Part shown: one piece after another, positions 1 through 38,220 of the stretch
Position numbering within the stretch: position 1 is the first letter of the stretch
Layout of the letters: every line of letters begins with the position of its first letter
NCBI GenBank assembly: GCA_900317565.1
Contig: ONHI01000012.1
Location: forward strand, 1-38,220
Direction of reading: 5' to 3'
DNA: 38,220 nucleotides
Source: an uncultured Eubacteriales bacterium
GTDB lineage: Bacteria > Bacillota > Clostridia > Christensenellales > Aristaeellaceae
Notes under the pieces: model-generated
Told to the model about the DNA's origin: nothing
Database searches by the model: none
What the model saw: the letters and a program-made list of their open reading frames with translations, nothing else
Translations under genes and position numbers: made by a program

Positions 1-992
1 CGCAGAGAGATGGCCGAATACCAGCGGCGTCAGCAGCGTCACCAGCGCGCCCATCAGCGTCATGAACAGCCCGAACACCACGGCGGCGGACAGCATCCAT
101 CGGCTCTGCTTCCGCGCCTCGTCCAGCTGTCCCTTCCCCAGCGTCTTGCCGATGATGACCGATGTGGCCGTGTTGATGCCGCCGAAGGACACGAACAGCA
201 AATTCACGATGGCCCAGCCCGCCGACATGCCCGAGACCACGTCCGCGCCGCCCCGTCCGTTGTACACGGCGGTGGTGACGGTCTCGGAGACCACCCACAG
301 CACCTCGGAGAACAGCATCAGCCAGCCCCGCTGCAGGATGCTGCCAAACAGCTTCCAGTCTGTGCGCAGCTTCTCCCCGTGCCCGTCGAGGAAGGGCTGA
401 GGGTTCCGCAGAACATAGATCACGTACAGCGCCATTTCGATGAACCGGGCGATCAGGGTCGCGCAGGCCGCGCCGCGCACCTCAAGCCTCGGCGCGCCCA
501 GGTTGCCGTAGATCAGTACCCAGTTCAGGCCCGTGTTGATGAGCGTGCCGATGACGGAGATCACCAGCGGCACGCGCACCTGACCGATCTCCCGCATGGA
601 GGTGGCCAGCACCACGGAGACGCAGAAGGGCACGCCCATGAAGCCCATGAGCCGCATGTATTCTACGCCCGCGTCCAGGATGGGGCGATAAAGGCCCCGA
701 TCAGATAGAACTTGAATCGAAGCGCCTGGCGCATGCCCGCCCGGTCCTTCGCCCCGGAAAACTGCGTCATGTAGATGCCGCCCGCCGCGCAGATGGCGTT
801 GGACAGCACCATGAACACAAACAGGATCTGCCCCGCGATGCTCACGCCGGACATCTTCACGTCCCCAAGCCCCGCTACCATGAAGTTGTCCACCAGCGAG
901 ACCAGGGACTGAATCAGCGATTGCAGCATCACGGGAACGCCAATCATCAACGCCTGCCTGTAAAAGGACAGGCTGCCAAAGTATCTTTTCAT
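1..992 (-). pseudogene. MATE-family multidrug exporter, frameshifted, truncated by window edge
   Basis: A MATE (NorM/DinF-like) cation-coupled exporter is read leftward from the start at 992 and leaves the window at base 1. The first frame gives TM1 and TM2, beginning MKRYFGSLSFYRQALMIG, and stops at 663. From about 690 to base 1 a second minus-strand frame is open and carries clear MATE sequence, with GVEYMRLMGF just after the break and a helix rich in L, M, V and G at the edge. The break lies at about 680-692. Only about 18 residues separate GMRQAL from AGVEYM, where family members as I recall them have about 45. I infer that most of TM3 was deleted and the frame shifted with it. A sequencing error could explain the shift but not the missing helix. 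The gene follows the TetR-type gene by 13 bases and is probably its target. Confidence 0.75.
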
Positions 993-1005
993 TGCCTTTT
1001 CCAGT

Positions 1006-1608
1006 TTAATCCTTTTCTGCTTTTCCGTATACCTTCACGAAGTGGCGACTGAACGCTTCCACCTGCGCGATGGCATCCGCCGTCTTCTCCGGCTCCCGGT
1101 CGCACAGATGGATCAGCGCGGAGATCGGCGTGGTGTAGGCAAAGGCGAGCATCGCTGGATCGTCCCTTCGCAACAGACCTTTGTCCATCATACCGGCGAA
1201 GATATGCGTGAACATTTCTGTGAGACCGGTGAGGAAGTGCTTTGTCGCCAGCCCCCGCGCACGTTCATCCCTGAACTGTTCAAGCGTAAGTACCTTGCGT
1301 GTCTTGATGATTCTTTCATCATGGACAGTGAAGTTCACCATCTGCATCGTCATTTGAATCAGCTCATCCAGCGAATTCGGTACAGGCTGCAAGTGCTCAG
1401 GGGAGCCAAAGTGTTCCGCATAATAGGCGATCATCTCATCCAACAGAGCATTCCAGATGGCTTCCTTGCTCTCATAGTGCTTATAGACCCCCGACTTCAC
1501 AAGCCCGAGCGATGCGCTCAGTTCGCGGATGTTTGTCCCTGCATAGCCGTTTTGTGAAAACATCTCCAGCGCAGCTTCCAGTATTCTCTCTTTTGTGTCG
1601 TTCGCCAT
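1006..1608 (-). CDS. TetR/AcrR-family transcriptional repressor
   Basis: This 200-residue protein has a TetR-type N-terminal helix-turn-helix: TKERILEAALEMFSQNGYAG leads into a recognition helix around SLGLVKSGVYKHYESKEAI (about residues 27-55). The rest is a helical ligand-binding and dimer domain of the length usual for the family. I start it at the ATG at 1608, because GGAGG lies just upstream; an in-frame upstream extension to 1677 would run through the promoter and operator. The downstream neighbour, 13 bases away on the same strand, is the MATE exporter, so the pair looks like a drug-responsive repressor and exporter operon. The promoter is overlapped by perfect dyads (1631-1670), which points to autorepression. 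The natural ligand cannot be read from the sequence. Confidence 0.88.
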   Translation of the reverse strand: MANDTKERILEAALEMFSQNGYAGTNIRELSASLGLVKSGVYKHYESKEAIWNALLDEMIAYYAEHFGSPEHLQPVPNSLDELIQMTMQMVNFTVHDERIIKTRKVLTLEQFRDERARGLATKHFLTGLTEMFTHIFAGMMDKGLLRRDDPAMLAFAYTTPISALIHLCDREPEKTADAIAQVEAFSRHFVKVYGKAEKD

Positions 1609-1630
1609 AATAACCTCCATACATAGCAGA

Positions 1631-1677
1631 GTGACCTTTCGTTCACCTATTATAGTGAACGAAAGGTCACTTGTCAA
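1631..1677 (-). promoter_or_regulatory. Promoter with paired TetR-type operators
   Basis: On the minus strand TTGACA (1677-1672) and TATAAT (1654-1649) are separated by exactly 17 bases, a consensus sigma-A promoter for the TetR/MATE operon. Two 16-bp arms, GTGACCTTTCGTTCAC (1631-1646) and its exact reverse complement (1655-1670), are separated by 8 bases. One fills the -35/-10 spacer and the other lies just downstream of -10. Each arm is itself an imperfect palindrome of the form GTGA-N8-TCAC, so this looks like two repressor sites. Binding by the adjacent regulator is inferred. Confidence 0.85.
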
Positions 1678-1775
1678 GGCCTTTCTTTATTGTTAACATT
1701 CCATTCTTAATTGAAAGAGGGAGAGCAATAGCACCTGCCCCTTCCATTTCATTATACATACTGGTCAGGTTTACT

Positions 1776-2246
1776 TTGACCCATGGCTATAACTTCGACG
1801 CTCTGAACAACACCCTGACCATCTCCGCGTCCTTCGCCAAGAAAGCCTCCAAGGTTGGCTCCCTGGAGTACAACATCATCCTGAAGCTGCGCAAGGATTT
1901 CCCGGATCTGACCATCCAGCAGGAAGCCAAGAAGGAAGGCAAGAAGGGTCTGACCTTCGGTCAGATGGAGGACTTCATCGCCCTGCATCGCAACGCCGAG
2001 GAACTGACCGCCCTGTTCAACAAGGTCCGCAAGCTCTCCCGCGTCCAGCCCATGCCCTACAAGTACGTGAAGACCTGGTTCGAGGACCGCTTCCCCTACT
2101 ACTCCGACCAGCCCACCTTCGACGCTGATGGCTTTGTGATCAACCCCGTGACCCTGAACAACCTGAAGGACATGGTTCAGGAAGTGACTGCGGCGAACCA
2201 GATGGCGGTCATCGACGCCGAGCCGATTGTGGCTGAAGTGGCGTAA
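1776..2246 (+). CDS. Conserved hypothetical protein, unrecognised clostridial family
   Basis: I do not recognise a function. The frame encodes about 156 residues beginning near THGYNFDALNNTLTISASF, followed by a basic helical segment (FAKKASKVGSLEYNIILKLRK without internal breaks), a KKGLTFGQMEDFIALH segment and an acidic C-terminus. It resembles small clostridial proteins of unknown role that pair a short beta-rich start with KKAS and YN/YK motifs; I recall this only loosely. No ATG fits the N-terminus. A TTG at 1776 with a weak AGGT upstream is the most likely start, and the frame open further upstream to 1671 overlaps the divergent TetR promoter and looks non-coding. The loss of an ATG start (TTG in its place) could mean poor expression. 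Its base composition matches the GC-rich flank, not the AT-rich island that follows. Confidence 0.6.
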   Translation: MTHGYNFDALNNTLTISASFAKKASKVGSLEYNIILKLRKDFPDLTIQQEAKKEGKKGLTFGQMEDFIALHRNAEELTALFNKVRKLSRVQPMPYKYVKTWFEDRFPYYSDQPTFDADGFVINPVTLNNLKDMVQEVTAANQMAVIDAEPIVAEVA

Positions 2247-2287
2247 GCCGTCCACTCAATGCCTGCGCGAAGGGGGTGAGAGCCAGT

Positions 2288-2326
2288 ATGAAACAACTGA
2301 ATAAACTGAAAAGATGGGAGCGATGA
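2288..2326 (+). CDS. Possible 12-residue leader peptide
   Basis: An ATG at 2288 opens a short frame, MKQLNKLKRWER, preceded by a good ribosome binding site (GGGGGTGAG, 7 bases upstream). The frame covers the whole left arm of the terminator hairpin at 2309-2344, so a ribosome translating it would block the hairpin. This is the layout of a leader peptide or attenuator. It may also be chance, because the frame is very short. Confidence 0.3.
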   Translation: MKQLNKLKRWER

Positions 2327-2344
2327 TGTTTGCTTCCATCTTTT
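2309..2344 (+). terminator. Rho-independent terminator or attenuator hairpin
   Basis: AAAAGATGGGAGC (2309-2321) pairs with GCTTCCATCTTTT (2332-2344) through 13 positions with one G-T wobble, with a 10-base loop and a short T run on the right arm. It follows the gene ending at 2246 and precedes the orphan gene at 2500. Confidence 0.65.
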
Positions 2345-2499
2345 GTATTATCTGGTTGAAATGATCGTTGATTGGAAAATTATAAAAAATTATTATATAA
2401 TATATATAGAAGATGAGGGAAGACAATAGTCTTAAAGCTTATCTTCAAATAAAATTATTATGAAGGAGCCCGCGCCGAAATAAAGCGTGGGGCAAAAAA

Positions 2500-2856
2500 A
2501 TGAATTATTATTCTGTTACCCCTGTTGCAATCTGGTTGCGATTTAGCAGTTATGAAGAAGAGGACAATACTTGCACCTACGAATATTGCAGAGATTTCTA
2601 TGTGTCCCTTCGTCCTGAAGATATGCTGAGTGACATTGATCGTATCGTAAATGTATTAAGTTTGGATGAGAAAAACAGATTTGACCTGTTGAGGATGATT
2701 AATAACTATCAAAAAAATGAATCAGGAGAACAAGGAGAACTGTGGGGATCAAATGGCCATTACTATGTTATCGAGATGAATTTCGTCTATTTCTTGGCTA
2801 AGCGAGAGAATGAGACAATCAGCTTTTCCGAAGCACTGGCTCTAGAAAAATCATAA
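2500..2856 (+). CDS. Hypothetical protein of AT-rich island
   Basis: This is a 118-residue soluble, acidic protein with no signal peptide, membrane segment or motif that I recognise. It has a central segment, RPEDMLSDIDRIVNVLSLDE, that looks helical, and an aromatic-rich part (GHYYVIEMNFVYFLAKRE). The ATG at 2500 has GTGGGG seven bases upstream. A GC-rich hairpin (about 2468-2492, GCCCGCGC against GCGTGGGGC with one bulge) includes that ribosome binding site, so translation may be structurally controlled. Codon use and base composition are AT-rich, unlike the chromosomal genes around the island, which suggests acquisition by transfer. It is closed by the terminator at 2875-2910 and so forms a single-gene unit. 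Confidence 0.6.
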   Translation: MNYYSVTPVAIWLRFSSYEEEDNTCTYEYCRDFYVSLRPEDMLSDIDRIVNVLSLDEKNRFDLLRMINNYQKNESGEQGELWGSNGHYYVIEMNFVYFLAKRENETISFSEALALEKS

Positions 2857-2874
2857 AGCTCTCATAGATAAATC

Positions 2875-2910
2875 AAACAACGGAAGCGGGTCACGGCGCT
2901 TCCGCTGTTT
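2875..2910 (+). terminator. Rho-independent terminator
   Basis: AAACAACGGAAGCG (2875-2888) pairs with CGCTTCCGCTGTTT (2897-2910) through 14 positions with one wobble, with an 8-base loop. It lies 18 bases after the orphan gene at 2500-2856. Confidence 0.75.
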
Positions 2911-2966
2911 GCTGTCTGTATTAATGATAATCTATTTGAACTGTCCCCTGTTCTTGCGAAACCATC

Positions 2967-2995
2967 TTGAAGTGTAAAGGAAAGTATGGTATAAT
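2967..2995 (+). promoter_or_regulatory. Sigma-A-type promoter for HTH gene
   Basis: TTGAAG (2967-2972) and TATAAT (2990-2995) are spaced by 17 bases and lie 28 bases upstream of the start codon at 3024. It probably drives the small HTH gene and perhaps the downstream cassette. Confidence 0.75.
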
Positions 2996-3023
2996 ACTTT
3001 CATTACAATCAGGAGGTTTTCTG

Positions 3024-3245
3024 ATGGCTGTTCAGTACAACAAACTATGGAAGCTCTTGGTTGACAAGAAGATAAGCAAAGCAGATTTGCGCAGACAAGC
3101 TGATATTTCATCCAATACAATGACAAAGCTGCGCAGGGATGAAATGGTTGCGTTGCCGATCCTTGACAGGATTTGCGAAACTTTGGATGTTGATTATGGA
3201 GAAATTATAGAGCATGTGAAGGAAGAACAAGTTACGACACATTGA
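3024..3245 (+). CDS. Small XRE/Cro-type helix-turn-helix regulator
   Basis: The 73-residue protein is essentially one Cro/C1-type HTH domain of the HTH_26 kind. It has LWKLLVDKKISKADLRRQAD as helices 1-2, SSNTMTKLRRDEMV as the recognition helix and LPILDRICETLDVDYGEIIE as the dimer-side helices. The start at 3024 is supported by AGGAGG seven bases upstream and by the promoter at 2967-2995. Such minimal HTH proteins are common next to restriction-modification and other defence genes and in mobile elements, where they repress their neighbours. Here the neighbours are the DUF6414-like and AAA+ genes about 340 bases downstream. No operator was identified. Confidence 0.85.
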   Translation: MAVQYNKLWKLLVDKKISKADLRRQADISSNTMTKLRRDEMVALPILDRICETLDVDYGEIIEHVKEEQVTTH

Positions 3246-3354
3246 CATATCTGTCCGATAGGAAACGTTAATCATGGCAAGAATATACGGAAACAATCGC
3301 AAAAGTGACCAATGGAAAAAGCAATAATGCCGACTAGCAAGGGGAAGAATAGAA

Positions 3355-3462
3355 ATGGCAAAAAAACAGTCTGTTGAGCCGAATATAGCTGATAAGGCAA
3401 ATGGCTGGCTTCACTATGTAGATAAAAAGATCACTGTAGTAAAAACAAATAGATCTGAATAG
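3355..3462 (+). CDS. Possible 35-residue small protein
   Basis: An ATG at 3355 preceded by AAGGGGAAG (about 9 bases) opens a 35-residue lysine-rich frame beginning MAKKQSVEPNIADKANGWLH. It lies in the 343-base stretch between the HTH gene and the DUF6414-like gene, which otherwise shows no gene. The sequence GWLHYVDKKITVVKT looks like protein rather than random reading, but no family is recognised and the short length keeps this tentative. Confidence 0.4.
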   Translation: MAKKQSVEPNIADKANGWLHYVDKKITVVKTNRSE

Positions 3463-3588
3463 AGATTAGACTAGCATGCAACCATTTTTTCATGAAGGTT
3501 CTCTGATTCACACACAAAATCACTAGAATTGATAATACCATAATGTACTATTAGCAACTGAACTACATCAGAAAGTAGGTCATGTCGG

Positions 3589-4380
3589 ATGGCAAAAGCT
3601 CAGATTAATAAAATAATATACTTTGATAAAGAAACAATTCGAAATATTCTCCAACAACGGGAAAAGGGACAAGTGGAACACAAAACTGGTTTTGCCTCGA
3701 CATTACAGAATCAAGGTAGCCTTGGCATGGAAATGTCGTCTAAAATTAAGCTAGAAGTACCCTTTTTAGCAAGGCTGTCATTCCTGGTTTCAGGAAAACT
3801 AGAAACTTCTTTCATAACTAAAATGGATAATGTAACTACCATATCATCGACTGAAATATCCGAATTTGAGAAAATAAAACCTGCACTGAAATGTTTGACG
3901 GATGTAATTCTCTTTGATATCGAGAACTCTTCAACATGTATTAGAGCTGCTGGTGGTTATCTTCGCATTTTGAAAGGCGGGATTGACGGCGTTGATACAC
4001 GAGAATTCAAAACAGTAATGGAAAACTATGATGGATATGATACATACAAGATTGATGAATCGAATTATGTCCGATTTAATAATTCTGCCTTTGTCAGTAA
4101 TTATAAACGAAATGATCTACTGACAACTAGAATGACCCTCTATTGTATTCCGGTTGGTTTGTTTACAAGAGATAGATTTGACTTTCTGAAGGAGATAGCA
4201 AAAATGCAAGAAGTACTATCTTCAGCAGATGGGAATCGGTCTCTGGCTGACATCTATCCTCCATCCACTAATACTACGGACCCTACAAAAGAAGAACAAC
4301 ACAAAGGCAAGAATGGTGAACAAGTTACGCTTTATGACGTGGTGTATGCTTGTATATCGACAGGAGAAAAGGACAAATGA
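3589..4380 (+). CDS. DUF6414-like protein, partner of AAA+ ATPase
   Basis: The 263-residue protein begins MAKAQINKIIYFDKETIRNI. The early IIYFD motif followed by a short helix, a long Gly/Ser/Lys-rich amphipathic part (about residues 28-85, with SSKIKLEVPFLARLSFLVSG) and a later beta-rich region fit my recollection of DUF6414 proteins, whose role is unknown to me. There is no signal peptide and no clear membrane helix. Its stop codon overlaps the start of the ATPase gene as ATGA (4377-4380), so the two are translated together and probably act as a complex. The ribosome binding site (AGGT, 9 bases) is weak. It lies in an AT-rich island with an HTH regulator upstream and a recombinase downstream, a context typical of defence or mobile cargo. 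The function is inferred from context only. Confidence 0.65.
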   Translation: MAKAQINKIIYFDKETIRNILQQREKGQVEHKTGFASTLQNQGSLGMEMSSKIKLEVPFLARLSFLVSGKLETSFITKMDNVTTISSTEISEFEKIKPALKCLTDVILFDIENSSTCIRAAGGYLRILKGGIDGVDTREFKTVMENYDGYDTYKIDESNYVRFNNSAFVSNYKRNDLLTTRMTLYCIPVGLFTRDRFDFLKEIAKMQEVLSSADGNRSLADIYPPSTNTTDPTKEEQHKGKNGEQVTLYDVVYACISTGEKDK

Positions 4381-5486
4381 GAAACTATCATATAATAATC
4401 GGTTCAAAAACATACTTTGAAAAAAAGATAGCAAATCTTCATATGAATGATGACGTAGGTTATTTCTTGGATCTAGTAAAGGAAGCAGATGCTGATAAAC
4501 AAAGGGGACATTTGTTCTCAAATTATGCAGAAGTACTTATCCTAAAGAACGACAATTATCACGGTATTGTTGAAACAGCACATGATCGATTAGGTGCGCT
4601 AATAGAGGAATTAACGACTGATGATGCCGAGATATATATACAGAATCCACCTCGTGTATTGCGAGATTACTTAAGTGAGATGTTTCAGCGCAACGAAATC
4701 GGCTTAGACGAGATCAGCGAGCATTATATTATGCAACGAAATGCGGCTGAATTCGTATCAAATATCAAAGTTATTTCAACACATATTGTTGGTCAAGAGT
4801 CAGCCATTGAGGATATAAGTAAAACCATGTGGTATTTGACTTCTGTTGAAAGAAAGAAGCCATACGTTGTTATGCTTTATGGGAATAGTAGCCTTGGAAA
4901 AACTGAGTTAGTGAGAGAGATTGCCCGTTGCTTTTTTGGTGGTAAGTTTCTTGAGAAGCATCTTTCTATGTTCAAGAATAGCAATTATGCAGAATACTTC
5001 TTTGGCAATCAACCCAATAGACGCAGTATAGGATTTGATTTACTGGAGCGAGAATCTAATCTGGTTTTCTTTGATGAACTGGATAAATGCCCTGAGCATT
5101 TCTATTCAGCTTTCTATACTCTTTTTGATAATACAACATTCAAAGATTCGACGTATGATGTAGATATATCAGGCATTATGATTGTTCTAACATCAAATTA
5201 TAAATCCTTAGATGAAATGAAGAAGAGTCTTGGTCTCCCGATCTTCTATCGGATTGACAAGATGATTCACTTTAAGGATTTTTCTATTGATGTTATTCAC
5301 CAAATCGTACTCAATGAGATCGAATCAAGGAAAGATGAATATAAGGATTTTCTTACACCAGAAAGAGTATATGCAGCAGTAAGCCCGCACATTAAAGCTA
5401 AAGGGGAAAATGCAAGAACAATCAAGTATAAAGTACAGAAAATCATTGAGGATTTGTTGTTTCAAGAAGTTGAAGACAAGCTATAA
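4377..5486 (+). CDS. AAA+ ATPase, ClpA/B D2-like
   Basis: The 369-residue protein has a unique N-terminal part (about 1-125) and an AAA_2/Clp-type ATPase core. THIVGQESAIEDISK (about 135-149) is the Clp-like box before the Walker A motif GNSSLGKT (169-176). Walker B is LVFFDELDK (about 229-237, with D233 and E234). The sensor-1 Asn is in VLTSNY (N284), an arginine-finger candidate is R302 in FYRID, and the sensor-2 Arg is in GENAR (R347). All key residues are present, so ATP hydrolysis is likely. I start at the ATG at 4377, which overlaps the upstream stop by four bases; an in-frame start at 4350 would lie inside the previous gene. It lacks the Clp N-domain and peptidase-docking features I can recognise. 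It probably remodels the DUF6414-like partner or a target recognised by it; this is inference. Confidence 0.85.
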   Translation: MRNYHIIIGSKTYFEKKIANLHMNDDVGYFLDLVKEADADKQRGHLFSNYAEVLILKNDNYHGIVETAHDRLGALIEELTTDDAEIYIQNPPRVLRDYLSEMFQRNEIGLDEISEHYIMQRNAAEFVSNIKVISTHIVGQESAIEDISKTMWYLTSVERKKPYVVMLYGNSSLGKTELVREIARCFFGGKFLEKHLSMFKNSNYAEYFFGNQPNRRSIGFDLLERESNLVFFDELDKCPEHFYSAFYTLFDNTTFKDSTYDVDISGIMIVLTSNYKSLDEMKKSLGLPIFYRIDKMIHFKDFSIDVIHQIVLNEIESRKDEYKDFLTPERVYAAVSPHIKAKGENARTIKYKVQKIIEDLLFQEVEDKL

Positions 5487-5496
5487 TATGAGGCTG

Positions 5497-6090
5497 CTAT
5501 TCCATAAGCTTCAGATATTTATAAATGCTCGGCCTGCTTAATCCACACAGCCTCCCAAACTCCGTAATATTGAGGTTACCCCCCATAAAGGACGAATAGT
5601 GCTTGATGAATGCGGCGGGAAGGTCTGCCTTGGTGACGGGTTTGCGCCCGATCTGCTTGCCCTTTGCCCTGGCATTCGCCATCCCTGACCGCACCTTTGC
5701 GCGGATCATGGAGAGTTCAAGCTCACTGAACACGCCCGCCATTTGCAGGAAAGCCATGCTCATGGCGACGATTTCACCGTTGCGGCAATCGATGGTCACG
5801 CTGTTGAGGATCACCAGCCGCAAGCGCTTTTCCTTGATGGTGTTCAGGATTGCGCAAAGCTGCTGGGTCGAACGGGAAAGCCTGCTGACTTCGGTGACGT
5901 ACAAGCTGCTGTTCGGTTCGATATGCTCCAAGAGGAAGTCAAGCTGGGGTTTTACCTTCGCGTCGCCGTGGACGCGCTCTGTGATGATTTCTTCAGCGCC
6001 TGCTGCCTTCAGTTCGCGGACCTGCCGGTTCAGGTCCTGCCCCTTCTCTTCACCAAGAGAGCAGCGGGCAAAGCCATAGTTTTTGCTCAT
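5497..6090 (-). CDS. Serine recombinase, resolvase/invertase family
   Basis: The 197-residue protein is a small serine recombinase. The catalytic region begins YGFARCSLGEEKGQ with S11 as nucleophile, then VTEVSRLSRS (the conserved arginine helix) and MSMAFLQMAGVFSELE. The long E-helix MIRAKVRSGMANARAKGKQ leads to GRKPV. A C-terminal Hin-like helix-turn-helix (ITEFGRLCGLSRPSIYKYL) binds DNA. The length matches resolvases and invertases rather than large integrases. The start at 6090 has AGGTGATAAC upstream. It converges on the AAA+ gene (10 bases between stops) and is richer in GC than the island genes. An 11-bp inverted repeat upstream (6144-6186) may be its site. It may have moved the island or may act on a local switch. 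Confidence 0.9.
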   Translation of the reverse strand: MSKNYGFARCSLGEEKGQDLNRQVRELKAAGAEEIITERVHGDAKVKPQLDFLLEHIEPNSSLYVTEVSRLSRSTQQLCAILNTIKEKRLRLVILNSVTIDCRNGEIVAMSMAFLQMAGVFSELELSMIRAKVRSGMANARAKGKQIGRKPVTKADLPAAFIKHYSSFMGGNLNITEFGRLCGLSRPSIYKYLKLME

Positions 6091-6143
6091 GTTATCACCT
6101 GTTGTAAATTCAAGGGTCGATGTGGCGTTTTACACTTTTTGCC

Positions 6144-6186
6144 TGCGCGAAGCCCTGAATTTGCGCGGGTTTTAAGGCTTCGCGCA
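6144..6186. repeat. Inverted repeat upstream of recombinase
   Basis: TGCGCGAAGCC (6144-6154) and GGCTTCGCGCA (6176-6186) form a perfect 11-bp inverted repeat with 21 bases between. It lies 54 bases upstream of the recombinase start and could be a recombination site, an operator or a hairpin. The left arm contains most of a 13-bp word also found at 2260-2272. Confidence 0.5.
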
Positions 6187-6204
6187 TATTTTCCGTGAAG
6201 AACC

Positions 6205-6246
6205 AAAAACCGCCCCAAAGCGGCCTGTCCGGTCGCTTTGGGGCGG
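6205..6246 (-). terminator. Rho-independent terminator for the 6296-12593 gene run
   Basis: CCGCCCCAAAGCG (6210-6222) pairs perfectly with CGCTTTGGGGCGG (6234-6246). Read on the minus strand the stem is followed by TTTTTGGTTCTT. It lies 50 bases after the stop of the transpeptidase-like gene and ends the minus-strand run. Confidence 0.85.
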
Positions 6247-6295
6247 TCCCTCATTGAAGGTTCCCGGCAAATTCAGCGGTCGTCGTCTGTCATGC

Positions 6296-7060
6296 TCACA
6301 GGCTGCCGCCCATGTTCTCCAGCGTGTCGATCACCACGACGCAATCCTCGGTGACGCTCTGCATGACCAGCCTCATGATGTTCTCGGGGATGGCGACGCA
6401 GCCGCCGGTGTAGGGCTTGACCGGGCCCAGGCAATGCAGGAAGATCGCGGAGCCGCGGCCGGGCGTGCCGTCCTCATTGAAGCTGATGTTCAGGCAGTAC
6501 TGGTACTGGTACTCATAATCCACGATGTGCTCGCTGTCATCCATCGCCAGCTCGGGATAGTCTTTGATGTCCACCATCTCGTTGTAGTGGTAGTCGGGAT
6601 CGCCGGACCAGTAGGTATCCTCGTCCACCTGGATGTACGGTATGGCGCAGCCGGGATCGGGCGCGATGCCGAAGGCCTTGTTGAAGTGGTACACGCCCAC
6701 CGGGGTCTGGCCGCAGCCCTCGGCGTGGTCCGCGTCCAGGCACAGGCCGTTCCTGCCCACGAAGCCCGGGGTGGAAAGGATCTGCTGCCAGGAGCCGTCC
6801 TCCGCCCGCTGGTGCATCGAGACCGTCGCGGTGGTCCGGTCCATGCCCATGCCCGCGACCACAAACAGCTGCCGCGTGCCCTCGTCCTGGGCCGCGGGCA
6901 GGTTGGCCACCCACTCCGGGGATTCGGTTACGTATTGCATCGAGGCGTGCAGGAGATCGGGAGATTCGCCGTCCTGCGCCTCGGCGAAGGCGCAGGGGAT
7001 CGCGGCGGCCAGCAGCGCCAGCGCCAGCGTCAGGCTCAATAACTTCTTGATGTTCAACAT
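6296..7060 (-). CDS. Secreted L,D-transpeptidase-like (YkuD-fold) protein
   Basis: The 254-residue protein starts with a signal peptide (IKKLLSLTLALALLAAAIPC, cleavage near AFA-EAQ). The core shows VGVYHFNKAFG (about 121-131), the substrate-side strand of YkuD enzymes, and the catalytic signature IFLHCLGPVKPYTGGCVAIP with H209 and C221. This fits the H-x(n)-S/T-x-G-C pattern with Thr in place of Ser. YkuD enzymes make 3-3 peptidoglycan cross-links or attach proteins to the wall from outside the membrane. The insertion between the strand and the motif (about residues 135-200, rich in D, Y and E) is larger than in minimal family members. The start at 7060 has GAGGGTAAAT before it; a longer frame upstream runs out of frame through the next gene and is not real. 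It is the last gene of a probable operon. Confidence 0.82.
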   Translation of the reverse strand: MLNIKKLLSLTLALALLAAAIPCAFAEAQDGESPDLLHASMQYVTESPEWVANLPAAQDEGTRQLFVVAGMGMDRTTATVSMHQRAEDGSWQQILSTPGFVGRNGLCLDADHAEGCGQTPVGVYHFNKAFGIAPDPGCAIPYIQVDEDTYWSGDPDYHYNEMVDIKDYPELAMDDSEHIVDYEYQYQYCLNISFNEDGTPGRGSAIFLHCLGPVKPYTGGCVAIPENIMRLVMQSVTEDCVVVIDTLENMGGSL

Positions 7061-7140
7061 ATTTACCCTCCTCATGATGTCCAAATCGGTCGCATCGGCC
7101 CGTGGGGATCGTCGAAGCCCCGCTGCCAGGGGCCTGCCCG

Positions 7141-7797
7141 TCAATACCAGACCGGGTCGGTGCCCTTGCGGGATACCCAGCCCTTCGAGGTGGTGTTCTG
7201 GTCGAAGCTGACGACGACCTGGGACCACCAGGTGCCGCTGCTGTCCCGCTTGAAGCTGCCGGTGGCCCGGACCTCGTCCGCGCGGCTCAGCTTCGCGATG
7301 ACGCCGTACTGCTCGCCCGCGCCGGTGTGCACCTGCACGCCCTCGGACCTGGCCTTCAGGAACAGGTCCTTGGTCTTCATGCGCTTCTGGAGCCGCTTCA
7401 CGATCATCTTGTCCACCTTGCTGCGCTTCAGCCGCCCGCTGGTCCACTCGCCGTAGACCTTCTTGCCGCGCGCCAGCTTGTAGGCGCGCACGCGGATGTC
7501 GACGGTGCCGTAATCCTTCAGGCGGATCGTCGCGCCGGTTTCCGTGGTGCTCTTGACGGTGTAATCGGACTTCTTGCAACCCTTCTTCCAGAACAGGTTG
7601 TAGGCGTATTCATAGCCGGCGGCGCCGGAGACCTTGTCCCACTTGATGTTCATCACGATGCCATCGCCGGTGATGGCGATGCTCGCGCTGTTGCCCTTCA
7701 CCTTGCCGCTCTTGCTCGACGCCGCCAGGCCCGAGACCGGCAGCGCCGCCATCAGCAGCGCCATTGCGAGCAGGATTGCAAAAAATCGGTTCTTCAT
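7141..7797 (-). CDS. Secreted FN3-like / SH3 domain protein
   Basis: The 218-residue protein has a signal peptide (FFAILLAMALLMAALPVSGLA), then an FN3-like beta-sandwich (about residues 35-125: IKWDKVSGAAGYEYAY, TIRLKDYGTVDIRVRAYK, YGEWTSGRL) of the kind seen in clostridial surface proteins. A short basic linker leads to a C-terminal bacterial SH3-like domain (about 145-218: VQVHTGAGEQYGVIAKLSRA then TWWSQVVVSF and SKGWVSRKG). SH3b domains commonly bind peptidoglycan or cell-wall peptides, so the protein is probably retained at the wall. GGGGGAAGAACA precedes the start at 7797. It sits 22 bases after the clostripain-like gene and 80 before the transpeptidase-like gene, which suggests a shared envelope role. 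No catalytic motif is visible. Confidence 0.8.
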   Translation of the reverse strand: MKNRFFAILLAMALLMAALPVSGLAASSKSGKVKGNSASIAITGDGIVMNIKWDKVSGAAGYEYAYNLFWKKGCKKSDYTVKSTTETGATIRLKDYGTVDIRVRAYKLARGKKVYGEWTSGRLKRSKVDKMIVKRLQKRMKTKDLFLKARSEGVQVHTGAGEQYGVIAKLSRADEVRATGSFKRDSSGTWWSQVVVSFDQNTTSKGWVSRKGTDPVWY

Positions 7798-7819
7798 TGT
7801 TCTTCCCCCAAAATAACGA

Positions 7820-9925
7820 TCACTTTCTCAGATCCGCCATGTTGATCCATTCGTCGTTCTCCCAGGCGTCGCCCTGGGGGAAGGTCATGGTCTCGCCGTC
7901 CCACTGGATCTCGATCCGGTCCAGCACCGACTTGCGCATGTACATGTCGGTGACCTCGTATTCCAGGTAATAGGTACCTGCGGGCAGCGGTACCTCCTCC
8001 ACCATCAGAGAGCGATACATGGTCTGCGGTTCGCCGTACTTATAGTACGTGCCCTTGCCCGCGCCCGCATCGTCGATGGGATACATCAGCTGGTACTCCT
8101 GGCCCACGAACATGGCCAGGGGCGTGACGCTGCGGTTGTACAGGGTGCTGTACGCATCATACCCTTCCCACAGACCGTAGATCTCGTACTCATTGATCCG
8201 TTCCGCCGGGTCCTCGGCATAATTGGCAAAGCGACCACAGCGCAGTATGCAGGTCCGGCCGTTGATCATCACCGGCACGTTGTACAGCTTGCTGTAATAA
8301 TCGGTCTGGATGAGCTGCATACAGATCGGATTGCCGTTGATGGCCGGCCAGTGCATGGGATCGGCGGCGCGGTACAGCGCGCTGAAATCCTCGTCTTCCA
8401 GGGCTTCAGCGAAGCAGTCCGTGCTCCCCAGCCACAAAAGCTCTCCCGTCTCGTCGTCCAGCCGGTACAGGCGATACCACGTCTGCAGCATGTTTCTCAC
8501 AGAATCACCGAATACCACCCCGGGCATACCATCTGCGCCTCGCTTCTTTTTCACCAGGAGCCGCAATTCATCGATGCTGTCGATCTCCGGCGTGCGTTCG
8601 ACGTATTCGTATACCCAGTCCGGCGCGGTCCAGGAGGAAACGCCGTCGATGAAGGCCAGATATCTGGGCATGGGGCAGTTCTTCGCGTAGATATCCATCT
8701 GCTCGTCGTCAAAGTCCAGCGGATAACAGAAGGACAGCCCGCGGGTATCGCTGCGGCCCGAGCCGCGCACGCAGTAGTCCACCGCGTCGGTGAGCGCCTG
8801 TATCAGCGCGCCGCGCACAGCGGTATCCGAGTAAAAGACCAGCTCGGAATTATAGATCAGGCTGCCAAAATCTTTCATGTTCTGCGAACCGTCGCCGAAT
8901 TCCGGAAGCCTGACGGGCAGGCTCATGTAGAGGTTGGCCACCAGGGGATAGCTCTTCAGCGCATCGCTTATCTGTATGAAATACTCCCCGACCCCTTCCA
9001 CCAGGGCATCCACCTTGGAAAGGTCGATCACCGACCAGGTGAGCGTGTTCTTCGCTTCCTCCGACGGCAGATTGGCATACTTCATGGCGGTCGTGTCGCA
9101 CACGCAGCGCCCCAGCCATTTGCCGTCGCCCCAGGGATTGTCCAGCAGCTGCTGCATCCATTGATCGATGGCTGTGCCGTTTCCGGGCACGACCTCCTCC
9201 GAAGCCACCATCCAGCTGGCCGAATCCTTGACAGCCCAGGCGGTCTCTATGTTCGCCATCAGGCAGGCGTCGATGATCACGGCCTCCAGGTGCGTCTGTG
9301 CGTCCGCCAGCGCCTGCTTGAGCTCGTAGAGGCACATGATGTCCCCGTCGAACAGCTCGTCGATGAACAGGCCCGACCGCGCGCCGTCGCCGTGGCCCCA
9401 GAGCACCAGCGCGTATTTCTTCGCCGGGCAGGTCTCCCGGCCCCAGCGGATGAAGTCCGTCAGCGTCTCCGGATCGGCCATGCTCTGAAGCGGCAGCGTC
9501 TCCAACAGCTCATAGCCGTCGTAGGGGCCGTCCGTGTCCTGGCCGCCCCAGGGCACCACGTTATAGCGCCAGCGCTGCAACGCCTCGGTGGAGATGTCCA
9601 TGCCCAGCTCCTGAGCATGCCACTGGCTGCTGCCGCCAGTCTCGATCAGTATGTTCACCTTGCCCATCTCGGTCGTCTCATGCGGCTCCAGGCCGTAGTA
9701 ACGCATCATCGCATCCAGGTAGCTGTCCGGATAGCGAATCTCGGAGATCTCCTGCAGGTTGCCGGTGGCATAGGCGTGTTTCGATTCCAGGTCGGAGCCG
9801 CAGAAGTAAAACATCACGGTCCATTCGTCCATATGCCCGTCGGCGGTATCCTCGGCCAGCGCGCCCGCGCAGGCCAGGGACAGCAGGAGCAGCAGTATCG
9901 ATATGATCAGTGTCGGTCTTTTCAT
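7820..9925 (-). CDS. Secreted clostripain-like cysteine protease (peptidase C11)
   Basis: The 701-residue protein has an N-terminal signal peptide (LIISILLLLLSLACAGALA). The caspase-fold C11 core follows: WTVMFYFCGSDLES (about 35-48) is the usual first strand, LVLWGHGDGA carries the catalytic His (H178), and AVIIDACLMANIETAW carries the catalytic Cys (C221). Both residues are intact. C11 proteases cut after arginine or lysine and are often autoprocessed. The C-terminal third (about 480-701) lacks a family I can name and is rich in W and Y, with a predicted beta fold. The start at 9925 has GGGAG upstream. It lies 52 bases after the MscS gene and 22 before the FN3/SH3 gene in a probable operon. 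No transmembrane anchor is seen at the C-terminus, so it is probably released or wall-associated. Confidence 0.88.
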   Translation of the reverse strand: MKRPTLIISILLLLLSLACAGALAEDTADGHMDEWTVMFYFCGSDLESKHAYATGNLQEISEIRYPDSYLDAMMRYYGLEPHETTEMGKVNILIETGGSSQWHAQELGMDISTEALQRWRYNVVPWGGQDTDGPYDGYELLETLPLQSMADPETLTDFIRWGRETCPAKKYALVLWGHGDGARSGLFIDELFDGDIMCLYELKQALADAQTHLEAVIIDACLMANIETAWAVKDSASWMVASEEVVPGNGTAIDQWMQQLLDNPWGDGKWLGRCVCDTTAMKYANLPSEEAKNTLTWSVIDLSKVDALVEGVGEYFIQISDALKSYPLVANLYMSLPVRLPEFGDGSQNMKDFGSLIYNSELVFYSDTAVRGALIQALTDAVDYCVRGSGRSDTRGLSFCYPLDFDDEQMDIYAKNCPMPRYLAFIDGVSSWTAPDWVYEYVERTPEIDSIDELRLLVKKKRGADGMPGVVFGDSVRNMLQTWYRLYRLDDETGELLWLGSTDCFAEALEDEDFSALYRAADPMHWPAINGNPICMQLIQTDYYSKLYNVPVMINGRTCILRCGRFANYAEDPAERINEYEIYGLWEGYDAYSTLYNRSVTPLAMFVGQEYQLMYPIDDAGAGKGTYYKYGEPQTMYRSLMVEEVPLPAGTYYLEYEVTDMYMRKSVLDRIEIQWDGETMTFPQGDAWENDEWINMADLRK

Positions 9926-9977
9926 CCATTTCTCCCATCTGATTGATCGACCGCGAGGGCCCGACGCCCTCCGGTCG

Positions 9978-10838
9978 TCACTTCTCCCCGCCGTCCCTGT
10001 CGTTCACCACGACGTTGACGTAATTATAGGGGATCTCGATGCCGTTGGCCTCCAACGCCTGCTTGACGCGGGTGTTGATGTCGCTCTTGACGCTCTCCGT
10101 GGGCGAGGCCGGGGTGTAATAAACCGTCGTCGCCATCACCAGGCTGCTGTCGGCATATTGTATGAAGTACACCGGGCCGTATTCCCCACCGTTGGGGCCG
10201 GGCTTGCCGGGCACGGAAAGGGGGCTCTCCTCCACGACGTGGCGTATGGTCTCCATCGCCTGCTTGACGTCGGTGTCATAGGCGACGTTGAAGCGCATGT
10301 GCACCGAGCGCATCCCGGGCGCTGGGCTCATGTTGACCAGCTTCATGCCGTTCAGCTTGCTGTTGGGGATCACCCGCACCAGCGTGTCGATGTCCTGGAG
10401 GGTGACGTGGCGCAGCGTGATGTCCTTTACGATGCCCGCCGTGCCGTCCTCCAGCTCGATCCGATCGCCGATGTCAAAGGGCTTGGCGGCGCTGAGCATC
10501 ATGCCGCAGATCAGGTCCGCGATCACGGGCTGCGCGGCGAAGCCGGCCACCGCGGCGATGACCGTCGTCCCCTGGAACAGCACCTTGCCGAAGGACTGGG
10601 TGATGGTCGAGCTCATGACCACCCACTCCACCGCCAGGAAGATGACCACGAAGCGGCCGATGTTTTCCACGAAGCGCAGGTTGATGTTCTTGCGCTTCTG
10701 GATCCACCGCAGCGAGGCCTTCTTCTCCAGGCGCAGTACCAGCGTCACGACGATGATCGCCAGCACCGCGGTGCCCGCCAGCTTCAGGGATTCCGCCAGC
10801 ACCCGGTTGTCCTGCAGAAATTCGACAATTGTCGTCAT
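9978..10838 (-). CDS. MscS-family mechanosensitive channel
   Basis: The 286-residue protein has two or three N-terminal membrane helices (about 18-35, 60-78, 85-105) and the MscS pore-lining TM3: VIAAVAGFAAQPVIADLICG followed by KPFDIGDRIELED at the start of the beta domain. The TLRHVTLQDIDTLVRVIPNS segment is the typical beta domain that contacts the headpiece, and the C-terminal alpha/beta domain is of normal length. These channels release solutes on osmotic downshift. The start at 10838 has GGAGAGG and lies 18 bases after the stop of the MATE-HATPase gene, so the two are almost certainly co-transcribed. The fold assignment is firm; which ion or solute it favours cannot be told. Confidence 0.9.
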   Translation of the reverse strand: MTTIVEFLQDNRVLAESLKLAGTAVLAIIVVTLVLRLEKKASLRWIQKRKNINLRFVENIGRFVVIFLAVEWVVMSSTITQSFGKVLFQGTTVIAAVAGFAAQPVIADLICGMMLSAAKPFDIGDRIELEDGTAGIVKDITLRHVTLQDIDTLVRVIPNSKLNGMKLVNMSPAPGMRSVHMRFNVAYDTDVKQAMETIRHVVEESPLSVPGKPGPNGGEYGPVYFIQYADSSLVMATTVYYTPASPTESVKSDINTRVKQALEANGIEIPYNYVNVVVNDRDGGEK

Positions 10839-10856
10839 TTGTGCCTCTCCGCCTTG

Positions 10857-12593
10857 TCAGATATCCCTCAGCACGAGCGTCAGGTTGTTCAGGTTCATGG
10901 AATAGGTGTAGCGCGCCTCGTCGGCCATGCGCATGGCCAGGCGGATGCCCAGGCTCTCGCCCTCGTTCTGCTGCACGTGGCTGACCGGGTCAAAGGCCAT
11001 GCAATCGTCCCGGAAGCGCAGCGTCCAGCGCCCGTCCTTCACCTGGAGCCGTATGGACAGGCTGTTCTTGCCGCCCGCGGCAAAGCCGTGGGAGACGATG
11101 TTGGTGCCCATCTCCTCCACGCACAGCGCCAGGTGGGCGGCCAGCCGCTCCCCGCCGCCATGGGCCCGGCAGAAGTCCGCCGCCGACCGGGAGAACGACA
11201 TCACGCCGTCCATATCCCGCAGGGGAGCCTCCAGGCGGTCCTTCTCCGGCACGCCGAAGTCATCCCGCAGCAGCAGTATGTCCTCCGGCTTCCAGGTGAC
11301 GCCGCCCTTCTTGAGCCACACAAAGCCCATCACGCACACCAGCGTCAGCACCTCGCCGGCGACGAAATACAGCCACACGGCGTTCACGCCCGCGGCCCTG
11401 CCCAGCGCCAGCGCCGCCAGCGTCGGCAGCACCGCGTTGGCCAGCACGGAGATCGCCTCCATCATGACCACGCGCCCGGTGCCCTGATAGCAGTTGCGCA
11501 GCGCGTTGCTGAAGCAGCAGGGGATCAGGCCGATCGCGAACATCCGCAGGCCCAGTATCGCCATGGACTGGCTCTCCCCCGCCGTGGGCACGAACAGCGT
11601 CACCAGCGGCCGGGCAAAGGCGATCAGCAGCGCCATGCCCACCGCGCCCAGCAGCACCGCCCGCTTGGAGAGCAGCTTCAGCAGCTCGCCGATCCCGGCG
11701 CGGTCCTCCTCGTTGTAGAACACGCCGGAGAGCGTCAGCGCCACGCCGCCCATGCCCGTGCTGATGCAGTTGGCCGCGTTGGTGATGGTGGTGATCACCG
11801 CGTAGGCCGCCACGGCCGCCTGGCCGTTCAGGTCCAGCAGCAGCGAGTTCACCGCGAACACCAGCGCCACGGTGGAGGCCATGCCGAAGATCGTGGGCAG
11901 GCCGCCCGCCAGCAGCTCCCGGATCTTGCGCCCCAGGACGCGCTTGAGCGAGAACGAATACACGCACTTCTTCGACAGGAAGTAGCCGCCACCGATCAGC
12001 ATCGCCACGTAGTAGCTCAGCGAGGAGGCCAGGCCCATGCCGAACATGCCGCCGTGGAACACCAGCACGTTGAGCAGATCGAAGCCCACGTCCGCCACGG
12101 TCATGCCCAGCACCGCCGCGATCAGCAGGTTGCCCTGCCCCGCCATCTGCAAAAACGGCACCAGGATCAGCGCGCCCATCGACGCCGGCGCGCCGATGAC
12201 GAAGCCCGCCATGTAGCCGCTGGTGTCCGCCAGCAGCACCGATTCCTTCGCGCCCAGCAGCCGGGCCAGCGGCACCCGCAGCAGCGCCACCAGCAGCGTG
12301 AACGCCACCGAGAACACCGCCGCGATGGCGATGGAGGAGGAATAGCCGATGTCCGTCTCCTCCTTGTCACCCCTGCCCAGGGATTTTCCGCAGGCCACCT
12401 GCGCCCCGGCGCAGAGCATGCTGCCCACCGCGCCGATGACCAGCAGCACCGGGCCGGCGAGCCCGTAGGCGGTCAGCGCGCCTTCGCCCAGATAGCGCCC
12501 GATCATCAGGTTGTCGATGAGCAGACACAGCGATACGGTCAGCGCCGAGAGGATCTGCGCGGCCAGCATCTGGCCAACCAGCTTTTTGGTCAT
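10857..12593 (-). CDS. MATE-type transporter fused to RsbW-like ATPase domain
   Basis: The 578-residue protein joins two modules. Residues 1 to about 440 are a twelve-helix MATE transporter with duplicated halves: LLIDNLMIGRYLGEGALTAY starts the first and AVNSLLLDLNGQAAVAAYAV the second. Residues about 445-578 form a GHKL/HATPase domain of the anti-sigma kinase type (RsbW/SpoIIAB-like): the N box is CVEEMGTNIVSHGF (E494, N498, H502), FRDDCMAFDP replaces the usual DxGxxFDP box, and SLGIRLAMRMADEARY is the G box. No transmembrane signal or phosphoacceptor domain is visible. The fusion suggests either ATP-dependent control of the transporter or a membrane-bound regulator that uses the MATE fold as a sensor; both are inference. 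GGAG and GAGG lie upstream of the start at 12593, and the MscS gene follows by 18 bases. Confidence 0.87.
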   Translation of the reverse strand: MTKKLVGQMLAAQILSALTVSLCLLIDNLMIGRYLGEGALTAYGLAGPVLLVIGAVGSMLCAGAQVACGKSLGRGDKEETDIGYSSSIAIAAVFSVAFTLLVALLRVPLARLLGAKESVLLADTSGYMAGFVIGAPASMGALILVPFLQMAGQGNLLIAAVLGMTVADVGFDLLNVLVFHGGMFGMGLASSLSYYVAMLIGGGYFLSKKCVYSFSLKRVLGRKIRELLAGGLPTIFGMASTVALVFAVNSLLLDLNGQAAVAAYAVITTITNAANCISTGMGGVALTLSGVFYNEEDRAGIGELLKLLSKRAVLLGAVGMALLIAFARPLVTLFVPTAGESQSMAILGLRMFAIGLIPCCFSNALRNCYQGTGRVVMMEAISVLANAVLPTLAALALGRAAGVNAVWLYFVAGEVLTLVCVMGFVWLKKGGVTWKPEDILLLRDDFGVPEKDRLEAPLRDMDGVMSFSRSAADFCRAHGGGERLAAHLALCVEEMGTNIVSHGFAAGGKNSLSIRLQVKDGRWTLRFRDDCMAFDPVSHVQQNEGESLGIRLAMRMADEARYTYSMNLNNLTLVLRDI

Positions 12594-12661
12594 AGCCTCA
12601 TAATCTCCGTTGTAGCTTCGTGATAGGTCTGTCGTGCATTGCTGCGGTTATCCATTATCAT

Positions 12662-12804
12662 TGATTGTCGGCGTGCTACCCTTCGGGGCCCGCCGACCCG
12701 GAAAACGTTCCGTTTTCCTAATCAGTATACCATGATTGTCGGCGTGCGGCCCTTCGGGGCCCGCCGACCCGGAAAACGTTCCGTTTTCCTAATCAGTATA
12801 CCAT
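12662..12804. repeat. Two-copy tandem repeat, 71-bp unit, with hairpins
   Basis: Two nearly identical units start at 12662 and 12733 and differ mainly at two adjacent bases (TA in the first, GG in the second). Each unit contains a GC-rich dyad (GTCGGCG with CGCCGAC around GGCCCTTCGGGGCC) and a second perfect hairpin, GGAAAACG-TTC-CGTTTTCC. The structure resembles a REP/BIME-type palindromic element or a doubled terminator. I found no further copy in the window. Confidence 0.85.
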
Positions 12805-12822
12805 AAATAACCCACAATTGAA

Positions 12823-12865
12823 ATACCGGGAAGCGCTAATTCGGCGCTTCCCGGTATAGTTTTTT
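12823..12865. terminator. Strong hairpin, probable bidirectional terminator
   Basis: ATACCGGGAAGCGC (12823-12836) pairs perfectly with GCGCTTCCCGGTAT (12844-12857) around a 7-base loop. A run of six T follows on the plus strand. On the minus strand it lies 39 bases after the stop of the secreted protein gene at 12904 and would end that transcript, with a weaker T-rich tail. Confidence 0.8.
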
Positions 12866-12903
12866 CATTCACTCCCGGAGGTCATCTCCGGATCGGGCCC
12901 ATC

Positions 12904-13659
12904 TCAGCCCCTGGTGAACGCGATGCTCCCCTCGGGATTCTCGTCGTCGTCGTGCCACTCCAGGGTCGGGTTCTCCTCGTCGCCCGTGAAGGCGAAGGAG
13001 CCGGTGGTGCCGGCGGTGCGGGCCTCGCCCAGCTCGGCGTTCTCGTCGTATTCGCCGTCGATGTCCCAGAACTTGCCCTTGTCATAGACGAAGGCGTTCA
13101 GCTCGCAGTCGTACTGCACGGTGGTCTTGAACACATACGCGCCGTGGCTCACGGGAGAGACGGCTACGACGTCCCAGCCGCGCTCGGGGTTCTTTTCGAC
13201 GGTCAGCGTGGTGAACTGGGTCTCGGCCTCCAGCCACTCGCCCACCAGATAGGGATCGATCTCCTCCTCGGGACCCGCGACGGTATAGGCGCCGTCGGTG
13301 ACCTCGGTCACCGCGCCGCCCTCGACGTGCACGTCCCAGGTCATGGCCTCGTCGCAGGCGATGCCCATGTAGTGCCGGACGCCCACGGTGACGTCGCCGT
13401 CGCCCACGGGGGCGTAGCGCGCCACGAAGGTGCCCTCGACGGTATCCATGTAGGCCAGCTCCAGCACGGAGTCGTCCTGGGACATGTCGTCGGCGATCCA
13501 GGCCAGGTCGCCGTTCGCGTTATCCACCTGGATGATGAACTCGCCGTCCTCGATCAGCGTGTTGAACTTGTTGTTCTCGGTCTCCTGGGCCTCCTCGGCC
13601 ATCGCAAAGCCGGTCAGGCACAGCGCCAGGGCCAGCAGAATCGCAAACAGCTTCTTCAT
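12904..13659 (-). CDS. Secreted acidic protein of unknown function
   Basis: The 251-residue protein starts with a signal peptide (KKLFAILLALALCLTGFAMA, cleavage before EEAQ). The mature part is strongly acidic and predicted beta-rich. One stretch (about 60-130) contains SQDDSVLELAYMDTVEGTFV and VGVRHYMGIACDEAMTWDV. A later stretch (about 135-245) runs from YLVGEWLEAETQFTTLTVE through NPERGWDVVAVSPVSHGAYV to the C-terminus and looks like a lipocalin-type barrel: GEW start and paired strands, ending with GSIAFTRG. I do not recognise a named family. AAAGGAAAG precedes the start at 13659. A hairpin separates it from the next upstream gene, and a terminator closes it, so it may be transcribed alone. 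Confidence 0.72.
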   Translation of the reverse strand: MKKLFAILLALALCLTGFAMAEEAQETENNKFNTLIEDGEFIIQVDNANGDLAWIADDMSQDDSVLELAYMDTVEGTFVARYAPVGDGDVTVGVRHYMGIACDEAMTWDVHVEGGAVTEVTDGAYTVAGPEEEIDPYLVGEWLEAETQFTTLTVEKNPERGWDVVAVSPVSHGAYVFKTTVQYDCELNAFVYDKGKFWDIDGEYDENAELGEARTAGTTGSFAFTGDEENPTLEWHDDDENPEGSIAFTRG

Positions 13660-13683
13660 GTTCGTTGCTTTCCTTTCTCAAGA

Positions 13684-13716
13684 CTGCGGCGGACGCCGTC
13701 AGGCGGTCCGCCGCAG
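13684..13716 (-). terminator. Hairpin after the Cys-repeat protein gene
   Basis: CTGCGGCGGAC (13684-13694) pairs perfectly with GTCCGCCGCAG (13706-13716) around 11 bases. It lies between the gene ending at 13742 and the start at 13659. The T-rich tail on the minus strand is short (TCTT), so termination may be partial. Confidence 0.55.
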
Positions 13717-13741
13717 CAAACGATGGGTTTAACGATCGGGA

Positions 13742-16009
13742 TTACGGCACGTAATCGCGCTTGATCTCGACGACCTTGCCGCCCTCGACGCGCACGGTGG
13801 TGTTATAGGGCACGAAGTAGTCGTTCTCGGTGGTCTGCATGGCATTGACGATGCCGTCATAGCCCACGGTCACAGGCTCCTTCTCGATGTCCCAGGCGTC
13901 CGTGAAGGTCGCGGAGGGATCCAGCGCCAGCGTGGTCACGCCCTGCTCGGTGTAGGTGGTCATGTCGTCCAGACCCCGCACGGCAAAGCCGTTGCCGTCC
14001 TCCTCGCTCACCAGCAGGAAGGACTGCCCGTCCTGGTCCTCGTTGACGGCGATGCCGTACTCGGTCTGCGCCACGCTCAGCACCGGCACCTCTTCACCCT
14101 CGACGACGATGGTGTCGCCCACATTCAGGGTGTTGACGTCCACGATGTCATACCAATCCCGGGTGTAGACGTGCACCGCGTTCATGTAGATGCCGGAAGC
14201 GCCGCTCAGCACGTCGCCCTTGTCGAAGGACACCGGATAGATGCCGTCTTCCAGGGCGTTCACGTCCACGACGACATCCAGCGGCGCGACGGTCTTCTGG
14301 GTGGGATGCTGCACGTTTTCGCAGGTCACGGTGTTGCTCAGCCACACCGCGCCGTCGGCCTCGGTCATGGCCATCGCCGCAAAGTTCAGGTCGCCCTCGT
14401 CCCAGTTGACGTCCGCGTTGAAGCTGCCGTTGGCGCTGTTGCCCGCGCCGGGCTTCAGCTCGATGCCGTCCAGCACCATGACCATGCTGTCTTCCTTGAA
14501 GTTGGGCTCGCCGAAGGTCAGCAGCAGCGCGGCGAAGGTCGCCTTCTCGCTGCCCAGGTTCGTCACGGACCAGTTATAGGCGGTGATGCCGCTCTCGTCG
14601 GGCTCGCCCGCGGGCTCCACCGTCAGGGCCAGGTTCACCGGCGCGTCCACGCCGCCTTCGCCCTTCCAGTTCTCCTCGGGGACCTGCTGCACCCAGGCGT
14701 TCACCACGGCGTCCACGTCCGCGGGACGGATCTTGCCGGTCTCCACGATCATGCCGTTCGCCGCCGCGAAGTTCGCCAGCGCGTTGTCCAGCTTGCCGCC
14801 ATAGATGCCGTCGAAGCTGCCCGCGTCGTAGCCGATCTGCTTGAAGAACTGCTGCAGCGCGCGCACATTCTCGCCGCGAGCGCCCTTCTCCAGGACGGTG
14901 CCCGCGTCGATATTTTCATGCTGCTCGAAGCCGCAGCCACGGCACACGCGCACGCGCTCGCCGGACTCGGTGCGGGTCATGGGCTTCACGATCTCCCACG
15001 GGCCGTAGTCATGCTGCAGATCCTTGATGGTCTGGGGCCAGGCCACGCCGTCGGGGTTCAGGTTGCGGTCCTGCTGATACTTCATCAGGGCCTTCTCGGT
15101 GCCGCCGCCGAAGATGCCGTCCGCGCCGCCGGCGTTCAGATAGCCCTGCTCCACCAGCAGCTGCTGGATCGCGTAGACGCCCTCGCCGCGGTCGCCGCGG
15201 CGGAGGGTGCCCTCGGGATCGAAGCTCTCCTCGGCGGTGGTCTTGCCGCAGTTCACGCAGACCTTCGCGCGCACGCCCGCGGAGTGGTCGGTGGCCTCGG
15301 TCACGACCTTGTACTCATACTCGTGGGGCAGCATATCCAGCGCCTGGGTCTTGGTGGTGTTGCAGTTCTTGCAGGTGTGCTGACGCTCGCCCTGCTCGGT
15401 GCAGGTCGGCTCCTTGGTTATTTCCCAGGCGCCGAACTCGTGGTCCTCGTAATACTCTTCCTTTTCCTTGGTGCCGCAGATCTTGCAGCTGCGCTCGCGG
15501 GAGCCCTTGGTGGAGCAGGTGGCCTGCTTGGTCACCTTCCACTTGCTCCAATCGTGCTCGACCTTCTTGGTGGTCTCGGATTCCTTCTTGCCGCAGATGG
15601 AGCACTTGCGGGTGCGCAGGCCGGTCTCGGTGCAGCTCGCCTCGGACTTGACCTTCCACTTGCCCCAATCGTGCTTGCAGTAATCCTGGGGCATCTCCTC
15701 CACCAGGTACTTATACTTGACCCAGCCGATCTTCTGGCCGCCGTTCTTGGTGTCCTCCACCAGGACGCCGGCCCAGACCTTGTCCTCGGTCACCTTTTCG
15801 ACGACCACGGAGTCGCCGCCCTTCAGCTTCTTGAGAACCTTGGTCTCGTTGTCGGGGTGCTTGTAGGCATTCAGGGTGTCGCGGTTCACATACAGCGGTA
15901 TCGGGCCCTTGTAGGTCTTCGCCGTCTCCTCCGCCAGCGCCGTAAAGGCGGGAACCGCCAGCGCCAGCGCCAGCATCGCCAGAATGGCAATCCTGAGCAA
16001 TCGTTTCAT
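13742..16009 (-). CDS. Secreted SH3 / Cys-repeat / peptidoglycan-binding protein
   Basis: The 755-residue protein has a signal peptide (MKRLLRIAILAMLALALAVP), an SH3-like domain (about 33-105), and a chain of Cys-containing repeats at about 111-150, 151-189, 190-228 and 229-262. The repeats follow the pattern H-x-W-x3-W-x6-TC-x3-G-x5-C-x2-C; the fourth keeps only the CxxC pair and is diverged. A peptidoglycan_binding_1-type domain (about 268-330: GDRGEGVYAIQQLLVEQGY, DGIFGGGTEKALMKYQ) follows. Then comes a fifth Cys repeat (332-368), a second such domain (371-435) and about 310 residues of beta-rich sequence without a recognised family. I start at 16009 because AAGGAGG is well placed for it; 16018 is also possible. 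The CxxC pairs could bind zinc or form disulfides. It probably acts at the wall. Confidence 0.82.
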   Translation of the reverse strand: MKRLLRIAILAMLALALAVPAFTALAEETAKTYKGPIPLYVNRDTLNAYKHPDNETKVLKKLKGGDSVVVEKVTEDKVWAGVLVEDTKNGGQKIGWVKYKYLVEEMPQDYCKHDWGKWKVKSEASCTETGLRTRKCSICGKKESETTKKVEHDWSKWKVTKQATCSTKGSRERSCKICGTKEKEEYYEDHEFGAWEITKEPTCTEQGERQHTCKNCNTTKTQALDMLPHEYEYKVVTEATDHSAGVRAKVCVNCGKTTAEESFDPEGTLRRGDRGEGVYAIQQLLVEQGYLNAGGADGIFGGGTEKALMKYQQDRNLNPDGVAWPQTIKDLQHDYGPWEIVKPMTRTESGERVRVCRGCGFEQHENIDAGTVLEKGARGENVRALQQFFKQIGYDAGSFDGIYGGKLDNALANFAAANGMIVETGKIRPADVDAVVNAWVQQVPEENWKGEGGVDAPVNLALTVEPAGEPDESGITAYNWSVTNLGSEKATFAALLLTFGEPNFKEDSMVMVLDGIELKPGAGNSANGSFNADVNWDEGDLNFAAMAMTEADGAVWLSNTVTCENVQHPTQKTVAPLDVVVDVNALEDGIYPVSFDKGDVLSGASGIYMNAVHVYTRDWYDIVDVNTLNVGDTIVVEGEEVPVLSVAQTEYGIAVNEDQDGQSFLLVSEEDGNGFAVRGLDDMTTYTEQGVTTLALDPSATFTDAWDIEKEPVTVGYDGIVNAMQTTENDYFVPYNTTVRVEGGKVVEIKRDYVP

Positions 16010-16126
16010 GTCCTTCATTCCTCCTTGTTCCTGTGCGTGGATAAGATAAGTATATCTATCGCCAGCGGACATGATGCCGCGGGTTCAAGCCGTGTTCAGC
16101 GCCCCTGCGGGCGCGCGCCAGGACGA

Positions 16127-16894
16127 TTACTTTTTCTTGGCGTACTTGGACGAGATCCAGCCGCTCTTGCCGTCGTAGCTGACATGGCGCCACACCACGC
16201 CGCGCTCGTCCTTGCGGGTCTCGTCATAGGTCAGGGTCGTGCCCTTGGGTACGGTCAGGATATCGTTGTAATCCCTGCCCGCGCCGGTGCGCAGGTGCAC
16301 GTTGCCGGTGGTCTTCAGCTTCTTGCCGGAGCTGCTGCTGCCCGAGGAGCTGCTGCTGCCCGAGGAGCTGCCGCTGCCGCTCTTGGCGTAGGCCGAGGAC
16401 ACCCAGCCGGTGCGCTTCTTGTAGGTCACGCGATACCAGGTCACGCCCCGGTCGTCCTTCGCGGTCTTGTCATAGCTCAGGCTCACGCCCTCGGGGACCG
16501 TGCGGATCACGCTGTAGTCCGTGCCCGCGCCCTTGCGCAGGTTCACGCTGGCGGTGGTCGTCACCTTGCCGCTGGCGGAGGAGCCGCTGCTGCCGGAGCT
16601 GGAGCTGCCGGAGGGCTTCTTCGTCGAGGCGTACTTGGAGGACACCCAGCCGGTGCGGCCCTTGTAATCGACACGATACCACTTCACGCCGCGGTCGTCC
16701 GTCGAGGTCTTGTCGTACTCCAGCTTGACGCCAGAGCCGATGCTGCGGATGGAGCTGTAATCCAGGCCGGGGCCCTTGCGCAGGTTCAGGTTGCCGGTGG
16801 TCCACACCGTGCCGTCCTCCGCCAGCGCGGCAAACGCAGACAGGCAGATCACCGCAATCAGCAGCGCCGCCATGAATTTTTGGATCATTTTCAT
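16127..16894 (-). CDS. Secreted protein with three SH3 repeats
   Basis: The 255-residue protein has a signal peptide (FMAALLIAVICLSAFAALA) and three bacterial SH3 domains, each beginning with NLRKG or HLRTG. They lie at about 30-92, 110-170 and 193-253. Each has VKWYRVDYKGRTGWVSSKYA or an equivalent with the conserved GWVSS/GWISS end. Two linkers rich in Ser and Gly (PSGSSSSGSSGSSASG and a longer one) join them. Nothing catalytic is present, so a wall-binding or ligand-capturing role is likely. The start codon lies inside a 38-bp tandem duplication (16871-16946), so a second ATG with the same context sits 38 bases upstream in another frame; I use 16894 because only it opens the full protein. 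Confidence 0.88.
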   Translation of the reverse strand: MKMIQKFMAALLIAVICLSAFAALAEDGTVWTTGNLNLRKGPGLDYSSIRSIGSGVKLEYDKTSTDDRGVKWYRVDYKGRTGWVSSKYASTKKPSGSSSSGSSGSSASGKVTTTASVNLRKGAGTDYSVIRTVPEGVSLSYDKTAKDDRGVTWYRVTYKKRTGWVSSAYAKSGSGSSSGSSSSSGSSSSGKKLKTTGNVHLRTGAGRDYNDILTVPKGTTLTYDETRKDERGVVWRHVSYDGKSGWISSKYAKKK

Positions 16895-16946
16895 ATATTT
16901 GACACCTCCATGAATTTTTGGATCATTTTCATATATTTGACGCCTC
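16871..16946 (-). repeat. 38-bp tandem duplication across the start codon
   Basis: Bases 16871-16908 and 16909-16946 are the same 38-bp unit with one difference (ACACC against ACGCC). Each unit contains a ribosome binding site and ATGAAAATGATCC. The upstream copy opens a 13-residue frame at 16932, MKMIQKFMEVSNI, whose TGA stop (16893-16891) overlaps the real ATG at 16894 as ATGA. The short frame could therefore couple to, or compete with, translation of the SH3 gene. Confidence 0.9.
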
Positions 16947-16996
16947 CATGCTCGTTTTAGTTCCTGGATTTCAGGCCAAATTGTATGTTTTCCCGA

Positions 16997-17965
16997 TCAT
17001 TCATCCATCGACTCATCGATCAGATTGTGGATAATGAAGTCGGCCTCGGCCTTCGCCGTGGGGCCGTCCAGCCAGAACACGACCTCCAGGTACTGGTCGC
17101 CGCCGTCGATGACGTAGGTGATGGTATTGTATTCACCCTCGTCGCACTCATCCACGGCCTGATACCAGGCCACGGGCACCATGTTGATCTCGGCGTCGGT
17201 CACCAGCTCGCTGACGGCGGGATAGGTGGAGGCCTCCTGCTCGGTGTAGGCGGCCAGGGTGTCGGCCTCGCCCTCCTTGCTGAACACGTATACGTCGAAA
17301 TCCATCAGGCTCTCGTCGCTGTACCAATAAGCCACCTGGTCGTCAGCGATGTCCTCGTCGCTGATCTCGCCCTCCATGTAGTCGCCGGGCACGAGCAGCG
17401 TGAAGGCGGTGTCGCCAAGCTGTATCGTCTTCAGGGTCATGTAGTCGATGGTGTCCATGATGGTCCAGATCTCAGCGCCGGCCTCGTCATTCTGCGCGTG
17501 GAAGACCAGCTTGAGCCAGCTGTCGCCACTATCCAGAACGTAGGTCACGATCGGGCGCTTCTCATCGTCCACAGTCTCCGACGCCCAGTACCAGCCCATG
17601 TCGATGTCGTTGTTCTTGTCCGCGGGCCAAACGACCTCGACCGTCTCTTCCCTGTCGGCCAGCCGGAGTGTGTAGTGGCCCAGATCCACCGCGTCGTCCG
17701 CCTTGGGCAGCTGGTAGAAGTCGACGTCCATGCCGGTCTCCTCGTTCCGCCAGCATCCGATCTGGCCCGCGGCGATCGCATCGTCGGTCAACTCCCCGGG
17801 CATGTAATCGGTGCCGATCATCACGGTGTACACAGAGCTGCCCAGCCTTATCCGGCGCATGCTCTGTTCCTCTTCCATTTCCACTTCCGCTTCCTCGCCC
17901 AGCGCACAGGCGAATGTCGCCATCACCAGTGCGAGCATCAGCGCAAATAACCGTTTTGCATTCAT
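16997..17965 (-). CDS. Secreted protein with two homologous halves, unknown function
   Basis: The 322-residue protein has a signal peptide (KRLFALMLALVMATFACALG). The mature part contains two related units. The first (about 38-175) opens RIRLGSSVYTVMIGTDYMPG, and the second (about 180-318) opens TIQLGDTAFTLLVPGDYMEG. Both go on with an acidic ELTDDAI/EISDEDI segment, a CWRNEE/YWYSDES turn, DVDFY/DFDVYVF strands, and a YV-DSGDSWLKLVF / YVIDGGDQYLEVVF strand near the end. This is internal duplication of a roughly 140-residue domain that I cannot name. AGGAGGAG lies before the start at 17965. An extended -10 element upstream suggests its own promoter. Acidity and secretion match the neighbouring proteins. 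Confidence 0.78.
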   Translation of the reverse strand: MNAKRLFALMLALVMATFACALGEEAEVEMEEEQSMRRIRLGSSVYTVMIGTDYMPGELTDDAIAAGQIGCWRNEETGMDVDFYQLPKADDAVDLGHYTLRLADREETVEVVWPADKNNDIDMGWYWASETVDDEKRPIVTYVLDSGDSWLKLVFHAQNDEAGAEIWTIMDTIDYMTLKTIQLGDTAFTLLVPGDYMEGEISDEDIADDQVAYWYSDESLMDFDVYVFSKEGEADTLAAYTEQEASTYPAVSELVTDAEINMVPVAWYQAVDECDEGEYNTITYVIDGGDQYLEVVFWLDGPTAKAEADFIIHNLIDESMDE

Positions 17966-18000
17966 GTGCTTCTCCTCCTGTAGGCTAAATTTTCTCGTCT

Positions 18001-18009
18001 ATTATAGCA
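18001..18009 (-). promoter_or_regulatory. Extended -10 promoter element
   Basis: On the minus strand TGCTATAAT (18009-18001) is a perfect extended -10 (TGnTATAAT) 36 bases upstream of the start at 17965. No good -35 is seen, which such promoters can do without. Confidence 0.55.
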
Positions 18010-18096
18010 CGGTCGCTCCAGCCAATATCCTGCAAAGCAGGAACAATATGGTGACTTTCATAGCGCGAATATAGAGAAAAATATGACATTTCCGGT

Positions 18097-19542
18097 TCAA
18101 CCGCCCAGCGCCATGGAGAGCGCGCCGAAGAACGCGATCATCGCCGCCAGCAGCAGCAGCTCCTGGGGGATGCGGTTGAGCATCAGGCCCGCGCACTCCC
18201 GCATGAAGGCGTTCGGCCAGTACCACCACTTCGTCCGGCTGCCGACGCCCTCGGCGGGCAGCCCCGCCAGATTGGCCCATACGCCGCTTCGGAACACGTG
18301 GTAGTTGGTGGTGGCGTAGACCACCTTCGCCCCGGGCGAGCGCTTCTCGATCAGGGCCCTTGAGAATTCCATGTTCTGGTAGGTGTTGCGGGAGCGATCC
18401 TCCACGGCGATGCAGCCCTCCGGGATGCCCTGCTGCACCAGATAGCGCCGCATGGCCTCGGCCTCGGCGATGGGCTCGTCCGGGCCCTGCCCGCCGGAGG
18501 GCATCAGCACGGCCTCCCGGCCCGTGGCCTCCCGCTGGCGCTTCCAGAACTCGATGGCCTTGTCCACCCGGCCCCGCAGCAGCGGCGTCAGCGTGCCGTC
18601 CCGGCGGAATTTGCAGCCGAGGATCAGTATGTAGTCGGCCTCCGGCGCGGGCACGTGCCGCGCGGCCTTCAGGCCGCAGACGATGGCCCCCGCGAGCACG
18701 CACTCAAAGCAGGCGAAGGCCGTGGCGTACACATTGCACAGCGTGTCCCACAGCCGCACCTCCCACTCGGAGCCGGAGATGTCGCGGCTGTACAGGAAAA
18801 ACGCCAGCACCTCCCCCGCCACCAGGGCCAGGCCGACGCCGACGCCCAGCACGTTCTTCGGGCTGAAGCCCTCGTGCCGCACCAGCGCGATGTTGCTCAC
18901 CGCCATCGCCACGGCAAACGCCACCACCGGCAGCGCCGTCGTCATCATAAATTGCCAGCTTGCCCCGGCAATGGCCCTGTAGGCGGAGAACATGCTGAAT
19001 TCATGGGGCTGCAACGCGTGGCGCAGCGTGACCGCCAGCATCGTCAGCCCGGTCAGCAGCGCGAACAGCGAAAACCCCGCCGCGTGGATCGTGCCGTAGC
19101 TGTAGAACGCCGGGCCCTTCGCCCCGCGCCAGGCGCGGAACATGATCGCCGCCACCGCCAGGCAGAACGCTGTGAACGCCGCCAGCGCCACGGTGTCCCC
19201 GGTGAAGCCGCCGGTCGTGCCGTCGTAGACGGTGCCGAAGCGGCTCACGCGAAAGTGCAGCAGCCCCAGCGCGTTGCCGGCGCTGTCCGCCAGGTCGATG
19301 AAGGTCTCGCCTCGATGCTCGGGACGGATGGGTACGCGGAGCCATCCATCCTCGATCCGGGGCGTCCCGTGCTGCACGATGCCGGGGGTTTCCGCGCTGA
19401 AGCGGAGGTCCTCCGGGGACAGCCCCTCGGCATGGATCGGAAAGCTCGCCGTGTAGGTGTTGCGCATCGCCAGCCTGCAAACCGTGCAAACGGCCAGCAG
19501 CAGCACGGCCAGCACGGCGATCTGTATCGTCGTCTTCTTCAT
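18097..19542 (-). CDS. Membrane protein with DUF218 (YdcF/SanA-like) domain
   Basis: The 481-residue protein has an N-terminal signal/anchor helix, an extracytoplasmic part (about 30-100), and five or so membrane helices (about 110-290). The C-terminal DUF218 domain (about 295-450) shows ADYILILGCKFRRDG, LLRGRVDKAIEFW, EAVLMPSGGQGPDEPIAEAE, AVEDRSRNTYQNMEFSRALI and VYATTNYHVFRSGVWA. These are the conserved blocks of YdcF/SanA proteins, including the polar G-G-Q and E-A-E elements and the T-x-x-Y-H-x-x-R motif. Members are linked to envelope barrier functions in enterobacteria, but a catalytic role is not settled. No clear Shine-Dalgarno precedes the start at 19542. The upstream PAP2 gene ends 24 bases away, so coupled expression is likely. 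Confidence 0.85.
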   Translation of the reverse strand: MKKTTIQIAVLAVLLLAVCTVCRLAMRNTYTASFPIHAEGLSPEDLRFSAETPGIVQHGTPRIEDGWLRVPIRPEHRGETFIDLADSAGNALGLLHFRVSRFGTVYDGTTGGFTGDTVALAAFTAFCLAVAAIMFRAWRGAKGPAFYSYGTIHAAGFSLFALLTGLTMLAVTLRHALQPHEFSMFSAYRAIAGASWQFMMTTALPVVAFAVAMAVSNIALVRHEGFSPKNVLGVGVGLALVAGEVLAFFLYSRDISGSEWEVRLWDTLCNVYATAFACFECVLAGAIVCGLKAARHVPAPEADYILILGCKFRRDGTLTPLLRGRVDKAIEFWKRQREATGREAVLMPSGGQGPDEPIAEAEAMRRYLVQQGIPEGCIAVEDRSRNTYQNMEFSRALIEKRSPGAKVVYATTNYHVFRSGVWANLAGLPAEGVGSRTKWWYWPNAFMRECAGLMLNRIPQELLLLAAMIAFFGALSMALGG

Positions 19543-19566
19543 TCGTAAACTGCGCGGGCATATGCC

Positions 19567-20523
19567 TCAGCGCTTGTGCTGCTTGCCGCCGACCAGCTTC
19601 AGGATCAGCGGGAACAGCGTGATGTAATAGCAGGCATAGAGGATGGAGAAGCAGAGCTTGCCCCAGTGGGAGCCCAGCCACTGCACGATCATCGGGCTGA
19701 CGAACTTCTTCAGCAGCACCATCGGCGCCAGGCCCACCAGGCAGATCACCGCGCTCTTCCAATCCCGCTTCATGGGCTGGAAGCGCACCCACTTCTTTTC
19801 GATGTAGCGGGCGATGATGAAGCCCATCATCTTGCCCAGGTCGCCGTAGCCGTCGTTCATCATCTTCTGGGGATCCACGATCAGCTTGCCCTCGGCGTTC
19901 ATGTCCATGGGATAGGGCTTGAGGGTGATGTAGGCGATCGCCGCCCAGCAGAACAGGAAGCCGCCCAGCAACAGCCGGTCCTCCTTCTCCGGATGGGCGT
20001 CCAGATACTCAAACAGCTTCGCAACCAGGATCAGACACAGCACCGATTCCGCAATGCCCACGAACACGTCCTGAGGCGTGTGCACGCCCAGATAGTTGCG
20101 GGAAAAGCCGGTCAGCAGCGCCCAGAGCACCAGGATCGGCGCGAGCCAGCGGGTCTTCTTCTCCCGCCAGGAGGTCACCGCCATGCCCCCGACCAGCGGG
20201 GCGCAGGTGCTGGTATGGCCGCTGGGGAAGGAATAGCCCGTGGCCGTGGTGATGGCGTCGCCCGCGGGCAGTATGCGGCTGTCCCGGATCCACGGGCGAT
20301 AGGCGCACACCGTCAGCTTCAGCAGGGGCGTGAGCACCATGCAGAAGTAATAGGAAACCAGCGTGTACAGCGCCTTCCGCTTGTCCCAGAACCAGTAGAG
20401 GAACACGGGGATGAGGATCAGGTAGTCCACGGCGAACATGGAAACCCATTCCATGAAGGGCGTCCAGGCGTCGTTGATGCTGTTGCGGAAGCTCTGCAGC
20501 CAGAGCAGATAGTTGATATCCAT
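19567..20523 (-). CDS. PAP2-family membrane phosphatase
   Basis: The 318-residue integral membrane protein carries the full PAP2 signature. K-x6-RP is K69 to R76-P77, in LKLTVCAYRPW. PSGH is residues 100-103, with the catalytic H103. SR-x5-H-x3-D is S131, R132, H138 and D142 in SRNYLGVHTPQD. Enzymes of this superfamily remove phosphate from lipid pyrophosphates such as undecaprenyl pyrophosphate or from phosphatidate. The extra C-terminal helices (about 185-318) are longer than in minimal UppP-type PAP2 enzymes. I choose the ATG at 20523 over one 18 bases upstream, because GAGGTGACAGTG is correctly placed for it. A possible 32-residue frame lies directly upstream. The downstream DUF218 gene probably shares the transcript. 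Confidence 0.88.
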   Translation of the reverse strand: MDINYLLWLQSFRNSINDAWTPFMEWVSMFAVDYLILIPVFLYWFWDKRKALYTLVSYYFCMVLTPLLKLTVCAYRPWIRDSRILPAGDAITTATGYSFPSGHTSTCAPLVGGMAVTSWREKKTRWLAPILVLWALLTGFSRNYLGVHTPQDVFVGIAESVLCLILVAKLFEYLDAHPEKEDRLLLGGFLFCWAAIAYITLKPYPMDMNAEGKLIVDPQKMMNDGYGDLGKMMGFIIARYIEKKWVRFQPMKRDWKSAVICLVGLAPMVLLKKFVSPMIVQWLGSHWGKLCFSILYACYYITLFPLILKLVGGKQHKR

Positions 20524-20540
20524 CACTGTCACCTCGTGCA

Positions 20541-20639
20541 CTATTTCCTGATGTTGTCGATGGACTGGGTCGTGCCGCCGCCGTCGTCGGGCGCTCGGAA
20601 TGCCCGCGGTCCGAAACAGGGATTGCCCTGATTTGCCAT
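20541..20639 (-). CDS. Possible 32-residue leader or small protein
   Basis: An ATG at 20639, preceded by AGGAAGGGAAAC, opens a 32-residue frame beginning MANQGNPCFGPRAFR and ending IDNIRK. It stops 17 bases before the PAP2 start. It has the spacing of an operon gene and a plausible ribosome binding site, but its composition gives no family clue and no conservation can be judged here. Confidence 0.35.
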   Translation of the reverse strand: MANQGNPCFGPRAFRAPDDGGGTTQSIDNIRK

Positions 20640-20896
20640 TCGCGCCGTTTCCCTTCCTGGTATATTTCGAACATTGTACCAGCCCTTATCATATAAATAT
20701 CCTACATCTAAATGACAAACATATTAAGAATTCATCGTTTCACAAAGATTTAACTTCATCCGGTCCATAAGCGTCCACCGCCGGATGTAGATTAATAGGG
20801 CATAGCGCGGCAGATGCCCAAGCCGCACCGAATGGAACCCGGCTGCCATCCGCCGCGTCAAAGCTGCGCACAATTCAAAAACGGAGGAAGAATGAA

Positions 20897-21904
20897 ATGA
20901 AAAGGGCAATTGCTTGGATGATGAGCCTGGCGCTGCTGCTGGCCGCCGTCGCCTGCGCGGAGGGCGAAGCGCCGACCTTCGAGGCGCTGGAGGACCTGGA
21001 GTGGAGCTTCTCCAGCGGCGCCGGCGCATGGTCCACGGACCTGCGCATCGCCGCGGACGGCAGCTTCAGCGGCCAGTTCCACGACAGCGAGATGGGCGAC
21101 GCCGGGGATGAATATCCCTACGGCACCGTCTACTACGCGAACTTCACCGGCCGGATGACGCTGGGCGAGCAGCTGGACGAGCACAGCTGGAGCGTCCACA
21201 TCGACGCGCTGGCGCAGGACGAGGAGCCCGGCAGCGAGGAGATCGCCGACGAGCTGCGCTATGTCGCCGCCGAGCCCTACGGCATCACCAAGGGCGACGA
21301 CATGGTGCTCTACGCCCCCGGGACGCCCGTGGACGCGCTCACCGAGGAGATGCGGATGTGGGCGCACCTGTTCGACATGGAGGAGGCGCCCGCGGAGCTT
21401 TCGGACTGGTTCCTGTACAGCGAAAACAACGACAGCGGCTTTCTGAGCTATCAGGGCCTGGCGGAGGATGAGCTTGGCCTGGCGAATCCCTGGCAGGACA
21501 TGACCCGGGAGGAGCTGCTGGAGGCCTCCGGGCTGACCTTCGGCGTGCCGGACGGCGCGGAGAACGTGATCTACCGCTGGCTGGCGGACGAGAACCTGGC
21601 GGAGATGCAGTTCACGCTGGACGGCGACGAGTACTGCGCCCGCATACAGCCCGCCGCGCTGGAGGAGGGCGAGCTGCTGAACATCTCCGGGATGTACCTC
21701 CCCTGGGACAACGAGGAGGAGGTCACCATCGGCCACTGCCCGGGCACCCTCGGCCTGTCCCAGACCGGCAGCGAGGACTGGACGGAGCTGTGCCTGTGGT
21801 ACGACGTGCTGCCGGGGCTGATGTACTCCCTGTCGGTGTACACCGTCGATCCGGACGGGCTGGACCTGACCGCCGTGGCGGCGATGGTGCAGATGGCCGA
21901 ATAA
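20897..21904 (+). CDS. Secreted acidic protein of unknown function
   Basis: The 335-residue protein has a signal peptide (MKRAIAWMMSLALLLAAVAC, cleavage near ACA-EGE). The mature chain is acidic. The first part (about 30-130) reads like a lipocalin or avidin-type sandwich: LEDLEWSFSSGAGAWSTDLR, IAADGSFSGQFHDSEMGD, YYANFTGRMTL. The second half (about 195-335) contains LTFGVPDGAENVIYRWLADE, AEMQFTLDGDEYCARIQ and a WTELCLWYDVLPGLMYSLSV end that resembles secreted clostridial proteins I cannot name. GGAGGAAGAATGAA precedes the start. It is one of few plus-strand genes and is divergent from the PAP2 unit. The 21916 terminator closes it. Confidence 0.75.
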   Translation: MKRAIAWMMSLALLLAAVACAEGEAPTFEALEDLEWSFSSGAGAWSTDLRIAADGSFSGQFHDSEMGDAGDEYPYGTVYYANFTGRMTLGEQLDEHSWSVHIDALAQDEEPGSEEIADELRYVAAEPYGITKGDDMVLYAPGTPVDALTEEMRMWAHLFDMEEAPAELSDWFLYSENNDSGFLSYQGLAEDELGLANPWQDMTREELLEASGLTFGVPDGAENVIYRWLADENLAEMQFTLDGDEYCARIQPAALEEGELLNISGMYLPWDNEEEVTIGHCPGTLGLSQTGSEDWTELCLWYDVLPGLMYSLSVYTVDPDGLDLTAVAAMVQMAE

Positions 21905-21915
21905 GCGCGTTAATA

Positions 21916-21955
21916 CAATCAGGGGGCTGTCCCAAACGGGACGGCCCCCTGATTG
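21916..21955. terminator. Bidirectional terminator between convergent genes
   Basis: CAATCAGGGGGC (21916-21927) pairs perfectly with GCCCCCTGATTG (21944-21955), with a further GTCCC/GGGAC inner stem and a 4-base loop. It lies between the convergent genes ending at 21904 and 21965. Confidence 0.9.
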
Positions 21956-21964
21956 TCTATGGAC

Positions 21965-22666
21965 TCACAGCCTTCTTTGCAGCAGCACGCACCGGCCCAG
22001 CACCTTCACGTCCACGACGGTGCCCACGGTGGCGCTGAATTCATGGTCGAAGGCCTGCATCTGTATGCGGCCGCCGTCCAGCTTGAGCAGCTTGCGCACC
22101 ATGCGCTCCCCCTGGTATTCCACCAGCATCAGCTGGCCGTCCTCGGCCTTCCCGGCGGGCACCACCAGCAGCAGGTCGCCCGCGTACACGCGGAAGCCCC
22201 GCAGCATGTCGTCCGGGCAGCGGTAGTACAGCACCTTGTCCGGCGCGCCGCCCTCGATCTTACCGTTGACGATGGGCGTCAGCACGTGGTCGATCACCAG
22301 GCCGTCCGGCGACATCACCGGCACCCGCTTCACCACGCCGCCCAGCGCGTCCAGCCAGGCGTCCGAGGATTCCTCGGCGGCCTTGCGGGCGTTCTCCTCC
22401 TGCTCCTGCACGGGCAGCACGTAGGCCCGGGGCCGGGGGCGCAGCTTCACCTCCGGCTCGGCGGCCACGTCCAGCTCGGTGGACACCGGGTTGGCCACGC
22501 CCAGCACCTTCAATATTCTCTGGGCCTGGTCGTCGGAGACGATCTTGCGCCCCGACTCCACGTCCTTGATGTAGCTCTCCGCCAGGCCGCACTTCTTGCC
22601 CAGCGCCTTTTCCGTCAGCTTCGCCTTCAAGCGCGCGCTGCGTATGGTATCGCCCAAACGGCTCAT
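21965..22666 (-). CDS. XRE-type regulator with S24-like domain lacking catalytic Ser
   Basis: The 233-residue protein has an N-terminal Cro/C1 HTH (about 4-55: DTIRSARLKAKLTEKALGKK, ESYIKDVESGRK), a linker rich in P, R and Q, and a LexA/CI-like S24 fold (about 140-228). In S24 repressors the active site reads DSM-P; here the aligned motif is PDDMLRGFRVYAGD (about 151-164), with Asp153 where the nucleophile Ser would be. A Lys near the RMVRKLLKL strand (K202) may match the dyad Lys. Without the Ser it should not self-cleave, so it may sense by another route. GGAGG precedes the start at 22666, and the L,D-transpeptidase gene ends 16 bases upstream. The two probably form an operon. Confidence 0.82.
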   Translation of the reverse strand: MSRLGDTIRSARLKAKLTEKALGKKCGLAESYIKDVESGRKIVSDDQAQRILKVLGVANPVSTELDVAAEPEVKLRPRPRAYVLPVQEQEENARKAAEESSDAWLDALGGVVKRVPVMSPDGLVIDHVLTPIVNGKIEGGAPDKVLYYRCPDDMLRGFRVYAGDLLLVVPAGKAEDGQLMLVEYQGERMVRKLLKLDGGRIQMQAFDHEFSATVGTVVDVKVLGRCVLLQRRL

Positions 22667-22682
22667 ATTCCAATCCTCCGGA

Positions 22683-24341
22683 TCATTCCTCTGAAATCAT
22701 GTCCCCCGCCGGCTCAGTCTCCAGCGCCAGGCCCGTCGCGCCGTCCACGTCCGGCTCCGGCGTGGGCTCGGGCGTCGCCTCGGTCCCGGCCTCCAGCGCT
22801 TCGCCCGCCAGGTCCCCGGCCAACTCGGGCACCGGCGTGCCGTCGGGCTCGGCGATCGCTTCGATGTCCTCAGTTTCCTGCGCCTCCGGCGCGGCCACGA
22901 CGAAATCCCAGGGGACGGGCGTGGCCGACGGCTCCGGCGTCGGGGTGGGGATGAAGATCTCAGGCGTGGGCGTCGGTATGAACACCTCGGGCGTCGGCTC
23001 GACGGTGGGCTCGGGCGTCGCCTCCGGCTCGGCCTCGTAGCTGACGGTCTCCCGGCTGCCGGTGAAGTACGTCAGGTGCTTGTTGGGCAGATAGCCCGTC
23101 AGGCGGTTGTACTCCACCTTCGTCCAGGTCTTGCCCTTGGACAGCACCAGCACCTCGGCGCCCTTCTTGAGCTTCGCCACGGACTTGCCCTTGCTGCTGG
23201 CCTTGGCCCGCAGCGTGAGGGCGACCTTGGCCTTCGCCATGTCGGCCTCCTCGACGGCGGTCACCACGCGATAGGCGGCGTCGCCGAACTCGTCCAGCAC
23301 CGATTCCGCCCGGGCGAGCACGTCCTTCTGCACGGCCTGGTTGGCGCTGCCGGTCACGGCATAGCCGAACCCGCCCTGATAGCGCATCACGGCCTGGGCA
23401 AAGGCCTTGGAGAAGCTGCCGTCCGCCGCGCCGTCGTACAGCTTCAGCGTGATCAGCGCCTTCTGCAGCGCCGCCACCGCCGGGCCGGACATGCCCTGGC
23501 TCAGCGTCACGAAGGTGCCCGTGGGGGCGTCGTCCCGGAACAGCTTCTTCCACAGCGCGTCGTCCACCTTGCCGCTGGCCTTCAGGCCGTCGGCCTTCTG
23601 GAAGCGCTTCACGGCGGTCTCGGTGTTTGCGCCGAACTTGCCGTCCACCACGTCTGTCAAAAAGCCCAGCGCCTTCAGCCGGGTCTGCAGCTCGGTCACC
23701 TTGCTGCCCTTGCTGCCCCGGGACAGCTTGACGCTCTCCTCGGCGTCGCCGTCCCGGCCCATGAAGTGGTCGTAGGTCTCGCTGGCCCGGGAGAAGCACT
23801 TCTTCAGCAGCTTCTTGCGCAGCGCGGTGTTCTTCTTGCCGCTGCTGTAGATCTTGCAGGTCGTGCCCGCGGGGCAGTTCTGGGCGATCCACTTGGCGTC
23901 GGCCACGCGCAGCCGCACACAGCCGTGGGAGGCCCTGGAGCCCAGGGCGTTCACCGACGACTTGGTCGGGCCCTTCTTCGCGCCGGTGTACAGCACCGAG
24001 TGGAACAGTATGCCCCCGACGATGCGGGTGGCCCACTTGGCGTAACAGCTGTACTCCGGGAAATAGTACCACTCGGTGCGCTCGGCCTTCTTCCACTTCG
24101 AGGGCAGCGTGTAGGTGCCCGTGGGCGTGGCGTGGCCGGACTTGCCGGTGGAGCAGATCATCTGCCGGACGATGCCGGCCTCGGTGGTATTGCCGTTGTC
24201 GTAGACGGTGACGATCTGGTTGGTCAGGTCCACCTGTATGTAATATTTCGCCGCCGCCTGGGCCCTGTCCCCCGCCATCGGGAAGCAGGTCGCCAGCAGG
24301 CACAGCAGCGTCAACGCGCATATGAAGCGCTTCAATCGCAT
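22683..24341 (-). CDS. Secreted L,D-transpeptidase with PG-binding and SH3 domains
   Basis: The 552-residue protein has a signal peptide (RFICALTLLCLLATCFPMAG) and a YkuD catalytic domain (about 32-165): YYIQVDLTNQIVTVYDNGN, then TPTGTYTLP, then H114 in ILFHSVLY and SRASHGCVRL with S138, G140 and C141. Two peptidoglycan_binding_1-type repeats follow (about 198-260: VTELQTRLKALGFLTDVVDG; about 275-330). Then come an SH3-like domain (about 370-420) and a long P/T/E-rich tail (about 425-552) with the repeat VFIPTPTPE-IFIPTPTPE. The enzyme is expected to form 3-3 cross-links or anchor proteins at the wall. The tail resembles a wall-spanning linker. AGGAGGG precedes the start at 24341. The foldback repeat at 24383-24485 lies upstream. 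Confidence 0.9.
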   Translation of the reverse strand: MRLKRFICALTLLCLLATCFPMAGDRAQAAAKYYIQVDLTNQIVTVYDNGNTTEAGIVRQMICSTGKSGHATPTGTYTLPSKWKKAERTEWYYFPEYSCYAKWATRIVGGILFHSVLYTGAKKGPTKSSVNALGSRASHGCVRLRVADAKWIAQNCPAGTTCKIYSSGKKNTALRKKLLKKCFSRASETYDHFMGRDGDAEESVKLSRGSKGSKVTELQTRLKALGFLTDVVDGKFGANTETAVKRFQKADGLKASGKVDDALWKKLFRDDAPTGTFVTLSQGMSGPAVAALQKALITLKLYDGAADGSFSKAFAQAVMRYQGGFGYAVTGSANQAVQKDVLARAESVLDEFGDAAYRVVTAVEEADMAKAKVALTLRAKASSKGKSVAKLKKGAEVLVLSKGKTWTKVEYNRLTGYLPNKHLTYFTGSRETVSYEAEPEATPEPTVEPTPEVFIPTPTPEIFIPTPTPEPSATPVPWDFVVAAPEAQETEDIEAIAEPDGTPVPELAGDLAGEALEAGTEATPEPTPEPDVDGATGLALETEPAGDMISEE

Positions 24342-24382
24342 GATAAAACCCTCCTGTGTTGAAATGCAATGTCAATAAATGT

Positions 24383-24485
24383 AGATTCTTCGACTCCGGC
24401 TACGCCTCCGCTCAGAATGACGGCATAACGTCGTTCGTCATCCTGAGCGAAGCGATTGCCGAAGGCCTGGCGGAGCGAAGGATCT
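24383..24485. repeat. Foldback (REP/MITE-like) repeat, copy A
   Basis: The unit starts AGATTCTTCGACTCCGGCT and returns as an inverted form (CATCCTGAGCGAAG and CGAAGGATCT). The first 40 bases match copy B at 25786-25920 with only two differences. The ends can pair to form a long hairpin. No gene is present here. Confidence 0.85.
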
Positions 24486-24595
24486 GCTAACTTAATGGCA
24501 TTGGTACTTTTACGGTACACCCATTCTAGCACAGCGAGGGTTCGATTTCAAGTCGAATTGTAATAATCTGGAAATAAATCGGAATACTTTTGCAA

Positions 24596-25669
24596 TTATT
24601 TCAGCCGGTCCAGCGTCTCGTCCAGCTTGTCCTGGGCGGTGTCCACCAGGCGGCGGACGGCGCGGCGGCGCCTTTTACGGCGCAGGCTGTGCTCGCCCTC
24701 CTGGAGCACGTGGGAGAAGCTGTCCTGCACGATGCCGCCCTTCACGAACAGGTGCACGCCCGCGGCGATCATCGCCAGCAGCAGGCCCACGCCCATCCCC
24801 AGCATGGCGTCGCCCATGTCCATGATGGCCACGAAGGTCAGCGGGACCCAGCACGTGCTGCACAGCACGGTGCCGGTCACGATGTCCTGCTTGAACTCCT
24901 GCTGGAATTCCCGCTTCTGGTCCACCACCGATTCGCGCAGTTCATCGCTCAGCGCGAAGGGCTCCTTGTCCAGCGCGTTGTACTGGGACATGCGCATCCC
25001 GGCGGACACGAACATCCACACCGCCGCGCCGATCATGCCGAACAGCGCGGTCACGCCCAGCGCGACGGCCAGGTTCTCGGAGAACCAGAAATCCTCCGCC
25101 AGGCTGAACAGCACCACCAGCGGCGCGGCGCAGGCCACGCACAGCGCGGCGCCAAGGCCGATGGTCGGGGCACACTGGCGGCGGTTCTCCAGGAAGCGGT
25201 TGGCCTCGCCCTCGCTGAGCAGCCGCAGCCCGTCGGTCCGGGTCACGGAATCCGGCTCCAGCACCACGTCCCGCAGCTGGCGCAGCCGGTAGGCCAGCGC
25301 GTCCGTCACGGTCTCGGCGGCGTCCGGGACGGGCGCGACCCGCGGCTGCGGCTCGGGCTCCGGCTCGGGCTCCGGCTCCGGGGCGTACTGCACCGCCGCA
25401 CCGCCCGCGCTCTCCCAGAAGGGCTTCGTGAAGTCGTCCGGGTCCGGGCGGCGGGGCTCCCGGCCCAGCTCGTCCAGCCCGTCCTTCAACAGATAGTCGG
25501 TGCTGACCTGGAACAGGGTGCTGATCTGCAATATGCGCTCCACGTCCGGCTGGCTCGCGCCGCTCTCCCACTTGGAGACCGACTGCCGGGAAACGCCCAG
25601 CTTCTCCGCCAGCTCCTCCTGGGACCAGCCGAAGCGACGACGCAATTGGTATATCTTATCGGACAGCAT
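24596..25669 (-). CDS. Membrane-anchored XRE-type regulator
   Basis: The 357-residue protein combines a Cro/C1 HTH (about 5-60: [40 protein letters not shown]) with a Pro/Glu repeat linker ([13 protein letters not shown], about 100-112) and at least four C-terminal membrane helices (about 180-310), ending in a basic cytoplasmic tail with [11 protein letters not shown]. Such membrane-tethered HTH proteins occur in clostridia and may sense envelope or metabolic signals. I choose the ATG at 25669, because GAGGAGG is nearby and upstream codons run into the foldback repeat. Promoter and palindromic operator candidates lie at 25695-25773. The gene is bracketed by two foldback repeats. Confidence 0.85.
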
Positions 25670-25694
25670 CTCGTGTACCTCCTCAGTACCCCTG

Positions 25695-25773
25695 ATTATA
25701 CCGCAAAACCGGCGGTTGCGCCACCAACTTTGGTTTACATTCTGCGCATCGGTTGCTGTCAACCGGTGGTTGC
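25695..25773 (-). promoter_or_regulatory. Promoters and AACC-N3-GGTT operators of membrane XRE gene
   Basis: On the minus strand TTGACA (25762-25757) with TGTAAA 17 bases on (25739-25734) and a separate TATAAT (25700-25695) lie upstream of the start at 25669. The sequence AACCGG(C/T)GGTTGC occurs at 25707-25719 and 25761-25773. It is a short palindrome (AACC-N3-GGTT); one copy overlaps -35 and the other lies just upstream of the TATAAT box, a typical arrangement for autoregulation. Confidence 0.55.
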
Positions 25774-25785
25774 AAAGCAAATTGC

Positions 25786-25920
25786 AGATTCTTCGACTCC
25801 GGCTGCGTCTCCGCTCAGAATGACAGATCCGCCGCGGCGGCGTCACTCCGGCAGGAGCCGTATCCCAGCGCTGTCATTCTGAGCAAAGCCCTGCCGCAGG
25901 CACGGCGCAGCGAAGAATCC
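25786..25920. repeat. Foldback (REP/MITE-like) repeat, copy B
   Basis: This copy starts like copy A (AGATTCTTCGACTCCGGCTG) and returns as GTCATTCTGAGCAAAG and GCGAAGAATC. The middle differs in length and sequence from copy A. It ends two bases before the stop of the rluD-like gene, so it may also act in transcript ending for the minus-strand genes. Confidence 0.85.
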
Positions 25921-25921
25921 A

Positions 25922-26839
25922 CTATTGTATCCTCAGCTTCTCCAGCCAGTACGTGAAGCGGGGCTCGGGGTCGGCCTCGAAGATCAGCTCCTCGCCGGTG
26001 CGGGGATGCACGAAGCCGATGCGATAGGCGTGCAGCAGCTGACCGCCGTCCACCGGGTAGGGGGACTTCTTCGGCCCGTACACCGGGTCGCCCAGCACCG
26101 GATGGCCGATGGAGGCCATGTGCACGCGGATCTGATGGGTGCGCCCGGTGGTCAGCCGCGCCTCGATCAGCGTCGCGCCCCGCAGCGGCTCCAGCGCGCT
26201 CCAGTGGGTGACGGCCTCCCGCCCGTCGGGCACGATGGCCATGCGCTTGCGGTCGGTGGGATGCCTGCCGATGGGCCCCTCCACCGTGCCGGAGGGCTGC
26301 TTCATGCCGCCGATGACGATGGCGCGGTAGGCGCGGTGCACCGTGTGGGCCTTGATCTGCTCCGACAGGGACACGTGGGCCATGTCGTTCTTCGCCACCA
26401 GCAGCAGCCCGGAGGTGTCCTTGTCGATGCGGTGCACGATGCCGGGGCGGATCTCCCCGCCGATGCCGGACAGGTTGTCCAGCCGCGCCAGCAGTGCGTT
26501 CACCAGCGTGCCGGTCTCGTTGCCCGCCGCGGGATGCACCACCATGCCCGAGGGCTTGAACACCACGGCCACGTCCGCGTCCTGATAGACGATATCCAGG
26601 TCGATGTCCTCGGGCTGGGCCGCCGTCGGGGCCGCCGCGGGCACCTCCACGCGCACGGCCATGCCCGGCTTCAATTTGAAGCCGGCCTTGGACTGCGCCG
26701 CGCCGTCCACCCGGACCCGCCCCTCGCGGATCAGCGTCCCCGCCCGGGAGCGGGTGACGTCCGCCAGCGCCGCGGCGAACACGTCCAGCCGCTCGCCGTC
26801 CGCCCGGGCCACGCCCTCAAATACCGTACCGTCGATCAT
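25922..26839 (-). CDS. RluA/RluD-family pseudouridine synthase
   Basis: The 305-residue protein has an N-terminal S4 RNA-binding domain (about 17-65: LDVFAAALADVTRSRAGTLI) and the RluA-family catalytic domain. The signature GIVHRIDKDTSGLLLVAK places the catalytic Asp at D139, and the conserved GRTHQIRVHMASIGHPVLGD segment follows (about 230-249). It converts specific uridines of 23S rRNA to pseudouridine; the target positions cannot be told (RluD-like by length and S4 domain). The start at 26839 has AGCAGGA, contributed by the end of the heptad repeat upstream. In many Bacillota this gene lies next to lspA, as here. Confidence 0.92.
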   Translation of the reverse strand: MIDGTVFEGVARADGERLDVFAAALADVTRSRAGTLIREGRVRVDGAAQSKAGFKLKPGMAVRVEVPAAAPTAAQPEDIDLDIVYQDADVAVVFKPSGMVVHPAAGNETGTLVNALLARLDNLSGIGGEIRPGIVHRIDKDTSGLLLVAKNDMAHVSLSEQIKAHTVHRAYRAIVIGGMKQPSGTVEGPIGRHPTDRKRMAIVPDGREAVTHWSALEPLRGATLIEARLTTGRTHQIRVHMASIGHPVLGDPVYGPKKSPYPVDGGQLLHAYRIGFVHPRTGEELIFEADPEPRFTYWLEKLRIQ

Positions 26840-26849
26840 GCCGCAAATC

Positions 26850-26908
26850 CTGCTCCCTACTCGCTATTCCTATTCCCTACTCCCTATTCCCTACTCCCTA
26901 CTCCCTAA
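26850..26908 (-). repeat. Heptad tandem repeat at the 3' end of lspA
   Basis: On the minus strand a run of 7-base units of the form TAGGGAG or TAGGGAA (one 6-base unit and one TAGCGAG) begins in the last codons of lspA, supplies its TAG stop and continues to the ribosome binding site of the rluD-like gene. Confidence 0.9.
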
Positions 26909-27343
26909 TTCCCCGACAATCGCCATCGCCGCCCCGACGCATATGCACACGTCGGCCACGTTGAACACGGCGAAGCGGACGAAGGCCAGCTCGATGAAAT
27001 CGGCGACACCGCCCGCGGTGAGCCGGTCGTAGAGGTTCCCCAGACCGCCGCCGACGATCAGCCAGAGCCCGGCGCGGGTAAGCCGCGGCTCATCGGGCCT
27101 TGCCACGAGCCATGCCGCGAGCCCGGCGATCAGCAGCGCCGTGAACACCGTCAGCAGCAGGCTCTGGCCGGAGAGCAGCGAAAAGGCCATGCCCCGGTTC
27201 TCCACCGGGCGCAGGTTCAATATCCCCGGCAGCAGCGCCGTGGCCCGGGGCACCAGCCGCGCCACCGCCACCTTGCTCAGCCGGTCGGCCAGCGCCGCCA
27301 GCAGCGCGATCCACCAGCCCCTACATCCTCGCCTCAATCGCAT
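26891..27343 (-). CDS. lspA: Signal peptidase II (lipoprotein signal peptidase)
   Basis: The 150-residue protein has four membrane helices and the LspA signatures. NLRPVENRGMAFSLL (about 43-57) is the N-R-G-x-AF box. NLYDRLTAGGVADFIEL (about 103-119) carries the first catalytic Asp (D115), and FNVADV (about 127-132) carries the second (D131). It cleaves prolipoproteins after lipid addition by Lgt, whose gene is also in this window. The ATG at 27343 has GGAGGTCATTC upstream and overlaps the DUF5665-like gene by 23 bases. The last residues, ELGSRE, are written by heptad repeat units, so the C-terminus has been reshaped by the repeat. The basic start (MRLRRGCRGWW) is usual for a first helix. Confidence 0.95.
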   Translation of the reverse strand: MRLRRGCRGWWIALLAALADRLSKVAVARLVPRATALLPGILNLRPVENRGMAFSLLSGQSLLLTVFTALLIAGLAAWLVARPDEPRLTRAGLWLIVGGGLGNLYDRLTAGGVADFIELAFVRFAVFNVADVCICVGAAMAIVGELGSRE

Positions 27344-27599
27344 GAATGACCTCCGCCAAAAAGCCGCCGATCAGCGGTATGTTGTCCACCACCAGCCCCC
27401 GCAGCAGCACCGCCAGCAGCGCGCCCAGCACCGAAAAGCCCAGCGTAAAGCCCAGCCCCCGGCACGCGCCGTAGAGTATGTTCTCCGCGATCATGCGCCG
27501 CCGGTTGGACACGTGGTCCAGGTATTCCTCCAGCCGCATGCGCTCCAGCGCGCCCATCAGCCGGTCGATGCGCTCCCGATCCCGTCCGGTCACGTCCAT
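27321..27599 (-). CDS. DUF5665-like small membrane protein
   Basis: The roughly 92-residue protein has a charged N-terminal helix (RIDRLMGALERMRLEEYLDH), an amphipathic NRRRMIAENILYGACRGLGF segment and two membrane helices with the pattern GFSVLGALLAVLLRGL and NIPLIGGFLAEVIHAIE. This matches my recollection of DUF5665 proteins that lie near lspA and divIVA in clostridia; their role is unknown. The start is uncertain. The ATG at 27599 has GAGGGGGG directly before it, and a TTG at 27626 would add nine residues but has no ribosome binding site. Its end overlaps the lspA start, so translation is coupled. Confidence 0.75.
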   Translation of the reverse strand: MDVTGRDRERIDRLMGALERMRLEEYLDHVSNRRRMIAENILYGACRGLGFTLGFSVLGALLAVLLRGLVVDNIPLIGGFLAEVIHAIEARM

Positions 27600-27648
27600 C
27601 CCCCCTCGATTGGAGAGATTTCCCAACGGGCGGGCGATGTATGCGCAA

Positions 27649-27708
27649 AGCAGGGGCGGCGCAATGCCGCCCCCGCCCTATGACCGTTGCCTGTTGACCG
27701 TCGCCTTA
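27649..27708 (-). repeat. Degenerate heptads and GC palindrome after divIVA
   Basis: From the TAA stop of divIVA the minus strand reads in 7-base steps TAAGGCG, ACGGTCA, ACAGGCA, ACGGTCA, TAGGGCG. A GC palindrome (GGGGCGGC with GCCGCCCC, about 27655-27672) follows. A related palindrome (GGGCGGCGCATCGCCGCCC) lies at about 29488-29508. Confidence 0.6.
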
Positions 27709-28287
27709 AAACAGCCCGTTGCTCTCCCGCAGCGCGGTGGCCTGCTGGTCCAGCACGCGGCTGAACTCGGCCTTGTAGGCGGCGGCGGAGGCCTTCAGCG
27801 CCTCATAACGGGCCTCGAGGGTCTCCACGCGGCTCTTGGCGTCGGCGGTCAGCTCGTCCGCGTCCTTCTGGGCCTTGCCCAGCAGCGCGTCGGCCTTCTC
27901 CCGGGCGGACAGCGTGATCTGGTCGGCCTGGGCCTGGGCGTCGCCCACGGTCTTCTGGGCCTTGCGGTTGGCGTCCTCCAGGGTCTCGTCCGCGATGCGC
28001 TGGGCCCCGATCAGGGATTCGCGCATGGCGTTCTGCAGGTTCTGGAAGTAGCTCTTCTCGTTGTAATCCGGCGTCTTGGCCTCGGCGGCCTCGGTGGCGA
28101 CGCGGGCAGCCTGAACCTCGGCCTCCAGCGTCTTGATCTGCCGGTTCAGCTCCAGGTTCTCGCGCACCAGCGCGGCCATCTGCTCGGAAATCTCGTCCAG
28201 AAAGTCGTCAACCTGCTCGATATTGTAGCCGCCGGTGGCCTGCGTGCCAAATTCCTTCTCCTGAATGTCCCTTACGCTGATCGCCAT
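27706..28287 (-). CDS. divIVA: DivIVA-domain cell division protein
   Basis: The 193-residue protein opens MAISVRDIQEKEFGTQATGG followed by YNIEQVDDFLDEISEQM, which is the DivIVA membrane-binding N-domain (residues 1-50). Long coiled coils follow (about 50-180, rich in A, E, K and Q). DivIVA binds curved membrane at septa and poles and recruits other division proteins. I start at 28287, because the family begins with MAIS or MPLT; an ATG seven codons upstream is less likely. The coil is longer than in Bacillus DivIVA. Its stop is followed at once by the degenerate heptads. It lies between ylmH and the DUF5665-like gene, the usual clostridial order. Confidence 0.93.
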   Translation of the reverse strand: MAISVRDIQEKEFGTQATGGYNIEQVDDFLDEISEQMAALVRENLELNRQIKTLEAEVQAARVATEAAEAKTPDYNEKSYFQNLQNAMRESLIGAQRIADETLEDANRKAQKTVGDAQAQADQITLSAREKADALLGKAQKDADELTADAKSRVETLEARYEALKASAAAYKAEFSRVLDQQATALRESNGLF

Positions 28288-28400
28288 GTCGATAACCGTC
28301 CTTTCCATTGTATGTCTATCGTCAAAATCGCGTTGTGCGCTATCTGATGATTGTTCGACAAACGGAGGCGCTTTTCCTGCCTGCTCCCGTTATGTTTCCA

Positions 28401-29153
28401 TTATTTGCCGTATTTGAACACCTGCACCACCTGCCGCCCCCGGCGGGATTCCCCCTGGAAGGCCACCACGCGCACCCGCCCGTAGCCCCGGGCGGAGATC
28501 AGGTCCCCCTCGGCAAGATGGGCGTCCGCGTGGGTGTTGGGCACGTGGTTCAGCTTCACCAGGCCCGCGCCGATCAGCCGCTGGGCCTCGCTGCGGGACA
28601 GCCGGCAGGCCGCGGCCAGCACGGCGTCCAGGCGCTCCTGCTGCACCGTCAGCCGCAGGGTCGTCCCCTCCGGCGGCGTCAGCGCCGGCGTCTCCTCCGC
28701 CACGCAGGCCTTCAGCGCCGCGCGGCCCGCGCTGTCCAGGTTGGCGGCGATGTAATCCGCCATGTCCTCCAGCGCAAAAAGGTAGGCGCAGGGGCCGCCG
28801 CGGTATTCCCCCATGGCGATGTCGCCGGTGGTCTCCCGCTCGATGCCCAGGCCCATCACCGCGCCCAGCAGGTCCCGGTGGCCGGGGCTGGCGAACTTCG
28901 CGTTCCAGCTCAGCCGCAGCGCGACGATCGGCCACTCCCAGGGCTCCGGCTCCATGTCGCAGAACGCGGCCACGCAGCGCTCCGCGCCATCATAGCCGCC
29001 CCAGAAGCAGGCCTTCACCCCCGCCCGGGCCGCCGCGGCGCGCACCGCGTCCGCCTGGGAGGGCTCGAGAAACCGGGTGTAGCAGGCCGTGCCCGTATGG
29101 GCCGCCCGCAGGGCCAGCTCGTTCAGGCGCTTCTCCAGCGCGTCCGCCATCAT
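28401..29153 (-). CDS. ylmH: YlmH-like S4-domain RNA-binding protein
   Basis: The 250-residue protein has the YlmH layout: an N-terminal alpha/beta part (about 15-100, with FLEPSQADAVRAAAARAG and WNAKFASPGHRDLLGAVMGL at about 90-110) and a C-terminal S4 RNA-binding domain (about 180-230: RLDAVLAAACRLSRSEAQRL followed by GLVKLNH). The motif GHRDLLGA-x-GLGIERETTGDI is characteristic. YlmH is linked to ribosome rescue and quality control in Bacillota and sits in the division cluster. The ATG at 29153 overlaps the stop of ylmG as ATGA, so translation is coupled; longer readings upstream are shadows of the ylmG frame. Confidence 0.92.
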   Translation of the reverse strand: MMADALEKRLNELALRAAHTGTACYTRFLEPSQADAVRAAAARAGVKACFWGGYDGAERCVAAFCDMEPEPWEWPIVALRLSWNAKFASPGHRDLLGAVMGLGIERETTGDIAMGEYRGGPCAYLFALEDMADYIAANLDSAGRAALKACVAEETPALTPPEGTTLRLTVQQERLDAVLAAACRLSRSEAQRLIGAGLVKLNHVPNTHADAHLAEGDLISARGYGRVRVVAFQGESRRGRQVVQVFKYGK

Positions 29154-29440
29154 AGCACCCGGGCCAGCAGCAGGTACAGCCGCCACCAGAGCCGCTCCAC
29201 CAGCTGATAGCCGATCAGCGCGAACAGGCAGGTGAAGTCCAGCGGCGCGCGGAAGTACTGCATCACCTTCAGGGACAGCTTCTGGAAGGGCGATATGAAG
29301 GGCTGTATGAACGCGCGCAGCATGTAGAACGCCCGGAAGGTGGGCCGGAACCAACTGAGCACGCAGTAGATGAGGATCGCCGCCGTGATCAGCCGCAGGA
29401 ACAGATAGCCCGCGTAAAACACCTCGTACAGTCCCAGCAT
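29150..29440 (-). CDS. ylmG: YggT/YlmG-family membrane protein
   Basis: The 96-residue protein has two membrane segments: the first about 10-30 (LFLRLITAAILIYCVLSWFR) and the second about 68-92. The central amphipathic FIQPFISPFQKL segment is the conserved P-F/P-x-R block of the YggT family. YlmG proteins assist septum or nucleoid positioning in several bacteria. AGGAAGGGG precedes the start at 29440, and the last four bases overlap ylmH. The gene lies directly after the sepF-associated repeat region. Confidence 0.9.
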   Translation of the reverse strand: MLGLYEVFYAGYLFLRLITAAILIYCVLSWFRPTFRAFYMLRAFIQPFISPFQKLSLKVMQYFRAPLDFTCLFALIGYQLVERLWWRLYLLLARVL

Positions 29441-29543
29441 GCCGTCATCCCCTTCCTGTGCGAACGTTTCCCTGATGCCTTTTCTGTGGGCGGGCGGCGC
29501 ATCGCCGCCCCTACATACCGTTCCCCTGATGCCTATTCAGTGG
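29441..29543. other. Short intergenic segment with GC palindrome
   Basis: This stretch carries GGGCGGCGCATCGCCGCCC (about 29490-29508) followed by CCTACAT, a palindromic motif related to the one at 27655-27672. No gene is seen. Confidence 0.4.
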
Positions 29544-29672
29544 GCGGGGGGCGACCTCTTCCGTCAGCCCTGCGGGCTGCCACCTCCCATGGGCCTAGCC
29601 GGCCCGTCCTCACTGGAAAATGTCCACTGGACATTTTCCCGGGCGTTCGGACCCCCTGAAGGGGAAGGCTTT
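29544..29672 (-). repeat. Interspersed 125-bp repeat, copy 1
   Basis: From GCGACCTCTTCCG to GGGGAAGGCTTT this segment matches 33518-33639 almost base for base over the second two-thirds. It holds a perfect 25-base palindrome at 29615-29639 (GGAAAATGTCCA, one base, TGGACATTTTCC). It lies after sepF and its heptads in the transcript direction. Confidence 0.92.
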
Positions 29673-29675
29673 TGC

Positions 29676-29722
29676 CCACCATTCCTATTGCCTATTGCCT
29701 GATGCCTATTGCCTATTGCCTA
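29676..29722 (-). repeat. Heptad tandem repeat at the 3' end of sepF
   Basis: On the minus strand the TAG stop of sepF is the first TAG of a run of 7-base units of the form AGGCAAT (with one AGGCATC and a final AGGAATGG). Confidence 0.88.
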
Positions 29723-30421
29723 GAATCTCCTGTCGATATCATACGCCTCGTTGACCTCCACGGACATCGGGGCGACGAGATAGGTCTTGTCGGAGGCCTT
29801 GCGGATGCTGGCGTGCAGCGCGAACACGGCCCCGGAGAGGGTGTCCACGGCCCGCTGCAGCAGCCTGCCGTCCAGCTCGTCCATGGTCAGCACCACGGTG
29901 TTGTTGGCGATCAGCTGGTCGATGACCTCGCAGCAGTCCTCCAGCGAGTGCAGCGAATACATCACCGTGCGGGAGCGCTGGCTGACGCGCATCTGGCGCT
30001 GGGGCGCGACCCGGGCCGGCGGCGCGCTCTCATAGCGGGATTCGCTGGGCTGGGCATAGCGGGGGGTCGTCCGCGGCGCGGTCCGGGCGGTATAGCCCGA
30101 ATCGTCGAAGCGGGAATCCGCGCGGCGCTCGGCGGCGCGATAGTCGTCATAGCCCCGCGGGGTGCGGTTCTCATAGCGGCTGCTCTCGTAGCGGCTGCGG
30201 GGCGCGGGCTCGGGCGCCAGCCTGCGCGTGGGCGCGGCCTGCCGGGCGGTCGTCTGCCGGCTGCTGGCGCTGCTGCGCGGCCGCGCGGGCGTATAGGCCG
30301 CCTTCCGGCCGTAGCTGTCGCTGGAGTATTCCTCCCCATAGGTATCCCGCGTTTCCTCATCGTCCACCAGGCCGATGAAGTTCAAGAGCTTGTTGAAGCC
30401 TCCGGATTTGTTGCGCGCCAT
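29720..30421 (-). CDS. sepF: SepF-like division protein with long basic linker
   Basis: The 233-residue protein has an N-terminal amphipathic segment (FNKLLNFIGLVDDEETRD), a long linker rich in R, S, P and Y (about 30-145, e.g. YTPARPRSSASSRQTTARQ), and a C-terminal SepF domain (about 148-233: TVMYSLHSLEDCCEVIDQLI, NTVVLTMDELDGRLLQRAVD, FLSGAVFAL-like block and VAPMSVEV). SepF anchors FtsZ filaments at the membrane and shapes the septum. The linker is longer and more basic than in Bacillus SepF and may contact other partners. AGAGGGGAAAACC precedes the start. The stop codon TAG is the first unit of the heptad repeat. Confidence 0.92.
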   Translation of the reverse strand: MARNKSGGFNKLLNFIGLVDDEETRDTYGEEYSSDSYGRKAAYTPARPRSSASSRQTTARQAAPTRRLAPEPAPRSRYESSRYENRTPRGYDDYRAAERRADSRFDDSGYTARTAPRTTPRYAQPSESRYESAPPARVAPQRQMRVSQRSRTVMYSLHSLEDCCEVIDQLIANNTVVLTMDELDGRLLQRAVDTLSGAVFALHASIRKASDKTYLVAPMSVEVNEAYDIDRRF

Positions 30422-30453
30422 GGTTTTCCCCTCTTATCCTCAACGTATGTTCG

Positions 30454-31152
30454 TCAATTATCAATCTTCTTCGGCCTCGCGCCGAACAGCGCCCGGCCCA
30501 GCCGGACCATCGTCGCGCCCTCCTGGGCGGCGACGACGGCGTCGTCGGACATGCCCATGGACAGCGTGCGCATCTGCACGCCGGGCAGGTCCATGTCCCG
30601 CAGCCGGTCGAACCACTCCCGCATCCGGCGGAAGTAGGGCCGCACGTCCTCCGGGTCGTCGGCGATGGGCATGATGGCCATCAGGCCCTCGACCCTCAGC
30701 CCCGGAAGCTGGGCGCACTGCTGCAAAAAGGGCAGCAGCAGTTCCTCGTCGATGCCCGCCTTTTGCGGCTCACGGGCGATGTTCACCTGCACCAGCACCG
30801 GCATCACGCGCCCCGCGGCCACCGCGCGGCGGGAGATCTCCAGCGCCAGAGCCTCCCGGTCCAGCGACTGTATCATGGCCACCTTGTCGATGGCGGCCTT
30901 GACCTTGTTGGTCTGCAGCTGCCCGATCAGGTGGATCTCAAACGCCGGGTTCAAGCGGTCCAGCTTGCCCACGAGCTCCTGCACCCGGTTTTCGCCCAGC
31001 GTGCGTATGCCGCCGTCCCAGGCCATGTTGATCGTCTCCGGGTCCACGGTCTTGCTGACGCCACAGATCTCGGCCCCGCCCCATTTCGCCGAGGCCTCGC
31101 CGATGCGCTCGCGCCATTCGGCGATGTTGGATAACAATTCTTCGCGGTTCAT
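30454..31152 (-). CDS. yggS: YggS/YlmE-family PLP-binding protein
   Basis: The 232-residue protein is a YggS-family PLP-homeostasis protein. EICGVSKTVDPETINMAWDG holds the PLP Lys (K34 when started at 31152) and GENRVQELVGK follows. HLIGQLQTNKVKAAIDKVAM, VLVQVNIAREPQKAGI and GLMAIMPIADDPEDVRPYF are conserved blocks, and LSMGMSDDAVVAAQEGATMV with RLGRALFG close the barrel. It buffers pyridoxal phosphate and amino and keto acid pools. A TTG at 31155 adds one residue; the ATG is preferred. It lies 20 bases after the hlyD-like gene and 32 before sepF, the common clostridial order. Confidence 0.95.
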   Translation of the reverse strand: MNREELLSNIAEWRERIGEASAKWGGAEICGVSKTVDPETINMAWDGGIRTLGENRVQELVGKLDRLNPAFEIHLIGQLQTNKVKAAIDKVAMIQSLDREALALEISRRAVAAGRVMPVLVQVNIAREPQKAGIDEELLLPFLQQCAQLPGLRVEGLMAIMPIADDPEDVRPYFRRMREWFDRLRDMDLPGVQMRTLSMGMSDDAVVAAQEGATMVRLGRALFGARPKKIDN

Positions 31153-31172
31153 CAATGCTCTCGCTCTTTACA

Positions 31173-32316
31173 CTATTTGATCAATATCGTCTGCCCCAGC
31201 TGCAGCGCGCCGTCCACCAGCGGCTGGATCATGGCGATGCTGCCGTCGGTGGAGAGCACCTCCACGGGCACGAAGGTGCCGCCGGGCACGTCGTACACCC
31301 AGACGCCCATCTGGCCGTTCTCGTTGTACAGCGCCTCGGAGCGCACGGAAAGTCCCGTCAGCGTGATGCTGAACTGGGCCTTGCCCTTGCGGCGATAGAT
31401 CAGCGGCCCGATGGGATCGTGGACCTCGAACACGGCCAGGGTGGTGTCGTTCTCCTTCTGGACGCTGTACACCGAGGCGGTGTAGCTGAGGTCGTCGAAG
31501 CCCTCCAGCTGCATGTAATAGTTGTCCTGGCCCACCACCGGCGTCCAGGTGTTGCCGGTGATCAGCACCGCCACATACCATTTGTCCTGGTCCACGACGC
31601 GGTATATGCCGTTGCCGCGGGTGCGCTTGGTGTTCTCCAGGTTGCTGCCGGCCAGCACCGCCCGCACGTCCGCGATGGACAGCGCGTTCAGCCGGCCGGG
31701 CGTCAGGTCGTTCTCATAGCCGTCGATGTAGAAGGACACCACGCCGTCCCGCTCCGCGGTGGAGACCTTGCGCCAGGACTGTATGCTGGACAGCCGGGTG
31801 TTCTCCTCGTCGTAGAGCTTGGTCAGCTTGTTGTCCCCGCGCTTGTTCTGGCGCAGGTATTCCTGGCGGTTCACCATGGCCGTCTCCAGCTGGCCGGTGA
31901 CGGTCTTCAGGTTGCCGGTGGTCTGGTGGGTGATCAGGTTCTTGAACTCCAGCGCCATCCACGATGTTGGCCAGCAGCTGCTTGTGATAGTCCTGTATCT
32001 TCTTGCGCGTGGCCTCCAGGTTGTTCAGCAGGCTCTCGGAATAGCCCGTGGTGTAGAGGTTCGCCACGTTGTCCCCCTCGGCCACCAGGGAATCCTCCGT
32101 GGCCACGTACTCCACCCGGGCGGTGGAATCCGACTCCGTGACGGCCTCGTCCCGTATGATCACGCAATCCACCGTCTGGCGCTGGGCCGCGTTGGCCATC
32201 ATGATGACCGTCTCCCGGGAGCCGGGGAACAGCATGGGCCGCAGGATCAGGAACGCGATCACCAGCAGCGCCACCAGGAACAGGTAGAACCTGCCGGTCA
32301 CTCTCTTTTTGCGCAT
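31173..32316 (-). pseudogene. HlyD-like membrane-fusion protein, frameshifted
   Basis: Two overlapping minus-strand frames encode one roughly 380-residue protein. The first (from 32316) gives a short cytoplasmic start, a membrane anchor (YLFLVALLVIAFLILRPML) and a region with ATEDSLVAEGDNVANLYTTG, an HlyD/biotinyl-lipoyl-like hairpin entry. The second frame takes over at about 31955-31965 and continues ALEFKNLITHQTTGNLKTVT and the beta-barrel part to ILIK at 31173. The break lies within the sequence GTGGATGGCGCTGG; to join the frames one base must be skipped. No slippery site is evident. HlyD-type adaptor genes are common beside yggS/sepF in clostridia. It may be a sequencing error or a recent loss of function. 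The promoter at 32398-32426 drives it and probably the division genes that follow. Confidence 0.78.
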
Positions 32317-32397
32317 AGCTCACGCTCCGATCGAATATGGAATCGCCGCAGCCGTCCCGGAGGGCGGCATGGGCAGGGTGCAACCATCGTATTCTAT

Positions 32398-32466
32398 ATT
32401 ATACGCCCTGTTGGGTTATGTTTCAATGCGCATCAATTGACTTTTTCGTGCCATAAACATTATAAT
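32398..32466. promoter_or_regulatory. Divergent promoters for hlyD-like cluster and lgt
   Basis: On the minus strand TTGAAA (32426-32421) and TATAAT (32403-32398) are spaced by 17 bases and point to the hlyD-like gene. On the plus strand TTGACT (32437-32442) and TATAAT (32461-32466) are spaced by 18 bases and point to lgt. The two -35 boxes are 10 bases apart, so polymerase binding at one may affect the other. Confidence 0.85.
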
Positions 32467-32506
32467 GTCTTTCAGGATAAGCCAAAAGCATCAGGAGGTC
32501 ATACCC

Positions 32507-33400
32507 TTGCTTGAATTCACCCCCACCTCCGCCATCGTGGCGGGGATAGAGATCCACTGGTACGGACTGATCATCGCCGTGGGCATGGCGCTGGCCGTGG
32601 CGCTGGCCTGCGCGCGGGAAAAGCGGCTGGGGCTGCCGAAGGACACCGCGCTGGACCTGGCGCTGGCGGGCATCCCCGGGGCCATCGTGTGCGCGCGGCT
32701 GTACTACGTGCTGTTCTCCTGGCAGGCCTACGCCGACGCGCCGATCCGGGCGCTGTACATCTGGGAGGGCGGGCTCGCCATCTACGGCGGCATCATCGGC
32801 GGCGTGCTGGTGGGCTTCATCTACGCCCGGCGCAAAAAACTGCCCTTTTTGAAGCTGGCCGACCTGGCCGCGCCTTCCATCGCGCTGGGCCAGGCGGTGG
32901 GGCGCTGGGGCAATTTCGTCAACCAGGAGGCCTTCGGCGACGTGGCCGCCCGGGAATGGCAGCGGGTCTTCCCCATCAGCGTGCTGATCGAGGCCGACGG
33001 CCAGTGGCACTACGCCACGTTCTTCTATGAGTCCGCCTGGTGCCTGCTGATCGTGCTGGCGCTGCTGTGGGCCGAAAAAAAGCGCCGCCTCCGGCGGGAG
33101 GGCGACGTGTTTACGGCCTATGTTTTCCTGTACGCGCTGGAGCGCTGCCTGGTGGAGGGCCTGCGCACCGACAGCCTGTACCTGGGGCCGCTGCGGGTCT
33201 CCCAGCTGCTCAGCCTGGTCGCGCTGCTGGCCTGCGCCGGGATCGCGCTGCGCCGCAGCCCCCGCAAGGCGCTGCCGGGAGCCTGCCTGGCCTGCTGCGC
33301 GGCGCTGGCGGCGCTGCTGCTGACGGGGCATCCCCTCGTGGCGCTGCCCTTCGCCGCCGGGGCGCTGGCGTGCTTTGCGGCGGAAATGCTGCGGGAGTAA
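32507..33400 (+). CDS. lgt: Prolipoprotein diacylglyceryl transferase
   Basis: The 297-residue membrane enzyme transfers diacylglycerol from phosphatidylglycerol to the lipobox Cys of prolipoproteins, the step before LspA. It shows IHWYGLIIA (the HxYG motif), GGLAIYGGIIGG, and the signature GQAVGRWGNFVNQEAFG with the essential Arg and the N-x-E end. The later Y-F/FYES-W and ALERCLVEGLRTDSLYLG blocks agree with the family. The C-terminus continues with extra hydrophobic, Ala/Leu-rich helices (about 240-297). The start is a TTG at 32507 with AGGAGG eight bases upstream; longer in-frame extensions upstream would overlap the -10 box. It is transcribed from its own promoter (32437-32466). Confidence 0.94.
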   Translation: MLEFTPTSAIVAGIEIHWYGLIIAVGMALAVALACAREKRLGLPKDTALDLALAGIPGAIVCARLYYVLFSWQAYADAPIRALYIWEGGLAIYGGIIGGVLVGFIYARRKKLPFLKLADLAAPSIALGQAVGRWGNFVNQEAFGDVAAREWQRVFPISVLIEADGQWHYATFFYESAWCLLIVLALLWAEKKRRLRREGDVFTAYVFLYALERCLVEGLRTDSLYLGPLRVSQLLSLVALLACAGIALRRSPRKALPGACLACCAALAALLLTGHPLVALPFAAGALACFAAEMLRE

Positions 33401-33441
33401 GGGCGGATTTCCCGAGGATGGGGAGATTTTTTACAGGGGAC

Positions 33442-33481
33442 CGGATTGCCACGTCGGCCTGACGGCCTCCTCGCAATGACA
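33442..33481. repeat. REP-like palindromic repeat remnant
   Basis: GGATTGCCACGTCGGCC and the inverted CGGCCTCCTCGCAATGACA ends form an imperfect hairpin of the type often scattered between genes in many bacteria. Only one copy is seen in this window. Confidence 0.5.
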
Positions 33482-33517
33482 TCGTTCGATGCGATTGACC
33501 CGAGGCCCGTCGCCTGG

Positions 33518-33639
33518 CGGGCGGCGACCTCTTCCGACCCTTCGGGGCACCTTCCATGGGTCTAGCCGGCCCGTCCTCACTGGAAAATGTCCACTGGACA
33601 TTTTCCCGGGCGTTCGGACCCCCTGAAGGGGAAGGCTTT
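33518..33639 (-). repeat. Interspersed 125-bp repeat, copy 2
   Basis: This copy runs from GGCGGCGACCTCTTCCG to GGGGAAGGCTTT and carries the same perfect 25-base palindrome (33582-33606). It differs from copy 1 mainly in a short segment after CTCTTCCG. It lies downstream of the phosphatase gene and its heptads in transcript direction. Confidence 0.92.
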
Positions 33640-33663
33640 GCCGTCCCTACGGGAGAACAGCGC

Positions 33664-33748
33664 TTCGCCATCCCCCAATTCCTAATTCCTCATTCCTAAT
33701 TCCTCATTCCTCATTCCCCTAATGCCTAATGCCTCTTGCCTAATGCCT
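33664..33748 (-). repeat. Heptad tandem repeat at the 3' end of the phosphatase gene
   Basis: On the minus strand about ten 7-base units of the forms TAGGCAT, TAGGCAA, GAGGCAT, TGAGGAA and TTAGGAA (one 8-base unit) start in the last codons of the phosphatase gene. They write its final residues ALGKRH and its TAG stop. Confidence 0.9.
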
Positions 33749-34181
33749 GGATGATCCCCCGACATCCCGTCTCGATCTGCCCGTACACCTCGGCGAAGCG
33801 GCCGGTGTACCAGGGGTCGTCGATGCCTGCATCGGAGCCCGCGAAGGACAGCAGCAGCCGCATCTTGCCCTCCGGGTCGTCGCAGATGCGCAGCATGTTG
33901 CGGATGTTGTAGGGCTCCATGGCGACGAGATAATCGTAATGGTCGTAGTCCGCCCGGGTCATCTGCCGCGCGGCATGGCCCTTGCAGGAAATGCCGTGCT
34001 TCGCCAGCTCCGCCCGGGCCGGGGGATACACCGGGTTGCCGATCTCCTCCCGGCTGGTGGCGGCGGAGGCAATCTCAAACGCGCCCTCCAGCCCCGCGTC
34101 CTTCACCAGCTTCTTCATCACATACTCCGCCATCGGCGAGCGGCAGATATTGCCGTGACACACAAACAGTATTTTTATCAT
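33726..34181 (-). CDS. Low-molecular-weight protein tyrosine phosphatase
   Basis: The 151-residue protein has the LMW-PTP P-loop directly after the first strand: ILFVCHGNICRSPMAEYVM with C8, R14 and S15. The general-acid pair is in GIDDPWYTGRF (D121 and D122 before P123). These enzymes remove phosphate from phosphotyrosine or, in some bacteria, phosphoarginine. I choose the ATG at 34181, because GGAGG lies six bases upstream and the P-loop would otherwise be too far from the start. The final residues ALGKRH come from heptad repeat units rather than from conserved family sequence. No kinase partner is visible in the window. Confidence 0.92.
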   Translation of the reverse strand: MIKILFVCHGNICRSPMAEYVMKKLVKDAGLEGAFEIASAATSREEIGNPVYPPARAELAKHGISCKGHAARQMTRADYDHYDYLVAMEPYNIRNMLRICDDPEGKMRLLLSFAGSDAGIDDPWYTGRFAEVYGQIETGCRGIIQALGKRH

Positions 34182-34284
34182 TCCAGGCCTCCAATTCCGT
34201 GATGCCCCCATTATACATCATATTCCCCGCTTTTTCCAGCGCCTTCGCCCGGCATGCGTTTTTCCGCTTCTCTGAATAAAACCG

Positions 34285-34313
34285 TGGACAGGCGCGCGTC
34301 CCTGTGATACAAT
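34285..34313 (+). promoter_or_regulatory. Sigma-A-type promoter for secreted protein gene
   Basis: TGGACA (34285-34290) and TACAAT (34308-34313) are spaced by 17 bases, about 22 bases before the ATG at 34335. Confidence 0.65.
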
Positions 34314-34334
34314 ATCCGCGGAGGCGTGAATCCC

Positions 34335-34784
34335 ATGAAGAGAATCATTGCGGCACTGCTGGCCGCGCTGCTGCTGGCCTGCCTGGCCGCGAACGCCGGG
34401 GCGGAGGCTCCCGGAGAGGATATGACCGACCGCTTTCTCGGCGAATGGGTCGGCGACGCATACCGCATGTACGTCCGGCTCGACGAGGAGGATGGCATTT
34501 GCGCCAGGCTCACCCAGGCGGAGGGCGACCGCGTCTGGGAGTTCTACCGCTGCCTGTACGACGCCGATGAGGCGCGGCTCTACGCGCCGAACTACACCCG
34601 CTACCGGGAGTACATCGACTGGGACACCATGGAGCTGGTCCAGGAGGACTGGGCGCTGGGCGACCTGGGCCTCACCTGGTTCGCCTTCGCGGAGGACGAT
34701 GACGCGCTGATCGCCTGCGAGGTCCCGGAGGTCGACGAGCCCATAACGCTCTCCCGGGTCAGCGAAGAGGAAGACTTCGTCTGA
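34335..34784 (+). CDS. Small secreted acidic protein of unknown function
   Basis: The 149-residue protein has a signal peptide (RIIAALLAALLLACLAANAG, cleavage before AEAPG) and a compact acidic mature domain. FLGEWVGDAYRMYVRLDEED opens what may be a small lipocalin-like barrel (GEW start, then paired strands), and LSRVSEEEDFV closes it. The GEW and W-x-F patterns recall the secreted proteins at 12904 and 20897, so these may be distant relatives; this is a guess from pattern only. I choose the ATG at 34335, because a GTG nine bases earlier would sit too close to GGAGG. A strong terminator follows at 34796. Confidence 0.72.
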   Translation: MKRIIAALLAALLLACLAANAGAEAPGEDMTDRFLGEWVGDAYRMYVRLDEEDGICARLTQAEGDRVWEFYRCLYDADEARLYAPNYTRYREYIDWDTMELVQEDWALGDLGLTWFAFAEDDDALIACEVPEVDEPITLSRVSEEEDFV

Positions 34785-34795
34785 AGAATATGAAA

Positions 34796-34832
34796 CAAGC
34801 GCCCCCTGGCGATCATTCGCAGGGGGCGCTTG
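34796..34832. terminator. Bidirectional terminator between convergent genes
   Basis: CAAGCGCCCCCTG (34796-34808) pairs perfectly with CAGGGGGCGCTTG (34820-34832) around 11 bases. It lies between the small secreted protein gene and the convergent sensor kinase. Confidence 0.9.
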
Positions 34833-34861
34833 TCTGCCCGCGGGGCGCGCGGTGCCGCTTT

Positions 34862-37800
34862 TTATTGTTTCAGATAGCCTCCCCGGTTCTCCGCGTCCCA
34901 GATCAGCTCCTCCAGGGTCTCGTACAGCCGCTCCGGCTCCACGGGCTTGGACAGGTGGGCGTTCATGCCCGCCTGCAGCGACTGCTGCACGTCCTCGTCG
35001 AAGGCGTTGGCCGTCATGGCGATGATCGGTATCCTCCGCGCGTCCGGCCTGTCCAGGGCCCGTATGGCGGCGGTCGTCTCCAGGCCGTCCATCTCCGGCA
35101 TGCGCACGTCCATCAGGATCGCGTCGTAGTGGCCGGGCTCGGACGCCTTGAACATCTCCAGGGCGATCCTGCCGTTCTCGGCGTGGTCGATCTCCGCCTC
35201 GCGCATCATGATGATCTGCTTCATGATCTCCGCGTTGATCATGATGTCCTCGGCCAGCAGGATCCGCCGACCCTTCAGCTCCGCCCGGTTCTTCTCCTTG
35301 TACAGGCTCATGTTGTTCTTCCGGGCGATGCGCTCGAACTCGTCGATCACGTTGCTGGAGAACAGCGGCTTCGCCAGGAAGCTGTCCACGCCCGCGTGCA
35401 GGGCCTCGTCCATGATCTCGTCCCAGCTGAAGGCGGTGAGTATGATCACCGTGGTCTCCTTGTCGTAGCGCTTGCGGATCTCCTTCGCCACCTCGAGCCC
35501 GTCCATCTCCGGCATCTTCCAGTCCAGCAGCACCAGGTTGTAGGGCTCGTGCTTGGTGTGCCGCAGCTCCAGCAGCTGCAGCGCCTCCCGCCCGCTGAAG
35601 CAGGTATCCGCCTTGATGCCGGCCTCGTCCAGCACGATCCGGGCGTGCTCGGCGTCGATGGCGTCGTCGTCCACGACCAGTATGCGCATGTCCCCGGGGC
35701 GCATGTAGCCCGTGCCGACGCCCCTGTGCTCGCTGTTGGTCAGCGAAATGACGACGGTGAATTCGGTGCCGACGCCCTTTTCCGACTGGACGGAGATCGT
35801 TCCGTTCATCAGCTCGACGATGTTCTTGGTGATGGCCATGCCCAGGCCGGTGCTGCCGAAGCGGTTGTTGCGGCTGCTGTCCTCCTGGGTGAAGGCGTCA
35901 AATATCTTCGGGATGAACGCCTGGTCCATGCCCACGCCGGTGTCCCTGATGCTGAAGCGCAGCGTCGACTGCTGCTCATAGGTCGCCGTCCGCTCCACCG
36001 TCAGCGTCACGCTCCCCGGCGCGTCCGTGAACTTGATGGCGTTGGAGAGTATGTTGATGAGCACCTGCTTGAGCTTCATGTCGTCGCCGATGTAATAGTC
36101 GTTGACGCCGCCGATGACCCGACACTCGTATTTCAGCCCCTTCTCCGAGCACTGGGACATGACCATGGTGTTGATCTGCTCCAGCATGCCGCTGAAGGCG
36201 AATTCCTCCTTGCGCAGCACCAGCCGCCCGGATTCGATCCGGCTCATGTCCAGTATGTCGTTGATCAGGCCCAGCAGGTGACGCGCGCTGTCGCCGATCT
36301 TTTCCAGATATTCCCGGGTCTCCGCGGGCAGGGCCTCGTTGCGCAGCGCCAGGCTGTCCAGGCCTATGATGGCGTTCATCGGCGTCCGGATCTCGTGGCT
36401 CATGCTGGACAGGAACGCCGTCTTCGCCCGGTTGGCCTGCTCGGCTGCCTCCAGCGCCGCCACCAGCGTCTGGTTCTTGTCCAGCGTCTCGCGCATCTCG
36501 GCGTCGATCACCGTAAGTCCCAGCCCCACCGCGTGCACGATGTGGTCGTCCCGGTCCTCCGCGTGCCGCACGCCGGCCATGCGGATCATCTCATAGTATT
36601 CCCGCCCTTCCCGCCGGGCCAGGTAGCGATAGGCGATGATCAGGTCGTTTGCCAGCGCCACGCGCACGGCGTCCGGCTCGATGAAGCGCAGGAAGCCCTC
36701 CCGATAGCCCTCCGCCACGACGTGATCGGCGTACCAGGCGAAGCGCTCGTAGTACGGGAAGTGGACGCCCTCCGGCGTCTGCTCGTGGTCGTTCGGGTCC
36801 GCGCGATAGCACACGGCGTCGTCGTGGTCCAGGTCGACGTGATAGACGCAGCGATAGTCGGAGGCCAGGGCGGTGATCATCCTGTCCTGCTGTTCCCGGC
36901 GGGACTGCTGCTCCAGCAGCTCGCCCTGCAGCGCAAGGCGCTCCTCCAGCTCGCGCTGCTTCGCGCGCTGGCTTTCCGCCAGCTCCGCGCTGGTCCTCTC
37001 CAGCTCCCTCCGGGCAGTCTCCTTGTTCACCAGCTCGCGCTTCGACCGCCTGCGATCGCGGACAAGGAAGAGTATGATCAGGACCGCCGCCCCGAGTATG
37101 ATGCTGGCGAAGAGCGCCATGTGCTCCCGGAACATATCGCCGATCGAGTAGTTGTAGAGCTGGTCCGTATACCGGAACGCCAGGTTCTGGGCATATTCCG
37201 CTCCGAGCACGCTGACCCCGCGATTGAGCAGCCTCAGCAGCCCGGGATTGCCGATCTGCACACCGAAGCAGCGGTCGTCATCGTAGGTCGTCTGGAGCAT
37301 GGAAAGGCCCTTGTAGCGGCTGTTGCGCAATATGTCGTTGGCGCGCAGTCCGTTCAGCGTGGTGCAGCTCACCTCGCCCTCGCTGACCGCCTTCAGACAG
37401 GCGTCGATGGACGGATAGAAGACGATCTCCGCATCCGGATAATAGGTCAGCGTGAAGTAATACTGCATGCCGTTGTTCTCGTTGACGGCAAAACGGGCGA
37501 TGGTGTCCTCGGTATACTCACCCTTGTAAACCAGCTCGGTGGCGGCGGAGACGATGGGCGTGGTCTGGAACACGCCGCTCTCCTCCGAATAATACATGCC
37601 GCCGCCCACCGGGAAGGCGGTGTCGATTTCGCCGCTGCCCAGCGACGCGATCATGGCGTTGTAGCTGTCGAAGCCTATGTAGCTCACGTCCAGCTCGCCC
37701 AGGTTCAGCTCCTGGCACAGCCGGGGTACGATGTCCCGGACCAGGCCCGTCGCCTCGCCGTCGGCGCCGGTGCCGCTGTAGGGCAGATAGTTGTTCAGGT

Positions 37801-38220
37801 ATCCGACGCGCAGCTGTCGGTGCTCCGCCAGCCACTGGCGCTCCGTCGAGGACAGCGCGCGGCTGAGCTGTCGGTGCTCCGCCAGCCACTGGCGCTCCGT
37901 CGAGGACAGCGCGCGGCTGGAAATGCTGACCGGGTAGTATTTGTTGTCCAGAAAATGGATGTAATTCGGCTCGTTCACGGCCAGCTCCGTCTGCGCCGCG
38001 TTGAGCTCCGAAAGCAGCTCCGGCCTTGACTTGCTGACGCACAGGTAATAGTCCGATTCGCCGAAGGCATAGAGCAGCCGGGCGTGCGCCCGCCCGTAGG
38101 CGCCGTCCCCCTCGGCGGCGAGCACGTCGATCTCCTGGCTGTCGAACGCCTCGAACAGGGGCGCGTAATCCCGATAGAGAACGACTTCCGCCTCGACGCC
38201 GTGCTCCTGCAGGAACGTCC
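34862..38220 (-). CDS. Hybrid sensor kinase with periplasmic-binding-type sensor domains (5' partial)
   Basis: The frame enters from the right edge, so the start is not seen; about 1118 residues are visible. From right to left it shows the end of a first SBP_bac_3-like domain (to about 37920), then a second, complete one (about 37815-37170; LRVGYLNNYLPYSGTGADG to LAFRYTDQL). A membrane helix (about 37070-37130), a basic coiled coil, a PAS-like region (about 36500-36880) and HisKA follow, with SHEIRTPMNAIIGL and the phosphoacceptor His near 36396. The ATPase domain comes next (N box NILSNAIKF, G boxes DTGVGMD and GSTGLGMAIT), then two receiver domains. The first has DWKMPEMDG, with Asp near 35523, and the second DVRMPEMDG. 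This BvgS-like layout senses small ligands outside the cell and relays phosphate inside. The output partner is not in the window. Confidence 0.9.
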   Translation of the reverse strand, partial: TFLQEHGVEAEVVLYRDYAPLFEAFDSQEIDVLAAEGDGAYGRAHARLLYAFGESDYYLCVSKSRPELLSELNAAQTELAVNEPNYIHFLDNKYYPVSISSRALSSTERQWLAEHRQLSRALSSTERQWLAEHRQLRVGYLNNYLPYSGTGADGEATGLVRDIVPRLCQELNLGELDVSYIGFDSYNAMIASLGSGEIDTAFPVGGGMYYSEESGVFQTTPIVSAATELVYKGEYTEDTIARFAVNENNGMQYYFTLTYYPDAEIVFYPSIDACLKAVSEGEVSCTTLNGLRANDILRNSRYKGLSMLQTTYDDDRCFGVQIGNPGLLRLLNRGVSVLGAEYAQNLAFRYTDQLYNYSIGDMFREHMALFASIILGAAVLIILFLVRDRRRSKRELVNKETARRELERTSAELAESQRAKQRELEERLALQGELLEQQSRREQQDRMITALASDYRCVYHVDLDHDDAVCYRADPNDHEQTPEGVHFPYYERFAWYADHVVAEGYREGFLRFIEPDAVRVALANDLIIAYRYLARREGREYYEMIRMAGVRHAEDRDDHIVHAVGLGLTVIDAEMRETLDKNQTLVAALEAAEQANRAKTAFLSSMSHEIRTPMNAIIGLDSLALRNEALPAETREYLEKIGDSARHLLGLINDILDMSRIESGRLVLRKEEFAFSGMLEQINTMVMSQCSEKGLKYECRVIGGVNDYYIGDDMKLKQVLINILSNAIKFTDAPGSVTLTVERTATYEQQSTLRFSIRDTGVGMDQAFIPKIFDAFTQEDSSRNNRFGSTGLGMAITKNIVELMNGTISVQSEKGVGTEFTVVISLTNSEHRGVGTGYMRPGDMRILVVDDDAIDAEHARIVLDEAGIKADTCFSGREALQLLELRHTKHEPYNLVLLDWKMPEMDGLEVAKEIRKRYDKETTVIILTAFSWDEIMDEALHAGVDSFLAKPLFSSNVIDEFERIARKNNMSLYKEKNRAELKGRRILLAEDIMINAEIMKQIIMMREAEIDHAENGRIALEMFKASEPGHYDAILMDVRMPEMDGLETTAAIRALDRPDARRIPIIAMTANAFDEDVQQSLQAGMNAHLSKPVEPERLYETLEELIWDAENRGGYLKQ
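37812..37919 (-). repeat. 54-bp in-frame tandem duplication in the kinase gene
   Basis: Bases 37812-37865 and 37866-37919 are identical. They encode the 18 residues SRALSSTERQWLAEHRQL twice, at the junction between the two periplasmic-binding-type domains. The frame is kept, so the protein has a lengthened linker. Confidence 0.95.

Follow-up and report, generated by a model that had tools for sequence, protein, structure and literature searches.

The heptanucleotide arrays described here are probably (a probability of about 0.6) the arms of dispersed, MITE/REPIN-like intergenic elements, which took over the stop codon where an arm landed on the end of a gene. The stop signal appears to be a side effect of the landing place. 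The link between heptads and stops, noted repeatedly, is now tied to the arm structure of dispersed elements, and two effects are told apart: adjacency to the stop is independent of stop-bearing units, whereas intrusion into the gene depends on them. If such elements regularly become the stop codon, they offer a route to the rewriting of C-terminal tails in compact genomes.

Heptad arrays at gene ends in the window

The window is the whole stretch of 38,220 nucleotides that was analysed. Its relevant features are the following.

26866–26907, minus strand: array at the lspA end, six TAGGGA[GA] units (period-7 segment search; TRF)
26891–27343, minus strand: lspA, signal peptidase II (Pfam, Peptidase_A8)
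27677–27708, minus strand: site of a weaker array claimed at divIVA, without period-7 signal
29543–29676, minus strand: dispersed repeat immediately 3' of the sepF array, with the GGAAAATGTCCASTGGACATTTTCC palindrome (sequence comparison)
29681–29722, minus strand: array at the sepF end, six TAGGCA[AT] units with one mismatch (period-7 segment search; TRF)
29720–30421, minus strand: sepF (Pfam, SepF)
33516–33642, minus strand: second copy of the dispersed repeat, downstream of the phosphatase array (sequence comparison)
about 33677–33748, minus strand: array at the phosphatase end, mixed TAGGCAN, GAGGAAT and TAGGAAT heptads (period-7 search; TRF)
33726–34211, minus strand: low molecular weight phosphotyrosine phosphatase gene (Pfam, LMWPc)

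The preliminary description had placed TAGGNAN arrays on the coding strand at the ends of lspA, sepF and the phosphatase gene, and a weaker repeat at the TAA of divIVA. It holds for three of the four places: period-7 segments lie at the first three gene ends, and these are the only segments above threshold in the 38 kb searched. At 27677–27708, neither the period-7 search, even at less than half the threshold, nor TRF at its lowest score detected a divIVA array. Two-unit TAGGNAN matches with at most one mismatch number 19 in the window, 18 of them inside the three arrays, versus 0.64 (maximum 3) expected from shuffled sequence. The gene names all agree with Pfam (Peptidase_A8, SepF, LMWPc and DivIVA), and an Rfam scan of the window gave no family that reached its gathering score.

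The TAG stop is array-derived in all three genes, as had been proposed. The sepF stop is the TAG of array unit 1 (29720–29722). The lspA stop (26891–26893) lies 14 bases further into the array than the TAG of unit 1, and the phosphatase stop (33726–33728) likewise lies 14 bases beyond the TAG of the first unit. The last residues of LspA (ELGSRE) and of the phosphatase (ALGKRH) are both read from array letters, in agreement with the same description. Whether array-less relatives keep the same C-termini received a different answer for each protein. The SepF C-terminus is the same: YDxDxxF is present in 20 of 28 orthologues (counted by eye); at the stop of 7 of these there is an array or short heptads, against none in the other 13. 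The LspA tails of array-less relatives differ from the ELGSRE-ended tail. The phosphatase is ambiguous; that of the array-less genome G027 ends in ALGRR, near ALGKRH, so this tail is no clean proof of overwriting.

Position of the arrays relative to genes

We surveyed 636 kb of the window's own genome. Genes were called with a codon model for which nine genes of the window served as seed, and Pfam later confirmed it. Of the 44 arrays found, 34 lie 3' of a gene and in its coding orientation; 25 are within 12 nt of a coding-strand stop, and the other three sides have no array that near. Of the 41 arrays with a neighbour on each side, 23 are near a stop; when these arrays were repositioned at random within their own gaps (2000 draws), the mean was 4.5 and the maximum 14. 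The link with stops and the coding strand thus extends beyond the window. The stop codon itself is supplied by 16 of the 44 arrays, and 9 of the 25 stop-close arrays begin 1–12 nt behind a native stop.

Period 7 stands out: the 636 kb hold 49 noncoding and 1 coding period-7 arrays, and no other period between 4 and 15 has more than 2 noncoding arrays. The G-rich heptads of this genome are thus mostly intergenic. The position rule has exceptions, because the wider period search returned an own-genome array on the antisense strand at 5 nt from a stop and, in a relative, a sense-strand array 7 nt ahead of a start. A control with the backwards pattern (25 vs 288; 8 vs 44; in the related genome G018, 70 vs 130) was not used for inference, since TAGGGAT is unchanged by reversal and the control is therefore not clean.

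The same position is found in relatives. Period-7 arrays were present at 17 of 82 orthologous ends of the three window genes, all 17 on the coding strand and of several unit families, versus 0 of 82 control slices taken inside the same genes. Outside the genus, 115 of 122 relatives gave no match.

Stop-rich and stop-free units

A 7-base unit that bears a stop necessarily puts one in each of the three frames over three successive units; an array that intrudes therefore ends the gene at unit 1, 2 or 3. This part of the preliminary description stands, and the genes closed by the 16 stop-supplying arrays end at unit 1, 2 and 3 in 8, 2 and 6 cases, respectively. An all-frame stop as the reason for the position finds no support: 12 of 18 stop-free arrays, mostly from related species, lie within 12 nt of a stop, versus 43 of 56 stop-rich arrays (Fisher P 0.54). 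The arrays downstream of sepF in two relatives (G006 and G004) hold no stop at all. Because stop-free arrays lie as near to stops, an all-frame-stop function is unsupported. Intrusion into the gene end is different, with 25 of 56 stop-rich versus 2 of 18 stop-free arrays (P 0.011). When intruding arms were set aside, sense-3' and antisense-5' positions were in balance, at 31 to 27 for stop-rich and 16 to 13 for stop-free arrays. Nearness to the stop is independent of stop-bearing units; running into the gene end depends on them.

Inward pairs, cores and a repeated cassette

Among neighbouring arrays at most 450 bp apart in relatives, 19 pairs face inward, 0 outward and 2 are in tandem; only 3 of the 19 inward pairs lie between convergent genes. 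The arms of a pair resemble each other, with a similarity of 0.896 versus 0.783 for shuffled partners (15 pairs from four genomes; 1 of 5000 shuffles as high). Between inward arms, recurring cores are located, which contain short hairpins in inverted arrangement as judged by eye; the tail of the lspA array, GGAATAGCG, resembles the start of the relatives' first core type (compared by eye). Inverted outer ends were seen by eye at a few loci of relatives. In G018, one exact 30-base array occurs 18 times among 40 stretches selected for arrays, and 14 of the 18 copies are flanked left and right by near-identical sequence, TTCTGATTTGTCGAGCTGACGCGC and AAATAGCGACTGCCGCG, which varies slightly.

The own genome has 1 inward and 3 tandem pairs. 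Within 450 bp downstream, 5 of the 44 arrays have an inverted partner of two units and 3 have a direct one. Most own-genome arrays are single, without a partner arm, which runs counter to an element origin. The dispersed repeat copies that follow the sepF and phosphatase arrays are 91.8% identical over 134 columns, and the GGAAAATGTCCASTGGACATTTTCC palindrome occurs 5 times in 636 kb.

Search for empty sites and a mobiliser

To look for empty sites, 51 array clusters of G018 were compared with 1.09 Mb of its relative G008. A flank match was obtained for 24 of the 51, many of them to other repeats, and eight places were examined closely. At one (L223 in comparison with L207), the G018 element lies directly behind the stop and G008 has a short element-free gap, with the left junction only. 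At three others (L230/L220, L228/L219 and L252/L219), a heptad or hairpin element is present in both genomes. The comparison of G018 with G008 yielded no complete empty site with target duplication and no right junction. At one shared locus the same core is accompanied by TAGGGAT units in G018 and by TAGGTTT/TAGGTTG units in G008; therefore, the units also change in place.

The Y1 transposase (PF01797, Y1_Tnp) is present in 16 of 28 genus genomes. It was rejected as the mobiliser, being found neither in the own genome (G000) nor in the array-rich G001, the genome with the most matches; both are drafts.

Origin of the arrays

What we observed directly is the position and strand of the arrays, their pairing, the matching arms, the repeated cassette of one relative and the stop-free arrays at the same place. 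In the proposed origin, an element would consist of an arm, a core and an inverted arm, both arms facing inward, and such elements would have multiplied within one genus of Clostridia from ruminant guts. We infer transposition as the spreading process, brought about by a mobiliser. An element would occupy the gap that runs from the stop of one gene to the start region of its neighbour. The left arm would be sense to the upstream gene and adjoin its stop, and the right arm, antisense, would end at least 16 nt before the next start. An arm that landed in the last codons would create a new gene end, with a stop within three units. Arms that became the stop were probably retained, because their loss would cause readthrough, and the other arm may have decayed, leaving the one-sided picture seen in the window.

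A further step, which we regard as doubtful, is that the elements evolved their ends for safe landing. Because both arms face inward, a gene entering from either side would meet the stop-rich strand and end within three units. If so, insertion at a gene end would be harmless in either orientation, opening a large class of tolerated sites; the element would be locked in as the stop codon of its host, and stop-rich units would be selected for the benefit of the element, not of the host.

The arrays may instead be slippage-born microsatellites, arising in situ with quick turnover from a 7-base purine-strand expansion best tolerated at gene ends; cores and cassettes would then be unrelated neighbours. 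Several observations fit this reading, which we consider unlikely but deserving of weight: between genes period 7 alone stands out, the same orthologous gene ends carry different unit families, close species differ in the whole array at one locus, and most own arrays have no partner arm. It is opposed by the 14 places in G018 where an identical 30-base array sits between near-identical flanks, by the recurrence of cores, and by the matched arms of inward pairs. A putative 3'-end RNA hairpin, with complementarity selected to protect or terminate the mRNA, was also weighed: it would fit the location of the arrays at gene ends and the inward arms, which are alike in family and, within one family, able to pair. 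With the partner arm missing for most own-genome arrays and no Rfam family in the window, it appears improbable.

Selection by the host for an all-frame stop, which would block readthrough and frameshifted extension into the next gene, could account for the 16 arrays that supply a stop, for the majority of stop-rich consensus units (83 of 115 arrays outside genes) and for the stop that own arrays of the TAGGNAN type retain at 200 of their 230 unit joints. However, stop-free arrays occupy the same position, nine stop-close arrays start behind a native stop, and 115 of the 122 relatives outside the genus do without a match. Moreover, of the five fixed letters, conservation is lowest for the T of TAG (85.4%, versus 97.5–98.3% for the other four; 239 units from 39 own arrays with all five in their consensus), and we hold this explanation to be slightly less credible still than the hairpin. 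A role as G-quadruplex regulators, as discussed for GGGAATC repeats, is very improbable. The three-tier motif occurs in 23 of 50 own period-7 arrays, near the Xanthomonas shares of 56% and 42% given in Rehm 2015 (PMC4692102). Nevertheless, only 11 of 66 relatives' arrays have it, and so do only 17 of the 55 arms lying at most 12 nt from a stop. The motif therefore cannot account for the common position, and the unit families of relatives already hint at the same distribution where no quadruplex motif exists.

Comparison with known repeats

The STRR of cyanobacteria are tandem heptanucleotide repeats in intergenic DNA, and the present arrays share this unit type and setting. REPINs and BIMEs are paired inverted REP hairpins dispersed between genes. 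The elements proposed here would share the inverted pair structure with small hairpins, which in the cores were seen by eye, and the intergenic dispersal; they differ in having heptad arms, and the Y1 transposase was not found in the own genome or G001. MITEs are short and non-coding, with inverted ends. The proposed elements would be alike in these features, with inverted outer ends judged by eye at a few loci of relatives, and in their repeated copies in G018 (14 near-identical cassette ends); neither a target-site duplication nor a parent transposase was seen.

A literature search on heptad repeats in rumen Clostridia gave no paper that matched three of its five terms. The suggestion that a link between repeats and stop codons was undescribed cannot be maintained, as it is already reported in Rehm 2015 (PMC4692102) and MacGregor 2015 (PMC4679880). 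The former, which names MITEs as a class, describes intergenic heptameric repeats of the types GGGAATC and GGGGA(C/T)T in Xanthomonas and Nostoc. They lie in sense orientation at most 50 bp from a stop or, in antisense orientation, ahead of an ORF, and some overlap the stop; convergent pairs number 70 and 75 in two Xanthomonas genomes. The repeats are studied there as quadruplex formers and are reported as generally not associated with mobile elements (PMC4692102). Our arrays resemble those described there in their G-rich heptads of similar letters, intergenic location, sense-strand position at stops or antisense position ahead of an ORF, overlap with stops and, in the own genome, share of quadruplex motifs. 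As to convergent pairs, the relatives have 19 inward and 0 outward pairs, and the own genome has mostly single arrays. The differences are that one cassette recurs here within a single species, that cores and positions are common to several unit families, and that the quadruplex motif is absent from most arrays of relatives. The TAACTGA direct repeats of Beggiatoaceae, according to MacGregor 2015 (PMC4679880), carry stops in all three frames and overlap the stop of the upstream gene in 13 ORFs; as the author points out, a forward repeat inside an ORF can only lie at its end. The 7-base unit, the all-frame stops and the overlap with the upstream stop are shared with our arrays. The Xanthomonas, Nostoc and Beggiatoaceae repeats are close precedents, and the arrays described here look like a known kind of repeat.

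Heptad arrays at gene ends in the window

At the 3′ ends of the lspA, sepF and low molecular weight phosphatase genes (named by Pfam), the window carries TAGGNAN arrays of period 7, one per gene, all on the minus strand; each array includes the TAG stop of its gene. Nowhere else in the window does a period-7 segment pass the threshold. The preliminary description had listed four arrays; these three are confirmed, whereas no period-7 signal was found at the fourth site, the 3′ end of divIVA. No Rfam family reached the gathering score within the window. The window also contains other repeats:

12662–12804, between called genes: one 71-base sequence in two copies, 97% alike, with a GGAAAACG...CGTTTTCC palindrome.
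16870–16950, at and just outside the start of the minus-strand gene called at 16127–16873: one AT-rich 38-base unit in two copies (97%).
37812–37919, within a large minus-strand reading frame: 54 bases (18 codons), duplicated exactly.

Position and strand of the arrays in the genome

The stop-linked array pattern is real and extends far outside the window. Across its 3.55 Mb (270 contigs), the genome contains 288 overlapping three-unit TAGGNAN matches. We analyzed the window and 38 further stretches (636,371 bases in total; 18 picked for listed arrays, 20 picked regardless of arrays), with genes called by a codon model made for this analysis, not by independent annotation. None of the 44 arrays lies within a called gene. 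In 34 cases the array sits at the 3′ side of a gene, on the coding strand, and in 25 of these the stop is no more than 12 nt away; on the other three sides, no array comes this close to a gene. The gene stop itself is supplied by 16 of the 44, through unit 1 in eight cases, unit 2 in two and unit 3 in six. Of the 41 arrays flanked by genes on both sides, 23 have a sense stop at 12 nt or less; 2000 random placements in the same gaps, with the strand also randomized, averaged 4.5 and never exceeded 14. This strength of preference is an upper estimate, because the null fixes the present gap lengths and does not model a short pre-insertion gap. The 20 array-blind stretches (283 kb) hold 10 arrays, 8 of which lie equally near a sense stop (12 nt at most).

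A wider, period-based search of the same 636 kb gave 49 noncoding arrays and one coding array for period 7, and at most two noncoding arrays for each of the other periods from 4 to 15. One array in this search departs from the sense-strand rule, being antisense and 5 nt from a stop. The sole heptad array within a called gene, at 2469–2502 of stretch L032, is composed of TGGAGTG units.

Distribution among relatives

In the genus, 26 of 28 genomes, counting ours, have TAGGNAN matches (1 to 476 each). Outside it, they occur in 7 of 122 genomes, two of which have more than two. Sampling of the class gave 25 matching genomes out of 391, again counting ours. Six genomes of a distant genus of the same class, g119 (G164, G198, G252, G341, G382 and G417), have moderate counts, with many TAGGGAC and TAGGAAC units. 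In the relative G018 (stretches L222–L261), many arrays lie near the ends of contigs, a pattern that looks as though assembly had been interrupted by the repeats; array numbers from draft genomes may be too low. SepF relatives in named records are 25 loci from uncultured Clostridiales or Clostridia, plus a partial match to a Bacteroidales record; several of the former have titles that name the gut of sheep, goat or roe deer as source.

We read 20 stretches in eleven relatives, ten of them congeneric and one (G033) from elsewhere in the family, the choice being guided in part by known hits. Further heptad families (AGAGTNN, AATGAGG, GAGAATG, CAGAGTA and AATTGGG) appear there, also at gene ends. 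From 30 nt before to 60 nt behind the stops of orthologous lspA, sepF and phosphatase genes, period-7 arrays of several families occur at 17 of 82 loci, all 17 on the coding strand, and two of them (one family) contain no stop; control slices inside the same genes gave 0 of 82.

C-termini were compared with those of relatives lacking the array. LspA tails vary among species, and ELGSRE is array-written. In SepF, the YDxDxxF tail, counted by eye at 20 of 28 loci, is accompanied by an array or short heptad run beginning at TAG in seven, while the other 13 stop with TGA (11) or TAG (2). Since the tail is common to loci with and without the array, the array gives SepF its stop, not its tail. The phosphatase is ambiguous, because G027, a relative without the array, ends in ALGRR, similar to ALGKRH. 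On a three-protein tree, weakly supported around our genome, the seven array-type SepF loci are spread over three or more parts of the genus; this scatter fits repeated gain and repeated loss alike.

Role of the stop codon

The arrays had been proposed to work as all-frame stops. We classed the 115 arrays that lie outside genes (49 from our genome, 66 from relatives) by their consensus unit, which bears a stop in 83 and is stop-free in 32; own genome and relatives were pooled, paired arms were counted separately, and a stop-free consensus is still compatible with a stop in a single unit. Among sense 3′ arrays, the stop is no more than 12 nt away for 43 of 56 with a stop-rich unit and for 12 of 18 with a stop-free one (P = 0.54), whereas the gene end is overlapped by at least 3 nt in 25 of 56 versus 2 of 18 (P = 0.011). 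Stop-rich arms are sense-3′ in 56 cases versus antisense-5′ in 27 (P = 0.002); without the overlapping ones, the numbers become 31 and 27. For stop-free arms they are 18 and 13, or 16 and 13 without the overlapping ones. As the balance is restored once overlapping arms are removed, the strand bias in this sample stems from arms that have turned into the stop.

In the 39 own arrays (239 units) whose consensus has all five fixed letters, retention is 85.4% for T, 97.9% for A, 97.5% and 97.9% for the two Gs and 98.3% for the last A, so the T required for TAG is kept least often. Even so, 200 of 230 unit joints retain a stop of one sort or another. On the best reading, the all-frame stop is a by-product.

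Paired arms, cores and cassettes

In the relatives, neighbouring arrays at most 450 bp apart form 19 inward pairs (by the G-rich strand), no outward and two tandem ones; convergent genes flank three inward pairs, and each such gene could own its array. Our genome has one inward and three tandem cases. The two arms of a pair are more alike than shuffled partners (15 pairs). By eye, two cores recur between arms: the first has ends resembling AATAGCNGCTGCCGCG, the second has GTGCAAATCC...GGATTTG hairpins; 7 of the 44 own arrays end in TAGGAATAG, which resembles the start of the first core. Downstream flanks of 28 of the 44 share a stretch with another array's flank, and those of two window arrays are 91.8% alike. 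The 40 G018 stretches, chosen for arrays, hold 18 exact copies of one 30-base array; for 14 of these copies, both flanks are near-identical as well. At one locus of G018 and the relative G008, the core is common, with TAGGGAT units in one and TAGGTTT/TAGGTTG in the other, so units are also replaced in place. The mechanism by which arrays spread is one that we infer.

In stretches L264 (G008) and L240 (G018), elements with AATTCTGATTTRTCGAGC-like ends, read by eye, seem to carry a heptad arm in some cases and to lack it in others, so that such an arm may be optional.

Comparison with known systems

The available parts of Rehm and colleagues (PMC4692102) describe GGGAATC repeats in Xanthomonas and similar repeats in Nostoc that lie on the sense strand near stops, and in Xanthomonas also convergent pairs; those of MacGregor (PMC4679880) describe TAACTGA repeats that overlap stop codons and provide stops in all frames. 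In these parts and the literature searched, mostly without subscription journals, we met no stop-free families at the same place, arm balance after removal of stop-supplying arms, cores common to several unit families, or repeated cassette. As far as the same parts go, our arrays are like the Xanthomonas and Nostoc heptads in position and, mainly in the relatives, like those of Xanthomonas in pairing, and have the all-frame stop in common with the TAACTGA repeats.
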